Shown here one piece after another: positions 1-48,602 of a DNA stretch of 48,602 nucleotides. The stretch lies in IMG/VR virus record IMGVR_UViG_3300031673_000084, positions 1-48,602 of that record. The stretch is one strand, 5' to 3'. The DNA is from a virus. Within the stretch, counting starts at the first letter, position 1; each line of letters opens with the position of its first letter. The position numbers and the translations under genes are program-made. The notes under the pieces were generated by a model. The model was given only the letters and a program-made list of their open reading frames with translations. It had not been told where the DNA came from and searched no databases.

Positions 1-2
1 AT

Positions 3-2531
3 CGACCTTTTCAACTTAATGGACTCAAAACCCTGAAGAAGAGCCCTCCAAAGCGAATCCTAGCCGAGAAGAAGGCCGATCCCCCATCGAAAAGGAAGGC
101 TAAGACCGGGCCTACCAAGAAAAAACCTATCACCAAGAAGCCCACCAAACGGAAGCGGGGCCGCCCCAAAACCTTGACCGATAAAGAGGGCTCCCGGCGG
201 AAGCGGGAACGGAAACGCCAATGGATAATCGCCCGAGGTCAAGAGGGCCGGGACATAGCCCCCGACCTCCTCCCGCTGGTCTCGGGGATCAATTGGGCCC
301 GCCGCAAGGCTTGCGAGCGGAACCTACGGCTCTTCGCGGAGACCTACCTTCCCGCCGTGTTCTACCTCGGGTGGTCGGAAGACCTGTTGACCTGTATCCG
401 CAAGATTGAAACGGTCTTCTTGGAAGGGGGTATGTTCGCCCTGGCAATGCCTCGGGGCGGGGGCAAGACCGCCATTTGCCGGGCTGCCATGATATGGGGG
501 ACCGCTTATGCCCATCGACGCTTCCCATTCTTCATCGGCTCCACCCAACCCAAGGCTATGCAGACCTTGGAGTTTATCAAGACCTATTGGTATCGCTCCA
601 AGACACTCCGGGAAGACTTCCCCGAGGTTGCCTATCCAGTCTACCGCCTGGAAAACCGTTGGCACCTTGCCAAGGGACAGACCTTTGACGGGCAGCCTAC
701 CCATATCGAGTATGGGGCGGATACTCTCCGATATCCCTCCCTTCTTCTTCCAGAAGAGGCAGCCCGCCCCTATCGGGACCCCGGGAATTTTCACAAGGGC
801 AGACCCTTTGCGTATCACCTGGAAGAATACGGGGCCTATATCCTCCGGTCCGCCGGAATCGTTCTCCGGACCGCCGGCATTGATGGGAGCATAAGAGGGG
901 AAGCGGAGGTCCACCCAATTACCTTGGAGCAACCCCGCCCCGATCTTGTCCTATTGGACGATATCCAAAAGGACCAAAAGGCCGAATCCCCCGCCTCTTG
1001 CGACAAGCTCTTGCGGCTTATCGACGGGGCCGTGCAAGGTCTGGTAGGGCCCGGGGGCCGAATTGCTGCCCTGATGCCCTGCACGGTTATCAGGGAAGGG
1101 GACGTGTCCGATATTTACCTGGACCGAATACAACGCCCCGAGTGGAAGGGAGAGCGTTGCTCCCTGGTAATCCGCTGGCCCAAGGGGATTACGGATAATG
1201 AAATCACCCTGGAAACCGAAGCCGGCCGGTTGTGGAACCAATACGATGAAGAGCGGAGAAAGTCCCTCCGTCTCTATGAAGATATCCGGCTTGCAGCCGA
1301 ATTCTATAAGGCCCACCAAGGCCCCATGGATGAAGGCTTCCAGGTCTCTTGGGCAGAGCGCTATGGGGCCCCGAGCCTCCGCCCGGGTGGCAAGATCAAG
1401 CGGCTTGATTCCTTGGAGGCGTCACCCCAACAGCACGCTATGAACCTCCGCCTTGCCTCCCCGCTAACCTTCTCCGCTGAGTACCAGAACCGTCCCCGCC
1501 GGGTGGAGGAAGGGGCATCCATCTTGATTACCCCCGCCCAGCTTGCGGAAAAAGTGATTGCCTCTCCCTGCCGATCTATCCCCGCCGATTGTGATAAGCT
1601 GGTTGCCTTTCTGGATATACAGGACGAAGTGATTTTCCACACGGTCCTTGCCGCCTCCCCGGTTTTCTCCGGGGTGTTTACGGACTACGGAACGTGGCCC
1701 CCCATCAATTCCCGCTATTTTACCAAGACACAAACCCGGGCCTGGGGGCTTCTGACCAAAGCCTTTTTTGAACACTACCCGCAACACCGCGACAAGGCAA
1801 TCCGGACCGAAAGCGGCCGGGTTCAAGCACCCTTTGAAGCCAAGATTTACTTTGCCCTTGCGGAGGCCGTCCGTTATCTCCGCTCCCTGGTATTCATCCG
1901 GGAAGATGGTTTCGGGACCCGTCTTGCTCTTCAGAAGATCGGGATAGACACCCGTTGGGGCAAAGCCTCCGATTGCACCAAGCGTTTTTGTCGGGAGTGT
2001 GGCATCAAGGAAATCGTCCCTTGCTACGGACAGGCTATGCCCCCGACCGGAAAGCAATTCGAGGAATTCCAACGTGGGGGCGAATACCGCAACTGGCTAT
2101 TTGAGGACCAGGTAAATTCCCAGGTCAAGGAGGTCAAGTGGGTCTATCGTCCCGACAAATCAGGGCAGTATCACCTATCTATGGATTCCAACCGCCTCAA
2201 GACCTTTTTAATGTCCCGCCTTGCCTCCCCCCTCGGGTCCCCGGGCTCGATTACTCTTTTCCATGCGGACCCTGAATTACACCAAATGTTTTCCGAACAC
2301 GTCTGCAATTCCGAATATCCGGAGCCGGTAACCGCCCGGGGAATGACAAAGGAAATGTGGCAGGAGCGGAAGCACAAGCCGGATAATGATTGGCTCGATT
2401 GTGGGTATGGGTGTATCGCCCTGGCTTCCATGCAAGGGGCTTGTCTCACGTCGCAAGATTCTTCTCCCAGAAAGATTGTCCGGCGGAAGCTCTCCCATCT
2501 ATGGCAACGCAAGAGGGGCCGGCTGGAATGA
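3..2531 (+). CDS. terL: terminase large subunit (5' end open)
   Basis: Packaging motor ATPase and genome-cutting nuclease acting at the portal of the prohead. Counted from a TTG at 174, a Walker A motif PRGGGKT lies at residues ~93-99 and a Walker B motif LVLLDD at ~258-263. An RNase H-like nuclease follows, suggested by LDIQDE (~480) and by DNDWLDC near the C-terminus (~737-743). The frame is open back to base 3 without an ATG. The leader is Lys/Pro-rich and contains an AT-hook-like KRKRGRPK (147-170), so the true start is either upstream of the window or the TTG at 174. The stop overlaps the next gene as ATGA. Family assignment is firm; the start is not. Confidence 0.9.
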   Translation, partial: RPFQLNGLKTLKKSPPKRILAEKKADPPSKRKAKTGPTKKKPITKKPTKRKRGRPKTLTDKEGSRRKRERKRQWIIARGQEGRDIAPDLLPLVSGINWARRKACERNLRLFAETYLPAVFYLGWSEDLLTCIRKIETVFLEGGMFALAMPRGGGKTAICRAAMIWGTAYAHRRFPFFIGSTQPKAMQTLEFIKTYWYRSKTLREDFPEVAYPVYRLENRWHLAKGQTFDGQPTHIEYGADTLRYPSLLLPEEAARPYRDPGNFHKGRPFAYHLEEYGAYILRSAGIVLRTAGIDGSIRGEAEVHPITLEQPRPDLVLLDDIQKDQKAESPASCDKLLRLIDGAVQGLVGPGGRIAALMPCTVIREGDVSDIYLDRIQRPEWKGERCSLVIRWPKGITDNEITLETEAGRLWNQYDEERRKSLRLYEDIRLAAEFYKAHQGPMDEGFQVSWAERYGAPSLRPGGKIKRLDSLEASPQQHAMNLRLASPLTFSAEYQNRPRRVEEGASILITPAQLAEKVIASPCRSIPADCDKLVAFLDIQDEVIFHTVLAASPVFSGVFTDYGTWPPINSRYFTKTQTRAWGLLTKAFFEHYPQHRDKAIRTESGRVQAPFEAKIYFALAEAVRYLRSLVFIREDGFGTRLALQKIGIDTRWGKASDCTKRFCRECGIKEIVPCYGQAMPPTGKQFEEFQRGGEYRNWLFEDQVNSQVKEVKWVYRPDKSGQYHLSMDSNRLKTFLMSRLASPLGSPGSITLFHADPELHQMFSEHVCNSEYPEPVTARGMTKEMWQERKHKPDNDWLDCGYGCIALASMQGACLTSQDSSPRKIVRRKLSHLWQRKRGRLE

Positions 2532-2791
2532 CCGAGAAGGAATCAATCCGTTGCCCCGTTTGCTGGTGTCGATACTGCCCGGTGGTCAATACCTATCCCC
2601 GCCAAGTGATCTTCCGAGGCAAAGCGAAGACCATCATCCGCCGCCGCCGGGTCTGCCGGCATTGCGGATTGCCCTTCTACACTATCGAGACCTATGAAGC
2701 GGAGGCATCCCCGGGGCTCCCCGAGGATGCCTCCCCCTTGGACAATGGGGAAGGGCAAAGACCCGAGGGGGAGGATAACCCCTATCTTTAG
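2528..2791 (+). CDS. small NrdR-like zinc-ribbon protein
   Basis: 87-residue protein, translationally coupled to the terminase by an ATGA overlap. It has cysteines in CPVCWCRYC and, after a run of four arginines, CRHC followed by GLPFYTIETYE. The order (Cys pair, about 20 residues, RRRR, Cys pair, aromatic-rich strand) closely resembles the N-terminal zinc ribbon of the ribonucleotide reductase repressor NrdR. The ATP-cone that completes NrdR is absent; the tail is acidic and Pro/Gly-rich. It may bind DNA or the terminase, possibly standing in for a small terminase, but that role is inferred from position only. A longer in-frame start at 2390 would run inside terL and is unlikely. Confidence 0.75.
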   Translation: MTEKESIRCPVCWCRYCPVVNTYPRQVIFRGKAKTIIRRRRVCRHCGLPFYTIETYEAEASPGLPEDASPLDNGEGQRPEGEDNPYL

Positions 2792-2926
2792 GGCTCCGGA
2801 TCGGATTTGCTATATCTAGCAAGGCCGGGGTCTTTTCTTCGGTTGCCTTCTCGGCAAGAATTTCCTGGAGAAAGGTCTATGTCTCTCTTGCCTTAGGGCG
2901 AAAACGCGAAAGGGTGAAGTGATGAA

Positions 2927-3124
2927 ATGGGCATAACCCAATCAGAAATCGACGAACAAGCCAGGGCCCCTTTGAAGGCCCGGACCGAAGAAGGGGCAAT
3001 CGAGGAAAGACCCATCGGGGAAGTGATCCGGGCGGATCGATATGGCAAGGCTGCCCAAGCAGCCGATGCCGTCCCTTGGGGTCTCCGGGTTGCCCGCACC
3101 AGGCCGGGGTCAAGCCTTGGATGA
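2927..3124 (+). CDS. small head protein upstream of portal (gpW-like position)
   Basis: 65-residue protein preceded by a purine-rich site (GAAAGGGTGAAG). It begins with ITQSEIDEQARAPLKARTEEG and has a basic C-terminus. Small proteins of this length between terminase and a lambda-type portal are often head-completion or joining proteins (gpW-like), and the EERPIGEVIRADRY segment is reminiscent of that group. No catalytic motif is visible. The function is inferred from position. Confidence 0.6.
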   Translation: MGITQSEIDEQARAPLKARTEEGAIEERPIGEVIRADRYGKAAQAADAVPWGLRVARTRPGSSLG

Positions 3125-3390
3125 TACCGTAGCGGGAAGCCCGGCGGGGAGGTAGTGGGGCTAAAGCCCTTTGTAGTGTCCAGACACAAGAGGCACCTTG
3201 CCCCGCCGGGTTTCTAATAAACGCCATGATTCCGGATAAACGCCTATGGCCGGCACAATCAAAGCCGCCTCAAGCCGGGGGAGCCGGCTGCCTCTTTCCG
3301 CTTGGAACCGGGCATGATTCTTCGCATGAGGGCCGATACTGCTCCCTGCAAGGTCCAAATCCTGGCAAATGAGGATTAGCGTTTCTACCT
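3125..3390. other. intergenic region with two tiny overlapping ORFs
   Basis: 266 bases between the small head protein and the portal. It carries one copy of repeat A with an extra half-copy. Directly downstream is a 23-codon ORF (ATG 3246, stop 3315-3317) whose stop overlaps the ATG of a 21-codon ORF (3314-3379). Neither peptide (MAGTIKAASSRGS..., MILRMRADTAPC...) resembles a known family. They could be leader peptides or chance. Confidence 0.35.
3216..3244 (+). repeat. intergenic repeat A, copy 1 (with second half-copy)
   Basis: AATAAACGCCATGATTCCGG followed at once by ATAAACGCC. It lies 30 bases before the ATG at 3246. Same family as the copies at 7376, 14671, 22971 and 38204. Confidence 0.75.
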
Positions 3391-4950
3391 ATGGTAGCCG
3401 CAACCCGTCCAACCCGGCTTCTTGATGCCTACGGCCAGCCTATCCCTAATGCCCGGGAAAGGGCCCAAGCGGACCTGGTGCGTCTACGTCGGGAGGTCAA
3501 CCGGTCGATCCGGGCCCGTTATGATGCCGCCCAAACGGTTACCAGCAGCGAGAACCATTGGGCCCAAGCGGACCGTCTTTCCCCCGATGCTGCCAATTCG
3601 TGGGGGGTCCGCCGTATCCTCCGTTCCCGTAGCCGTTATGAAATTATCGAGAACAATCCGTACCTCAAGGGCGTTATCCTCTCCCTGGTCAACGATTTTA
3701 TCGGCTCCGGCCCGAAGCTCCAGGTAACCGACAAGCGGCTTTCCGAGGAACGCCGCCGGCTGATTCAACGCCGCTGGAATCATTGGGCTGCCAAGGTCCG
3801 CTTACGCAAGAAGCTTTGGCGATTGCGGCTTGCCCGCTCCGTAGACGGGGAAGGCTTCTTGGTGGGCCGGTTCAACCCCGGGCTCCGGGACCCTATCAAG
3901 CTGGATTGTATCAATATCGAAGCGGACCGGGTAACCTCGGAACACCTTTATAACGGGCTCGCCAAGCCGGGGGAAATCGACGGTATCCGCTTCGACAAGT
4001 GGGACAACCCGAGGGATTACTACATCCTGGACCAGCATCCCGGGGCCCAATTACCATACGCCACCCTGGACGCAATGAAGGGGCAATGGATCAAGAGCCC
4101 TTACGTCCTACACTGGTTCCGGCAGGATCGGGGTTGGTCCCGGGGCATCCCCGAGGCAACCCCGAGCCTTCCTTTGTGTGCCCTTCTACGTCGATACACG
4201 CTTGCCGTGGTTCGGGCCGCCGAGATTGCCGCCGACTTTGCCGGTATCCTGGAGACCGAGGGTCCCCCTGGGGTAAATGCTTGGACAGACGGGCAAGGTA
4301 ACATGCTCCGGGATGATCCATTCGATCAATTCCCGGTGGAAGCCGGGATGCTTACCACGCTGCCCTGGGGCTACAAGCTGCATCAAATGGAAGCCCGCCA
4401 GCCCGGTTCCCTCTATGATGGGTTTGTAGACGCCCTCTTGCGGGAAATCGTCCGGCCCCTCTTGGTGCCTTTCAACCGGGCCGCCGGGTCAAGTGCTAAT
4501 TCCAACATGGCTTCTGCCGTGGTGGATGAGCATATCTATAAGTCCGGTATTTGGGAAGACCGCCGGGATTGTAACGAAGCCGTGGTCGATCCCCTCTTCG
4601 ATCTATGGTGGTGGGAAGCCCTCAGGGCAAACGCCTACCTGGACGACCCCCTGCTTCGGGAACCCGATCTATTAGCCGAGAATCCCACCCTTTGGATTGA
4701 GCCCCCCGAGCATACTTGGCGATGGGATCGGATTGGCATTGACCATACCGACCCCTTGAAGGTAGCCAAGGCAATGGAAACTTACCGTAAGCTTCATGTT
4801 CTTACGGATCGGGATATTCAAGAGACTTACTACAATCGGGACGTTGACGAGTGGAGGGACGAAGTTAGAGAAGACCTGGCATTTGAAGAGGAAACCGGAC
4901 CGAGAAATCCCGAGCCCGATGGTTCGCGGATCGAAGACGACGAGGACTAG
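3391..4950 (+). CDS. portal protein, lambda gpB family
   Basis: 519-residue portal subunit, forming the dodecameric ring at the head vertex through which DNA enters and leaves. Typical features of the lambda family are visible: an Arg-rich N-terminus, IIENNPYLKGVILSLVNDFIGSGPKLQV at ~86-113, a central RWNHWAAKVRLRKKLW segment, and a C-terminal YRKLHVLTDRDIQETYYNRDVDEWRDE. Length matches the family (about 500-550). Position between terminase and protease-capsid agrees. The start is the first ATG, with only a weak ribosome site (GAGGATTAG). The C-terminus is acidic. Confidence 0.92.
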   Translation: MVAATRPTRLLDAYGQPIPNARERAQADLVRLRREVNRSIRARYDAAQTVTSSENHWAQADRLSPDAANSWGVRRILRSRSRYEIIENNPYLKGVILSLVNDFIGSGPKLQVTDKRLSEERRRLIQRRWNHWAAKVRLRKKLWRLRLARSVDGEGFLVGRFNPGLRDPIKLDCINIEADRVTSEHLYNGLAKPGEIDGIRFDKWDNPRDYYILDQHPGAQLPYATLDAMKGQWIKSPYVLHWFRQDRGWSRGIPEATPSLPLCALLRRYTLAVVRAAEIAADFAGILETEGPPGVNAWTDGQGNMLRDDPFDQFPVEAGMLTTLPWGYKLHQMEARQPGSLYDGFVDALLREIVRPLLVPFNRAAGSSANSNMASAVVDEHIYKSGIWEDRRDCNEAVVDPLFDLWWWEALRANAYLDDPLLREPDLLAENPTLWIEPPEHTWRWDRIGIDHTDPLKVAKAMETYRKLHVLTDRDIQETYYNRDVDEWRDEVREDLAFEEETGPRNPEPDGSRIEDDED

Positions 4951-4955
4951 GGTGT

Positions 4956-7352
4956 ATGCCCCAACCACGAAAGGGAGAAACGGAGAAAGCCTTTATCGAC
5001 CGCTGTATCCCCGTGGTTATGGAGGAGGGAACGGCCGAAGACCCCAACCAAGCCTACGCAATCTGCAAATCATTTTGGAACCGTAGGAAGAAAGCAAAAG
5101 CCATGGCAAAGCCCTTGAACCTCCCCTCCCGCTTGAAGCTTATCGGTAGCGTGGAATTCCAGGCCGCCGCCAAGCCCAAGGATGGGGAGGCCCCCAAGCC
5201 CGATGCTTTTACCCTGGTCGCCAATACCGGCGTGCCTATGGATATTGAGGACATCCCTTATCCAGTAATTGTGGACCTGACTGGGGTTAAGTTTGCTAAG
5301 AAGGTTACCCCGGTAATTATGGACCACGATACCGCCAAGCGGATTGGCCACACCACGGAACAAGCAATCATTCCCTATGGTGGAGAAGCCCGGGTAGCCA
5401 GCAAACAATACAAAGGCCCTGCCATCATTGCTGCCGGGGTGCGGTCCTCCGGTATGGGGGTGGCGCAAGGCTTTGCGGAGGATTCCCGAGCCGGCTTCCC
5501 CTTCCAATGTTCCATTGGGGCAGACGTGGAAGATGGGGAGCTAATCGAGGAAGGGGACACGGTAGAGGTCAACGGTAGGAAATGGAAAGCAGAGAAGCAA
5601 CCTCTGATTCTTGCTACCAAGACCATTATCCATGAATTATCTGTAACCGTAATCGGGGCGGACCGGAACACTACGGCTAGGGTAAACGCCCGGGCCAAAA
5701 CCAGAGCAAAAGGAGTCGGTAAAATGACCTTTCAAGAATTCGTCAAGTCATTGCATTTAGACCCGGACAAGCTGACTCCGGACCAGCAAAAGAGCCTGGA
5801 AGCCCATTGGAAGAAGACCGCCAAGCTCCGGGCTTCCGGGGGAAAGAATCCGGACCCTAAGCCGGACCCTAAGCCGGACCCCAAGCCGAACCCGGGTAAA
5901 GACCCCGAGAAAGAGCGGGTGAAACAAAGACGGCAGGCCGATGCGATCGAAGAAGAGCGAATTGACCGTATCCGGGCGATTGCTTCCCGGTTCAAGGGTG
6001 TCAAGAAGCTCACCATCAAGGGTAAAGAGGTTTCCTTACCCACGGCAAAGAAGCAGGCTATCCAGGATGGTATGACCGCCGATACCTTCGAGCTACATTG
6101 CCGCCGGGGTGAGTACCCCAGGGTATCCGAGGGCCGGTCTGCAAACGGCAACCTCCTGGAAACCCACGGGCAAGCCCTGGAAGTGGCCATCCTCCGGGCA
6201 AGCGGGAAGGCCCCGATGAAGGCCAAGACTCCCCGAGGCACGGAATACGGGCTTGAGACATGGTATAAGCCCCAGGTCTTGGAGGCCGCCGACAAGCTCC
6301 CGTCGAGTGTGGATTTACACTACCTGATGGATTTGACCATCCGGGCAGCCGGAGAGGTCTTCGGCGGGGCCCGCAACAGTGAAGCCTTCATCAAGGCTTT
6401 CTTCCGGGCGGATCGGGTGCTTCGGGCATCGGGGTTTTCCACCCATTCCATCGGGAACATTCTGGAGAATGTTGCCAACAAGATTCTCCAGACTGGTTAT
6501 GAATTCGTTGACAAGGTGTGGGACCAGCTTTGCTATGTTCGCTCCGCCAACGATTTCAAGCCACAAACCATTTATACCTTGGAAGCCTCGGGGGGCTACC
6601 GCAAGATCGGCCCCGATGGCGATTTGCCCCATGGTGCCTTGCTGGACAGCAAGCGGACGGTTCAGGTGGATACCTACGGGCAGATACTCACCTTGACCCG
6701 CAAGCAGCTTCGCAACGATGACCTTTCCGCCCTGGAAAAGTCTTCCGATCTTGTGGGCCGTAACTCTGCCCTTTGCGTGGAAGAGGAAGTCTTGTATCAC
6801 CTGATTTCCAACCGGGCAAACTGGACCCGGATTACCGGAGACCCGATCCTTGGGATTGCCGGATTGACCGCCGCGGAAACCATCTATGGCAACCAGGTAG
6901 ACACCCTGAAACGCCCCATCCTGGTTTCTGCGGATCGGGTTATCATCGGAACCGCCCTCAAGGTTACGGCCTTCGACCTGTTCGGCAAGTCTAACCTCTT
7001 GGCGACCGGGGTAGGCAGCACCGCCGCCCGGGACTTCGCGGAGAACCCGCACAAGGGCAAATACCGCCCGGTGGTTTCGCCTTACCTCAACAATACGGCA
7101 ATCAGGAAGCAATCGGACGGTAGCTCCATGGATAGCTATCAATCCGCTATCCAGTGGTTCCTCGCCTCCGATCCCCGGGCGATTGCCGGTATTGAGATTG
7201 CCTTCCTGGACGGGCGGCAAGTGCCCTACTTTGAAACCGACGATATGCCCTTTGAGTACGTTGGCGGGGTCCGAATGAAGACCTGGCAGGATTGGGGCCT
7301 TGCTACCGCCGACACCAAGGCAATCGCCTGGAGTGACGGGACCGCAGACTAG
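4956..7352 (+). CDS. prohead protease-major capsid protein fusion
   Basis: 798-residue fusion. Residues 1-45 (PQPRKGETEKAFIDRCIPVV...AICKSFW) form the short N-terminal motif often found in phage portal/protease proteins. Residues ~85-245 are a HK97-type prohead protease: probable catalytic His in MDHDT (H124), Ser in QCSIGAD (S186), then HELSVTVIGADRN. A DPKP-repeat linker (~300-312) and a charged scaffold-like stretch follow. Residues ~430-798 resemble the Mu gpT-like major head subunit (LTRKQLRNDDLSALEK, then conserved C-terminal strands ending WQDWGLATADTKAIAW). The product should self-process during head maturation, releasing the capsid subunit. Fused protease-capsid genes are a recognised arrangement. 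Confidence 0.92.
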   Translation: MPQPRKGETEKAFIDRCIPVVMEEGTAEDPNQAYAICKSFWNRRKKAKAMAKPLNLPSRLKLIGSVEFQAAAKPKDGEAPKPDAFTLVANTGVPMDIEDIPYPVIVDLTGVKFAKKVTPVIMDHDTAKRIGHTTEQAIIPYGGEARVASKQYKGPAIIAAGVRSSGMGVAQGFAEDSRAGFPFQCSIGADVEDGELIEEGDTVEVNGRKWKAEKQPLILATKTIIHELSVTVIGADRNTTARVNARAKTRAKGVGKMTFQEFVKSLHLDPDKLTPDQQKSLEAHWKKTAKLRASGGKNPDPKPDPKPDPKPNPGKDPEKERVKQRRQADAIEEERIDRIRAIASRFKGVKKLTIKGKEVSLPTAKKQAIQDGMTADTFELHCRRGEYPRVSEGRSANGNLLETHGQALEVAILRASGKAPMKAKTPRGTEYGLETWYKPQVLEAADKLPSSVDLHYLMDLTIRAAGEVFGGARNSEAFIKAFFRADRVLRASGFSTHSIGNILENVANKILQTGYEFVDKVWDQLCYVRSANDFKPQTIYTLEASGGYRKIGPDGDLPHGALLDSKRTVQVDTYGQILTLTRKQLRNDDLSALEKSSDLVGRNSALCVEEEVLYHLISNRANWTRITGDPILGIAGLTAAETIYGNQVDTLKRPILVSADRVIIGTALKVTAFDLFGKSNLLATGVGSTAARDFAENPHKGKYRPVVSPYLNNTAIRKQSDGSSMDSYQSAIQWFLASDPRAIAGIEIAFLDGRQVPYFETDDMPFEYVGGVRMKTWQDWGLATADTKAIAWSDGTAD
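5850..5905 (+). repeat. DPKP-encoding linker repeat in capsid fusion
   Basis: Tandem 12-base units of the type GGACCCTAAGCC encode PDPKPDPKPDPKPNP between the protease and scaffold-like parts. This is probably a flexible interdomain linker. Unit number could vary between relatives without breaking the frame. Confidence 0.85.
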
Positions 7353-7375
7353 GGTATCCGCCTTTCTGATTCGCC

Positions 7376-7400
7376 AATAAAAACCACGATTCCCGTAAGG
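7376..7400 (+). repeat. intergenic repeat A, copy 2
   Basis: AATAAAAACCACGATTCCCG followed by TAAGG, 36 bases before the ATG at 7412. The final AAGG runs into the ribosome-binding site of the next gene. Confidence 0.8.
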
Positions 7401-7411
7401 AGAGTGAAGCC

Positions 7412-8200
7412 ATGAATCTTCCTGGAACCATGAAGACCTTGACCTACCAGGGTAGGAATAGGCTGAATTACACCCCCGCTGCCGCCAAGGCAGCCGGGGA
7501 TATCGTCAACCTCGGGGGCCCCATCTTCGGATTCGTTGACGACGATATCGAGGCGAACCGGATGGGGCAGCTAGGGCTCCCGCCCCTTGCCCTCCGGTGG
7601 GCCCGGAAAGCCTCGGGCACCACCTTCGCCATCGGGGATGAAGTCTGGTGGGATGCCTCCGCCGGACTCGCCGTGGCCCCCGCCTTGACCCTGGACGGGG
7701 CAGCCGATTACCCGCTGGGGGTTTGTGTAATGGCTGCCCTTGACGGTCAAAATGGGGTAGCGTTTATCCCCTATGATATCCTGGACCGCTACAACGTGGT
7801 CCGCCCCGTTGTCCACGAATTCGATTGTGACGGGGACAACGGGGATACAGACGAGCACGTTTTGATCCCCGCATGGATGAACCGTCACGGGCTGGTATTG
7901 AAGCACGTCTTCGCCCTGGTGACTGAGGTATTTGCCGGTAGTGGGCAGGACCAAGGCATCGTTACCATCGAGGACGAAGATGATAACGTTCTTGCGACCT
8001 TGACCGCTTCGGATACGGCCGCCGATGCCGTGGGGGATATCATCATTGGCTCGGTGGACCTGTCCGCCGCAACAACCGGGGCCGCTTGGGCAGTGGTTGC
8101 CGCCGGCAAGGCAATCCAGGGCTTTGTGAGTCAGCAAACCAGCGGGGGCACTCCCGCCGGCAAGATGAAGGTCTACCTGGACTTCGTACCCCTGGTCTAG
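7412..8200 (+). CDS. DUF2190-like capsid-associated protein
   Basis: 262 residues directly after the capsid gene, with AAGGAGAGTG as ribosome site. The N-terminal ~110 residues (KAAGDIVNLGGPIFGFVDDDIEANRMGQL...FAIGDEVWWDASAGLAV...YPLGVCVMAALDGQNGVAFIP) match the small beta-rich DUF2190 pattern found beside phage capsid genes and thought to decorate the head. The C-terminal half (~115-262) has alternating beta strands ending in MKVYLDFVPLV and resembles a capsid-surface or fibre domain. The exact role is inferred. Confidence 0.75.
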   Translation: MNLPGTMKTLTYQGRNRLNYTPAAAKAAGDIVNLGGPIFGFVDDDIEANRMGQLGLPPLALRWARKASGTTFAIGDEVWWDASAGLAVAPALTLDGAADYPLGVCVMAALDGQNGVAFIPYDILDRYNVVRPVVHEFDCDGDNGDTDEHVLIPAWMNRHGLVLKHVFALVTEVFAGSGQDQGIVTIEDEDDNVLATLTASDTAADAVGDIIIGSVDLSAATTGAAWAVVAAGKAIQGFVSQQTSGGTPAGKMKVYLDFVPLV

Positions 8201-8226
8201 CGTGGTGGTGGCCGCAGGTCGGAACG

Positions 8227-8262
8227 CCCCGCCCAATCGGTAGGCAGCCCGGTTGGGCGGGG
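8227..8262 (+). terminator. GC-rich hairpin after the capsid-decoration gene
   Basis: A 10-bp perfect stem (8227-8236 with 8253-8262, CCCCGCCCAA/TTGGGCGGGG) and a 16-base loop sit between the stop at 8200 and the next ATG. There is no clear U-tract, so it may be an mRNA-stabilising or attenuating hairpin. Confidence 0.5.
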
Positions 8263-8297
8263 TTGGCAATAAGCCTTGCTGCCCAAAAGGGGATACC

Positions 8298-8552
8298 ATG
8301 GAACCATTAGCAGGGAAAAAGACCTACGTGGTTGCGGTCCTAATGGCCCTCTATGCAATCTCGGGGCTCTTGCTTGACCAGGTTTCTACCACCCAGGCCG
8401 TGGAAATGGTCCTTGCCGCCTTGGCCCTTCTCGGGCTCCGCCTGGGGATCAAGAAGGGGGAGAGCAACGGCCCTAAGGTCCGGATCGACCGGATTGATAT
8501 TGCCATTCCGGCGGAGGCCCTGAAGCCGGAGAAGCAAAGGAATGAATCTTGA
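8298..8552 (+). CDS. small two-helix membrane protein (holin candidate)
   Basis: 84 residues; ATG follows AAAAGGGGATACC. Two hydrophobic helices (YVVAVLMALYAISGLLL and AVEMVLAALALLGLRLGI) are separated by a short polar turn, then a charged C-terminal tail. This is the topology of a small holin or a generic phage membrane protein. It sits in the head module, not next to a clear endolysin, so the holin role is only a possibility. Confidence 0.6.
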   Translation: MEPLAGKKTYVVAVLMALYAISGLLLDQVSTTQAVEMVLAALALLGLRLGIKKGESNGPKVRIDRIDIAIPAEALKPEKQRNES

Positions 8553-8937
8553 CTGCCTTTCCCTATGGTGTCACTTAATGGTGTATAACCTCCAATCCCG
8601 CCTTGCCCACGTTGGTAACCGGATGAAGGCGGTAAATGGCTCCCAAGCGATTTACCGCCGGGGATCGGAGACCGTGCCCATTACGGTTTCCCCAATCCTT
8701 ACGGAGGCGGAAGAGATTGTGCCCGGGGTATCTATTACCCGTATCGAGCGGCAGGATTTTGTGTTTGATGCGGCCCTGGTCCTGGGGGGCTCCGCAATGC
8801 TGCCGGCTCCGGGGGATGAAATCCTATGGAATAACCAAGTCTTCCGCCTTGTTTCCCCCGGAGATAACGAGCCGATTTATCATTACACGACTTCGGCCCG
8901 GGATCGAATCCGGGTAAGCACCGAACAAACGGGCTAG
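8542..8937 (+). CDS. head-tail joining protein-like
   Basis: 131 residues if started at 8542, overlapping the previous gene by 11 bases with GGAG about 9 bases upstream. An in-frame ATG at 8578 gives 119 residues, closer to the usual length, but lacks a visible ribosome site. The core (QAIYRRGSETVPITVSPILT...VPGVSITRIERQDFVFDAALVLGGSAMLPAPGDEILWNNQVFRLVS) is beta-rich and resembles small head-tail joining proteins of this phage group, in which a YRRG strand opens the domain. Position after capsid genes and before the tail tube agrees. Confidence 0.65.
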   Translation: MNLDCLSLWCHLMVYNLQSRLAHVGNRMKAVNGSQAIYRRGSETVPITVSPILTEAEEIVPGVSITRIERQDFVFDAALVLGGSAMLPAPGDEILWNNQVFRLVSPGDNEPIYHYTTSARDRIRVSTEQTG

Positions 8938-8940
8938 CCG

Positions 8941-9420
8941 ATGGCTTCCGCCTTCGTCACAATCCGCCAGCTTGTTTACCAGGCAATCCACGCCAAGAAG
9001 CTTGCCGGGGGTTTCGTGGACAACGATTGGGAATTGGACTGGACGTATTTACCCTATCAAGAGCTAAAGGATATCCCGCCTAACGGCAAGGTATGGATAA
9101 TCGGATTGGCCCACGGGGACGAAGAAGCCTTGACCCGGGGTAATCTAACCAGTATGGAAATTCCGGTGCAAGTGGGTTTCCAAAGGCTGGTTAACGCTTC
9201 CCCCGCCGGTCGTTCGGTCCTTGATATGCTGGTTGAATTAGTAGAGCAGCTACGCGAAGTCTGCCGTAAAGAGGTTGCCGCCGACGATAACGGTTTTTCT
9301 TGGCTTCGGACCGAAAGTCTCAAAGACCCAGACGAAACACCCTATTCCTATATGGGCCTCCGTCAAGCTTCCAGCTTTGAGACCTATTTTACTCCTTACT
9401 ATAAAACAATCCTGGCATAG
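8941..9420 (+). CDS. tail terminator/completion-like protein
   Basis: 159-residue protein three bases after the preceding stop. No catalytic motif is visible. The mixed alpha/beta pattern (EIPVQVGFQRLVNASPAGRSVLDMLVELVEQLREVC in the middle, FETYFTPYYKTI at the end) and its position between the head-tail joiner and the tail tube fit a tail terminator or completion protein. The assignment is positional. Confidence 0.5.
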   Translation: MASAFVTIRQLVYQAIHAKKLAGGFVDNDWELDWTYLPYQELKDIPPNGKVWIIGLAHGDEEALTRGNLTSMEIPVQVGFQRLVNASPAGRSVLDMLVELVEQLREVCRKEVAADDNGFSWLRTESLKDPDETPYSYMGLRQASSFETYFTPYYKTILA

Positions 9421-9432
9421 GAGGGCTACACC

Positions 9433-9891
9433 ATGCCGCCGAAAACCGGACACAAGATGAAGCTCAACCGGAATACCGGAACGGTAGCCGTCCCGGTATG
9501 GTCCTTGGTCGCGGAGGTTGGGGACGTGAATATCCCCGATCTTTCAATGGGTATGGCGGAGTTAAAGCGGAGGGCATCCAACTTTGTCAAGAACCTTGCT
9601 TCCATTATTCAAACCATCGGGTTGGAATTCACCCTAACTCATGGAATGGACGCAACCAACTTTGATGCCATCCGGGCCAACTTCTTTGCGGGGACCGTGG
9701 AGGAATGGGCCATTATGGATGGTCCTATAGCTACCGGTGGGAGTGAAGGATTACGCATCCCGCTTCTGGTTGAAAACTTCCCATGGCAGCAACCCCTGGA
9801 AGATGTTTCGGGGCACGATATGCGGTTGGTTACCGGCTACATGGAGGAATCCGCCTCCGAGGTCGATCCATCCTGGTATCAAGTCCCCTAG
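9433..9891 (+). CDS. major tail tube protein
   Basis: 152 residues following a GGAGGG ribosome site. The pattern LNRNTGTVAVPVWSLVAEVGDVNIPDLSMGMAELKRRASNF, then IQTIGLEFTLTHGMDATNFDAIRANFFAGTVEEWAIMDG and a closing PSWYQVP is that of tail tube subunits in planctomycete-type siphoviruses: substrate-like N-terminal strands, an R-x-S turn, and an AIMDG strand. It would polymerise into the tail tube around the tape measure. Followed closely by a repeat A copy. Confidence 0.8.
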   Translation: MPPKTGHKMKLNRNTGTVAVPVWSLVAEVGDVNIPDLSMGMAELKRRASNFVKNLASIIQTIGLEFTLTHGMDATNFDAIRANFFAGTVEEWAIMDGPIATGGSEGLRIPLLVENFPWQQPLEDVSGHDMRLVTGYMEESASEVDPSWYQVP

Positions 9892-9908
9892 CCCAAAGCA
9901 ACTCCACC

Positions 9909-9933
9909 AATAAAAACCGCATTCTCAGTAAGG
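9909..9933 (+). repeat. intergenic repeat A, copy 3
   Basis: AATAAAAACCGCATTCTCAG then TAAGG, 35 bases before the ATG at 9944. It is a diverged copy: the AATAAAAACC half is intact, the GATTCC half reads ATTCTC. Confidence 0.7.
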
Positions 9934-9943
9934 GGTAAATACA

Positions 9944-10279
9944 ATGGCCGTCCTTACCGTGGAAACAATCGTACGGGCCGGGGTGGTTCCGTCCCTGGTT
10001 GCCGCCTCTGTTGGTGGTGATGAATTCGCAAATAACGGGCGGGAATTCCTCTACGTCAAGAATGACGATGCCGCCGGAAAGGACCTGACCTTTGATATCC
10101 AGGTGACGGTTGACGAACAGACCGTCACGGATCGACAAGTAACGGTTGCCGCCGGCACGGTCCGCTTGATCGGCCCATTTCCACCCCAGGTATACAACGA
10201 CGCAAACGGTAGGCTGCAAATCACCTATTCCGCCGTTACGTCACTTACCATCGGCGTTCTCAAAGTACAAGGGGGTTGA
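9944..10279 (+). CDS. virion-associated beta-sandwich protein, hypothetical
   Basis: 111 residues after AAGGGG. The sequence pattern (EFANNGREFLYVKNDDAAGKDLTFDIQVTVDEQTVTDRQVTVAAGTVRLIGPFPPQVYNDANGRLQITYSAVTSLTIGVLKV) is an all-beta domain widely seen in phage head/tail modules, with a characteristic GPFPP-x-YND turn. Exact function is not known to me; a decoration or structural role is likely from context. Confidence 0.65.
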   Translation: MAVLTVETIVRAGVVPSLVAASVGGDEFANNGREFLYVKNDDAAGKDLTFDIQVTVDEQTVTDRQVTVAAGTVRLIGPFPPQVYNDANGRLQITYSAVTSLTIGVLKVQGG

Positions 10280-10325
10280 CGTTTATCCTGCCATTGTATC
10301 ATCCATTTACTCAAGGGGATATTTC

Positions 10326-10775
10326 ATGTCAATAGAGAATCTGAAACAGCGATTGCAAGAAGGTGGGGAGCCCGAAGGAATGGTCTGCCATATTGCTCCT
10401 ACTATCCAGGTGACCGCTGGGGAATTGCTGGAAGCCTGCAACAGCAATCCGGGGCACCCGGTTGCAAAGGTCTATCGGGATGCCGTCAAGGAATCCCCAC
10501 CGGGGCAAAAGCTTACGGTGGAGAAAGCGGACCTTCAAGCCCTCTTGGAAAATCTGAGGGTTACCGTGGAAACCGTGGTGGAAAACGGAATCCGTATCCT
10601 CCGAAAATCCGTCAAGCAGCTTGTGGCAGAAAGCAAGCCTCCGGTTCCCGATCCTGCCGGAGCGACACAAACACCGGGGCCTATGAAGACTAATCAAGAC
10701 CCGGCTCGGCAGGCAGAACCGCAGTCAATCCAACTGCCGCCGGCTCAACCGCCGAAGAAGCCCGAGGGCAAGTAG
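10326..10775 (+). CDS. hypothetical protein with Pro-rich tail
   Basis: 149 residues after AAGGGGATATTTC. The first ~105 residues are mainly helical (ADLQALLENLRVTVETVVENGIRILRKSVKQLV, possible coiled coil). The C-terminal ~40 residues are Pro/Gln-rich (QSIQLPPAQPPKKPEGK). I do not recognise the family. It sits in the tail region, so a structural or assembly role is possible. Confidence 0.6.
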   Translation: MSIENLKQRLQEGGEPEGMVCHIAPTIQVTAGELLEACNSNPGHPVAKVYRDAVKESPPGQKLTVEKADLQALLENLRVTVETVVENGIRILRKSVKQLVAESKPPVPDPAGATQTPGPMKTNQDPARQAEPQSIQLPPAQPPKKPEGK

Positions 10776-10792
10776 CCCCAGGCGTTTTTGAT

Positions 10793-10807
10793 GTTTAGAC
10801 ACAAAAG
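10793..10807 (+). repeat. intergenic repeat B, copy 1
   Basis: GTTTAGACACAAAAG after GAT, 68 bases before the ATG at 10861, with a hairpin between. The same arrangement occurs at 24834. Confidence 0.7.
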
Positions 10808-10810
10808 CAA

Positions 10811-10829
10811 AAGGGGCATTGTGCCCCTT
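10811..10829 (+). terminator. perfect 8-bp hairpin in leader of 10861 gene
   Basis: AAGGGGCA pairs perfectly with TGCCCCTT across a 3-base loop. No U-tract follows, so it is more likely a leader structure than a full terminator. Confidence 0.55.
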
Positions 10830-10860
10830 GCAAACCTTCTCTTTTTGAAAGGGGTCAGTC

Positions 10861-11136
10861 ATGTTAGATGCACGATTCGGGTTTAGCTTGCGGATTGCCG
10901 CCCGCCGGGCTTTGCGAAAGGGCACGATTACCGAGGATGACTACCGGATGGTTCGGACCGTCGTTCGGACTTCCGGCGAATTGTTGGAGGTCGCCCAGCA
11001 GGAAGTCTTGGAAGAGGCGTATTGCCGCCGGCTGGTGCCTAGTGCCACGGAGGTCCCCAGGGAGATCGACTGCGAAAAGCTGATGGAGCTACTTGTCCAG
11101 TTGTTGCCGGTCATTCTGGCCCTTTTCGGGCTCTAG
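10861..11136 (+). CDS. hypothetical protein with hydrophobic C-terminus
   Basis: 91 residues after GAAAGGGGTCAGTC. The N-terminal half is basic and helical (RIAARRALRKGTITEDDYRMVRTVVR); the last ~20 residues (LMELLVQLLPVILALFGL) could form one membrane helix. The TITEDDYRMV stretch resembles helical parts of small phage proteins but no family is clear. Its leader carries repeat B plus a hairpin. Confidence 0.6.
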   Translation: MLDARFGFSLRIAARRALRKGTITEDDYRMVRTVVRTSGELLEVAQQEVLEEAYCRRLVPSATEVPREIDCEKLMELLVQLLPVILALFGL

Positions 11137-11185
11137 GCCCGCAGGCCGATCTGCTTGTTTCTGTCAAAACGAAAGGGGACTTGTT

Positions 11186-11392
11186 ATGCCCGGTCAAATC
11201 AGGGGCAGCATTGCGTTTGCTTCCAGCAAGGTTGGGGAAGCCGCCGAAGCCGCCGCAACGGCTGCCAATTGGGTTTCTAGCCTATTGGCAGCCTTCCAGG
11301 AAGACGGCTTGATTATCGAGGTTGACGCAAGGCTCCATATCAAGCCCGCTCCACCCGCTGAAAGCACCGGGGCCCCGGACGTTGGGGAATAG
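11186..11392 (+). CDS. hypothetical small protein
   Basis: 68 residues starting at the ATG after CGAAAGGGGACTTGTT. Ala-rich helix (GEAAEAAATAANWVSSLLAAF) then an acidic Pro-rich end. No family recognised. The longer in-frame start at 11093 would overlap the preceding gene without a ribosome site. Confidence 0.55.
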   Translation: MPGQIRGSIAFASSKVGEAAEAAATAANWVSSLLAAFQEDGLIIEVDARLHIKPAPPAESTGAPDVGE

Positions 11393-11421
11393 GGCCGGCT
11401 GGTCCTTGTGAAACAAACACC

Positions 11422-11458
11422 GCCGGCCCCGGGGTGAATAAGCCCTCCCCGGGCCGGC
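11422..11458 (+). terminator. strong GC hairpin before secreted-protein gene
   Basis: GCCGGCCCCGGGG (11422-11434) pairs with CCCCGGGCCGGC (11447-11458) with one bulged base, loop TGAATAAGCCCT. It starts 30 bases after the stop at 11392 and ends just before the ribosome site of the gene at 11480. No U-tract. Confidence 0.55.
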
Positions 11459-11479
11459 AAAGCTAGGGAGACAAACACA

Positions 11480-12247
11480 ATGAAAGCCTTTCGCGTTTTG
11501 CTTCCCGCCCTGGTCCTGCTTCTTGGAGCAGTCACGGGCCGGGGGGAAATTGCCCTGGTTGGGCCCGATACGGCCGAGCCGGGGGTGCCGTTTGATGTAG
11601 CGGTTACCGGCCTGGACGTGGAGATAGCCGACTTCCAGGGTAAGGCCCCTCCTCAAATCGAGTGGCGGGTTGTGCCCACTTTCAAGGGAACCACGATCCG
11701 CCCGAGATTCGAGCTGAAGGTGGTAATTGAAGGCACCAAGGCCCGTTGGGTGGTGGCCCCTTATGCTACGGTCACGATTGGCGAAGCCGGCCGGGCCGGT
11801 GTGGTGCTTATGTCGGTACAGAAGACCCTCGGAACGCTGGCCGTGCATGAGGTCACGGTAGGCCCTTTCCCACCACCACCACCACCACCACCACCACCAC
11901 CACCACCCCCGCCCCAAGACCTGTGGGGAATTATCCTAATCGAGGAATCCTCGCAGAGGACCCCGCAGGTCGCCCAACTGATATCGAGTCCGAAGCTCTT
12001 GGACTTCCTCAGGCAACACGACCTAGCCCGCCAAGTGATGGATCAAAACGTCAAGGACGAGAAGGGGATTGTACCACCGGACATTGCCCCGTACATTACC
12101 CTAGCCAGGAAACACCCCAAGGGTCTGCCAATCCTGTTTATCGTTGGCGAAGACGGTAGCTTCGTTTATGAAGGGCCTCCACCGGATACCCCCGAGGCCC
12201 TGATTGCCTTGGTCCAAAAGCACCTACAGCGGAGGGTGAAGCAATGA
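11480..12247 (+). CDS. secreted protein with polyproline hinge
   Basis: 255 residues. A clear signal peptide (MKAFRVLLPALVLLLGAVTG) is followed by a beta-rich, Ig-like segment (~25-128), a run of 15 prolines (residues 131-145) and a C-terminal alpha/beta domain (~150-255). The last domain ends in LPILFIVGEDGSFVYEGPPPDTPEALIALVQKHL, reminiscent of the C-terminal half of a thioredoxin-like fold, but no CxxC is present, so no redox chemistry is implied. Overlaps the next gene by ATGA, so it is probably co-translated with the papain-like peptidase and may act with it at the cell envelope. Confidence 0.7.
   Translation: MKAFRVLLPALVLLLGAVTGRGEIALVGPDTAEPGVPFDVAVTGLDVEIADFQGKAPPQIEWRVVPTFKGTTIRPRFELKVVIEGTKARWVVAPYATVTIGEAGRAGVVLMSVQKTLGTLAVHEVTVGPFPPPPPPPPPPPPPPPQDLWGIILIEESSQRTPQVAQLISSPKLLDFLRQHDLARQVMDQNVKDEKGIVPPDIAPYITLARKHPKGLPILFIVGEDGSFVYEGPPPDTPEALIALVQKHLQRRVKQ
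11870..11905 (+). repeat. (CCA)12 microsatellite
   Basis: Twelve perfect CCA codons, followed by CCC CCG CCC, encode the polyproline hinge. The remaining coding DNA uses mixed Pro codons, so the uniform repeat suggests slippage expansion. Changes in unit number would stay in frame. Confidence 0.95.
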
Positions 12248-13002
12248 CAAGCAAATCTGATATCCCGACCCCGCCCCCGTGGTTTCGCCCGGGGTGCCTC
12301 CCCCGTAAGAGCAAACCCGGGGAAGTCTGCCCCTTTCTCAAGGACCGGATCAAGGTGATTCCCGAAGAGGAATGGCCGGCTTTGATCGGCAAGATTAGTC
12401 TCCGGGTTCATGTCAACGCGGTTCTTGACCAAAACGGCATCGGCTCTTGTGCCGCTGAAGCCTCTACCCAAGGAGGTCTGCATATCCCACGGGACCAAGC
12501 AGGACTAGGGTTTATCCTCCTTAATCCCTTGTTTCCTTACCACCACACCTGTTACGGCCGGGACAATGGTTCGGCAATTGACGATAATCTCCGCTTTATC
12601 CGGGGGGACCACCCCGATTTCCCGGGCAAAGGTGGTGTGGCCCCCGAGAGCGTTTGGCCGCGGTCTAGGGGATGGAGAGCCAAGCCTTCCGGCGAAGCCT
12701 ACGCTGAAGCCTGGAGATACCGGGCCGATGAATTCTTCGACATTACTGGCAAGGCCGAATTCGGGACGGCCCTCTTGTGCGGCTTCGCCGTGGTCTTCGG
12801 ATACCCGGGACACGCGATAGCCGCCGTTGCCCTCAAGGATCGAAACACCATCATTTATGCCAACTCCTGGGGGGCGGGTTGGAATAATGGCGGTTATGGA
12901 GAAATCGGCTTCCGCTCTATCGAATGGGATTATGGGGCCTTCGCAATTCGATCTTCTATAGTGCCTTCCGACCATGGGGTGATTCCCCCTCCACGAACCT
13001 AG
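12244..13002 (+). CDS. papain-like (C1 family) cysteine peptidase
   Basis: 252-residue cysteine peptidase. The triad is visible in order: oxyanion Gln63 and Cys69 in DQNGIGSCAAEAS, His190 in PGHAIAAVAL, and Asn207 in IIYANSWGAGWNNGGYGEIGF, which is the diagnostic papain C-terminal motif. There is no signal peptide or obvious inhibitory propeptide; the N-terminus is Pro-rich. The gene is coupled (ATGA) to a secreted protein and followed by the tail chaperones. It may be a virion or lysis enzyme cutting envelope peptides or proteins, or a virion-processing protease. The family call is strong; the substrate is unknown. Confidence 0.85.
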   Translation: MTSKSDIPTPPPWFRPGCLPRKSKPGEVCPFLKDRIKVIPEEEWPALIGKISLRVHVNAVLDQNGIGSCAAEASTQGGLHIPRDQAGLGFILLNPLFPYHHTCYGRDNGSAIDDNLRFIRGDHPDFPGKGGVAPESVWPRSRGWRAKPSGEAYAEAWRYRADEFFDITGKAEFGTALLCGFAVVFGYPGHAIAAVALKDRNTIIYANSWGAGWNNGGYGEIGFRSIEWDYGAFAIRSSIVPSDHGVIPPPRT

Positions 13003-13021
13003 GGGACATAGAGGGGACACG

Positions 13022-13621
13022 ATGAATCCGACTGATAATGAATCCTTGGTCTTTGTGGACCGTAGGGGCGGGGAATGGGATGTAAGCCTATCCATGCTCG
13101 CGGCCCGCCGGATTGACGATTCCGACTTTTCTGTCCTGCGGAAGGAACCTTTTTCCTTTCTCCGCCCCACCAAGGAATTGTTCGGGGAAATCCTTACCGA
13201 TGCCCCTTTACTCTTCGCAATCATTTGGGCCGTGGTAAGCCCCCAGGCGAAGAGCGTTATGGGTATTGATGCTGCAAGCGAACCCGATAAGGCCGAAGCG
13301 GAATTCCTGGACCGCCTGGACGGGCGGGTTATGGAAGCCGCCCGGGAGGCGTTTTGGAGGTCGCTGACGGATTTTTTCCGGGACCACAAGATTGCCTTGG
13401 AAACATTGTATCGGCAGACAACGAACGTCCGGGGGATGATTGGGAAGGAACTGGAGAGGATGGAACCGGAAGTGCAGGTGTTGATCGGGGAAGAGATACG
13501 GGAGAGGGTGAAAGCCCTGAAAGAGGAAATACGCCACACGATCCAAGACGGGAAGCCTGGCGGGAAATCTCCCGAATCGTTGGAATCCTCCGATACCGGG
13601 ATGAAGACTGGCATCCATTAA
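13022..13621 (+). CDS. tail assembly chaperone (gpG-like), frameshift donor
   Basis: 199-residue tail chaperone, first of a G/GT-type pair that coats the tape measure during tail assembly. It begins with a conserved strand (FVDRRGGEWDVSLSMLAARRIDDSDFSV) and contains PLLFAIIWAVVSPQAKSVMGID and FWRSLTDFF, matching planctomycete-phage chaperones. The codons for Asp117-Phe118-Phe119 contain T_TTT_TTC (13372-13378), a perfect slippery heptamer. A -1 shift there enters the following frame and gives a 282-residue product. Ribosome site GAGGGG precedes the ATG. Confidence 0.8.
   Translation: MNPTDNESLVFVDRRGGEWDVSLSMLAARRIDDSDFSVLRKEPFSFLRPTKELFGEILTDAPLLFAIIWAVVSPQAKSVMGIDAASEPDKAEAEFLDRLDGRVMEAAREAFWRSLTDFFRDHKIALETLYRQTTNVRGMIGKELERMEPEVQVLIGEEIRERVKALKEEIRHTIQDGKPGGKSPESLESSDTGMKTGIH
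13372..13378 (+). promoter_or_regulatory. programmed -1 ribosomal frameshift site
   Basis: T TTT TTC in the zero frame of the chaperone gene, inside the conserved DFF codons. After a -1 slip the next codon is CCG and the frame stays open to 13869. Gene order (tail tube, this pair, tape measure) is the classical setting for such a site. Confidence 0.8.
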
Positions 13622-13869
13622 CCCTACGGGAATTGGTCATACAGTATGATGCCTGGTTGGTCAACCAGTGGGATCACACCGCTTGCCTGGCAGCCATGAT
13701 AGGAAATTTGACCCTGCTTGTTGGAAGCATCGGCTCCAAGCGAAAGCCCCGGTTCCAAGGCCCGGATAGTTACCACCCGTTAAGAAAGAAAGAACGGAGG
13801 GGATTGCGGATAACTGCCGATGAGATAGGGCTTTTGCATATACTCGGTAATGCCATGGTGAAGAGATAG
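13378..13869 (+). CDS. tail assembly chaperone C-terminal part (gpT-like, by -1 frameshift)
   Basis: 163 codons in the -1 frame relative to the gene at 13022, read only as the C-terminal part of the frameshift product. A Gly/Asp/Glu-rich linker (to ~13550) is followed by the conserved segment WHPLTLRELVIQYDAWLVNQWDHTACLAAMIGNLTLLVG, which matches the second chaperone frame of related phages. That part normally bridges to the tape measure. The C-terminus is longer than usual (to NAMVKR). No ribosome site supports independent initiation at the in-frame ATG 13354. Confidence 0.75.
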   Translation, partial: PGPQDCLGNIVSADNERPGDDWEGTGEDGTGSAGVDRGRDTGEGESPERGNTPHDPRREAWREISRIVGILRYRDEDWHPLTLRELVIQYDAWLVNQWDHTACLAAMIGNLTLLVGSIGSKRKPRFQGPDSYHPLRKKERRGLRITADEIGLLHILGNAMVKR

Positions 13870-13870
13870 C

Positions 13871-14455
13871 ATGTTTTGCTCATCCTTCCGATGCCGCCTG
13901 ACATTTTTTGACCGGTCCGTTATCCGGAGGAATTGGAGGAAGATTAACGAGAGCCCCATGAAGAAGGCCGGGCTCTTGGTTCGCCGAATCGCCCGGGGGA
14001 GTATCCGCCGGGGCCGGTTGACGAAAGCGGGATATAAACGCCCCTCCAAGCCGGGCAGGCCCCCGAAGTCCTGGAGAGAGGGAAAGCCCTTCAAAATGAT
14101 CTATTCCATACCCGGCCGGCTGGGGGCCTCGGTCCTTGTCGGTATGGTCGGATTCGGGCAACGTGGGGAACCGCCGCCGGGGCTTATGGAGCATGGGGGA
14201 AAGGCTACTCGGAAGGTCAATATCAGGGAAAAAGGGAGGGTTGGCCGAAACAAGCTGGGAAGATTCATAAGCGTTCGGGCAAAAAGGAGAAAAGCCGAAG
14301 CTTATAAGCGATTGGTAAAGGAAGGGCGAATTCGGGAAAGCCATCCTGCATCGGTACAGGCTGTCCGTTATCCATCCCGACCCTTTATGCAACCCGCCTT
14401 AATGAAGGCAAAACCCCGATTGCCCCGATTATGGCGGGGCTCCCTGGGGGCATGA
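13871..14455 (+). CDS. HK97 gp10-like / minor tail protein
   Basis: 194-residue very basic protein. The pattern FFDRSVIRRNWRKINESPMKKAGLLVRRIARGSIRR, then SKPGRPPKSW, GASVLVGMVGFG and PGLMEHGGKATRK is that of HK97 gp10-type tail completion/minor tail proteins: helix, SIRR, Pro-rich loop, strand, and a final EFGG-like EHGG. In many phages it precedes the tail tube; here it lies between the chaperones and the tape measure. The starting ATG is one base after the preceding stop. Confidence 0.7.
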   Translation: MFCSSFRCRLTFFDRSVIRRNWRKINESPMKKAGLLVRRIARGSIRRGRLTKAGYKRPSKPGRPPKSWREGKPFKMIYSIPGRLGASVLVGMVGFGQRGEPPPGLMEHGGKATRKVNIREKGRVGRNKLGRFISVRAKRRKAEAYKRLVKEGRIRESHPASVQAVRYPSRPFMQPALMKAKPRLPRLWRGSLGA

Positions 14456-14465
14456 GGTAATCATT

Positions 14466-14672
14466 ATGACAACCGTTGAAGCTATCCAGGTGGTGCTTCT
14501 GGCCCTACTAGCGTTGCAATTCCCTTGGGCCGTGCTGATTGAGCGAAGAGTGGCGAAGGTCCATACCCTGCTAAGCAATGGCCTTCCCTCCCAGGTGGAG
14601 AAGATTGGCAAGCGGGTGCATAACCTGGAAATCAATTGTGCCCGCCGGCATCCCGAAAGGACCGATTCTTAA
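14466..14672 (+). CDS. small single-span membrane protein
   Basis: 68 residues: N-terminal membrane helix (AIQVVLLALLALQFPWAVLI), then a polar helix (RRVAKVHTLLSNGLPSQVEKIGKRVHNLEIN). It could be a holin-like or other envelope protein; topology is all that can be said. Its stop codon is the first TAA of a repeat A copy. Confidence 0.6.
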   Translation: MTTVEAIQVVLLALLALQFPWAVLIERRVAKVHTLLSNGLPSQVEKIGKRVHNLEINCARRHPERTDS

Positions 14673-14696
14673 TAAACGCCAGCAATCCGGGCAAGG
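14671..14696 (+). repeat. intergenic repeat A, copy 4
   Basis: AATAAACGCCAGCAATCCGG then GCAAGG. It overlaps the stop of the previous gene and ends 3 bases before the ATG of the tape measure gene, so AAGG also acts as its ribosome site. Confidence 0.8.
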
Positions 14697-14699
14697 CAT

Positions 14700-16877
14700 A
14701 TGGCAACCGCAGCAGGCATCAAGGCCGGCAAAGCCTTCATTTACATCGAAGCCCTCGACAAAACCGGCTTCATCCTCAAGCGGATCGGGACCCGCCTCCG
14801 CAAGTGGGCCGGGGGAATCCAAAGCCTGGGGCAGGGTCTTGTTACCAAGTCCCTTGCCGCCATGATCCCCGCCGCCTTCTCCGTCAAAGCCTTTGCCGAC
14901 TTCGAGCACATGATGGCTTTCATTTCCACCATGCTCGAAGAGCCCGAGAAGCACATGGATTCCTTCCGGAAGGGAATCCGGCAGCTTGCCCGGGAGACCG
15001 GCAAGGACACGGCCGATATCGGCAAGGGTCTCTATGATATCCTCTCCGCCCAAGTCCCGCCCGAGAAGGCCCTGGACCTTTTACGTGAATCCTCCCGGCT
15101 TGCGGTCTCCGGCAATGCCGAAGTGGCCGATAGCGTCAAGGTGATGATTACCCTGATGGAGACCTACGGGGACCGGCTCAAGGGGGCCGGGGACGGGGCG
15201 GATTTCCTCATGGCTTGCGTCAAGCGGGGCCGGACCACCTTGGGGGAATTGGCCCCGGAGCTAGGGCGTGTAATCGCCCTATCCCGCGAATCGGGCCTTT
15301 CCCTGGAGGATATGGGGGCCTCCATTGCCCTCATGACCCGGGCCACGGGCCAGACCGACCTTGCCCTGACCGCCCTCCAGAACACCGCCAAGGAATTCAT
15401 CAAGCCTTCCAAGGAGGGTGCCGAGCTATGGAAGAAGAAATACGGGGAAGCCTTCGACACCACAACCTTGAAAGCCATCGGCTTCATGGGGGTGCTAAAA
15501 CGCCTCCATTCCATGACCATCGAGGAAGTGGGCATCATGTTCCCCAATATCCGGGCGGAGCGTGGCTTGCTCCCGGCAATCCGCAAGATCAAGGATTTCA
15601 ACGTTGACCTGGCAACCATGCGTAACCGGACCGGAGAGGCCGGGGTAGCCTTTGAGAAAATGTCCAAGAGCCCCCGTCTTGCCCTGGACAAGCTTTGGCA
15701 GGGGGTCAAGGACATAAACCGATCCATCGGCAAGGCCCTGGTAACCGCCCTGGAAGGTGCCTTCGGCCCCCTGGAAGACGTGATAACCGCTTGCGTCACC
15801 TGGATTGAGGCCAACCAGGCCGTTGTTACCACCCTTGCCGCCGTTGCCGCCGGGGTAGGCGTCCTGGGAATCGGCTTGCTCGGGTTGTCTGCTATCCTCA
15901 AGGCGGTAGCCCTGGGTTTCACGCTGGTTGGGGTGACCCTTATTGCCGTAAAAATTCTCTTTGTGGCTATTACTTCTCCCATCGGGCTCTTTGTTGCTGC
16001 TATCGCCGGGGCAATCGCCTTACTTTATCGATTCTCCGATTCCTTCCACAAGCTGGGTAACTCCATAGGCTCCAAGCTGGTTGCAAAGTTTGTCAACCTG
16101 AGGGACACGATCAAGTCAACCTTCGCCGGGCTCTCCCTGGCCCTTTCCCAGGGGGATATGCAGGCTGCCTGGGAAATTCTGACCATGGGGATGGAAATAG
16201 TCTGGCTGGAATTGGTGGACGGCCTCAAAGATATATGGGCTGGCTTTGAAGACTTCTTCCGGGGCGTTGTGGACGCGTTGAAGGAGGTTTGGGGCGGCTT
16301 TATACATGCCGTGGAAAACGTCCCGGAATTCCTGCTGGGGACCGCTGGGGCAAAAGGGCTACGGACGATGCTGGAGCAAGGCCGCCCGCTAAGCGAGGCC
16401 GCAACCTCTTTGAGCCGGGGTTACCGGAGGGCCCGGGGTGAACCCGCCGGCTTGACAAGAATTCCCATCGACCCCGCCAAGGCGGAGCGGGAACGGGTAT
16501 TGGCGGAAAAGCGGGCCGCATTGCAGGCTAGGATAGACGCACTAGGGCAAAAGGAGAGGGACAAGCGAAAATCCACCCTGGAGGCCCTCGGGCAATCCCT
16601 CAAGGGCGGGTTTCTCGCTACCGCCGAAGGTGCCAAGGGGAGGCTTGCCGATCTTCTGAGGCAGGCTTCCAAGGGTCAATTGAAAGGCCCTGAGGCAATC
16701 GCCCCTAAGCTCCTGGAGGCCCGATTCAAGGGAACCATCGAGGCCGCCCAACAGGCCCAAGAGAACCTGTACCGCGACAAAACGCAAGACAAGCAGCTTG
16801 AGGCCCAACAAGAGCAAATTACCTGGCTCAAGCGGATTGCCGACGCAATCGACAAGGTTTCCATCGAAGGGGTTTGA
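14700..16877 (+). CDS. tail tape measure protein
   Basis: 725 residues, determining tail length and passing into the cell during ejection. The N-terminal ~330 residues match the TP901-type minor tail/tape measure domain (FADFEHMMAFISTMLEEPEKHMDSFRKGIRQLARETGKDTADIGKGLYDILSAQ...LGELAPELGRVIALSRESGLSLEDMGASIALMTRATGQTDLALTALQNTAKEF). A cluster of hydrophobic helices lies at ~375-450 (TTLAAVAAGVGVLGIGLLGL...). The C-terminal third is charged and coiled-coil-like. The length would correspond to a tail of roughly 100 nm by the usual 1.5 angstrom per residue relation. Confidence 0.93.
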   Translation: MATAAGIKAGKAFIYIEALDKTGFILKRIGTRLRKWAGGIQSLGQGLVTKSLAAMIPAAFSVKAFADFEHMMAFISTMLEEPEKHMDSFRKGIRQLARETGKDTADIGKGLYDILSAQVPPEKALDLLRESSRLAVSGNAEVADSVKVMITLMETYGDRLKGAGDGADFLMACVKRGRTTLGELAPELGRVIALSRESGLSLEDMGASIALMTRATGQTDLALTALQNTAKEFIKPSKEGAELWKKKYGEAFDTTTLKAIGFMGVLKRLHSMTIEEVGIMFPNIRAERGLLPAIRKIKDFNVDLATMRNRTGEAGVAFEKMSKSPRLALDKLWQGVKDINRSIGKALVTALEGAFGPLEDVITACVTWIEANQAVVTTLAAVAAGVGVLGIGLLGLSAILKAVALGFTLVGVTLIAVKILFVAITSPIGLFVAAIAGAIALLYRFSDSFHKLGNSIGSKLVAKFVNLRDTIKSTFAGLSLALSQGDMQAAWEILTMGMEIVWLELVDGLKDIWAGFEDFFRGVVDALKEVWGGFIHAVENVPEFLLGTAGAKGLRTMLEQGRPLSEAATSLSRGYRRARGEPAGLTRIPIDPAKAERERVLAEKRAALQARIDALGQKERDKRKSTLEALGQSLKGGFLATAEGAKGRLADLLRQASKGQLKGPEAIAPKLLEARFKGTIEAAQQAQENLYRDKTQDKQLEAQQEQITWLKRIADAIDKVSIEGV

Positions 16878-16878
16878 A

Positions 16879-17775
16879 GTGCCTAAAATAATCGGGATGG
16901 AAGACGGCTCTTTTGAGGCCACGATTGACCTGGAAAAACGGGGCAATCTTACCGTCCGCCACAAGCGGTTTAGAAACACCTATATCATCCTTGGGGATGA
17001 TACTTCCCAGAGCGAAGAAGCCATCATTCTAACCTCAGGGCTTCCACCCCTATTCTACCCGTTGCGGGGGGCCTATTGTAAAGAGCAACGCCCTAAGGAA
17101 ATCAGCACGATAAGGCACCCGGTTACCGGGGTTGCCGCAATCCTCTGGGAGGTAGCTTGCGACTTCGATAGCTCCGTTGACCCGGACCAGAATCAGCCCC
17201 CCGAGGCCCAAGAGCCCGATGTTTCATGGGGCGGGGAGGTTGGGGAGGAGCTATTGGAAAAGGATGCCGTAACCGGAGACCCGATCCAAACGGATGCCGA
17301 AGAGCCGATTCTTCTAATGACACCCGTGGTGTTTCCCATCCTCAAGATAGAGCGGTATGAATTATGGCCCTTTGATCCCGATACCATGCTGGATTATACC
17401 CAGCACACCAATTCCGCCACCTTCTGGGGCGCTCCGCCCGGTTGCGCCCTGATGCTCCCAATGGAGACCAGCACCAAGCAAATCATCGAAGAGACTGCTT
17501 ATGTCCGGGTGACTTATCAAATCAAGTTCAAGATGAAAAAGGAGGCCGGGGTTTTCAAGGAAGATACCTGGAAGGCCCGGGTTTTGCACCACGGGTTCAA
17601 GTATCGTCCCAAGCCGGGCCCGCCCGTAATCTATCAGGACCGCCATGGGAACCCGGCAACCGTTAATCTTACTGTTGGTGGGTTCAAGCTTCCGGATGGG
17701 AACACACCGGAATATAAGGAATTCAATCGGCTCTATAAAGCCAACTTCAACAACCTGTCTCTTGGGCCTTTCTGA
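16879..17775 (+). CDS. distal tail protein, hypothetical family
   Basis: 298 residues from a GTG two bases after the tape measure stop; GAAGGGG lies 6 bases upstream, which decides the start. The sequence (NTYIILGDDTSQSEEAIILTSGLPPLFYPLRGAYCKEQRPKEISTIRHPVTGVAAILWEVACDFDSS) matches a family found just after the tape measure in planctomycete-type phages. The next segment is variable, then PVVFPILKIERYELWPF and a beta-rich C-terminus. It is likely part of the tail tip; the biochemical role is not known. Confidence 0.65.
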   Translation: MPKIIGMEDGSFEATIDLEKRGNLTVRHKRFRNTYIILGDDTSQSEEAIILTSGLPPLFYPLRGAYCKEQRPKEISTIRHPVTGVAAILWEVACDFDSSVDPDQNQPPEAQEPDVSWGGEVGEELLEKDAVTGDPIQTDAEEPILLMTPVVFPILKIERYELWPFDPDTMLDYTQHTNSATFWGAPPGCALMLPMETSTKQIIEETAYVRVTYQIKFKMKKEAGVFKEDTWKARVLHHGFKYRPKPGPPVIYQDRHGNPATVNLTVGGFKLPDGNTPEYKEFNRLYKANFNNLSLGPF

Positions 17776-17796
17776 TAAACGCCGCATATTCGCACC
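17774..17796 (+). repeat. intergenic repeat A, copy 5 (diverged)
   Basis: GATAAACGCCGCATATTCGC, overlapping the previous TGA stop and ending directly before the ATG at 17797. The AAGG end is lost, and no other ribosome site is visible for that gene. Confidence 0.6.
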
Positions 17797-18858
17797 ATGC
17801 CCGTCTACGGATTCAAAGATAAGCAGACCGCCCAAGTCCTCAAGCAGGTGGCCCGGGAGCGAACCACCCAAGCCCGGGGTTACCTGGGATGGGGACCGAC
17901 TTGGGATACTTGGGCAACGCCCGATGGCAAGGTTCAGCTTCCCGGCCGCAAGCTCAAGGAGCACCGGGCCTATATCGTGGTGGCCCAATCGATCATCCCC
18001 GGGGCCACGGTCGTCAACGGCAAGCTCTACCTCGGGGTGGGGACCGCTTGCGTCTACCGCCGCAACCAGGAACACGGGACCCGGATAGACCAGCAAAAGG
18101 ACGAAGAGACAAGTGAAGCCGTCAAGGTTACCGTCTACAATTTCTGCCCCGAGCCAATCGAGCCTATCGGCTCTTGTGACAAGATAGAGTGCAATGATGC
18201 CGTCCTTTTCGTTGTGCAGGACCAGTGGGGCGACCTTTATATAGTGGAAAAGTGCCCCGTGGGGGAAGGGTCCTCGGTTAGCTTCTCCGAAAGCTCCGCC
18301 TCTTTATCCGTTTCCGGCCCCCCCTCTGCCTCCGGTTCCCCTTCTGGTTCCCCTTCCGCCTCCGGTCCCCCTTCTATCTCCGGCTCCGCCTCGGGCCCGA
18401 CTTCCATGATAGAATCGGAATCCGCCGCCCCTAGCGGTTCCCCCTCGGGCCCAACCTTGGATGTATTAGTGTGCCCGCCCTATATCAAGGGCCCCCATAC
18501 ACTTTGCTTTCCCCAGAAGCGGGTACACTACCCCCCGGGGACCTGGTTTGAAGACATACCCGAAACCTGCTTCTACATTTGCTGCCTGGGGTCCGGTAGC
18601 TCGCAAGCCTCCAGCAGTAGTGCCTCCAAGCCCTCCGGGGCCTCCAAGCCCTCCGGGGTTTCTGGGGGTAACGGTGGCTCAAAAATCTCGGGGAGCCCGG
18701 GTATTTCATCGGGTGAGGGTCAATCGAGTATTCCCATTATATCCGGTGGTGGCTCGGGCTTATTAAGCGGTAGCGAGGGTGGAAGCCCTAGCAGTAGCAA
18801 GGGAAGCGAGAGCAGTAGAAGCTCCGCTGGCAATGGATATGGCGGGTCGCCAAGCTAA
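17797..18858 (+). CDS. Ser/Gly/Pro-rich tail tip or fibre protein
   Basis: 353 residues. Residues 1-155 are an ordered domain (VYGFKDKQTAQVLKQVARERTTQ...YIVVAQSIIPGATVVNGKLYLGVGTACVYRR). Residues ~160-220 are Ser/Pro/Gly repeats (SGSPSGSPSASGPPSISGSASG). A cysteine-containing segment (~225-268, LDVLVCPPYIKGPHTLCFPQ...ETCFYICCLGS) is followed by another ~85 Ser/Gly-rich residues to the end. Such serine-rich tracts are common in planctomycete phage tail proteins and could be glycosylation targets, notable because three glycan-modifying enzymes follow. Receptor binding is a plausible but unproven role. Confidence 0.65.
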   Translation: MPVYGFKDKQTAQVLKQVARERTTQARGYLGWGPTWDTWATPDGKVQLPGRKLKEHRAYIVVAQSIIPGATVVNGKLYLGVGTACVYRRNQEHGTRIDQQKDEETSEAVKVTVYNFCPEPIEPIGSCDKIECNDAVLFVVQDQWGDLYIVEKCPVGEGSSVSFSESSASLSVSGPPSASGSPSGSPSASGPPSISGSASGPTSMIESESAAPSGSPSGPTLDVLVCPPYIKGPHTLCFPQKRVHYPPGTWFEDIPETCFYICCLGSGSSQASSSSASKPSGASKPSGVSGGNGGSKISGSPGISSGEGQSSIPIISGGGSGLLSGSEGGSPSSSKGSESSRSSAGNGYGGSPS

Positions 18859-20479
18859 AGCCGTAAGGCAGGAATGGAGGAATTGCATACAACCCCGAGG
18901 GCCGGGAACGGAGTTGAAGACCCTTCTAAGCTCTCTTGGAATCAGGGAGGGTAATTGCAAATGCACCCACTATGCGGCGGAAATGAACGTAAGGGGTCTG
19001 GCATGGTGTATAAACCATAGGGAACAAATCGTGGCCCGGTTGCGGAAGGCCGCAATTGGGCGGAGATTTCCGTTTTTTACCTTTGCCGCCAGAAGGCTTG
19101 TCAACACCGCTATCAATCGGAGTAGGGGAACAATGCAATGGGATAATTGTTTCAGGAAGGTCTTTTGCGTCAACCTTGGTAGGCGGAAAGACCGCTGGCA
19201 ACGCTTCAAGGCCGGGCTCCCCGGGGATTGGCCCTTCGCCCCTGTCGCCCGGGTATCTGCGGTTGATGGGAAGCGGGTGCCCGTCCCCGATTGGTGGACC
19301 GCCGGCCCGGGGGCCTGGGGGTGTTACCGCACCCACCTAAGAATCATCGAGAATTGCATCAATGGGGGTGTTGAATCCGTCTTGATCCTGGAAGACGATG
19401 CCCTTTTCTGCCCGGACTTCACCCGCCGGGTCAAGGACTTTCTCCGGAGGGTCCCGAAAGATTGGGGTATGCTCTACCTCGGGGGGCAGCATCTTTTTAT
19501 AAACAAGTCCCCACCTAAGGAAATCGTCCCTGGAGTCTTTCAGCCCTACAATGTCAACCGTACCCACGCCTTTGCCCTTCGCGGAAAGATGCTCCGGGTA
19601 GTGTATAAGCATCTTCTCCGCAAGGATTGGATGCAAGGGCAGCATATCGACCACCATCTTGGGCGATTACACCAACGCCGGGAGCATCCCATTTACTGCC
19701 CCGGGGAATGGTTGGTGGGACAGGCGGAAGGCCAGAGTAACATATCCGGCCGGAACCCCGGAGACCGGTTTTGGCCCCCCGCCGAAAGCATTGCTTCCAC
19801 CGATCCGGCTACCCGACCCTTCCTTGCCGTGATTGGGCTCCATAGCTCCGGCTCTTCGGCCCTTGCCGGGGTCCTGTATCACTTGGGATGCCATTTGGGG
19901 AACAAGCTGGGGGGTTACTATGGTAATGACCCCGAGGGCTCTTGTGGGTTTGAAGCAGTGGGCCTTGCTGAACTATGCGAAAGGGCTATCCCCTTCCCTA
20001 CGGTGGATTATGCCCGGAAACGGGGACAAATCTGGTCCGCCCTCCGGGGATGGATCAATGAGAAGCGGAGGGAAGCCGCCAAGGCCGGGACGATTGCCGC
20101 CGGCAAATATCCCCAGCTTTGCCGGATGGGGAATCAGCTTGTGAGCATTTGCGGGGAACACCTTTATCTTCTCCATATCGACCGGCCCCTGGAGGAATCC
20201 ATAGAGAGCCTTGCCCGCCGCACCAAGAAGAGTCGGGAGGAAGCGGCTGCCCACCAAAAGTGGTTGGAAGAGGGCAAGCGGCAACTGTTGGCCCGGGTTC
20301 CTAAAGAGCGACAGTTGACGGTCGCTTATGCAGACCTGGTTTCCTCCCCAGAGAAAGAGGCCCGCCGGGTTGCCGAATTCCTTTCCCGGATCGGTTATCA
20401 GTCAGAGGAAACCCGGATCAAGAAGGCCGCCGGTTACATTAACCCGTCCAAGAGGCACGTTGCCTTGGAGCCCGTCTGA
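18833..20479 (+). CDS. GT25 glycosyltransferase-sulfotransferase fusion
   Basis: 548 residues in three parts. Residues ~20-100 form a small Cys-containing domain (PGTELKTLLSSLGIREGNCKCTHYAAEMN...CINHREQIVARLR) often seen in planctomycete phage proteins. Residues ~101-320 resemble glycosyltransferase family 25 (KVFCVNLGRRKDRW, GAWGCYRTHLRIIENCINGG, LILEDDALF with EDD 187-189, and a C-terminal QHIDHHLG). Residues ~328-548 resemble a sulfotransferase, with the PAPS-loop-like GLHSSGSSALAGVLYHLG and a 3'-phosphate-side HIDRPLEESIESLARR. An internal in-frame ATG at 19133 with AGTAGGGGAAC before it could give the GT-sulfotransferase alone. The N-terminus overlaps the Ser-rich gene. Confidence 0.75.
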   Translation: MDMAGRQAKAVRQEWRNCIQPRGPGTELKTLLSSLGIREGNCKCTHYAAEMNVRGLAWCINHREQIVARLRKAAIGRRFPFFTFAARRLVNTAINRSRGTMQWDNCFRKVFCVNLGRRKDRWQRFKAGLPGDWPFAPVARVSAVDGKRVPVPDWWTAGPGAWGCYRTHLRIIENCINGGVESVLILEDDALFCPDFTRRVKDFLRRVPKDWGMLYLGGQHLFINKSPPKEIVPGVFQPYNVNRTHAFALRGKMLRVVYKHLLRKDWMQGQHIDHHLGRLHQRREHPIYCPGEWLVGQAEGQSNISGRNPGDRFWPPAESIASTDPATRPFLAVIGLHSSGSSALAGVLYHLGCHLGNKLGGYYGNDPEGSCGFEAVGLAELCERAIPFPTVDYARKRGQIWSALRGWINEKRREAAKAGTIAAGKYPQLCRMGNQLVSICGEHLYLLHIDRPLEESIESLARRTKKSREEAAAHQKWLEEGKRQLLARVPKERQLTVAYADLVSSPEKEARRVAEFLSRIGYQSEETRIKKAAGYINPSKRHVALEPV

Positions 20480-21771
20480 TGAGCGTACCCGTTTGGACCT
20501 ATTGGGAGGGTAAACGCCCCCCAATTATTGACTTGTGCCTGGAGAGTATCACCCGGCACAATCCCGCCGCCCGGGTCCTTGACCCCAAAACCATCCGGGA
20601 GCTAGGCGGGGGCCACGTCCTGGAAGCCACCGAAGGCTTGCTGCCTGCAATCCGTTCCGACCTTATCCGCTTTTGGCTACTCAAGACCTTTGGAGGCGTT
20701 TGGATAGACTCCGATAGCGTGGCCACCCTCCCCCTGGATTTCCTGGGGGAGATACCCCATTATGACTTCATTGCTATTTATAATAAATTTCAGAAACAGG
20801 GATGGGGGACAAACGGACTGATTGCATCCCCTGCCGCTTGTGCCCGCGGAAGCCCTTTTGCGGAGGCTTGTTTTACTTATTGCTTCAAGCTGGTAAAGCG
20901 GTATAAGCAAGGCGAGCGATTGAGCTACGGAATAACCTCGGTAGGGACTACTTCCCGATTTTTCAAACTCGGTCGTTACCGGGTCTTGCGTATGGAGCAC
21001 TGGAGGTATAACCCGGTCCCGTGGCCTGGTGTAAAAACGGTTATGACTAGTGAGGGGGCTTCGCACCATTGGGAATATGGCCCACACTGGAATCCCAATG
21101 CTTGCCTGTACCATTTGACTAACACGGTAGCCAAACCCTTGCATTCTTCTACCCGGGAACAAATCCTGGGGGGTAAAACCCTCTTGGCGTTTATCCTTCA
21201 AAAGGCCCTCGGGCTCACCCCGGCCGTTCCTCTCCGGGCTTGGGAAATCCTCCAAAGGTTCCCCCGAGACCGTCCTATCCGCGGGGTGGAGATCGGCACC
21301 TATTACGGAGGCAATGCCCGGAATCTCTTGCAGCAAGCCCGCAAGCTTCATCTTACTTGTGTCGATCCATGGGGGAACCTGCAAAGCCCCGAATACCGGG
21401 CGACGGGTGATTCCATGGCGTTTCTGTCCAACGCCCAATGGAACCGCCTTTACACTACCTGTTGCCGCCGAGTGGCCTTTGCCGGGAACCGGGTGGAATT
21501 GTGGCGGACTACCTCGGAAAAAGCCTTTTTGCGGATGCCTCCCCGGAGCCTGGACCTTGTTTTTATTGACGGCAATCATTCTTATCCGGCCGTCAAGCGG
21601 GACCTTCGTTGGCGCGAAAAGATCAAGCCCGGGGGATTGCTTTGTGGGCATGATTACAACCACCCCCGGGGATCAAAGTACCGGGTAACGCAAGCCCTTG
21701 ATGAATTCATTATGGAAACGGGGCTCCGCCTGGAATTGGGACAGGATACCACTTGGTTTATCCGTTTGTAA
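20479..21771 (+). CDS. glycosyltransferase-methyltransferase fusion
   Basis: 430 residues, overlapping the previous stop by one base (TGATG). Residues 1-235 resemble capsular-polysaccharide/GT32-type glycosyltransferases: VWTYWEGKRPPIIDLCLESITRHNP, then AIRSDLIRFWLLKTFGGVWIDSDS with the metal-binding DSD (77-79). Residues ~260-430 are a class I SAM-dependent methyltransferase of the Methyltransf_24 type: RGVEIGTYYGGNARNLL (SAM loop), TCVDPWG, LDLVFIDGNHSYPAVKRDLRWREKIKPGGLLCGHDY. The enzyme may add a sugar and methylate the same glycan. Confidence 0.82.
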   Translation: MSVPVWTYWEGKRPPIIDLCLESITRHNPAARVLDPKTIRELGGGHVLEATEGLLPAIRSDLIRFWLLKTFGGVWIDSDSVATLPLDFLGEIPHYDFIAIYNKFQKQGWGTNGLIASPAACARGSPFAEACFTYCFKLVKRYKQGERLSYGITSVGTTSRFFKLGRYRVLRMEHWRYNPVPWPGVKTVMTSEGASHHWEYGPHWNPNACLYHLTNTVAKPLHSSTREQILGGKTLLAFILQKALGLTPAVPLRAWEILQRFPRDRPIRGVEIGTYYGGNARNLLQQARKLHLTCVDPWGNLQSPEYRATGDSMAFLSNAQWNRLYTTCCRRVAFAGNRVELWRTTSEKAFLRMPPRSLDLVFIDGNHSYPAVKRDLRWREKIKPGGLLCGHDYNHPRGSKYRVTQALDEFIMETGLRLELGQDTTWFIRL

Positions 21772-21780
21772 GGGGATGGC

Positions 21781-22134
21781 ATGAAAAAGCGAAGTCCTAA
21801 TAAAGACTGTAAATCCACGGTTGGGAATGGGTCAAAAACACCGGGCGGGGGAATCACCCGGGCCGCGGAAATACTGGCCCGGGAATTGGAATCCAGGATC
21901 GCCTTGAAGCTCCGGCAGGCTTGCGTCAATGGCTCCGTCCTAGCTTGCCTCTTCTGGCGTAACGGAGACCGGGTGCAATTATGGTTCAAGGCCCATGACT
22001 TCCCGGTTGCGGATTATGATTCCTGCATTGATATTCTGGATGAAAAGCTACGGGAGGATCGGAAGCGGGTCCTTGCGGCAAATGAGCTAACCAGGAAACC
22101 AAGACCAAAGCCGAAGAAGAAGCCCAAGAGCTAG
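21781..22134 (+). CDS. hypothetical basic protein in glycan cluster
   Basis: 117 residues after AAGGGGATGGC. Lys-rich at both ends (MKKRSPNKDCKS and RKPRPKPKKKPKS), with a central helical/beta segment (RAAEILARELESRIALKLRQACVNGSVLACLFWRNGDRVQLWFKAHDFP). No family recognised. It lies between two glycosyltransferase genes. Confidence 0.55.
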   Translation: MKKRSPNKDCKSTVGNGSKTPGGGITRAAEILARELESRIALKLRQACVNGSVLACLFWRNGDRVQLWFKAHDFPVADYDSCIDILDEKLREDRKRVLAANELTRKPRPKPKKKPKS

Positions 22135-22139
22135 ATAAG

Positions 22140-22898
22140 GTGTTTCGACCCCTGATTATCGTGGTCCGCCAATCCATGCGATGGGATGGCCCCGAGGAAT
22201 TGGCCCGCCAAAACCTCTATGGCAAGCCCGTTGTAAGACTCATTATCAATCCACGGGTCCAAGCCTTTTGGAAGCGGTATTTCCGCCTCCCTTTCCATGA
22301 ATTCCGCCGCCGGGTGCGGGATATAGCCCGCAACAATCTCCAAGCCGTGGCCGGCAGCCGGCTCTTCCTGAGCGTTGCCGCCTTCAACCAAGCCCTCCGG
22401 GCCGGGCAAATCCCCCCCGGTTCCCTGGTGGTTCCCATCGACGACGACGATTGGCTTGCCCCGGACCTGGGAAGCCTCTTGCAGCCCCCGGCCGGGTCCG
22501 GGCTCTTGTGGCAATCCTCCCGGGTTGCCTGCAATCGGCCTGTCCGGGATATCGACAAGGGCAGGCCCCTTTGCCGGACAAATAATAGTGCAATTACCTT
22601 GGGCTATCTTGCGGGGCTTCCTAACCATGATCGGAGCATGGTCCTTGCCTATCACTGGGAGGCCGGCAAACGGCTTGCCGGGAAGCTCGGATACCTCCCG
22701 ATCCCTGGTAGCGTGATTGTGAGGCACCCGGCCAGCATAACCCAACTATCCATGCTGGCCCGTCGATACCTGAACCGCCCCCGGGCCTTCCGCCAATATC
22801 TGCCGACCATCCGGCACCGTTTGCCGATCCCCGAGGGCTTGGAATGGTGCCGTCCTTATTACACCCGCCTCCTTGCCCTCTACCGGGAGGCGGTCTAA
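22140..22898 (+). CDS. glycosyltransferase-like protein
   Basis: 252 residues from GTG 22140, five bases after the preceding stop. The segment PGSLVVPIDDDDWLAPDLGSLL (DDDD 101-104) is the nucleotide-sugar/metal-binding pattern of GT2/GT-A-like enzymes. The preceding FRRRVRDIARNNLQAVAGSRLFLSVAAFNQAL looks like the usual helix before it. The C-terminus is basic and aromatic (QYLPTIRHRLPIPEGLEWCRPYYTRL). It closes the glycan cluster; the acceptor is unknown. Confidence 0.65.
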   Translation: MFRPLIIVVRQSMRWDGPEELARQNLYGKPVVRLIINPRVQAFWKRYFRLPFHEFRRRVRDIARNNLQAVAGSRLFLSVAAFNQALRAGQIPPGSLVVPIDDDDWLAPDLGSLLQPPAGSGLLWQSSRVACNRPVRDIDKGRPLCRTNNSAITLGYLAGLPNHDRSMVLAYHWEAGKRLAGKLGYLPIPGSVIVRHPASITQLSMLARRYLNRPRAFRQYLPTIRHRLPIPEGLEWCRPYYTRLLALYREAV

Positions 22899-22970
22899 AG
22901 CTTGTCCCCTGCCCGCCACTGGGACCCCTGGCAGGAAGCCGGGGTCCCGGCCGGGTCGGGTTTACCCGCC

Positions 22971-22997
22971 AATAAACGCCACGATTCCGGGCAAGGG
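22971..22997 (+). repeat. intergenic repeat A, copy 6
   Basis: AATAAACGCCACGATTCCGG then GCAAGGG, the closest match to the family consensus. It has no ATG within 60 bases downstream, unlike most other copies. Confidence 0.8.
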
Positions 22998-23180
22998 TCT
23001 CCCGGAACCCGGTTTGGCTCCCTGGGGCCCCCGGCTTCGATCCTCCCGGCCGCCGGCACCCTTGCCCGTGTCCCAAGCCCTCGGGGACCCCCGGCCCTCT
23101 ACGCTTGTCCTAGAGGCTCCCCGGGCCCTACCTCCCGACCCCAGGCCCCTGGGGGTTCCACCCTTCCCGGGAAGTAAGCT

Positions 23181-23194
23181 GGGTAAGCTTACCC
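23181..23194. promoter_or_regulatory. 14-bp perfect palindrome, operator candidate
   Basis: GGGTAAGCTTACCC is perfectly self-complementary. It lies about 52 bases upstream of the -35 element of the early promoter, a plausible position for a repressor or activator site. The XRE protein at 25401 is an obvious candidate binder, but this is inference. Confidence 0.5.
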
Positions 23195-23245
23195 CCTCAA
23201 CCTTACCGATTTTGGGAAATCCGCTCGATTTGTCGATTTAGCCCC

Positions 23246-23273
23246 TTGACACGCCTCGATATCCCGAGATAAT
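23246..23273 (+). promoter_or_regulatory. sigma-70-like promoter of the early operon
   Basis: TTGACA (23246-23251), 16-base spacer, GATAAT (23268-23273). It is by far the best sigma-70 match noticed in the window. It faces the MutS-domain gene, with an untranslated leader of about 135 bases. Confidence 0.7.
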
Positions 23274-23414
23274 AAGGGCAGAGTTAATGAGGTCTTTGAC
23301 AATTCGGACGGCGAACAGCGGGGCCCACCGGCTAAAGCAATAACCCGGAGCCCCCACCCGCCGGGAGACAAGAGACCTACCAATCACCACCAGAAACACG
23401 AAAGGGAACCAACC

Positions 23415-23957
23415 ATGAAAGCAAAAGAAATCCAAGAGGGCGGAAGGTACGTTGCCAAGGTAAGCAACCGTCTTACCGTGGTTCGCGTCCTCAAGATCGA
23501 AAAGAAATGGAACGGGCTCTTCGGCACCACGGAGCGGGTACAGACCGTCTACCGGGTCAAGAATGAGCGGACCGGGCGGGAAACCACCTTCCGGAGCCCC
23601 AGCAAATTCCGCCGCCCCGCCGGCAAGCCCAAGACGGAGCAACCGGAGGGCAAAGGGCCCGAGGCCATCAAGGCTTTCCTGCAACGGGTCACGGGCTACA
23701 AAGACCCCCTTCTGGAGAAATGGGAGAAAGCCAAGGCACAATTCCCCGAGGCCCTTCTGCTGATTCGGATGGGAGACTTTGCCGAAGCCTTTTTCGACGA
23801 TGCCAAGACGTTTGCCCGGGTTTGCAATTTGTCTATGACACAACGTAGGGACGGCACCCCGTTGTGTGGGGTCCCTTGGCACGCCAAGGAAGCCTATATC
23901 AAGCGACTTGTCGCGGCCGGTATCCGCGTGGCCCTTTGTGAGGAAGTGAAACCGTGA
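23415..23957 (+). CDS. stand-alone MutS domain I protein
   Basis: 180 residues. Residues ~1-70 are a small basic beta domain (GGRYVAKVSNRLTVVRVLKIEKKW...TVYRVKNERTGRETTFRSPSKFR). Residues ~95-180 match MutS domain I: DPLLEKWEKAKAQFPEALLLIRMGDFAEAFFDDAKTFARVCNLSMTQRR, then PLCGVPWHAKEAYIKRLVAAGIRVALCEEV. The mismatch-wedging F-x-E motif is kept as F122-A123-E124. Clamp, connector and ATPase domains are missing. It could bind mismatched, bulged or damaged DNA, or interfere with host MutS. First gene of the operon under the 23246 promoter. Confidence 0.85.
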   Translation: MKAKEIQEGGRYVAKVSNRLTVVRVLKIEKKWNGLFGTTERVQTVYRVKNERTGRETTFRSPSKFRRPAGKPKTEQPEGKGPEAIKAFLQRVTGYKDPLLEKWEKAKAQFPEALLLIRMGDFAEAFFDDAKTFARVCNLSMTQRRDGTPLCGVPWHAKEAYIKRLVAAGIRVALCEEVKP

Positions 23958-23969
23958 CCAATCACCACC

Positions 23970-24003
23970 GGGCCCCGGGGTGAATACCTCGGGGCCCTCT
24001 TTT
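23970..24003 (+). terminator. rho-independent terminator-like hairpin
   Basis: An 11-bp stem with one G.T pair (23970-23980 with 23987-23997), 6-base loop TGAATA, followed by TCTTTT. It lies between the MutS-domain gene and the gene at 24018, so it may only partly attenuate transcription of the rest of the operon. Confidence 0.7.
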
Positions 24004-24017
24004 GAGAGGGATGAATC

Positions 24018-24212
24018 ATGCAAGCCAAGCAAGCCCTGAAGCTCCGGCCCGGGGAACGGGTCTACAATAAGTTCTATCGGCGGGAAATGATTGTTAAGGA
24101 GATTATCCCGGCCGCAACGGATCGGCACCCCATGGGTAATTTCCCCCTAGTGCTGATGGAAGAGGATTCGACTCCTTATACCTACAGGCTTTTAGGGAGG
24201 GTAAAACCATGA
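24018..24212 (+). CDS. hypothetical small protein
   Basis: 64 residues after GAGAGGGATGAATC. Mainly beta (LRPGERVYNKFYRREMIVKEII...PLVLMEEDSTPYTYRLLGRVKP), compatible with an SH3-like barrel. The stop overlaps the next ATG as ATGA. Function unknown. Confidence 0.65.
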   Translation: MQAKQALKLRPGERVYNKFYRREMIVKEIIPAATDRHPMGNFPLVLMEEDSTPYTYRLLGRVKP

Positions 24213-24832
24213 AAACCAAAACCAAGAAACCGGAACCCGTTTCCATCCGTCCCGCCCTCGGGGAATTGGAAAAGCTCTTCAACCTGTTTGCCCCCCTCTT
24301 CCCCGAGCCCTTGACCGCTCCAATTATTACTATCCAGACCCGGGGCCGCAAGAACGCCCTCGGATGGTACAAGCCCCAGACCTGGCAGAATGGGGGCAGA
24401 GACACCCTTCCCGAGCTAAACATTTCCGCCGAAAGTCTGGCCCGGGGTGTCCCGGAGATTGCGGATACGGTCCTGCATGAGATGGTCCACCATTGGAACC
24501 GCTTGCATGGAATCAAGGATTGCTCCGGCAACCAATACCATAGCAAGAAGTTCAAGGCGGGTTGCGACCTGGTTGGGCTGAAATGCGAAAAGATGGAAGG
24601 CCACGGTTGGGCCGCGACAAGCCTTTCCGACAAGCAACGGGCCATAGTCAAGAAGGCCGGCATCAAGGATGAAGCCTTCCACTTGTTCCGCTTGGCGGAC
24701 CATGGAGGCAAGGGGCCCGGGAGCCGGATGAAGAAATGGACCTGCCCTTGCGGGACAATCATCCGGGCCGCCGGGGAAATCTCCGTCCGGTGTAACGAGT
24801 GTGGCGAAGACTTTGAGCGGGACGAAGATTGA
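24209..24832 (+). CDS. SprT-like zinc metalloprotein
   Basis: 207 residues. HEMVHHWN at residues 90-97 gives the HExxH zinc-binding glutamate/histidine motif, and His111 in NQYHSKKFK is the probable third ligand, as in SprT/Spartan domains. The C-terminal part has a zinc ribbon (CPCG...CNECG, ~178-200), also typical of the family. Spartan-type enzymes digest DNA-protein crosslinks; whether this phage protein does so is inference. Overlaps the preceding gene (ATGA). Confidence 0.85.
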   Translation: MKTKTKKPEPVSIRPALGELEKLFNLFAPLFPEPLTAPIITIQTRGRKNALGWYKPQTWQNGGRDTLPELNISAESLARGVPEIADTVLHEMVHHWNRLHGIKDCSGNQYHSKKFKAGCDLVGLKCEKMEGHGWAATSLSDKQRAIVKKAGIKDEAFHLFRLADHGGKGPGSRMKKWTCPCGTIIRAAGEISVRCNECGEDFERDED

Positions 24833-24833
24833 T

Positions 24834-24848
24834 GTTTACACACAAAAA
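24834..24848 (+). repeat. intergenic repeat B, copy 2
   Basis: GTTTACACACAAAAA after GAT, overlapping the region just past the sprT-like stop. As at 10793, a GC hairpin separates it from the ATG about 70 bases downstream. Confidence 0.65.
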
Positions 24849-24856
24849 ACAGAACC

Positions 24857-24882
24857 GGGCCCCGGGGATCGACCTGGGGCCC
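24857..24882 (+). terminator. GC hairpin without U-tract
   Basis: A 10-bp stem (24857-24866 with 24873-24882, one G.T pair), close in sequence to the terminator stem at 23970. It is followed by AAGATTGAAAGGG instead of U residues, so it is more likely a leader hairpin. Confidence 0.5.
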
Positions 24883-24902
24883 CAAGATTGAAAGGGACTA
24901 GT

Positions 24903-25178
24903 ATGCCCGATATTACTATCAAGCCCTGGCAATGGGCTAGCTTACCTTGCAAAGCCAAACCCGTAGAGATTGTGTCTTATCCATTCCCCAGAGAAGACGG
25001 AACGGAAGGGGTTATGGTCCGGATGAAGGTTGGCGACCCAACCTCTATCCGGGAAGTCCCTGCCCGATTGGTTGCGGCTTTCGAGCCGGATCGGCACGAA
25101 GACTTCTATCGGGAAAAGGTTTACTATAGCGATAACCCTACGGCTTTCATCTTCAAGGATGAATTGGAAGCCGTTTAA
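24903..25178 (+). CDS. hypothetical protein
   Basis: 91 residues after TTGAAAGGGACTAGT. Mixed beta pattern (ITIKPWQWASLPCKAKPVEIVSYPF...VMVRMKVGDPTSIREVPARLVAAFEPDRHEDFYREKVYY). No family recognised. The stop codon is embedded in a repeat B copy. Confidence 0.6.
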   Translation: MPDITIKPWQWASLPCKAKPVEIVSYPFPREDGTEGVMVRMKVGDPTSIREVPARLVAAFEPDRHEDFYREKVYYSDNPTAFIFKDELEAV

Positions 25179-25187
25179 CACGAAAAG
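25173..25187 (+). repeat. intergenic repeat B, copy 3 (diverged)
   Basis: GTTTAACACGAAAAG, overlapping the stop of the preceding gene and providing the AAAAGGGA ribosome site for the ATG at 25197. Confidence 0.55.
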
Positions 25188-25196
25188 GGAAAATCC

Positions 25197-25391
25197 ATGG
25201 CCCACCTGAACCCATCCGATTTGACTCCCGAGGTACGGAAGGCCCTCGGGCTCCCCCAGGAACGGAAGCACACCTTTACAAAGGATGATGTGAGAACTTA
25301 TGCTATCCGATGCCTTGCCCCGCTGGCCGGGTTGACCAAAGCGGAGCGGAAGCGGGTATTGTCTCAAGCTGAGAAAATGAACGATATCTAG
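25197..25391 (+). CDS. hypothetical small helical protein
   Basis: 64 residues. Mostly helical and charged (LTPEVRKALGLPQERKHTFTKDDVRTYAIRCLAPLAGLTKAERKRVLSQAEKMN). The middle looks like a short helix-turn-helix-like or regulator-partner fold, but no family is certain. It lies 9 bases before the XRE gene. Confidence 0.6.
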   Translation: MAHLNPSDLTPEVRKALGLPQERKHTFTKDDVRTYAIRCLAPLAGLTKAERKRVLSQAEKMNDI

Positions 25392-25400
25392 GAGGATGCA

Positions 25401-25613
25401 ATGGACATAGGACACAAGGTAACCGCCGCCCGCAAGAAGGCCGGCTACAAGAGCCTCTATGCCTTGAGTAAGGCCACCGGGGTTGCCTCCGGGCAACTCT
25501 CCGAGATAGAGGCGGGGAAACACTCCCCAAGCCTGGAGACTTTGGAGCGTATCTTTCACCCTATCGGTTGGGAGGTAGTCGTTACCTTCCGGCCGAAGAA
25601 GAAAAGGAGCTAG
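25401..25613 (+). CDS. XRE-family helix-turn-helix regulator
   Basis: 70-residue single-domain DNA-binding protein after CTAGGAGGATGCA. The HTH is clear: KVTAARKKAGYKSLYALSKATGVASGQLSEIEAGKHSPSLETLERIFHPIGWEVVV, with recognition helix ASGQLSEIEAG. No separate oligomerisation or protease domain. Last gene of the early operon; likely controls the early promoter or lysogeny. Confidence 0.85.
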   Translation: MDIGHKVTAARKKAGYKSLYALSKATGVASGQLSEIEAGKHSPSLETLERIFHPIGWEVVVTFRPKKKRS

Positions 25614-25617
25614 AGCT

Positions 25618-25653
25618 AAGACCCCTGATGGCTCCGGCCTTTGGGGTCTTTCT
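25618..25653. terminator. terminator between convergent operons
   Basis: AAGACCCC (25618-25625) pairs with GGGGTCTT (25643-25650), 17-base loop, followed by TCT. The inverted repeat can work in both directions and lies between the + strand early operon and the minus-strand cassette. Confidence 0.7.
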
Positions 25654-25676
25654 ATGTCCTATCGTTAGATTGTCCA

Positions 25677-26144
25677 TCATGGGGATTCTGCCCCCGTGCT
25701 ATCTTCGATGTAAGATGTGAATCGAGCCATTGCTCGACTTAAAGAACGGTGTTCGCGGCCAATCTGTCTCCCACGATACAAGAATGCGCCGGCCGTTGCA
25801 TATAGCATTACCATGAGGATACCAGCTAGGAGACCGATGGGCCGCGAACCAAGGATGAGCAAGCATGTTAGTATTAGCATTGTTACATTCCCGAACGCGT
25901 ATAGGCGTACTCTGAACACTAGGAGACGGAAACCAATTATCAATGCGTAGTATTTATCCCCTTTCATTGCCTCAAGTAATTGTCGGGTGCCCTCCTCAAA
26001 CTCGTCCTGATTGTGTCTCCTACGTTTCCGATGCGTTTGCCAAAAAGAAATCAGCCAGGGAGTTGCTAGGTTTGCAGTAAGGCTGGCGACAAATCCACCG
26101 GCAACCACGCCAATCCAGAAATCTGGTGATTGTAGGTAATTCAT
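25677..26144 (-). CDS. membrane protein of the minus-strand cassette
   Basis: 155 residues; start follows AAAAGGACATATAG on the minus strand. Membrane helices at ~9-30 (WIGVVAGGFVASLTANLATPWLISFW), ~70-95 and ~100-120 (VTMLILTCLLILGSRPIGLLAGILMVMLYATAGAFL), with charged loops (HRKRRRHNQDEFEEG, YRGRQIGREHRSLSRAM). The gene is clearly more AT-rich than its neighbours and uses other codons, which points to separate acquisition. It could be a lysogeny-expressed envelope protein, e.g. exclusion; unproven. Confidence 0.7.
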   Translation of the reverse strand: MNYLQSPDFWIGVVAGGFVASLTANLATPWLISFWQTHRKRRRHNQDEFEEGTRQLLEAMKGDKYYALIIGFRLLVFRVRLYAFGNVTMLILTCLLILGSRPIGLLAGILMVMLYATAGAFLYRGRQIGREHRSLSRAMARFTSYIEDSTGAESP

Positions 26145-26156
26145 CTATATGTCCTT

Positions 26157-26270
26157 TTAATAAAACAACCAACGAACCAATTGATAGAGCAAGAGGACGG
26201 AGGCGAAGACGGCAAGCATGATTACCAACCGCAAGCCATCCCGCTCCCAGAATCGGGGGTCACCTATCAT
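26157..26270 (-). CDS. 37-residue single-span membrane protein
   Basis: MIGDPRFWERDGLRLVIMLAVFASVLLLYQLVRWLFY: a short soluble start, one membrane helix and an aromatic end. The ATG (26268-26270) overlaps the end of the upstream minus-strand gene by 11 bases and has AGGGTTGGAA before it. The stop is 12 bases before the next gene of the cassette. Overlap, ribosome site and topology support it being real. Confidence 0.65.
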   Translation of the reverse strand: MIGDPRFWERDGLRLVIMLAVFASVLLLYQLVRWLFY

Positions 26271-26877
26271 TTCCAACCCTGCTTGCAATCGTGACTTGAT
26301 CCGGCGGGGTCTTGAAAGGGTCAAAGCCCTTGCTTTGCGTCCACCCTAGGATAACCAGCTTGTTTCCTCGGAGGATCAATTCAAAATGCTGCCCACCAAC
26401 CCGATTGATAATCAGGATACGCCCCCCGATCAATTGTACCGTCCCGAGGGCTCTTCCCGAAGGTCCCGATGCAATGCCCTGGGGGTCTATTGTCAAAGCA
26501 GGCCCTCCTTTGCTTGTGTGCCAATAACCGAGCCATTTACCTCTAAGCTTCTTGATAAAGGATTTTGCACTAACAACCTTTCCCGCTTCAAGGCCCGCCT
26601 TTACCACGTCCGCTTCCGCTTTGATCCGGTTGGCTTCTTTCAGGTCGCCCCGCTCCATGGTTGCCTTGAGAGATTCTTCTAAAGACGCAAGGTAAAGCTT
26701 GGCTGCCTCTTGCTGTTGCGTTAAATAGCGTATCTCCGCTGCCCCCGTTGCCTGGGAGAATCGGGCCCAAGCCCGTTGTGCCTCCCGGCTTTGGAAGTCC
26801 GGCTCCTGTCCCCGAGCCAAAACCGCTCCGCTAATAAAAACCAGGATTCCCGCTAGGAATAGGGTAAATCCTCTCAT
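26260..26877 (-). CDS. secreted protein with helical repeat, planctomycete-like
   Basis: 205 residues from the ATG at 26877 (ribosome site GAGGGG on the minus strand). Signal peptide (MRGFTLFLAGILVFISGAVLARG), a helical segment with the EESLKATMERGDLKEANRIKAE pattern common in secreted planctomycete proteins (~30-85), then a beta-rich domain (GKWLGYWHTSKGGPALTIDPQGIASG...GGRILIINRVGGQHFELILRGNKLVILGW). First gene of the only minus-strand cassette; probably a lysogenic-conversion gene. The longer frame to 27162 has no ribosome site. Confidence 0.75.
   Translation of the reverse strand: MRGFTLFLAGILVFISGAVLARGQEPDFQSREAQRAWARFSQATGAAEIRYLTQQQEAAKLYLASLEESLKATMERGDLKEANRIKAEADVVKAGLEAGKVVSAKSFIKKLRGKWLGYWHTSKGGPALTIDPQGIASGPSGRALGTVQLIGGRILIINRVGGQHFELILRGNKLVILGWTQSKGFDPFKTPPDQVTIASRVGNDR
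26833..26857 (+). repeat. repeat A copy inside an antisense signal-peptide gene
   Basis: AATAAAAACCAGGATTCCCG then CTAGG on the + strand. It closely matches the copies at 38204 and 7376, but lies within the signal-peptide codons of the minus-strand gene. Confidence 0.6.
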
Positions 26878-27175
26878 TTCAAATTCCCCTCTTCTGAGGC
26901 ATTTTGGGGAAATCTCAACAGGTCTGATTGACAAACGCTCCCGACTCGCTAGCTTGAAATATCTAGGCGTTCCAGGGTGGCCGATCAATTCCGGGGATTG
27001 TCTGGCCATGTTCCGGAAGCCTATTACCATTTTGGCCGGGGCGGGGCATGAATCAAGACCCTCCCCCCAAATAAAAAGCGGCCCGCCGCCTAGTGATTCG
27101 GCACCGGGCGGGGGCCTGCCGGTTACGGCAACCCATGGGCTAAGACCATGGATAACCGCCACGGATATAGGCTAT

Positions 27176-27199
27176 CCCCAAGTGTTCTGCTTGGGGTTT
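27176..27199 (+). terminator. terminator-like hairpin
   Basis: CCCCAAG pairs with CTTGGGG across the 7-base loop TGTTCTG and is followed by TTT. It would stop transcripts crossing from the left into the integrase region, or act as attenuator. Confidence 0.5.
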
Positions 27200-27341
27200 C
27201 CCATCGTCTAACAGGTTAAAGGCCGGGGAGGTTGTATCGGAACAGGAAAGAAAACGGGGGCACCAAGCAGCCCCTACGGATTGGCCCGGGTGGGCATAGC
27301 GTCATAACTACCACCCATCCGGGGGTCACGCAAGGACCGTT

Positions 27342-27376
27342 GGGCCCCCTAAGGATTAAAAACAATCCTGGGGGCC
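27342..27376 (+). terminator. hairpin in the leader of the integrase operon
   Basis: GGGCCCCCTAAGGATT (27342-27357) pairs with AATCCTGGGGGCC (27364-27376), loop AAAAAC, with small internal bulges. About 30 bases before the ATG at 27408; an attenuator or processing site is possible. Confidence 0.5.
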
Positions 27377-27407
27377 GGGTCAAGACTTTTGGATAAGGCT
27401 TGAAACA

Positions 27408-27632
27408 ATGCCTACCCCTCAACAAGGATTCGTGATTGACGGGGCTTCCTATTCGGAAGATGTCGCCCGTATGGTCTTGGGGAAACGGGGCCCGATAAGC
27501 CGCCGCACCCTGGACCGCTACATAGAGAAGGGCCTTCGATTTTCTAAGATCGGGGAGCAACGCTGGTTCTCGGGTCTCAATATCCGGCTCTTTATCGAGA
27601 GCTACGGCAGTTTTCATGGGGACGAGCAATGA
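27408..27632 (+). CDS. excisionase-like small DNA-binding protein
   Basis: 74 residues after ATAAGGCTTG. Contains RGPISRRTLDRYIEKGLRFSKIGEQRWFSGLNIRLFIESY, which reads as a MerR/Xis-type winged helix: helix, RTLDRYI recognition helix, wing around KIGEQRWF. It overlaps the integrase ATG (ATGA). By fold and position it is a likely recombination directionality factor. Confidence 0.65.
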   Translation: MPTPQQGFVIDGASYSEDVARMVLGKRGPISRRTLDRYIEKGLRFSKIGEQRWFSGLNIRLFIESYGSFHGDEQ

Positions 27633-28723
27633 AAGTCTATGTCATTCCACGTAAGGGGAAAAAGTATCTGATGCTCCGATGGATCGACCCCAAGACGGGC
27701 AAGCCCCGGGAGCGGTCTTCCAAGACCACCCGCCGCCGGGAGGCGGAGCGGTTAGCCGAAAGGCTTTCCCGGGAGATTGAAGAGGGCTTCCACACCAAGG
27801 CGGTTAGCTGGTCTGTATTCCGCACCCGCTATGAACGGGAACACCTCTCCCAACTGGCGGGAAATACCCTCGGGCAATGGACCACCACCGCTAACCACCT
27901 GGAAGCCCTCGAAAACCCGCAAACGCTGGGGGCGGTTGACTCCGCCATGGTTTCCCGCTTCCAAGCCGGCTTGACCGGCCGGGGTCTCCGTCCCGCTTCC
28001 GTTGCCGCCTACCTCGGGCACCTTCGGGTTGCCCTCCGGTGGGCAAAACGTCTCGGGCTTATCCCGGAGGTCCCGTTCGTTGAAATGCCCAAACGGGCCC
28101 GGGGTGCCTCCAAATTCGCCCGCTCCCGGGCGATTGTCGGAGAGGAATTGGACCGGGTTCTTTGGGCCGCCGAAGCCGAACGCCCCCGGGACTTCAACCG
28201 CTGGCAAGATTTCCTCCGGGGCCTGTATCATTCCGGCTTGCGGGTAGGGGAATTGCTGATTCTATCTTGGCACCCGCAAGCCGCCTTATGGATTGATCCC
28301 TCCGGGGCTTATCCCTTAATCCGTGTTACCACGGAAGGGGAGAAGGCCCACCAGGATCGTTGGCAGCCGGTGACCCCGGAATTCTGGGGTCTGGTCAAGC
28401 ACAAGGCCCCCCGGGGCCGGGTCTTCCCTTTGGACTCTCTGGCAACCGGCAAGCCGCTGCGGATTAAAACCGTGGTTCGGATCATTTCCAGGATCGGCCG
28501 CCGGGCGGGAGTGATAACCGACCCGGCAAGCGGAAAGTGTGCCACTTCCCATGATATCGGTCGCCGGGCCCTCGGGACCCGCCTTGCCTCCCGGTTGACA
28601 CCTCAGGAACACGCCAAATGGATGCGACATGCCTCGATAAATACAACCATGCGATATTATTACCAGCCCGAGGCCATTGCTTTATCCCGAAGAATCTGGG
28701 AGAGCCGATCCCCGGGCTTGTGA
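27629..28723 (+). CDS. int: tyrosine recombinase (phage integrase)
   Basis: 364 residues. N-terminal arm-binding part (MKVYVIPRKGKKYLMLRWIDPKTGKPRERSSKTTRRREAERLAERLSREIEEG), a core-binding helical domain (~70-165) and a C-terminal catalytic domain. Catalytic residues are visible: Arg in YHSGLRVGELL, Lys region near VTTEGEKAHQDRWQPV, HxxR in SHDIGRRALGTR, His in KWMRHASINTT and Tyr in MRYYYQP. It integrates the phage by recombination between attP and host attB; the attP-like tRNA fragment lies 75 bases downstream. The stop codon lies inside the first arm-type repeat. Confidence 0.95.
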   Translation: MKVYVIPRKGKKYLMLRWIDPKTGKPRERSSKTTRRREAERLAERLSREIEEGFHTKAVSWSVFRTRYEREHLSQLAGNTLGQWTTTANHLEALENPQTLGAVDSAMVSRFQAGLTGRGLRPASVAAYLGHLRVALRWAKRLGLIPEVPFVEMPKRARGASKFARSRAIVGEELDRVLWAAEAERPRDFNRWQDFLRGLYHSGLRVGELLILSWHPQAALWIDPSGAYPLIRVTTEGEKAHQDRWQPVTPEFWGLVKHKAPRGRVFPLDSLATGKPLRIKTVVRIISRIGRRAGVITDPASGKCATSHDIGRRALGTRLASRLTPQEHAKWMRHASINTTMRYYYQPEAIALSRRIWESRSPGL

Positions 28724-28739
28724 CTCTTTTTGTGACCCT
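28719..28739 (+). repeat. arm-type repeat pair, left of the att core
   Basis: TTGTGACTCT (28719-28728) and TTGTGACCCT (28730-28739), direct repeats 11 bases apart, overlapping the integrase stop. Matched by a second pair at 28960. They are arranged like integrase arm-binding sites. Confidence 0.65.
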
Positions 28740-28797
28740 CCCCGGTTAAGGGAAGCGGTATGCAGAAACGCTAAAGCCTGGTTGTCAAAGACCATAA

Positions 28798-28856
28798 GGC
28801 GGAGGGCACGGGACTCGAACCCGCAACCCCGGTCAGGGGGCACCTCATTTCCAGTG
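28798..28856 (-). other. attP-like core: 3' half of a tRNA-Ser(GGA) gene
   Basis: Read on the minus strand: anticodon loop CTGGAAA (anticodon GGA, + strand 28850-28852), the 3' side of the anticodon stem, a long variable arm (CCCC...GGGG) as in serine tRNAs, T-arm GCGGGTTCGAGTCCCGT and acceptor strand GCCCTCCG. The 5' half is not convincing: the acceptor ends and anticodon stem mispair. A tRNA 3' half directly after an integrase gene is the classical attP arrangement, the crossover restoring the host tRNA. Confidence 0.75.
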
Positions 28857-28959
28857 ATTGCCCTTTGGACAATCCGAAGACAGCCCTTTGCCAAGTCCTA
28901 GACATTCTCTTTTTCCAGGAAGCGGTTTTACCCTAGAACCGCCGATGGTTGCAAGCGTT

Positions 28960-28981
28960 TTGTGACCCTGCTTGTGACCCT
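28960..28981 (+). repeat. arm-type repeat pair, right of the att core
   Basis: TTGTGACCCT at 28960-28969 and 28972-28981, direct repeats 12 bases apart in the same orientation as the left pair. Confidence 0.65.
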
Positions 28982-29315
28982 CTCCCCATAGCGGGGTCTC
29001 TCTTGTCTCCCGACCTTCCGTCGTCCGTTGTCCCCCGGTCTTTCCCGCCAGCTTCACGCGGGTTTCCCGGGCCCGCCCCCTCATTTCCCACCTGCCGGCA
29101 AACTTCCTTGGTCAGTCTTTGGCCAATTCCTAGCCAGTCTCCGGGCAAAGTGTAGACACCCCAAATAATCCGGAGTCACAACGCCCGGATTTCCCTAGGT
29201 ATCTCCCTGCCTTCGGTTAGGATTACAGGCGGACACCGGGGGTAAAACCATGCGATATCTCAAGTCACCATCAAACATCGCGGTTGGCTCCCGGTGTCCC
29301 GTTCTGCCAGCCGTT

Positions 29316-29391
29316 CCCCGCCCGGTCGATCCCCGATTTGTCCGGCCTTCTTCTTCGGCCGTGCATGACGCGAAGGGCATCCCGGGCGGGG
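29316..29391 (+). terminator. large hairpin before the replication operon
   Basis: CCCCGCCCGG (29316-29325) pairs perfectly with CCGGGCGGGG (29382-29391). An inner GGCC...GGCC stem lies near 29344-29360, and TCTTTA follows. It could be an attenuator or terminator shielding the operon from integrase-region transcription. Confidence 0.5.
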
Positions 29392-29425
29392 TCTTTACTT
29401 CATCCTTAGAATAGGAGTCCGTGCT

Positions 29426-30796
29426 ATGACAAAGGGGACAATCGGTGTTGACCTTCGGATGCCCGGGAGCAAGGACGGTGGGCTTACTGCCGAAGATGCA
29501 AAACAAATCCTGGGATGGGAGCCGGAACCGGAAAAGGAAAAATGGTCCGGGGAGGAATACACCTTCAAGGATCGGACCGGAACCAAGGTCCGCCTTGGGA
29601 ACAACCCGACCAACCGCCCCTTCCGTATGACCCTGGCAAACCGGTGGGCCTCGGAAATGCTCCGCGGCAAATGGTCCCTGAACGGGGAAACCATCGTAGT
29701 TGACTGTGAGGGGGATGTAGCGGACGGACAACACCGGTTGGTGGGCCTGGTCCTTGCGGAGCAAAGCCGGGCAGCCAATCCGGACAAGTGGGGCAAAAAG
29801 CCTATTGAGGTCCCCGCCTTAATCGTTACGGGCGTTTCCGACAAGCCCGAGGTTACGGATACCCTGAACCTCGGGCAGAAGCGGTCCCTCGGGGACGTGA
29901 TTTTCCGCCGCCGGGAATTCGAGAATCTTACCGAGAGCGAGCAAAAGAAGATTGCCCGGATTCTGGCCGGGGCCCTCCGCCTGGTCTGGCTCCGTGTAGG
30001 GGGCAAGACCGTTTCCGATGCCCCCCACTTCCCCCATTCCGAAGCCCTCGAATTCCTGGGGAAACACCCCTACTTGGTCGATGCCTCCGCCTATGTCTTC
30101 AACGAAGAGGGCGGGGGCGGGGCGGAAGGCCGCCTGATTTCCTCCCGCATTTCCCTGGGATACGCCGCCGGCTTGCTGTACCTCGGGGCGACCGCCAAGT
30201 CCGATCCGGACAAGGACAAGCCGGACCGGTCCCTCTGGGAGAAGGCCGAAGAATTCTGGACCCTGTTTGCCAGTGGGGCCGGGCTGGAGAAAGGCTCACC
30301 GATCCTCAGCCTTCGGGGGCTGCTGGAAAAGGCTGAAGCCTCCGGAGCCAAGGGCCGCGATGCAATCATTGGCATGGTCGCCAAGGCATGGAACGCTTTT
30401 GTGGACGGCAAGAAGCTTGCCCCCGCCGAGTGTCGGATCAAGGAGCGGGTGGACAAGGACACGGGCCGCCGGGTGCTTGCCGAAGAGCCCCGGATGGGAG
30501 GCTTGGACGTGGAGCGGGAGCCCGAGCCCGAGGCCGAGCCGGAACCCTCTAAGGGCCCCAAGCCTAAGAAGCCCAAGCCCAAGCTCAAGGAGAAGGGCAA
30601 AGACCCCAATGCTGGTTGGAAGGTGGCGGATACCGCCTGGTTCCTAGACGACAAGGGGGTGGTGACCTTCGGGATTATCGAGGGCTTGGACAAGGGACAG
30701 GCGGATATCAAGGCAAAAGAATCCGGACAGGTCTATACGATCCCCGTTGGGGGCCTCGGGCTGGACCGGGAAGCCTTCATCAAGACGGAGGATTAA
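29426..30796 (+). CDS. DGQHR-motif (ParB-like) DNA-binding protein
   Basis: 456 residues after ATAGGAGTCCGTGCT. The segment WSLNGETIVVDCEGDVADGQHRLVGLVLAEQ carries the ADGQHRL motif found in ParB/Srx-like DGQHR proteins, which are common early genes of phages. A helical middle region follows, then a charged EPEPEAEPEP / KPKKPKPKLKEK linker (~365-395) and a small SH3-like C-terminal domain (GWKVADTAWFLDDKGVVTFGIIEGLDKGQADI...YTIPVGGLGL). It may be a nuclease or DNA-organising protein in replication; the exact role is unknown. Confidence 0.7.
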   Translation: MTKGTIGVDLRMPGSKDGGLTAEDAKQILGWEPEPEKEKWSGEEYTFKDRTGTKVRLGNNPTNRPFRMTLANRWASEMLRGKWSLNGETIVVDCEGDVADGQHRLVGLVLAEQSRAANPDKWGKKPIEVPALIVTGVSDKPEVTDTLNLGQKRSLGDVIFRRREFENLTESEQKKIARILAGALRLVWLRVGGKTVSDAPHFPHSEALEFLGKHPYLVDASAYVFNEEGGGGAEGRLISSRISLGYAAGLLYLGATAKSDPDKDKPDRSLWEKAEEFWTLFASGAGLEKGSPILSLRGLLEKAEASGAKGRDAIIGMVAKAWNAFVDGKKLAPAECRIKERVDKDTGRRVLAEEPRMGGLDVEREPEPEAEPEPSKGPKPKKPKPKLKEKGKDPNAGWKVADTAWFLDDKGVVTFGIIEGLDKGQADIKAKESGQVYTIPVGGLGLDREAFIKTED

Positions 30797-30847
30797 CCGG
30801 GGGCTTTCCCCTAGCGTGTTCGCATACTCCATACAACGGGTGAAGCA

Positions 30848-32455
30848 ATGGCCATCAAGAAACGCTCCCCGAAGGGAGCCCGTAAGAGCCTTTCCGCCAT
30901 GGTGGAAAGAGCCAAGTCCAACCAATCCCGCCGGCCCTCCGCCGGCAACGCTCCCCATCTAATCGTCCAGGCCCGGGCCGGAACGGGCAAGACTTTTACG
31001 CTTGTTGAGGGTCTTAACCGAATCATGGGGAAGCCTACCCCGGGAATCATCCCAAGCCCCCAGCAAGCCGCAGTCTGGGAGGCAATGCAAGACGGTCCGC
31101 GTCCCGGCTCCGCCACCTTCGTTGCCTTCAATCGCTCGATTGCCCAAGAGCTAGTCCGCAAGGTCCCCCGTGGTTGTGCGGCAATGACCCTCCATTCCAT
31201 GGGCTTCCGGGCCGTCTGCCAAGCCTACGGCAAGGTGGAGGTCAATAACTGGAAGACTCAAAACCTTATCGAGGACCACTTGGGAACGGATATCCGCCAG
31301 TTGCGGCGGGAAGACCCGGTTTTGGTCCAGGCAACGGAAAAGCTTGTCAACCTCTCTAAGCTTGAATTGGTCCATAACCAAGACGGGGAGATTTGCGACG
31401 GTCTCCAGGAACCGGAAGCGGTCCTTGACGACCTTTGTAACCGCTATGAAGTGGAGCTAAACGGCCAGCGGGATAGAGTCTATGCCCTGGTCCCGGTAAT
31501 CCTCGAAAGGGCCCGGGAACATACGGCGGAGGTCGATTTCTCCGATATGATTTGGCTCCCGGTGGTCAACAATCTCCCCGTGTTCCGTAGTGACCTTCTC
31601 TTGGTGGACGAAGCCCAAGACCTGAACCGTTGCCAACAAGCCCTTGCCCTCCGGGCCGGTTCCCGCCTGGTCCTTTGCGGGGACCCCTGCCAAGCAATTT
31701 ACGGGTTCGCGGGGGCGGATACGGAATCTATCCCGCGTATGAAGACCCTCTTGGAAACAACCCCCCGGGGCTGCCGGGTCCTGCCCCTGACCGTTAGCCG
31801 CCGTTGCGGCCGGGCAATCGTCTGGGAGGCTGCCCAAATCGTCCCGGACTTTGAGGCTTTCGAGGGTAACCCCGAGGGAGAAATTATCACGGTCCCCCCG
31901 GAGCAAGTCAACGGGAACCTCGGGGACGGGGATATGGTGCTTTGCCGTGTTAATGCCCCTCTTATCTCTCTGGTCTTCCGTCTCTTGAAGGAACACCGCA
32001 AGGCCAATATCCAAGGGCGGGATATCGGGCAGGGGCTCTTGAACCTTATCGACCGGCTCAAGGCCCAAGACGTTGACGGGCTCTTGGAGCGGTTGGACGA
32101 TTATCACCACCAAGAGACACAACGCCTCTACCGCCGCAAAAACCCCAGCGAAGCCTCCCTGATTGCCCTACAGGATAAAGTGGAGTGCATCCGGGCATTT
32201 TGCGACGGGGCGACCGATCTGGAAAAGGTCCGGGCCACGATTACGGCAATCTTTCAGGATGATTCCCAAGGCGGAATCCTCCTATCCTCCGTCCACCGGG
32301 CGAAAGGGCTTGAGGCTCCCCGGGTCTTCATTCTGGAGCCGGGGCTAATGCCCCACCCCATGGCTAAGACTCACTGGCAAAAAGAGCAAGAGCAAAACCT
32401 GAAGTACGTAGCAATCACCCGGGCAATCCAAACCTTGGTTTGGGTCCGCCAATAA
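30848..32455 (+). CDS. UvrD/Rep-like superfamily 1 helicase
   Basis: 535 residues, 3'-5' SF1A-type DNA helicase. Motif I ARAGTGKTFTLVEGL (~39-53), Ia-like FVAFNRSIAQEL, motif II LLLVDEAQDLNRCQQ (~250), motif III LVLCGDPCQAIYGFAGAD, motif IV-like LPLTVSRRC, motif V LSSVHRAKGLEAPRVFIL and motif VI YVAITRAIQTLVWV are all present. It is shorter than cellular UvrD (about 720), so accessory subdomains are reduced. The stop is the TAA of a repeat A copy. Likely acts in phage replication or recombination. Confidence 0.92.
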   Translation: MAIKKRSPKGARKSLSAMVERAKSNQSRRPSAGNAPHLIVQARAGTGKTFTLVEGLNRIMGKPTPGIIPSPQQAAVWEAMQDGPRPGSATFVAFNRSIAQELVRKVPRGCAAMTLHSMGFRAVCQAYGKVEVNNWKTQNLIEDHLGTDIRQLRREDPVLVQATEKLVNLSKLELVHNQDGEICDGLQEPEAVLDDLCNRYEVELNGQRDRVYALVPVILERAREHTAEVDFSDMIWLPVVNNLPVFRSDLLLVDEAQDLNRCQQALALRAGSRLVLCGDPCQAIYGFAGADTESIPRMKTLLETTPRGCRVLPLTVSRRCGRAIVWEAAQIVPDFEAFEGNPEGEIITVPPEQVNGNLGDGDMVLCRVNAPLISLVFRLLKEHRKANIQGRDIGQGLLNLIDRLKAQDVDGLLERLDDYHHQETQRLYRRKNPSEASLIALQDKVECIRAFCDGATDLEKVRATITAIFQDDSQGGILLSSVHRAKGLEAPRVFILEPGLMPHPMAKTHWQKEQEQNLKYVAITRAIQTLVWVRQ

Positions 32456-32476
32456 ACGCCACAAACTCCATAAGGG
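32451..32476 (+). repeat. intergenic repeat A, copy 7
   Basis: AATAAACGCCACAAACTCCA then TAAGGG, overlapping the helicase stop codon, 61 bases before the ATG at 32512. The GATTCC part is diverged. Confidence 0.7.
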
Positions 32477-32511
32477 CCCCGAAACTCTCTGGGGGAGTAA
32501 GGTAATAACCA

Positions 32512-32856
32512 ATGCCTACCCGAGCCCAATGGAAGTTTGCAGAAGACCGTCTGGCAAGACTCTTTGGGACCGTCCGAAGGGCCCTGTCCGGTGGGGGTTC
32601 CAAGACCGGGCGGGATGATTCGATGCACCCGGTCTTATACCTGGAAAGCAAATACACCAAGCGGTCTTCTCTCTGGTCTCTCTTCCGTGACACCAAAGCG
32701 AAAGCCCGCAAGGAAAAGCGGGTCCCGGTTATCGGGGTCCAGGAAAAGGGAGCCAAGGGAATCCTCTTGGTAATACACCAAGCAGACCTGGAAGCCGTCT
32801 TTTGGGAATGGGCTAAAGCAGGTGGTCTTCCCCGTACCTTTATCCGAAGAGCGTAA
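32512..32856 (+). CDS. PD-(D/E)XK-like nuclease, possible junction resolvase
   Basis: 114 residues. The order Gly-rich loop (LSGGGSKTGRDDSMHP), LYLESKYTKRSSLW (E-x-K on a strand), RDTKAKARKEKRVPVIGVQEKGAKGILLVIHQADLEAVF resembles small PD-(D/E)XK nucleases of the archaeal Holliday-junction-resolvase type, with Asp in GRDD and the E-S-K triple as active-site candidates. Position beside helicase and UDG genes suits a recombination role. Assignment is by pattern only. Confidence 0.6.
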   Translation: MPTRAQWKFAEDRLARLFGTVRRALSGGGSKTGRDDSMHPVLYLESKYTKRSSLWSLFRDTKAKARKEKRVPVIGVQEKGAKGILLVIHQADLEAVFWEWAKAGGLPRTFIRRA

Positions 32857-32869
32857 TGGAGCCCTAATC

Positions 32870-33475
32870 ATGGTCAAGCATATTAAATCCCGAATCCTTG
32901 AGCCGATCAAGGACCACGAAAGAAAGTGGAAGGATTGCACCCGCTGTCCCCTCCACCAAACCCGCTCCAGGGTTGTCTTGTGGCGGGGGTGGATGCCTTG
33001 CGATTTCCTTTTGATCGGGGAGGCCCCGGGCGAATCCGAAGATTGCCTCGGGGAGCCCTTTGTCGGTCCCGCCGGCAATCTCTTGGACCAAATCCTAGCA
33101 GACGCAATCTCTGCGGCCGGGGGAGCCCCTTGGAGATACGCGGTTACCAACCTTGTGGCTTGTTTCCCCAGGGAAGCGAAGATCGAAGAGGCTTCCTCCG
33201 GGTCGATCCGTCCACCCCGCAAGGAAGAAATCCAGGCTTGCCGCCCCCGCCTCTTGGAATTCGTGGCAATCGCCAAGCCCCGCCTTATCGTGGCCCTCGG
33301 GGCAATCGCTAGGCAATTCGCCCCATGGCCCGAATCCTCGGATACCACGATTCAATGCCTTATTCACCCGGCCGCAATTCTCCGGATGGATAACCAGGCC
33401 CAACGGGACCTGGCTTACAAGCGTTGTGTCTTGACACTGACCGAAGCCTTGAGACAGTTGAAAGGGGATCAATGA
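32870..33475 (+). CDS. uracil-DNA glycosylase, family 4-like
   Basis: 201 residues from the ATG with GGAG upstream. The motif DFLLIGEAPGESEDCLGEPFVGPAGNLLDQIL (~45-76) is the glycosylase motif 1 of family 4/5 enzymes; Leu/Ile-His-Pro (LIHPAAILR) is motif 2. Four cysteines (C23, C26, C98, C124) are placed to hold a 4Fe-4S cluster. It removes uracil from DNA, acting in repair or in phage DNA metabolism. The stop overlaps the next ATG. The longer frame from 32822 has no ribosome site. Confidence 0.9.
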   Translation: MVKHIKSRILEPIKDHERKWKDCTRCPLHQTRSRVVLWRGWMPCDFLLIGEAPGESEDCLGEPFVGPAGNLLDQILADAISAAGGAPWRYAVTNLVACFPREAKIEEASSGSIRPPRKEEIQACRPRLLEFVAIAKPRLIVALGAIARQFAPWPESSDTTIQCLIHPAAILRMDNQAQRDLAYKRCVLTLTEALRQLKGDQ

Positions 33476-33813
33476 ACCACGCCGAAAAAGTCCAGACCCG
33501 CCTTGCGGAATTCGCGGAGGCGGAAGCTTGCGTGCCCAAGCTCCTTGCAGCGGTAACAAGGGCCCGGACGGACCTACAAAACAAAAGACAAGAGGCAGCC
33601 CGCACCATTAAGGCCGTTTACGGTTCCGACAAAACGGTCCTATTCGGTAATCGTATTTACCGGATACGGTCGGGCGAAGGCCCGGGGATTGATCTGGATT
33701 GGGAGGAATTCGACGGGGTTGTCCTTCCCGTCCCCGAGGGCTGCAAGGTGGGAACCCTACCCACCCCGCCGGAAGAGAAAGAGCCGGTCCTTACCCCGGT
33801 CGATTCCCAATAA
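33472..33813 (+). CDS. hypothetical protein
   Basis: 113 residues, coupled to the UDG gene (ATGA) with AAAGGGG upstream. N-terminal helical coiled-coil-like part (AEKVQTRLAEFAEAEACVPKLLAAVTRARTDLQNKRQEAARTIKAVYG) then a short beta segment (TVLFGNRIYRIRSGEGPGIDLDWEEFDGVVLPVPEG) and a Pro-rich tail. Family unknown; the pattern resembles small phage proteins placed among recombination genes. Confidence 0.65.
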   Translation: MNHAEKVQTRLAEFAEAEACVPKLLAAVTRARTDLQNKRQEAARTIKAVYGSDKTVLFGNRIYRIRSGEGPGIDLDWEEFDGVVLPVPEGCKVGTLPTPPEEKEPVLTPVDSQ

Positions 33814-33829
33814 ACACCAGGAATCCAAC
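33809..33829 (+). repeat. intergenic repeat A, copy 8 (diverged)
   Basis: AATAAACACCAGGAATCCAA, overlapping the preceding stop and ending 1 base before the ATG at 33831. Confidence 0.65.
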
Positions 33830-33830
33830 C

Positions 33831-35009
33831 ATGGGTACACCGCAGACCAAGACCCCGGGCAAGGGAAGGTTTCCCCGAGCCCGCAAGGCTACCCCCCAAA
33901 CGCCTTGGAACGTGTCTCCGGGTGAGCAACCAGTGGACCGGAAGCCGTTGTGGAAGGGTCCCGACGTGGACGGAATCACCTATTCCCTTCTCTGCAAATT
34001 CCTGGTTTGCCGGGAGCGGTTCCGCCTCCGGGTGGTGGAGGGCTTGGTTGAGGATGAAGGATTCAACCACAAGCTCGAATACGGCTCCCTCTGGCATGAG
34101 GCGGAGGAAGCCCACGCCGCCGGCAAGGACCCCTACAAGGCCCTGGGGCGATACCGCGACAAGCTCCGGGCCCGCTACCCGGGCTCCGAAGCCGCCATTA
34201 ACAAGTGGGCCGCAATCGCCCGGGAGCAATTCCCCGCCTACCTGGACCATTGGCGGAAACACCCCGAGACCGCCGGCCGTAAGCACCTACTCCAGGAAGA
34301 GCCCTTCCGGGTCCCCTATTGCCTCCCCTCGGGGCGGACCGTCACCCTCCGGGGCAAGTGGGATGCCATCTTTTCCCAGAAGGGTATTTACATCCAAGAG
34401 AACAAAACCAAGGGAGACCCCGACGAAGAGGGGATCACCCGGACGGTGGATCAGGACTTGCAAACCGTGATTTACCTGATTGCCTTATATGCTAAGAAAA
34501 AGGAAGACCCACCAGCAATGGGCAGTCTCAAGCCTTGGCTGGAAGCATTGCGAAAGAGCCCAATCAAGGGGGCCCTCTATAACGTGATCCGCCGCCCCCT
34601 GGCAGACCGTTACGCAATCCGCCAACGCAAGGCGGAAACGGAGCGGGACTTCATCAAGCGGGTGGGCCAGCAGGTCCGGGACAATCCGGAACGCTTCTTC
34701 ATGCGGTGGAAGGCCACGATTACCACCCGCGACATCGACCGTTTCCGCCTGGAGTGTTTCGACCCCATCCTTGAATCCCTCTGGGATTGGTGGGAATGGC
34801 TGGCCCCCGATCCATTCCACCCGTGGAAGCTCATGGAGAAATGGCGAAAGAGCGGGGTCAAGCTGGCTCCCCAGCATTTCCGCTTCCCCTTCGGGGTCTA
34901 CAATCCCCTCGGTTCCGGCTACCGAGGCGATTACTTCAATCTTCTTACCCGGGGCCAAACCTCGGGCCTTACCAGGACGGACAATCTCTTTCCGGAGCTA
35001 AGACAATGA
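33831..35009 (+). CDS. PD-(D/E)XK (RecB/Cas4-like) nuclease
   Basis: 392 residues. After a basic N-terminus, ITYSLLCKFLVCRERFRLRVVEG and YGSLWHEAEEAHAAG match the opening helix and GxxxH part of RecB-family nucleases. LRGKWDAIFSQKGIYIQENKTKGD supplies D and E-x-K, and QDLQTVIYLIALYAKKK the QxxxY motif. These are the catalytic elements of a 5'-3' or RecB-type exonuclease. It is located immediately before a RecA-fold ATPase, as in phage recombination modules. The start at 33831 is close to repeat A; the frame extends upstream without a site. Confidence 0.85.
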   Translation: MGTPQTKTPGKGRFPRARKATPQTPWNVSPGEQPVDRKPLWKGPDVDGITYSLLCKFLVCRERFRLRVVEGLVEDEGFNHKLEYGSLWHEAEEAHAAGKDPYKALGRYRDKLRARYPGSEAAINKWAAIAREQFPAYLDHWRKHPETAGRKHLLQEEPFRVPYCLPSGRTVTLRGKWDAIFSQKGIYIQENKTKGDPDEEGITRTVDQDLQTVIYLIALYAKKKEDPPAMGSLKPWLEALRKSPIKGALYNVIRRPLADRYAIRQRKAETERDFIKRVGQQVRDNPERFFMRWKATITTRDIDRFRLECFDPILESLWDWWEWLAPDPFHPWKLMEKWRKSGVKLAPQHFRFPFGVYNPLGSGYRGDYFNLLTRGQTSGLTRTDNLFPELRQ

Positions 35010-35338
35010 TCCTCGATAAGAGGGTACGCAAGGCACAAGAGGCGAAGCGAAAGGAATTGGATGCCCGACTCCGCAAGCTGGCTTTTTACTACAGGGGTGT
35101 CTACCTTTCCCGCCTGGGGCAGGGCTTCGCAGCCAGGTGGTATGTCTTTAGGGAGGGCAAGCGGGGCTACTTGGTCCCGGCTGGTTTTGGCTCTTCCCCC
35201 TTCTTTACTCCTTTAATCAAGAAAATTGATAGGAGTCTCGATAATGCCGCAAGTCACCAGGCAGAGGGTGCAAGCACCCCAAGCCAAACCCAAGGCCCGG
35301 GGAAAGCCGAAGTCCAAGCCGGCGAAGCCCGCCGCTAA
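35006..35338 (+). CDS. hypothetical protein
   Basis: 110 residues, ATGA overlap with the nuclease gene. Basic helical N-terminus (DKRVRKAQEAKRKELDARLRKLAFYYRGVYLSRL), beta segment (FAARWYVFREGKRGYLVPAGFGSSPFF), then a Ser/Gln-rich tail that overlaps the next gene by 95 bases in another frame. The overlap makes the exact end less important functionally. No family recognised. Confidence 0.6.
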   Translation: MILDKRVRKAQEAKRKELDARLRKLAFYYRGVYLSRLGQGFAARWYVFREGKRGYLVPAGFGSSPFFTPLIKKIDRSLDNAASHQAEGASTPSQTQGPGKAEVQAGEARR

Positions 35339-36134
35339 GAAGTCCAAGCCCTCGGGTTCGGGCTTTCTCGGGAGGTCTCCCCTGGCAATGGTCGTTTACG
35401 GCCCCTCGGGTGTCGGCAAGACCAGCTTTGCCGCCAACTTCCCCAAGGCCGGATTCCTGATTGACCCTCAGGAAGAGGGAATCCGGGACCTGGTGGAATT
35501 CCATCAATGCCCCAGGCCCGTCTTTATCGAAGAGGCGGATACCTTCTCCGGGCTTATCCAGGTTTGCGAGGGGGTGGCCCGGGACAGCCGGGGAATCGAA
35601 ACCCTCGTTGGGGATTCCTTGACGGGATTTGAGAAGCTTTGCTTCATCCATCATTGCGAAGAATACTTCGATGGCGATTGGTCCCGGCAGGGTTTCTACT
35701 CCTACCAGCAAGGCCCCAAAAACGCCGCCAAGACGGACTGGCCCCGGTTCCTGGAAGCCCTGGACGGGGTGCGGGCCGCCGGGATTAACGTGGTGCTTAT
35801 CGCCCATTCCCAAGTCAAGGGCTACACCAATCCCGAGGGCCCCGATTATGACCGTTACATTCCCTACATGGACAAGGAAACCTGGTCCGCCGTCCACCGC
35901 TGGGCAAAGGCAATCCTCTTCTACAACTACCACGTAGAGATTGACCGTTCCAAGAAGCTCGGGCCCCGGGACAAAGCCCGGACCGAGGTTGAAGAGCGAT
36001 TCATCTATACCGACTGGTCCCCCGCCTTCGACGCCAAGAACCGCTGGGGCCTGGAGTCCTTGCTTGATGCCGGGGATTCGGGAGAGGAAGCCTTCAAGGC
36101 TTTCCGGGCTGCTTACAAGAAAGTGGGTAAGTAA
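35244..36134 (+). CDS. RecA-fold ATPase, AAA_24/Sak4-like
   Basis: 296 residues from the ATG with AGGAG upstream. A Lys/Pro-rich N-terminal tail (~1-45) is followed by Walker A GPSGVGKTSFAANFP (53-60) and a Walker B-like ETLVGDSLTGFEKL (~107-120). Next come AGINVVLIAHSQVKGYTNPEGPDYDRYIPYMDKETW and RWGLESLLDAG. This is the usual layout of phage AAA_24 ATPases, some of which (Sak4) are single-strand annealing/recombination proteins. It neighbours nucleases and an SSB-like protein, supporting a recombination role. Confidence 0.8.
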   Translation: MPQVTRQRVQAPQAKPKARGKPKSKPAKPAAKKSKPSGSGFLGRSPLAMVVYGPSGVGKTSFAANFPKAGFLIDPQEEGIRDLVEFHQCPRPVFIEEADTFSGLIQVCEGVARDSRGIETLVGDSLTGFEKLCFIHHCEEYFDGDWSRQGFYSYQQGPKNAAKTDWPRFLEALDGVRAAGINVVLIAHSQVKGYTNPEGPDYDRYIPYMDKETWSAVHRWAKAILFYNYHVEIDRSKKLGPRDKARTEVEERFIYTDWSPAFDAKNRWGLESLLDAGDSGEEAFKAFRAAYKKVGK

Positions 36135-36152
36135 CCCTCCGGGTTCTTAACG

Positions 36153-36167
36153 TTTAGACACAAAAGA
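36153..36167 (+). repeat. intergenic repeat B, copy 4
   Basis: GTTTAGACACAAAAG, running straight into the AAAGGAG ribosome site of the ATG at 36182. Confidence 0.7.
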
Positions 36168-36181
36168 AAGGAGAAACAATC

Positions 36182-36367
36182 ATGGCTCAAGGTGAATTCA
36201 CAAAGGAAGAGGCAACGGAAACGGAGAAGGCTTTTGGAGAAGTCTTTGAAGCATTATCCAAGCCAAAACAGCGTGCCTTCATCGGTCACGCCAATGATAT
36301 TTACCTTTTCCTTGATGCTGCGAAGAAAGCGGCACCGGGCGAAGGGAAGAAGAAAAAGGGGAAATGA
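36182..36367 (+). CDS. hypothetical small protein
   Basis: 61 residues after AAAGGAGAAACAATC. Acidic helical N-terminus and Lys-rich C-terminus (PGEGKKKKGK). Overlaps the next ATG (ATGA). Possible nucleic-acid-binding accessory; no family recognised. Confidence 0.6.
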   Translation: MAQGEFTKEEATETEKAFGEVFEALSKPKQRAFIGHANDIYLFLDAAKKAAPGEGKKKKGK

Positions 36368-36531
36368 TTATGCCAAGGGATGAAGCCATAGAACAAATGC
36401 TTGAGGAGGTCCGGGACGTTATTGGCAAGTATGCTCACCTGTCGGAAATCGAGGTTTATCGGGCCCTTATGGATGAAGCCTCGGGCTGGAAAATGAGGCT
36501 TGAGGAATTGGAAGGAGTAGAAGAGGAATGA
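36364..36531 (+). CDS. 55-residue acidic helical protein
   Basis: MIMPRDEAIEQMLEEVRDVI... to EELEGVEEE. ATG overlaps the previous stop (ATGA) with AAAGGGG just upstream, and its own stop overlaps the next ATG in the same way, so it fits exactly into a coupled chain of small genes. The sequence is one or two amphipathic helices. Function unknown. Confidence 0.65.
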   Translation: MIMPRDEAIEQMLEEVRDVIGKYAHLSEIEVYRALMDEASGWKMRLEELEGVEEE

Positions 36532-36734
36532 GCAAGCCCCAACCTCTTCACCGCGAGTGTCCCCGCTGCTACCTCGGCTTTTACACCACCCCAACCCCGG
36601 AGGAAATTGCGGACTGGATACTTAGTGCGGACCGTATCGATGTGGCAACCGTAATCGCCCTACTTGCGGAAGGGGGCTTGTCCTTTCGATTGGAGGATAA
36701 GAGAAATGGGCGGGACAAGGCGAAGACAAGCTGA
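36528..36734 (+). CDS. hypothetical small protein with one CxxC
   Basis: 68 residues, ATGA-coupled. N-terminal CPRC in RECPRCYLGFY then a helical part (PTPEEIADWILSADRIDVATVIALLAEGGLSFRLE). A single Cys pair could bind zinc as a dimer. No family recognised. Confidence 0.6.
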   Translation: MSKPQPLHRECPRCYLGFYTTPTPEEIADWILSADRIDVATVIALLAEGGLSFRLEDKRNGRDKAKTS

Positions 36735-37020
36735 GCTAACCGAGCCCGAGAAACAGGCGGAAGCAAGGCTTGTGAGGGCGGAGAAGAAGCGAAAGCGAAA
36801 GAGGACCAGCCTTCTACCCTTCCGGCTTCCTCGGATAAGCCCCGGGGCTAACGCACCCCACAATATCTTCTATCCTTACAAGGCCCTCTCCATTGGGCCC
36901 CAGCCCCCGGTTCCTACCGTGCTACCCATTATAATCCGCCGGGGCCTGAGGCTCCGCACCGGGGGTGCGGTTCCCCGGGTTACCAGCACCAATACACCCG
37001 GCAAGAAGCATCGGAGGTAA
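36706..37020 (+). CDS. hypothetical basic protein
   Basis: 104 residues from the ATG with GAGGATAAGAG upstream, overlapping the previous gene by 29 bases. Highly basic (EKKRKRKRTSLLPFRLPRIS) and Pro-rich. The frame is open and the region has no better candidate, but composition is unusual, so coding is less certain. Confidence 0.45.
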   Translation: MGGTRRRQAELTEPEKQAEARLVRAEKKRKRKRTSLLPFRLPRISPGANAPHNIFYPYKALSIGPQPPVPTVLPIIIRRGLRLRTGGAVPRVTSTNTPGKKHRR

Positions 37021-37025
37021 GGCCC

Positions 37026-37286
37026 ATGGCCATCCAAATCACCGGGGCCTTCCGGGTCGAAAAGCGGACGGTGGATCATTGGGAGGTTTTCTATAAACAC
37101 TTTGGCTCCGGAATCATGGTGCTGATTTGCTCGGGCCTGTCCCGGAGCCTGGCAATCGAGCTAAAGCAAAACCTTAACGACCAACTGAGAGGGGAGATTA
37201 CCGAAGAGGAAGTCCAGGGGCGGAAGCTCCATGCAACCGAGGGTCGAGTGGTTCCTTCGCAAGGTTTGAATCGCAAGGCCACCTAA
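37026..37286 (+). CDS. hypothetical protein
   Basis: 86 residues after the strong site GGAGGTAAGGCCC. Sequence ITGAFRVEKRTVDHWEVFYKHFGSGIMVLICSGLSRSLAIELKQNLNDQL is compact alpha/beta. No family recognised. Confidence 0.65.
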   Translation: MAIQITGAFRVEKRTVDHWEVFYKHFGSGIMVLICSGLSRSLAIELKQNLNDQLRGEITEEEVQGRKLHATEGRVVPSQGLNRKAT

Positions 37287-37313
37287 CCTGTTTTTCACGA
37301 AAGGGTCTCTATC

Positions 37314-38132
37314 ATGGCAAAGGTCAGTAAGTCCAAGCTACTCGCAAAGCTCAAGAAGCGTGCCAAGGGTGCCTGGTCCCGCTCTCGGGAGCAAGCACCC
37401 AAGGCAAAGGGCTCCCAGCTTCCCGGCGGTATCATCCGGGGCGTGGCCCAACTGTCAAGTTACAAGCTTGACGAAGACAAGAACGGCAACCCGTATTTTA
37501 TGATTACGGGTATCGTCAAGTCGCCCGAAGAGCTAGCTGGGGCTCGGGCCATGGTCTCTCATTTCATTCGGGTCACCCAAGCCCGGGGAGGCAGGCCGGG
37601 CAAGAGCGTGGAAGACAAGCTTAACGAATTGTCTTCCGATTTGCAACTGTTGGGGATCGACGTTGAAGGGATCGACCTGGATGATATCCCTGATATCCTC
37701 AAGGCAAGGGTGGCGGAAAAGCCCCATTTCTATTTCAACACCTTTGCTCCACCCCCAACCAAGGACAACCCCAGCCCGGGAACCTTCGTCTTTGTCCAGG
37801 GATTGGCGGAGGATTGGGAAGACGACGACGGAGAGGAAGAGCCCGAGGATGAAGAAGACGATGAAGAGCCGGACGACGACGACGACGACGACGAAGAGGA
37901 AAAGGGCAAAGACACCGGGGAAGACGAAAAGTCCGACGAGGACGAAGAGCCCGAAACCTTTATCCCCGAAAAGGAAGAGGTCTACGGCTACAAGGCAACC
38001 GCGAAGGGTGCCAAGGCGGACTGTGAGGTTACCGCTGTCCAGAAGTCCCGGGAGACCGTAAGCCTCAAGCGGTTATCCGATAGCAAGACTTTCAAGAACG
38101 TCCCTTGGAGCAAGCTGGAAGACGCGGAGTAG
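37314..38132 (+). CDS. SSB-like acidic protein
   Basis: 272 residues after CGAAAGGGTCTCTATC. The core (~35-160) LPGGIIRGVAQLSSYKLDEDKNGNPYFMITGIVKSPEE...GKSVEDKLNELSSDLQLLGID...PHFYFNTFAPPPTKDNPSPGTFVFVQGLAEDW resembles phage proteins proposed to bind single-stranded DNA. A long Asp/Glu tract (~168-220, including seven GAC codons) and a beta-rich end (EVYGYKATAKGAKADCEVTAVQKSRETVSLKRL) follow. Acidic tails are usual in SSBs, where they recruit partners, but here the tract is internal. The function is inferred. Confidence 0.6.
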   Translation: MAKVSKSKLLAKLKKRAKGAWSRSREQAPKAKGSQLPGGIIRGVAQLSSYKLDEDKNGNPYFMITGIVKSPEELAGARAMVSHFIRVTQARGGRPGKSVEDKLNELSSDLQLLGIDVEGIDLDDIPDILKARVAEKPHFYFNTFAPPPTKDNPSPGTFVFVQGLAEDWEDDDGEEEPEDEEDDEEPDDDDDDDEEEKGKDTGEDEKSDEDEEPETFIPEKEEVYGYKATAKGAKADCEVTAVQKSRETVSLKRLSDSKTFKNVPWSKLEDAE

Positions 38133-38203
38133 GGCGGAGGGGGGTAGCGAGTGGGCCCCGGGTGGTTGCCCGGATGCAAACGGATACGCCCGGGGCCCCC
38201 GCT

Positions 38204-38230
38204 AATAAAAACCAAGATTCCCGGAAGGGG
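38204..38230 (+). repeat. intergenic repeat A, copy 9
   Basis: AATAAAAACCAAGATTCCCG then GAAGGGG, 33 bases before the ATG at 38237. AAGGGG is that gene's ribosome site. Confidence 0.8.
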
Positions 38231-38236
38231 CCTGAT

Positions 38237-38812
38237 ATGACAAAGCAAATCCAAGGGAAGCCGACAACCTACCACGGGGTCCGCTTCCGCTCCCGGCTGG
38301 AAGCCCGTTGGGCGGTCTTCCTCGATTACTATATCCTTGCGGATCAATGGATATATGAACCCCGCAACTTTACCCTGCCCAAGGAAGGGTGGGGATACAC
38401 CCCGGATTTCTTCTTCAAGACCGGGACCGCCCAAGGCTTCCTTGAGGTCAAGCCGGTAATGCCCGAGGAATCCTATTTACACGTCCTTTCCCGCTTTGCC
38501 TCCGTGTTACCGGTGGAATTGTTCCTTGGGATCGGGGACTTCTACAGGGGGCATCCCCAGGTATGCACGGTGTCTCCTAAAGCGTTGACACCTAAGAAGC
38601 TCGGGGCAATCCTTGTGGCCCTTACCAGCTTCTTTCCCCGGTCCGGGCCCGCTGCCCTAATCGCAAGCCGGGCAAGGCTTGATTTGCCCTTCGACCCTCC
38701 CCGCTTTCGTGGCCCCGGAAGGATGGGGAGCAAGTCTCCAAGCGATTATGTCCGGGAGTGGGCCGAAAGGGAGCGAGCCAAGACACGGAACAGAAAAGGA
38801 AAAAGGAAATGA
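38237..38812 (+). CDS. PD-(D/E)XK endonuclease-like protein
   Basis: 191 residues. TTYHGVRFRSRLEARWAVFLDYY...YEPRNFTLPKEGWGYTPDFFFKTGTAQGFLEVKPVMPEES carries the E (LEAR), D (TPDFF) and E-x-K (FLEVKP) of the PD-(D/E)XK fold in a pattern very common in phage genomes. The C-terminal part is basic. It probably acts as an endonuclease in recombination or in host-DNA or junction processing. Stop overlaps the next ATG (ATGA). The upstream extension to 38105 has no support. Confidence 0.8.
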   Translation: MTKQIQGKPTTYHGVRFRSRLEARWAVFLDYYILADQWIYEPRNFTLPKEGWGYTPDFFFKTGTAQGFLEVKPVMPEESYLHVLSRFASVLPVELFLGIGDFYRGHPQVCTVSPKALTPKKLGAILVALTSFFPRSGPAALIASRARLDLPFDPPRFRGPGRMGSKSPSDYVREWAERERAKTRNRKGKRK

Positions 38813-39036
38813 CTCAACCAGGATATACCCCGGTATCCAGTGTTACCAACCCCAGGCCACCGGGCTCCGGGGCCGGGATTGTCAAGCCTGGAGTGTATCG
38901 CGGTCCTTACCGGCCCCCGGCCCGGTGGAAGCCCTCGGGGTGTGACCTGATCTTCTGGGGCTTCTGCTTCGGTCTAGGATTCTGGCTTGCCAACGTAGCC
39001 TTAACCTGTGCCTTTGGGGTGGTTACAGGACAATGA
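38809..39036 (+). CDS. small membrane protein
   Basis: 75 residues after AAAAGGAA. Pro/Gly-rich N-terminal half and one C-terminal membrane helix (LIFWGFCFGLGFWLANVALTCAFGVV). It is coupled on both sides by ATGA overlaps, between a nuclease and the DNA polymerase. It may anchor replication to the membrane or be a holin-like protein; unproven. Confidence 0.6.
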   Translation: MTQPGYTPVSSVTNPRPPGSGAGIVKPGVYRGPYRPPARWKPSGCDLIFWGFCFGLGFWLANVALTCAFGVVTGQ

Positions 39037-41225
39037 CCAGGCCCCGCCCCAAACCGATCAAGGCCCGCCGTAAGGTAAGAGACCCCTTGCCCGAGACACC
39101 CGGCGGATTGCTTGCCCTCGATACGGAGACCACGGGCTTGGACTTATGGCATGGATGCCGGCCCTTCTTCGTGTCTGCTTGTGACGAAGCCGGCAACCTC
39201 TACGCCTGGGAGTGGGACGTTGACCCCGAGACCCGGGAAGTGTTGCCGGGGTTCAGTGGGTTCCCGCCTCCCGGGCCGGGCAAGGGCTTTCCCCCGGAAA
39301 AGGAATTGGCGGAAATCCATTCCCTTTCCGTTTCCCACACCCTTGTTTTCCACAATGCCAAATTCGACCTTCGGGCCCTCGAATTCTTCAATCTCTGGAA
39401 CGGGGACCAGGTTGCCCGGGTGTGTCAGGATACCTTGATAGCTTCCCACCTGCTTGCCTCGGGCGGAAGCCACAAGCTGAAAGACCTGGCTTTGATGTAC
39501 CTGGACATAGACGATACGGACCAGCAAGAGCTAAGGGAGGCAACCAACCAGGCCCGGACCATCGGCCGCCGCAAGGGGTGGAGGATTGCCGCCCCGGGCG
39601 ACCCTCATTTCCCTGCCCTCAAGCGGGCCCCCAAGCAAGGCTTTTGGGTGTTTGACACCTGGCTCCCCCGGGCCGTTGCCAAAGCCGAAGGTTACCCGGT
39701 CCATTACAAGCCCGATGGATCGATAGACCCCGAGCGGTCCCATCCCTGGTGGTCAATCCTCCAAACCTACGCCCTCCGGGACGTAGAGCGGACCATGGGA
39801 TTGTGGCTTCTCTTCCGGGAGGCATTGAAAGAAGAGGGCCTTTGGAACCATTACCAAACCCGCCGCCGGCTCTTGGAAATCACCTACCGGATGGAGTCCC
39901 ACGGAATCACGGCACACCCGAAGCGGATCGACCGCCAAGCCCGCAAGTACCGGGAGGCCCAAGAGGAATCCCGGGCGGTTTGCCTCTCTCTTGCCGGAAA
40001 CAAGCTCGATAACCTGGCATCCCCAAAGCAAGTCCAAGGGGTCCTTTATGGCACCTTCAAGCTCAAGCCGATCAAGGAAACCAAGACCGGCTATTCCACG
40101 GATGCCGAAACCCTGGAAGCCCTCAAGGCGTCTTTACCCCCACGCTCCAAAGCCGCCCGGTTTATCCACCACCTGCAAGCGACCCGCAAGCGGGACAAGA
40201 TGCTTGACTACTTGGAAAGCTATCACAAGGCGGGGCTCCCGGGGGCCAGCTACAAGACTAGCCGAGCCGGTTTCTGCGGGAAGCAGAGAACCAGGCTTGC
40301 GGAGTGGTTGACCCTCCATCCCAGCTTCAACGTTACCGGGACGGCAACCACCCGCTTTAGCTCTTCCAACCCCAACGCCCAAAACATAAGCAAGCAGGAA
40401 GCATACAATCTCCGGGAAGTCTTCGGACCCTTGCCGGGGCGGGAGTGGTGGTCCCTCGATTATAAAAACATAGAAAAGCGGATACCCGTCTACCTTGCGG
40501 GGGAGAAAGAGCTAATCAAGCTTTTCGAGGAAGGGGGGTCTTACCACCTATTGGTTGCCTCCATTCTCCGCCCGGAAATGCTCAAGCGATTGGGCCCGGA
40601 GCGATTCAAGAAGACTGATGAATATGGATGGATCAAGAATGGCAACTTCGCGGAACAATATGGGGCAGGGGAAAAGACTACGGATGCTACCCTCCACGTT
40701 CCCGGGGGCTATCGAAAGATCAAGGGCCGTTTCAAGAAGGTTGCCTGCCTCGGGCAAGAGAAGATCGAAGAGGCACAACGCACCGGGCGAGTAATCTGTC
40801 TCGGGGGCTATCCCCTGGAAGTCCCCTTCACCCATGGCCGGGTCGATTCCACCAAGCCCTTTAACTACTTCGTCCAAGGCTCCGCCGGGTGGGCCTTGAT
40901 CCTGGCAATGATCCGGGTGGATGGCTACCTCCAAACCCTGACCCCTGCCGGGCAACGGATCAAGCCGGATAGTGCCTTTGCCTCCCTACCCCCGGGTGAA
41001 GCCAAGCGGTTGGTTGCCTCCGGCTACAGAATGATTATGTGCATCCATGATGAATTGGTCTTTGACTTCCCGGTCTGCAATCACCCCTCGGACCCCAACC
41101 TACAAATCATCGACAGGATAGCCCACTTGATGGAACAATCCGGAATGGACCTGGGGCTCCCCACCCCGGTCGCCTCGGAGCGTGTCACTACCGATTGGGC
41201 CCACGGGGAAGCGGTTGCTGCTTAA
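39033..41225 (+). CDS. polA: family A DNA polymerase with 3'-5' exonuclease
   Basis: 730 residues. Exonuclease: Exo I LLALDTETTGLDL, Exo II LVFHNAKFDLRAL, Exo III YALRDVERT. Polymerase: motif A WSLDYKNIEKRIPVYLAGE, motif B around GWIKNGNFAEQYGAGE and motif C MIMCIHDELVFDF (HDE). All catalytic aspartates are present. Motif A differs from the usual DYSQIELR (N for Q, K for L), and motif B has Tyr where E. coli Pol I has Arg754, while Lys758 and Phe762 equivalents remain. No 5' nuclease domain. It replicates the phage genome with the primase-helicase at 42088. Confidence 0.95.
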   Translation: MTRPRPKPIKARRKVRDPLPETPGGLLALDTETTGLDLWHGCRPFFVSACDEAGNLYAWEWDVDPETREVLPGFSGFPPPGPGKGFPPEKELAEIHSLSVSHTLVFHNAKFDLRALEFFNLWNGDQVARVCQDTLIASHLLASGGSHKLKDLALMYLDIDDTDQQELREATNQARTIGRRKGWRIAAPGDPHFPALKRAPKQGFWVFDTWLPRAVAKAEGYPVHYKPDGSIDPERSHPWWSILQTYALRDVERTMGLWLLFREALKEEGLWNHYQTRRRLLEITYRMESHGITAHPKRIDRQARKYREAQEESRAVCLSLAGNKLDNLASPKQVQGVLYGTFKLKPIKETKTGYSTDAETLEALKASLPPRSKAARFIHHLQATRKRDKMLDYLESYHKAGLPGASYKTSRAGFCGKQRTRLAEWLTLHPSFNVTGTATTRFSSSNPNAQNISKQEAYNLREVFGPLPGREWWSLDYKNIEKRIPVYLAGEKELIKLFEEGGSYHLLVASILRPEMLKRLGPERFKKTDEYGWIKNGNFAEQYGAGEKTTDATLHVPGGYRKIKGRFKKVACLGQEKIEEAQRTGRVICLGGYPLEVPFTHGRVDSTKPFNYFVQGSAGWALILAMIRVDGYLQTLTPAGQRIKPDSAFASLPPGEAKRLVASGYRMIMCIHDELVFDFPVCNHPSDPNLQIIDRIAHLMEQSGMDLGLPTPVASERVTTDWAHGEAVAA

Positions 41226-41232
41226 TTTTGTT

Positions 41233-41247
41233 GTCTAAACACAAAAA
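41233..41247 (+). repeat. intergenic repeat B, copy 5 (diverged)
   Basis: GTCTAAACACAAAAA, 9 bases before the ATG at 41256 and directly after the polymerase stop. Confidence 0.5.
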
Positions 41248-41255
41248 CAAGAGCC

Positions 41256-42062
41256 ATGATCCGCCTAAGCCACCAACCCGAGGAAGACCAGGCCCGCCTT
41301 GCCACCCTGGACCGGGAGGCAATCGGCCAGTGGGAAGAGGAGCACGCCTCCGCCGAAGAGCGGAAGCACCAGAAGTATCCTAAGTGGAAACACTATACCC
41401 TCTGTATCCTTTGCAAGGATGCCATCCTTGGTTACGAACACTGGGGACCAAGCAAGAGCAAGTATATCAAAGTAGGCTATTGGCAGGGAGACGGTCAAAA
41501 CACCATTGGGGGTCCCGAGGCCCGGATATGTCCGGACTGCTTGGAAAGGCTCAAGCGGTCCCGGTTTCCCCAACCCGGGCACAAGCGGGTCTTCCCTCCC
41601 GAGGTCGCCCGGGACCTGGGGGACCGCTTGCTTGATTGGCTCCCCGAAGCCCTGACCTTTTACCACCGGTCCAACTGGGATTGGTCCTATATGAAGGGAT
41701 GGGTGCGGAAAGAGACCTTTAACGTAGCCCCTTTCATCTTTGAGGTAGAGACCCCATTCTGGCCCGGGGACCGGAAGCGAAAGATTCTTACCCGCCTTGT
41801 GCTTCGCACCCCGGAGCGGTTAGGGAGATTTTGTAAGCAATCACCCCTTCCCGGCCGGGAAGACTTGCAGGAAATTACAGAGCGATTCCTTACGGGTATT
41901 AGGGGGGTCTTCGCTTGCACCATGACGGACCACCGCAAGCGGTTCAAGGCAATGCTTGCCAAGTGGGAAGAGAATTGGGGGTCCGAGGAATTCAAGCGGC
42001 CGGAGCCCGAGCCTGAACCCGAGCCGGAACCGGTAGGCCGTAGAGGAATCAAGCTTCTTTAG
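41256..42062 (+). CDS. hypothetical protein with CxxC pairs
   Basis: 268 residues. Two Cys pairs (LCILCKDA and ICPDCLERL, ~49-95) could bind zinc. The middle is aromatic-rich (WLPEALTFYHRSNWDWSYMKGWVRKETFNVAPFIFEVETPFW), and a PEPEPEPEPEP tract lies before the end. Unknown function; located between polymerase and primase-helicase, so probably part of replication. Confidence 0.65.
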   Translation: MIRLSHQPEEDQARLATLDREAIGQWEEEHASAEERKHQKYPKWKHYTLCILCKDAILGYEHWGPSKSKYIKVGYWQGDGQNTIGGPEARICPDCLERLKRSRFPQPGHKRVFPPEVARDLGDRLLDWLPEALTFYHRSNWDWSYMKGWVRKETFNVAPFIFEVETPFWPGDRKRKILTRLVLRTPERLGRFCKQSPLPGREDLQEITERFLTGIRGVFACTMTDHRKRFKAMLAKWEENWGSEEFKRPEPEPEPEPEPVGRRGIKLL

Positions 42063-42087
42063 AACAACGGAGATAACGATAACCAAG

Positions 42088-44379
42088 ATGCCGATTAAAG
42101 GACCAACAAAGCTACAACCCTTCCTCTTTCATGGGGTAGAGCTAACCTGGGGCGGAGACCCCCAGGCCCAAGGGGATTGTCCCTTCTGCCTCAAGGAATC
42201 CCATTTCTACGTCAGAAAGCAAACCGGGCAATGGGATTGCAAGTCTTGCGGAAGGAAGGGAAATATCTACAGCTTCCTTACTGAGATTTGGGAAATCTCC
42301 AGGGATGCAAGCTTAGGCTGCAAAGAGGATTATCAAGTCTTGGCAGAAGCCCGAGGCATCCCGGCCGGGGCCCTCAAAACCTGGGGCCTTGCCAAGTCAA
42401 TCATAGGTGGAGATTGGCTAATCCCCGCTTTCAACGCTCAGGGCAAGCTTGCCAACCTCTGCCGGGTGGAGCCTAAGACCTTCCGCCTCCTGTCTACCCC
42501 GGGCTGTACGCTCCATCCCTTCGGCCCGGTTCCCGGCCCCACCAATAAACGCCAGAAAACCCTTTGGGTGTGCGAAGGCCCTTGGGATGGAATGGCCCTC
42601 TGGTCCGCCCTGGCAACCATCAAGGCCCGGGGGAAGCCTCCCAGGTATATCAAGACCACCAACCCCGCCGGCTCCCTGGGAGCCTCCCAGGCCGTCCTTG
42701 CGGTCCCCGGGGCCGGCATCTTCAAGGAAGACTGGCTTGCCCTCTTGGACGGCCGGGACTGCCGCCTTGTTTATGACAACGACCATCCCCGGGCGACTTG
42801 CAAGGGATGCCGCAAGCAATACTCTAAGGCGGAGAAGGCTTGTCCGCATTGCGGGGGCAAGGATCGGGGCCCGAAGGTCTCCCGCCCCGGTTGGGATGGA
42901 ATGGCCCGGGTGGTCAAGCTGGTCTCGGAATCCGGGACCAGGCCCAAGACCCTCCACCGGCTCCGCTGGGGCAAGACCGGGCACGATCTCAACCTAGCGG
43001 ACGGATACGACGTAAGAGACCTGATCCGGGACCGCGGCCCCGTGGGGGCTCTCCGCTTGCTCTCAGAACGATTAGAGCGGGTAAGGTCTTCTGATACCCG
43101 CAAGGGCACCAAGGGCCGGGAGGAAGAGCCCCCGGGCCTGGAACCGCTCCCCAGGGAGACCTTCCGCCAGCTATGCGGGGATTATTCCGAAGCCCTCCAC
43201 TTCGGGCCCCTTATGCGGGACACCCTGGCAACCATGCTCGCCGTGGCCGTATCCACCACCCTCGGGGGCGACCAGCTTTGGCTCAGGGTGATAGGCCCTC
43301 CCGGCTCGGGCAAGACCACCCTTGCCGAAGCCCTCTCTTGTGCCCGGGAGTATATCTTCCCGGTCTCCAGTATCACAGGGCTACACTCCGGGTTTACCGG
43401 TGGAGACCGGGCGGTAAGGCGGAAGGATGCCTCCCTGATTCCCAAGATGGATGGCAAGACAACCATCATTAAGGATGGGGACACCCTCCTAACTGCCCCC
43501 AACCGGGACAAGATACTCGCGGAAATGCGGGACCTGTACGACGGCACTTCGCGGAGCCACTACCGCAACCGGGTGGCCCGGTCCTATGAAGGTCTCCGCA
43601 CCACCTTTATCCTTTGTGCCACCGATGAAATCCGCTCCCTAAACCGTACCTTCCTCGGGGAGCGGTTTCTTGATTGTGAAATCCTTGGGAAGGATGAAGC
43701 TTCCCCGTACCTGGACCGGGCCCTAAGCAATGCCTACGGACATATCCTCGATACCTGGAAGCCTTCCGAAGAGCAGGAAGCCCAAGATGAAGAGACCGCC
43801 CTTTATCTCCACCGGGTAACCTACGGTTATCTCCAGCATTTGAAAGAGGGCTTAACCTCTTTGCCCCCTCCCGATCTTCCTCAGGGAATCGGAACCAAAA
43901 TCAAGGCACTAGGACAAATACTCTCTATGATGCGTGCCCGGGTCAACCGGGAGAAGGGGGAGGCTCTTGCCTACCGCCCCCGGGCGGAGCTAGCAACCCG
44001 CCTGGTGGGGCAGCTTGCCAAGCTGGGGGTCTGCCTGTCAATCGTCCTGAATAAAAAGACGGTCGATAATGAGACCTTCCGCATAATCCGCAAGGTTGCC
44101 CTTGATACCGCTTGCGGGTTTCACTTGGAAATCACGCAACTCTTGATCCGTTACAAGGCCGGACTGTCCGCCAAGCAAATCGGGATGGAGCTAGGGCTAT
44201 CGGAAACCTCAATCCGCCGCAACCTTCTGGATATGGCGGAATTCCAAATCGTCAAGCGGGGTAGTCGCCCTAACCGCTCCGGTGTCCGGGGCCGGGACCT
44301 GCATATCTGGTCCCTGTCCCCCTCTGTCGGCCGGCTTTGGCGGGAGGCAGGACTTGCGACAAGGAAGAAAGAGCAATGA
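42088..44379 (+). CDS. primase-helicase with zinc-interrupted Toprim domain
   Basis: 763 residues. CHC2-like zinc finger CPFC...CKSC (C31, C34, C51, C54); Toprim domain with VCEGPWDG (E163) and VYDND (230-232); a second zinc ribbon CKGC...CPHC (C238, C241, C252, C255) is inserted right after the DND. The ATPase/helicase-like domain has Walker A GPPGSGKTTLAEA (403-415), TIIKDGDTLL as Walker B region and LCATDEIRSLN as sensor 1. The C-terminus is a winged helix (LSAKQIGMELGLSETSIRRNLLDMAEFQIV). It primes and unwinds DNA for the polymerase. Confidence 0.85.
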   Translation: MPIKGPTKLQPFLFHGVELTWGGDPQAQGDCPFCLKESHFYVRKQTGQWDCKSCGRKGNIYSFLTEIWEISRDASLGCKEDYQVLAEARGIPAGALKTWGLAKSIIGGDWLIPAFNAQGKLANLCRVEPKTFRLLSTPGCTLHPFGPVPGPTNKRQKTLWVCEGPWDGMALWSALATIKARGKPPRYIKTTNPAGSLGASQAVLAVPGAGIFKEDWLALLDGRDCRLVYDNDHPRATCKGCRKQYSKAEKACPHCGGKDRGPKVSRPGWDGMARVVKLVSESGTRPKTLHRLRWGKTGHDLNLADGYDVRDLIRDRGPVGALRLLSERLERVRSSDTRKGTKGREEEPPGLEPLPRETFRQLCGDYSEALHFGPLMRDTLATMLAVAVSTTLGGDQLWLRVIGPPGSGKTTLAEALSCAREYIFPVSSITGLHSGFTGGDRAVRRKDASLIPKMDGKTTIIKDGDTLLTAPNRDKILAEMRDLYDGTSRSHYRNRVARSYEGLRTTFILCATDEIRSLNRTFLGERFLDCEILGKDEASPYLDRALSNAYGHILDTWKPSEEQEAQDEETALYLHRVTYGYLQHLKEGLTSLPPPDLPQGIGTKIKALGQILSMMRARVNREKGEALAYRPRAELATRLVGQLAKLGVCLSIVLNKKTVDNETFRIIRKVALDTACGFHLEITQLLIRYKAGLSAKQIGMELGLSETSIRRNLLDMAEFQIVKRGSRPNRSGVRGRDLHIWSLSPSVGRLWREAGLATRKKEQ

Positions 44380-44702
44380 TGCTTTATGGATATATCCTGG
44401 CAGCAGCCTTGGGCCTTGTGAGCCGGGACCCGGTGTTAAACCGTCCCACTCCAGCCCCCAGGCCCGAGGTTTGCTTGTGGGCTTGGCAACACCGGGTTGG
44501 TGGTGCTATTACCCACACTATCGGCATGAGCAACGCTCCGTATGATTCCAGGCCCGAAGCGTGGTGGTATTGTGATGCAGACCGCCGTTGGGAATCCTGG
44601 ACGCTATGGGGCTTCCACCCGATTAAGGCAATATCGTTATGGGAGCTACGGAGGCGGGCCTATCGGCAAACCATCCATGGGCGACAGGGAGGCGGAAAGT
44701 GA
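44376..44702 (+). CDS. hypothetical protein with N-terminal hydrophobic segment
   Basis: 108 residues, ATGA-coupled to the primase-helicase. Begins MMLYGYILAAALGLVSRDP (signal or membrane anchor) and is Trp-rich afterwards (WAWQHRVGG, AWWYCDADRRWESWTLWGF). Ends basic. Function unknown. Confidence 0.55.
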   Translation: MMLYGYILAAALGLVSRDPVLNRPTPAPRPEVCLWAWQHRVGGAITHTIGMSNAPYDSRPEAWWYCDADRRWESWTLWGFHPIKAISLWELRRRAYRQTIHGRQGGGK

Positions 44703-44923
44703 ACCCAAAGCCCAAACGCAAATACAGGCACCGCAAGAGGCTTGAGATTCCCACTCAACCCCGAACGTGCCTCAAGTGTCTCCAAACCTTCCCCAGCACC
44801 GGGCCCGGGAATCGGATATGCAAGCGTTGTCTCCGGGAGAATCAAAAGGTCGCACAAGTCCTGATAGAGCCAACCGGCCCCAATCCTCAATACCCCAAGA
44901 TGAAGCCTAGCGGTTCTGGATAA
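44699..44923 (+). CDS. small zinc-ribbon protein
   Basis: 74 residues from a GTG overlapping the previous stop (GTGA), with GGGAGGCGG upstream. Basic N-terminus (NPKPKRKYRHRKRLE), zinc ribbon CLKC...CKRC (TCLKCLQTFPSTGPGNRICKRCL), Pro-rich end. Probably a nucleic-acid-binding protein. Confidence 0.65.
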   Translation: MNPKPKRKYRHRKRLEIPTQPRTCLKCLQTFPSTGPGNRICKRCLRENQKVAQVLIEPTGPNPQYPKMKPSGSG

Positions 44924-44927
44924 GTAA

Positions 44928-45617
44928 ATGCCCCATCCATTCCATCAAGACCGATACGCCACGATCTATCACGGGGATTGCTGGTCCTATATAAAGCGGC
45001 TTGTCCGCTCTGAGGCAGTCTTGATCCTGGCCGATCCACCTTACGGATTGGGGCTAAGGCATGATAACAAGAGCCGGGGCAGGGGCTACAATCCCGGTCA
45101 TGGGGATCAAATATGTACTGCTCAAGATTATCCACCGGTCATAGGGGATGATAAGTTATTCGAGCCGGGGCGATTGGTGTGCTTCCCCAATATAGTCCTA
45201 TGGGGTGCAAACAACTTTGCAAACAAGCTCCCGCCTTCACCCAAATGGTTCGCCTGGGATAAGCGGCGTGAAGAGAAATTCTCCAATGATGGATCGGATA
45301 TCGAGCTAGCTTGGGTCCAGGGTGGCAATGGAATAGCGTGCCGAATCTTTCGCCACCTTTGGAGTGGTTGTGTCCGCGATTCGGAACGCCGCTCCCGCCT
45401 GGTTCATCCCACCCAGAAGCCGATTGCCCTCATGGAATGGTGTATCCATCAATTCGCCCATAAGCCGATCAAGCTGGTTGTCGACCCTTTCATGGGCTCC
45501 GGCCCGACCTTGATTGCCGCCAAGAGATTAGGTCTCAAGTCCGTTGGCTGGGAATTGTCTTTACACTATTGCCGGATAGCCGCAAGGAGGTTGCGTCAAT
45601 GCCCCATCAAGACCTAG
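44928..45617 (+). CDS. DNA N4/N6-methyltransferase
   Basis: 229 residues, four bases after the previous stop. Catalytic motif ADPPYGLG (DPPY, ~36-43) precedes the SAM-binding motif VVDPFMGSGPTLIAAKRLGLKSVGWEL (~187-210), the order of beta-class amino-methyltransferases. VHPTQKPIALMEWCIHQF is the usual linking motif. It methylates adenine N6 or cytosine N4, probably to protect phage DNA from restriction. No restriction partner is visible. Confidence 0.92.
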   Translation: MPHPFHQDRYATIYHGDCWSYIKRLVRSEAVLILADPPYGLGLRHDNKSRGRGYNPGHGDQICTAQDYPPVIGDDKLFEPGRLVCFPNIVLWGANNFANKLPPSPKWFAWDKRREEKFSNDGSDIELAWVQGGNGIACRIFRHLWSGCVRDSERRSRLVHPTQKPIALMEWCIHQFAHKPIKLVVDPFMGSGPTLIAAKRLGLKSVGWELSLHYCRIAARRLRQCPIKT

Positions 45618-45865
45618 CCCGCCTCCCCGCTAAGGAAGCCGGCGAATTGGTAGAGACTTGCGATTCCGTGGCCGAAGCCCACGGACTGGAGCCCTACCAC
45701 CACCAAGCATACCGGCTCTTGGAAATCTTGGAGCAAGACGGCTTGAAAGAGCAAGCCCAGCAAATCCGGATGGCCGTTGCCTGGATACCGGGAATGAGTA
45801 TGTCCACCTTTATCGGCCCGCTGTTGGATGGAATCCTTAGACACGCTCAAGAAGTGGAGGATTGA
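45599..45865 (+). CDS. hypothetical helical protein
   Basis: 88 residues; AAGGAGG lies 7 bases before the ATG, which overlaps the methyltransferase end by 19 bases. Helical and acidic (DLARLPAKEAGELVETCDSVAEAHGLEPYHHQAYRLLEILEQDGLKEQAQQIRMAVAW). No family recognised. Confidence 0.65.
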   Translation: MPHQDLARLPAKEAGELVETCDSVAEAHGLEPYHHQAYRLLEILEQDGLKEQAQQIRMAVAWIPGMSMSTFIGPLLDGILRHAQEVED

Positions 45866-45869
45866 TACC

Positions 45870-46553
45870 ATGGCTACACTCACGCCTCTTCAATGCCCGC
45901 ATTGTTTCCGGAGAGTCTATCTAGGTCCGGGCTTGGAAGAAATCCCAAACAGGCTCCCTTGCCCCCATTGCGGGAAAGACCTTGAGGACTGCCCCGAGAA
46001 CGAAGCCCGGAGCCTAAAGGAAATCCAAAAAGAAGTAGCTTCCTGGTCAGAAACCAACTTTGGGCAACAGGTCTCCCAGGTAACAGGCTTTCCCTTGGGC
46101 TCCCTTGCCCCCTTGCTGGGAATTATGGAAGAGCTAGGGGAGCTATGTCATTGTGTGCTAAAGCACCATCAAGGTATCCGGGGTTATGATGATCCATCAA
46201 AGTATGAACCAGAGCGGGACGATGCCTTAGCGGATATCCTGGTTTATCTTTGCGACTTTGCAAGCCGGGAGGGTGTTAACCTGTTACACGTCTTGAATGA
46301 GACTTGGGAGCAAGTCGCCAAGAGGAATTGGAAGAAGAACCCTTCGGCCAATCCCCTGCCGGCAAGCCCCCCTGCCGCTAACGTAACACGGGAAGGATTC
46401 CCCTTCCTGGTTTGCAACGCTTGTGAAACCATAATCTCCGCCACAACCGCAGAGACCCATGAGCAGGGTATCACCTGTCCCATTTGCAAAGCGTGGATAC
46501 CCCACTCCACCCTGGATACCCTCTTCGGAGAGGGGTGGAGGGAAACACCCTAA
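45870..46553 (+). CDS. MazG-like pyrophosphohydrolase flanked by zinc ribbons
   Basis: 227 residues. N-terminal zinc ribbon CPHC...CPHC (~8-34), MazG-like core (~50-160) with [24 protein letters not shown] (E-E-x-x-E) and [38 protein letters not shown], and a C-terminal ribbon CNACE...CPICKAW (~187-210). MazG enzymes hydrolyse nucleoside triphosphates, including (p)ppGpp-related or damaged nucleotides. The start is the ATG at 45870, four bases after the previous stop; a longer frame from 45828 is less likely. Confidence 0.8.
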
Positions 46554-46569
46554 CAAGGAGGTACCAAGA

Positions 46570-46740
46570 ATGTTGGTCCTATCCAGAAAGAGGAATGAGC
46601 GTATCGTTATTGGCGACCTGGTAACCGTCACCGTGGTGGCAATCCGTGGAGACAAGGTACGCCTTGGAATAGATGCCCCCAAGAAAATCCCCGTCCACCG
46701 GGAAGAGGTCAAGGCCCGGATCGACCGGGGCGAAGCGTAA
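46570..46740 (+). CDS. csrA: CsrA-family translational regulator
   Basis: 56 residues after CAAGGAGGTACCAAGA. The sequence [47 protein letters not shown] is a typical CsrA, with Leu4 and Arg6 of the first strand and Arg in HREEV (the RNA-contacting R44 equivalent) kept. CsrA dimers bind GGA-containing hairpins near ribosome sites and repress or stabilise mRNAs. Its own ribosome site contains AGGA, so autoregulation is possible. Length is typical for the family (55-65). Confidence 0.95.
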
Positions 46741-46751
46741 GCTCAACCGCC

Positions 46752-46776
46752 AATAAAAACCACGTTTTAGGAAAGG
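46752..46776 (+). repeat. intergenic repeat A, copy 10
   Basis: AATAAAAACCACGTTTTAGG then AAAGG, 12 bases after the csrA stop and 35 before the ATG at 46787. Confidence 0.7.
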
Positions 46777-46786
46777 AATGTAAAGC

Positions 46787-46996
46787 ATGTTAAGGGTTAC
46801 AGTCACCGGAGGTCGGGGGGAGGGCAAAACGGTTACTGCTATTCGGATAGCCCGTTTCTTACGGCTGTTTGGGTTTCAGGTTAGTTATCGGGCCCGAACT
46901 AAAGGACACACCGCCACAATCAATCGGATAATTGATCGGGGCTTACCAATCGCGGGAATAGATACCAAGGAGATTGAGGTTATAGATATACAATAG
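46787..46996 (+). CDS. short P-loop protein
   Basis: 69 residues. LRVTVTGGRGEGKTVTAIRIARFLRLFGFQVSYRARTKG gives a complete Walker A (GGRGEGKT) with the following helix. No Walker B or further NTPase motifs follow, so it is either a minimal P-loop protein or the N-terminal remnant of a larger NTPase. Confidence 0.65.
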   Translation: MLRVTVTGGRGEGKTVTAIRIARFLRLFGFQVSYRARTKGHTATINRIIDRGLPIAGIDTKEIEVIDIQ

Positions 46997-47037
46997 GTGT
47001 TTTTACTGAAGGAACCAGTTTTCAAGAAAGGGTGATT

Positions 47038-47634
47038 ATGCCAATGTTTCCCGCCTCTTTCGATAGGCTTTGTATGGAAGCCTCTACCGGGGATGCCCTG
47101 ATATTCGGGGGCCGTCCTTTGGCAGGGATCACGGTGGAGCGTTTCACGAAGTCCAAGCAATCCCATTGTGCCCCAATCATCCGGGACAAGGATAACCTCT
47201 ATTGCCCCGAGTCCTTGGGACGGGGAATGAATATGTCCCCGCTGGAAAAGACCTTTTTTCACTGGCCCCGGGTGTGGTGGCTCCATCCAAGGGATCGGCT
47301 CTTTACCCCGCCGGCCGAAGCCTTGGCGGAGAAGGTGTGTCAAGAGCGGGTGCCTTATGACTATCGGGCCCTCTTGCTCTACTATCGAGGCATCCGGCCG
47401 CCGGAGGATATGACACACCTGTATTGCTCGGAATGGCTGGCCCTCTTCCTCCGAACCTCGGGGGTAACGCTTCCAACCATTTCCCTTACACCCATCGAAA
47501 CCTGCATGATGGCTGTCTGGCAGCCGCAGTATTGGTGTATCCGCTTTAAGAGGCGGGAAGGCCCTCTTGAGATACGGGACTTCAACACCCTTGACCCTAC
47601 GGTTCCGCTGTTGAGCAAGCCAAGGGTGAAGTAG
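47038..47634 (+). CDS. permuted NlpC/P60-like (YiiX/DUF830-type) hydrolase
   Basis: 198 residues from the ATG with AGAAAGGG upstream (a GTG lies 6 bases earlier). STGDALIFGGRPLAG opens the domain, SHCAPIIRDKDNLYCPESLG gives the first catalytic His in the permuted order, and HLYCSEWLALFLRTSGV (Cys ~128) supplies the nucleophile in a CSE motif, as in YiiX-like proteins. Such enzymes hydrolyse lipids or amides. A lysis or envelope role is possible, but the gene sits among nucleotide-metabolism genes. Confidence 0.7.
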   Translation: MPMFPASFDRLCMEASTGDALIFGGRPLAGITVERFTKSKQSHCAPIIRDKDNLYCPESLGRGMNMSPLEKTFFHWPRVWWLHPRDRLFTPPAEALAEKVCQERVPYDYRALLLYYRGIRPPEDMTHLYCSEWLALFLRTSGVTLPTISLTPIETCMMAVWQPQYWCIRFKRREGPLEIRDFNTLDPTVPLLSKPRVK

Positions 47635-47657
47635 AAAAAGGAGAAAGGGGCTAAACC

Positions 47658-48335
47658 ATGATCCTAGTGAAACCTAGCACGGAGATTATGTTTCTTCGGG
47701 ATGGGGGCCATATCCTCGAAAGGATCGAATCCGCCGGGCGGACCTGCTACAAATCGGAAGGCCAAATCTCTGAAGCATCGGCCGTCCGGTTTTGCCAACA
47801 CCTTTTGAAGCGGGGGCATGAATCGGTTATTGAGCATGAATACGCAACCGTCCGATTCGTGGTTGACCGCGGGGTGTCCCATGAGCTAGTCCGCCACCGT
47901 TTGGCATCCTATTCCCAAGAGTCAACCCGCTACTGTAACTACCGGGGCGGAGTAACCTTCGTGATTCCGCCTTGGGTGGGTGTAGAGCCGGGAGGCTATT
48001 TTAAGGAAGCCTGTTCACGGCAAGACAGACTCAAGTATCCAGACCTTCAATGGCTTGTCGCCATGTTAAACGCGGAGGTATGGTATAAGCATCTTTTGGA
48101 GGCGGGGTGGACACCCCAGCAAGCTCGATCTATTCTGCCCAATTCCCTCAAGACGGAGATTGTTGTTACGGCCAATATGCGGGAGTGGAGGCATATCTTC
48201 CGTCTTCGTTGTGCCAATGCGGCACACCCGCAAATGTGGGAGGTAATGCGTCCTTTGCTTGCGGAGTTCCAAGAGCGGGTGCCCGTCCTCTTCGATGATA
48301 TCTGTTATGCGGTATCCACCACGAACACCGGATAA
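47658..48335 (+). CDS. thyX: flavin-dependent thymidylate synthase
   Basis: 225 residues after AAAAAGGAGAAAGGGG. The diagnostic ThyX motif is present as RHRLASYSQESTRY (79-92), followed by CNYRGGVTFVIPPW. LPNSLKTEIVVTANMREWRHIFRLRCANAAHPQMWEVMRPLL provides the conserved C-terminal part. It makes dTMP from dUMP with FAD and methylenetetrahydrofolate, securing thymidine for phage DNA. Length matches the family. Confidence 0.95.
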   Translation: MILVKPSTEIMFLRDGGHILERIESAGRTCYKSEGQISEASAVRFCQHLLKRGHESVIEHEYATVRFVVDRGVSHELVRHRLASYSQESTRYCNYRGGVTFVIPPWVGVEPGGYFKEACSRQDRLKYPDLQWLVAMLNAEVWYKHLLEAGWTPQQARSILPNSLKTEIVVTANMREWRHIFRLRCANAAHPQMWEVMRPLLAEFQERVPVLFDDICYAVSTTNTG

Positions 48336-48342
48336 ACGACCG

Positions 48343-48561
48343 ATGCGAAAGCAACTCCGATGCAAATTGTGTGGTCATATCTTCACACCACGCTACGCCA
48401 AACGCCAACGCCAAGCACTCGCGGCGGGGTATTCAATCATCCTGGAGTGCCCCGGATGCAAGGTAACAGGGCATCATGCCGCGAGACAGACTAAAGAGTG
48501 TAAAGACCCTATCCTAACCCCCACCACAAAAACCACACTTTTCAAAAAAAAGCCCTCTTGA
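48343..48561 (+). CDS. small zinc-ribbon protein
   Basis: 72 residues. One zinc ribbon CKLC...CPGC (RCKLCGHIFTPRYAKRQRQALAAGYSIILECPGCKVTG) then a basic Thr/Lys-rich end (TKTTLFKKKPS). Probably nucleic-acid-binding. It is the last gene before the window edge; the remaining 41 bases are A/T-rich and hold nothing recognisable. Confidence 0.65.
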   Translation: MRKQLRCKLCGHIFTPRYAKRQRQALAAGYSIILECPGCKVTGHHAARQTKECKDPILTPTTKTTLFKKKPS

Positions 48562-48602
48562 AAAATCAAAAAAGGTTCTCCCCAACTTTTTTCGTGGTCA
48601 AG

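What the first reader, a model, noticed from the sequence alone, without database searches (positions are those of the whole stretch)
17797..22898. Candidate self-contained tail-glycan modification system
Directly after a Ser/Gly/Pro-rich tail protein come a GT25-sulfotransferase fusion, a glycosyltransferase-methyltransferase fusion and a third glycosyltransferase, with overlapping or short spacers. Seen: gene order, motifs, serine tracts. Known: serine-rich tracts are common O-glycosylation targets, and GT25, sulfotransferase and Methyltransf_24 modify glycans. Inferred: the phage builds a sulfated, methylated glycan on its own tail fibre, or remodels the host surface to block superinfection.
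Basis: partly seen in the sequence, partly recalled or inferred. Interest (0 to 1): 0.85.

Follow-up and report, generated by a model that had tools for sequence, protein, structure and literature searches.

The report
Phage tail glycan-sulfation gene cassette
A virus that probably infects planctomycete bacteria carries, right behind a serine-rich tail gene, enzymes that look able to build a sulfated and methylated sugar chain; relatives keep the same pairing, so it probably sugar-coats its own tail, which nobody has yet shown in the laboratory.

Summary
The observation largely holds. Window 17797-21771 encodes a serine-rich protein, a GT25-sulfotransferase (GT25-ST) fusion and a Caps_synth-type glycosyltransferase-Methyltransf_24 fusion. 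The "third glycosyltransferase" (22140) matches no library.

All seven IMG/VR contigs sharing the neighbouring tail protein keep the order tape measure, tail, Ser-rich, GT25-ST, GT-MT (one is cut inside GT-MT). GT25-ST also sits in about 20 planctomycete prophage loci after far more Ser-rich tail proteins (35-38 Ser per 40) whose heads show no detectable homology to the window's. Of GT25-ST tail loci, 15 of 16 are Ser-rich, against 4 of 15 prophages picked blindly by terminase (p=0.0002; by lineage 5/6, p=0.046). The 16 leave out five loci judged by eye to lie outside tail modules.

Best reading (0.6): the phage glycosylates and sulfates its own Ser-rich tail arm. Host-surface modification is the main rival. 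"Self-contained" is not supported: PAPS, SAM, sugar nucleotides and perhaps the first sugar must come from the host. Nothing biochemical is shown.

The parts
14700..16877 (+). tail tape measure protein (context)
   Evidence: Pfam PhageMin_Tail E 6e-23 and many PHROGs tape measure families
16879..17775 (+). conserved tail-module protein between tape measure and Ser-rich protein (context); GTG start
   Evidence: 40-55% identical in all 7 relatives; no family hit; start inferred from the alignment A6 and sequence
17797..18858 (+). Ser/Gly/Pro-rich putative tail protein: conserved head (residues 1 to about 147) and variable Ser-rich arm (29% Ser)
   Evidence: position after tape measure and tail protein; no usable structure (AlphaFold pLDDT 45)
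18779..20479 (+). N-terminal Cys-containing 'GPGT' domain + GT25 glycosyltransferase + sulfotransferase fusion; true start uncertain
   Evidence: Pfam; 48-60% identical in 8 relatives with invariant EDD, GAWGC, GxHxSGSS and RPxxxS motifs; closest solved structure procollagen galactosyltransferase 1, E 2e-9
18887..19129 (+). 'GPGT...C-x-C...M...C' domain, found elsewhere as a separate protein right after tail-tip proteins
   Evidence: alignment A5, profile and viral scan
20479..21771 (+). Caps_synth/Gly_transf_sug-type glycosyltransferase + Methyltransf_24 fusion
   Evidence: Pfam; 39-45% identical full length in 6 relatives with invariant DxD and SAM-site residues
21781..22134 (+). small basic protein of unknown function, conserved member of the cassette
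   Evidence: 25-32% identical in 6 relatives at the same place
22140..22898 (+). putative glycosyltransferase (unverified), found only in this phage; L050/L051 have an FkbM-type methyltransferase further down instead
   Evidence: no family hit; 'IDDDDW' motif by eye; FkbM in L051

Best explanation
A late-operon glycosylation cassette of a temperate phage of planctomycetes. The Ser-rich protein is a tail or tail-tip component whose conserved head joins the virion and whose disordered Ser-rich arm is the acceptor (inferred). In the cytoplasm, before or during tail assembly, the GT25 domain adds or extends a sugar on the arm and its fused sulfotransferase sulfates that glycan with PAPS; the Caps_synth-type transferase adds a further sugar and its fused SAM-dependent domain methylates it (domains and their conserved active-site motifs shown; acceptor, order and products inferred). 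Accessory enzymes vary between relatives (second GTs, FkbM methyltransferase, pyruvyl or Stealth transferases), so the outer glycan probably differs from phage to phage while the GT25-ST core stays. The likely result is a charged sugar brush on the tail that affects adsorption or stability (speculative).
For: Same gene order in 7 of 7 relatives, with GT25-ST more conserved (48-60%) than tape measure or Ser-rich protein. The Ser tract starts at the same place in all eight proteins and keeps its composition while the sequence diverges. GT25-ST also follows 35-38/40 Ser tail proteins in about 20 planctomycete loci, and a window-like terminase lies mostly 16-26 kb, several times 19 kb, from GT25-ST on the same contig (18.6 kb in the window). 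The Ser-rich proteins there have heads with no detectable homology to the window's, which suggests repeated pairing. GT25-ST tail loci 15/16 Ser-rich against 4/15 blind prophages. The Ser-rich blind prophages L213 and L215 carry other clear glycosyltransferases next to the tail gene. Enzymes have no membrane segment. No forward promoter-like site inside the cassette, the best one just after it.
Against: No glycan, virion or enzyme data. GT25-ST also occurs at bacterial loci with no recognisable tail module, and GT25 alone in tail modules without Ser-rich proteins. The tree-aware test of ST fusion against Ser-rich neighbour has only 2-3 independent pairs and cannot reach significance. 15/16 rests on leaving out five loci after looking at them; with them it is 15/21. 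The virion role of the Ser-rich protein rests on position only; its fold could not be predicted. The enzyme that would start on Ser is not identified.
Confidence: 0.6

Rival explanations
1. The enzymes modify a host surface glycan (lysogenic conversion), for instance to block superinfection, and sit beside the tail genes because that is the end of the late operon next to the attachment site.
For: The phage is temperate by its integrase (27629-28723); the cassette lies between the late genes and the integrase, and in Rhodopirellula L066 only about 3 kb separates it from what looks by sequence like the host EF-Tu gene. GT25 and Caps_synth families act on LPS and capsule (family descriptions); GT25-ST occurs as bacterial genes outside tail modules.
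Against: Consistent direct adjacency to Ser-rich tail proteins of at least two head families with no detectable homology; overlapping or tightly spaced genes, no internal forward promoter-like site; no membrane protein in the cassette.
Confidence: 0.22
2. Ser-rich tracts are mere flexible linkers or spacers, and the glycan genes are unrelated cargo that hitchhikes with this tail module.
For: 4/15 blind planctomycete prophages have Ser-rich tail proteins without GT25-ST; the adjacent GPGT domain occurs in tail modules with no glycan genes; ST-fused loci share ancestry, so the counts are not independent.
Against: Ser-rich state is enriched at GT25-ST tail loci (p 0.046 by lineage), different glycan enzymes are found by different Ser-rich proteins, and order is kept over large divergence.
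Confidence: 0.15

Closest known systems
Mycobacteriophage virion glycosylation (Che8, Corndog, Myrna; Freeman et al. 2023, known here through PMC12363180 and PMC11256854)
   Same: phage-encoded glycosyltransferases that modify the phage's own structural proteins (capsid and tail tube there)
   Different: here the proposed acceptor is a Ser-rich tail protein, the core enzyme is a GT25-sulfotransferase fusion and a methyltransferase is present; no glycan shown here; homology of the enzymes to theirs was not tested
Streptococcal serine-rich repeat adhesin loci (Fap1 and relatives, PMC5207161)
   Same: a Ser-rich acceptor gene next to a cluster of glycosyltransferase genes that build its glycan stepwise
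   Different: cell-wall adhesins, not phage tails; no sulfotransferase in the Fap1 cluster described there; the window's enzymes fall in other glycosyltransferase families
Procollagen galactosyltransferase 1 (COLGALT1, GT25)
   Same: closest solved relative of the GT25 domain (E 2e-9); from general knowledge it glycosylates a protein side chain
   Different: acts on hydroxylysine of collagen (general knowledge); only the catalytic core aligns; no sulfotransferase fused
Chlorovirus glycan enzymes such as A064R and A111/114R (PMC7826918, PMC9614988)
   Same: multidomain virus-encoded enzymes that build glycans on a virion protein
   Different: giant algal viruses, N-linked glycans on a capsid protein; from general knowledge no sulfotransferase fusion

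Membership tests
Phage-encoded virion glycosylation system (mycobacteriophage type) | glycosyltransferase genes carried by the phage | tested here: met
   GT25 and Caps_synth domains in the tail region of the virus record
Phage-encoded virion glycosylation system (mycobacteriophage type) | glycan covalently bound to a virion protein | not testable with these tools
   needs mass spectrometry of virions
Phage-encoded virion glycosylation system (mycobacteriophage type) | loss of the transferase removes the glycan | not testable with these tools
   needs a mutant
GT25 glycosyltransferase | Glyco_transf_25 profile above cut-off, with acidic EDD motif and GAxGC motif | tested here: met
   PF01755 28.1 bits, cut-off 24; E205 D206 D207 and G178-C182 invariant in 9 proteins
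PAPS-dependent sulfotransferase | Sulfotransferase profile with PAPS-binding loop and 3'-phosphate motif | tested here: met
   window 25.8 bits, just under the cut-off of 27; homologues pass (PF13469 27.9 and PF00685 23.9 bits in L066); GxHxSGSS-type loop and RPxxxS conserved. Activity not testable
Serine-rich repeat adhesin glycosylation locus | Ser-rich acceptor next to glycosyltransferase genes | tested here: met
Serine-rich repeat adhesin glycosylation locus | GtfA/GtfB-type initiating transferases (GT4 family) | tested here: not met
   no Glycos_transf_1 or other GT4 match in the cassette proteins
Serine-rich repeat adhesin glycosylation locus | accessory Sec export and cell-wall anchoring | not tested
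   no such gene was looked for beyond the annotated window genes
Serotype-conversion (gtrABC-like) cassette | membrane flippase and membrane-bound transferase | tested here: not met
   no membrane segment in the cassette proteins: best 19-residue hydropathy 1.51, against 2.36 for the tape measure

The most novel reading that the evidence does not exclude
Phages of planctomycetes share a widespread, modular tail-sulfoglycosylation system: Ser-rich tail arms, up to almost pure poly-Ser and built on unrelated tail proteins, are decorated by a constant GT25-sulfotransferase core plus swappable finishing enzymes, giving each phage its own sulfated glycan brush. Their hosts are rich in sulfatases (PMC4807772, PMC6388578), so the glycan could take part in host recognition or protection.
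Probability: 0.45. Interest if true: 0.78.

Novelty: new variant of a known kind. Interest (0 to 1): 0.62.

Why it matters
Glycosylation of phage virion proteins is known from a few mycobacteriophages; a sulfated virion glycan was not found in the papers searched (few searches, open-access library only). If true, many prophages in cultured planctomycetes carry the system, so it can be tested with induced virions, and the GT25-sulfotransferase fusion offers a marker to find more. It also bears on how phages recognise planctomycetes, for which few phage studies turned up.

Tried and rejected
Single-sequence scans of viral contigs with GT25-ST, tape measure and tail protein found nothing; two-sequence alignments did. 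First genome-contig scan with two sequences failed, the nine-sequence alignment worked. Structure prediction of the Ser-rich protein (pLDDT 45) and of 22140 (pLDDT 36) was too poor for a fold search. No phage record in INPHARED matches the Ser-rich protein, 22140 or the GPGT-domain protein. Homology of the window's Ser-protein head to the small tail proteins of L012-L041, suspected by eye, was not supported (hhalign probability 1.7). GT25-ST fusion against Ser-rich neighbour: 15/21 versus 5/18, p=0.010, but not independent on the tree. Excess positive charge of the enzymes as a sign of a polyanionic product: within the window's background, dropped. DNA modification: PHROGs calls the methyltransferase 'DNA methyltransferase', but the Methyltransf_24 match and the fusion to a sugar transferase speak against it. 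The GPGT domain as a docking domain for glycosyltransferases: it also occurs without them, so dropped.

Full report
What is there. The window is an IMG/VR virus record of 48,602 bases with terminase, portal, capsid-protease and tape-measure genes on the left and integrase, helicase, polymerase and primase genes on the right. Between them, on the + strand, lie the tape measure (14700-16877), a conserved tail-module protein (16879-17775), the Ser-rich protein (17797-18858), a GT25-sulfotransferase fusion (to 20479), a Caps_synth/Methyltransf_24 fusion (20479-21771), a small basic protein (21781-22134) and 22140-22898. The domains are right for the first two enzymes; the third has no match in Pfam, PHROGs or NCBIfam and no meaningful one in the PDB.

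The Ser-rich protein. Its first 147 residues hold 2% Ser and are conserved; the rest holds 29% Ser, 17% Gly and 12% Pro, with all six Ser codons in use. In seven relatives the Ser tract begins at the same place, has 21-35% Ser, varies in length from 97 to 308 residues and hardly aligns: composition is kept, sequence is not. A virion role is inferred from position only; AlphaFold gave no usable model.

The enzymes. GT25-ST is 48-60% identical in eight relatives, with the GT25 acidic motif, the GAWGC motif, the core of the sulfotransferase loop (GxHxSGSS) and the RPxxxS motif invariant. The closest solved structure to the GT25 part is procollagen galactosyltransferase 1, a transferase that acts on a protein (its acceptor is general knowledge). 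The GT-MT fusion keeps its DxD and SAM-site residues in seven proteins. So the enzymes look intact; activity is not shown.

Conservation of the cassette. A search with the neighbouring tail protein, blind to the glycan genes, returned seven contigs, all with tape measure, tail protein, Ser-rich protein, GT25-ST and GT-MT in this order; one (L002/L056) is cut inside the GT-MT gene. The small basic gene follows in the six contigs long enough to show it. 22140 is found only in the window; L051 has an FkbM methyltransferase after the small gene and L050 a similar gene by sequence. Full-length GT-MT fusions were found only in these same phages.

Host and wider spread. Nearly all of 55 genome loci encoding relatives of GT25-ST are labelled Planctomycetota or genera of that phylum. 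About 20 show tape measure, a long tail protein with 35-38 Ser per 40 residues, a separate GPGT-domain protein, and GT25-ST. On contigs of these genomes a terminase related to the window's lies mostly 16-26 kb, several times about 19 kb, from GT25-ST, against 18.6 kb in the window, so these are prophages of similar layout. Accessory genes there differ: two family-2 glycosyltransferases (L066), polysaccharide pyruvyltransferase and Gly_transf_sug (L059), Stealth-type transferase (L110), Methyltransf_24 proteins (L058). In an even draw of 392 genomes of the phylum, ten had any match and two had full-length GT25-ST, so the system is not universal.

Is the pairing more than chance? The Ser-rich proteins of the window lineage and of the L066 type have heads without detectable homology, so the pairing is not simply inherited with one tail protein. 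As a control, planctomycete prophages were picked by terminase only; of 15 with a recognised tape measure, four had a Ser-rich tail protein and none GT25. Of 21 non-redundant GT25-ST loci, 15 were Ser-rich; five of the six others lie outside a recognisable tail module, judged by reading their neighbours after the fact, leaving 15/16 against 4/15 (p=0.0002), or 5/6 lineages against 4/15 (p=0.046). In the blind sample two of the four Ser-rich prophages have clear other glycosyltransferases next to the tail gene and two only sub-threshold MptE-like matches, against one of eleven others; only part of the genes of those others was scanned. Strictly this is p=0.15, leniently 0.004.

Limits. GT25 without sulfotransferase occurs in another phage group's tail modules with no Ser-rich protein, and the tree-aware test of fusion against Ser-richness has too few independent pairs. 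The cassette lies near the integrase and, in L066, near the prophage end, a usual place for lysogenic-conversion genes, so host-surface modification stays open.

Verdict. A phage-borne tail glycosylation cassette with sulfotransferase is the best reading, a new variant of phage virion glycosylation. Works-like parallels are the Ser-rich adhesin loci of streptococci (PMC5207161) and mycobacteriophage virion glycosylation (PMC12363180, PMC11256854); membership in the former fails on the initiating enzymes, and in the latter cannot be decided without a virion glycan.

Noticed in passing
L036-L049, window 18887-19129: A ~80-residue 'GPGT...CxC...C' domain of unknown function follows tail-tip proteins in many phages, with or without glycan genes; sometimes a separate protein with an extra Cys-rich N terminus, sometimes fused to transferases.
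   Followed up: partly
L008/L009, L048/L049: Other phages with nearly pure poly-Ser tracts (39-40 of 40) in a protein directly before a GPGT-domain gene and GT25, or a GPGT-domain protein with an apparent GT-A-like half (by eye); radical SAM and methyltransferase genes follow in L008.
   Followed up: partly
L010-L035: Another phage group with a GT25 gene a few genes after the tail-tip proteins and no Ser-rich protein; in several a protein starting 'MTSWDFFDTL' with no Pfam match follows.
   Followed up: partly
G001 (genome of L066, Rhodopirellula rubra CECT 8075): Four copies of GT25-ST in one genome; four terminase loci related to the window's lie on the same two contigs.
   Followed up: partly
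L213, L215, L218, L220: Blindly sampled prophages with Ser-rich tail proteins and other sugar-related genes next to them (GT2, GT4, radical SAM; weak MptE-like matches in L213, L218 and L220).
   Followed up: partly
window 23415-23957: Short protein with a MutS domain I only (Pfam E 2e-21), no other MutS part recognised.
   Followed up: no
window 23246-23273 and 23970-23997: Best promoter-like site of the region (11 of 12) just after the cassette and a strong terminator-like hairpin after the next gene.
   Followed up: no
window 47658-48335: ThyX-type thymidylate synthase at the right end of the record.
   Followed up: no
window 18779-18905: Start of the GT25 gene is unclear: no clear ribosome-binding-like site at GTG 18779 or ATG 18833; a GGAGG lies shortly before an ATA codon near where relatives start.
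   Followed up: partly

Follow-up and report, generated by a model that had tools for sequence, protein, structure and literature searches.

A phage protein joining a minimal MutS domain I to a basic Tudor/SH3-like barrel, a candidate targeting module for distorted DNA

Domain I of MutS (PF01624), which bacterial MutS shares with MSH6 and MSH3 together with its F-x-E wedge, does not usually hold DNA by itself but within a dimer, jointly with the clamp domains, and takes no part in the dimer interface. In MSH6, a PWWP or Tudor domain in the N-terminal region lies ahead of domain I. Reuse of MutS-I outside MutS is known from the polyvalent proteins of mobile elements, multi-domain proteins of Bacteroidetes and Firmicutes lineages of which approximately 80% carry ArdC-N, and these were described as the only setting of MutS-I outside MutS (Iyer 2017, PMC5512222). 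In a literature search that reached few subscription journals, we found no further paper on stand-alone MutS-I in phages. Annotated small examples exist nonetheless, namely ORF064 of Bacteroides phage B124-14 (81 aa) and the UniProt entries A0A8S5PL02, A0A8S5L9N2 and A0A8S5PPT8 (153 aa), which UniProt names 'MutS domain I' or 'DNA mismatch repair protein'.

Here we describe a 180-aa protein (P0001) encoded in virus record IMGVR_UViG_3300031673_000084, the whole of which (48,602 nt, 48.6 kb) was analysed and is referred to as the window. The record carries genes for terminase, portal, head protease, tape measure and integrase, as well as for DNA polymerase A, a primase/helicase-like protein, a Sak4-like annealing protein, a PD-(D/E)XK exonuclease, UvrD helicase, ThyX and DNA methyltransferases. 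The features discussed below are:

23246..23273, + strand: sigma-70-like promoter match TTGACA-16-GATAAT, 11/12 consensus positions, 141 bases 5' of the start codon
23415..23957, + strand: gene for the two-domain protein P0001, 180 aa, intact ORF
23415..23621, + strand: N-domain, predicted basic Tudor/SH3-like barrel, approximately residues 1-70 (HMM E 9e-29, AlphaFold)
23622..23702, + strand: linker, residues 70-96, with a predicted helix at 82-93 (AlphaFold, pLDDT 67-78 in residues 71-100)
23703..23954, + strand: minimal MutS domain I, residues 97-180, stopping at Pfam model position 87 of 113
23778..23786, + strand: wedge motif Phe122-Ala123-Glu124, E. coli Phe36-Tyr37-Glu38 (phmmer alignment)
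23970..23997, + strand: GC-rich hairpin of 12 pairs, then TCTTTT, 13 bases past the stop; possible terminator or attenuator

The domain I part has about 40-55% identity to bacterial MutS, and the protein differs from MutS in having no connector, core, clamp or ATPase domains. It differs from the polyvalent proteins in its size, its two-domain build, its N-domain and its probable origin in a Planctomycetota phage; neither ArdC-N nor a metallopeptidase or other effector domain was found in it with Pfam or PHROGs. The small phage proteins resemble it in size and in having MutS-I as their sole named domain, but B124-14 ORF064 and other proteins of 74-84 aa are too short to hold a Tudor-like barrel. 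Proteins from Planctomycetota and prophages share its N-domain and carry a HARE-HTH where it has MutS-I. MSH6, with a Tudor-class barrel before domain I, has a similar layout, an analogy that does not imply histone reading. MutS-I outside MutS is thus already known (Iyer 2017), and the window protein is not unique, being one of many phage cases.

The gene had been put forward, from the sequence alone, as a stand-alone MutS mismatch-recognition domain with its wedge intact and with neither clamp nor ATPase. Pfam places MutS_I at residues 98-179 with an E value of 2.4e-21 (76.5 bits against a cut-off of 20.6), the sole domain that Pfam and PHROGs name in the protein, and all of its PDB sequence matches are MutS (E down to 9e-17). 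When four complete MutS proteins were compared with the record by tblastn, the only significant match lay at 23706-23975. MutS_III (core/clamp) and MutS_V (ATPase) found nothing in the record even at E values as high as 1, in searches that did detect positive controls, and MutL (DNA_mis_repair, PF01119) was likewise not found there. The proposal of an isolated domain I without clamp or ATPase therefore stands and, because both are missing, MutS-like repair signalling is impossible for this protein; it cannot initiate repair alone. The phmmer alignment pairs D97/P98 with T11/P12 of E. coli MutS and sets F122 on F36 and E124 on E38, so both wedge residues are indeed retained. The residue between them is Ala, as opposed to Tyr in 49/49 MutS compared. 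A broken mutS fragment was ruled out, since a downstream remnant is absent, the next gene is unrelated and neither MutS_III nor MutS_V matches, and a chance resemblance was ruled out by the Pfam E value and the 1.3 Å structural match described below.

An AlphaFold model of the whole protein, built with a 28-row alignment, had a pLDDT of 90.3 and a pTM of 0.53, and the latter makes the mutual orientation of the two domains unreliable. Residues 96-180 superpose on residues 10-98 of E. coli MutS in complex with a G:T mismatch (1e3m) at 1.3 Å over 85 residues (Z 13.8), and the domain also superposes on domain I of MSH3 and MSH6 (range 1.2-1.4 Å over 82-85 residues). Phe122, which structure prediction might have placed away from any DNA-facing surface, is instead in register with the wedge of mismatch-bound MutS crystal structures. 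Relative to MutS domain I, the window copy is cut short just before the DNA-contacting 95-107 loop and has neither this loop nor the final strand; according to a review of MutS, regions 57-66 and 95-107 are disordered in the absence of DNA. Among small phage MutS-I versions, most likewise stop within approximately 25 residues of the end point of the window copy.

As for the N-domain, of which the HMM finds a single copy in the window, its pI of 11.3 and its model agree with the small basic beta domain of the preliminary description. Modelled alone, it reached a pLDDT of 84, and its best structural match was a Tudor domain (Z 8.8, 1.5 Å over 58 residues); a search with Foldseek alone returned nothing under E 0.001. 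By its predicted structure the domain is likely a Tudor/SH3-like barrel, a fold class from which its function cannot be read. It contains the G-G-x-Y-x-A-K-V-S and N-x-x-T-G-R pattern of its family and is 59-60% identical to a protein from a Planctomycetota MAG. Elsewhere the N-domain occurs alone (L093), on other tails (L092 and L176, the latter with 60% identity to the window copy) or fused to HARE-HTH (L094, L095 and L177-L184), where PF05066 was run on L177 and the other fusions were called by sequence pattern. Identity to these HARE-HTH-fused relatives is 33-44%. The window protein has no HARE-HTH at its C-terminus, where Pfam places MutS_I. Three genomes (G551, G537 and G670) carry an N-domain/HARE-HTH gene at a distance of 3-5 kb from a portal gene resembling the window's. 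A prophage gene family of Planctomycetota, L319-L333, also combines the N-domain with HARE-HTH, some members being near a phage portal.

The two kinds of evidence on host agree. Among the genome records bearing the N-domain, 8/9 are labelled Planctomycetota or subgroups, and the ninth is labelled merely 'bacterium'. The window portal has matches in 43/392 Planctomycetota genomes (best 44% identity, E 5e-93), and about 25-28% identity to named phages. Since both N-domain carriers and portal matches point to this phylum, the host of the phage is probably a planctomycete. Identity between the window MutS-I and MutS from the class to which the planctomycete G001 belongs reaches 54-55%. In a tree resting on 89 columns only, the window copy is nested in a group of non-Bacteroidota MutS with support 97/94, a group that leaves out the phage copies other than L011. 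Two long branches connect the window copy with L011, and all but two sequences in the tree are less diverged (end branch 1.65); its exact sister is therefore uncertain, given the two long branches and the 89 columns. Because it groups with non-Bacteroidota MutS, it was, as judged from sequence, captured separately from and acquired independently of the common Bacteroidota-type gut/rumen phage copies. Searches of viral contigs with P0001, the MutS-I domain, the N-domain and profiles gave no close relative of the whole protein, no match in phages and plasmids covered >80% of the query, and no N-domain/MutS-I fusion was among the matches listed from the 398 genomes in the class of G001.

Scans of viral contigs with subsequent ORF classification yielded 39 distinct small (<300 aa) phage proteins with MutS-I, together with longer non-MutS proteins and pieces of full MutS. 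The longer proteins include fusions of MutS-I to ParB, with ParB_N and HTH_ParB (L114, L133, L156 and L168), proteins of 809-827 aa in which MutS-I is terminal (L003, L004 and L010), and a 1756-aa protein in which it is internal (L011). On the tree, the label 'small phage protein' has to change at least 7 times, so the module has passed repeatedly into and out of larger proteins or MutS. No consistent partner was found among the genes beside stand-alone copies. Small stand-alone versions are thus widespread in phage contigs, with the wedge kept and with varied tethers, which goes beyond the polyvalent-only statement of Iyer 2017.

Across 56 distinct phage MutS-I domains outside MutS, the wedge Phe is present in 55/56 and the Glu in 56/56, a count that is biased because most copies were collected by patterns containing the wedge; in the five copies not fitting these patterns the figures are 4/5 and 5/5. 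The nearby loop (residues 143-149) is relaxed in phage copies while F-x-E is kept, as expected if the wedge is still in use. The wedge is not universal, since L334 (G661) has lost the Phe. Apparent losses in some phage copies (NEFKE, AELKE) were rejected, as alignment showed that the pattern had matched an N-terminal helix.

A strict beta-clamp-type motif, QLSLF/QLDLF, was found outside the domain in 7/39 small proteins (L096, L098, L104, L105, L111, L112 and L115) against 0.2 expected from shuffles. The carriers, some of them near-copies, form one moderately supported group (93/87), with the motif N-terminal in some and C-terminal in others, and they hold a mismatch wedge and a clamp hook within about 140-195 aa. 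Complete MutS proteins of the same set have QLSLF/QLSFF at around residue 825. In a motif scan of the window proteins the MutS-I protein had no such motif, and loose matches occurred in two others (22140-22898 and 42088-44379). Tentatively, phages may have repeatedly cut MutS down to its mismatch-sensing tip and rewired it through a clamp motif, ParB or a Tudor-like barrel, giving ATP-free sensors of mismatches or distortion; we consider this possible rather than probable.

For the window protein, the reading we favour, with a probability of about 0.5, is that of a two-domain DNA-binding adaptor, a targeting module for distorted DNA. The MutS-I part would insert Phe122 into unstacked or kinked DNA, at mismatches, small loops, heteroduplex or single/double-strand junctions, and the basic barrel would strengthen binding to DNA or to a partner protein; both domains might then hold a partner at distorted sites in phage replication/recombination, or shield such sites. 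A targeting role is suggested because MutS-I serves as a targeting part elsewhere, i.e. in the ParB fusions, the long proteins and the clamp-motif group, because the N-domain is otherwise fused to the DNA-binding HARE-HTH, and because the phage encodes polymerase A, primase/helicase-like, Sak4-like, PD-(D/E)XK exonuclease and UvrD proteins. We count against it the missing last strand and 95-107 loop, the Ala in place of Tyr and the high divergence of the domain. Moreover, since domain I otherwise grips DNA with clamps in a dimer, its affinity in isolation may be low.

The protein could alternatively block host mismatch repair or MutS heteroduplex rejection, covering mismatches in phage DNA and keeping host MutS from loading, which would help replication or recombination between diverged phages. 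The resemblance of its MutS-I part to Planctomycetota MutS would fit, as would the finding that 382/398 genomes examined in the class of G001 have a MutS-I match, almost always within a full-length MutS frame, and the Sak4-like annealing protein of the phage. However, a lone domain I would be expected to lose out to clamp-bearing MutS dimers, and since domain I lies outside the dimer interface it is unlikely to poison MutS by forming mixed dimers. We regard such a blocker as unlikely.

Slightly further down we place protection of the genome, in which the protein would shield the genome from host nucleases during entry or replication by binding where it is single-stranded or gapped. This role was proposed for the MutS-I of polyvalent proteins (Iyer 2017, PMC5512222), and an anti-restriction gene lies approximately 2 kb from the stand-alone MutS-I gene in L141. 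The ArdC-like, protease and other polyvalent domains are nevertheless absent from the 180-aa protein by Pfam and PHROGs, and there is no sign of co-delivery with DNA, which leaves this role improbable. Models of defence systems did not match the protein.

Less probable again is a regulatory DNA-binding protein, in which the N-domain gives the function and MutS-I is a generic DNA-bending add-on. Such a role would be consistent with the N-domain/HARE-HTH genes close to portal genes in three genomes and with the unrelated tails on which the N-domain is also found, but an intact wedge would be unexpected in a generic binder. Finally, a decaying relic of a host mutS fragment acquired by accident would explain the divergence, the unusual residues A123, C137 and I117 and the failure to find close relatives, yet it is very improbable in view of the clean ORF with phage-typical GC3 (0.71, compared with 0.72 for polA and 0.69 for the helicase), the precise fusion to a phage N-domain, the confident two-domain model, the kept wedge and the many parallel cases in other phages.

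With respect to transcription, the preliminary description made this the first gene of an early operon, which is doubtful given the promoter-like site upstream and the GC-rich hairpin straight after the stop. Promoter-like sites in the gene region number 4, compared with a mean of 1.0 in shuffles. Terminator-like sites are not in excess (5 vs 4.3), and the hairpin is therefore a weak terminator candidate. Taken together, its own promoter-like site and the hairpin mean that the MutS-I gene could be a single-gene unit, and it may thus form its own transcription unit. Just downstream lies a gene for a SprT-like metallopeptidase (24209-24832; phrog_6361 match E 3e-26, Pfam SprT-like under the cut-off), relatives of which were sought in viral contigs and not found. 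The window also holds a phage integrase family gene (27629-28723) and a small HTH regulator (25401-25613), from which the phage may be temperate.

Should the small stand-alone versions bind mismatches without clamp or ATPase, they would offer a minimal system for studying what domain I does alone, and a possible phage route to control host mismatch repair or recombination. Among bacterial candidates for stand-alone MutS-I, G337 (L299, G337:C1) was rejected because it proved to be a full mutS whose frame shifts immediately past domain I, owing to a genuine defect or to an error in sequencing. A 423-aa planctomycete protein (L301, G107:C174, P0004) carries MutS-I with F-I-E kept, separate from the full MutS of the same genome; its remainder has no significant Pfam family, and only its MutS-I part was matched in 199 genomes of the phylum. 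Lastly, in the planctomycete protein L334 (G661:C517, 1479-2714), a weak MutS-I without the wedge Phe is followed by what appears, by eye, to be a RadC/JAB-like domain.
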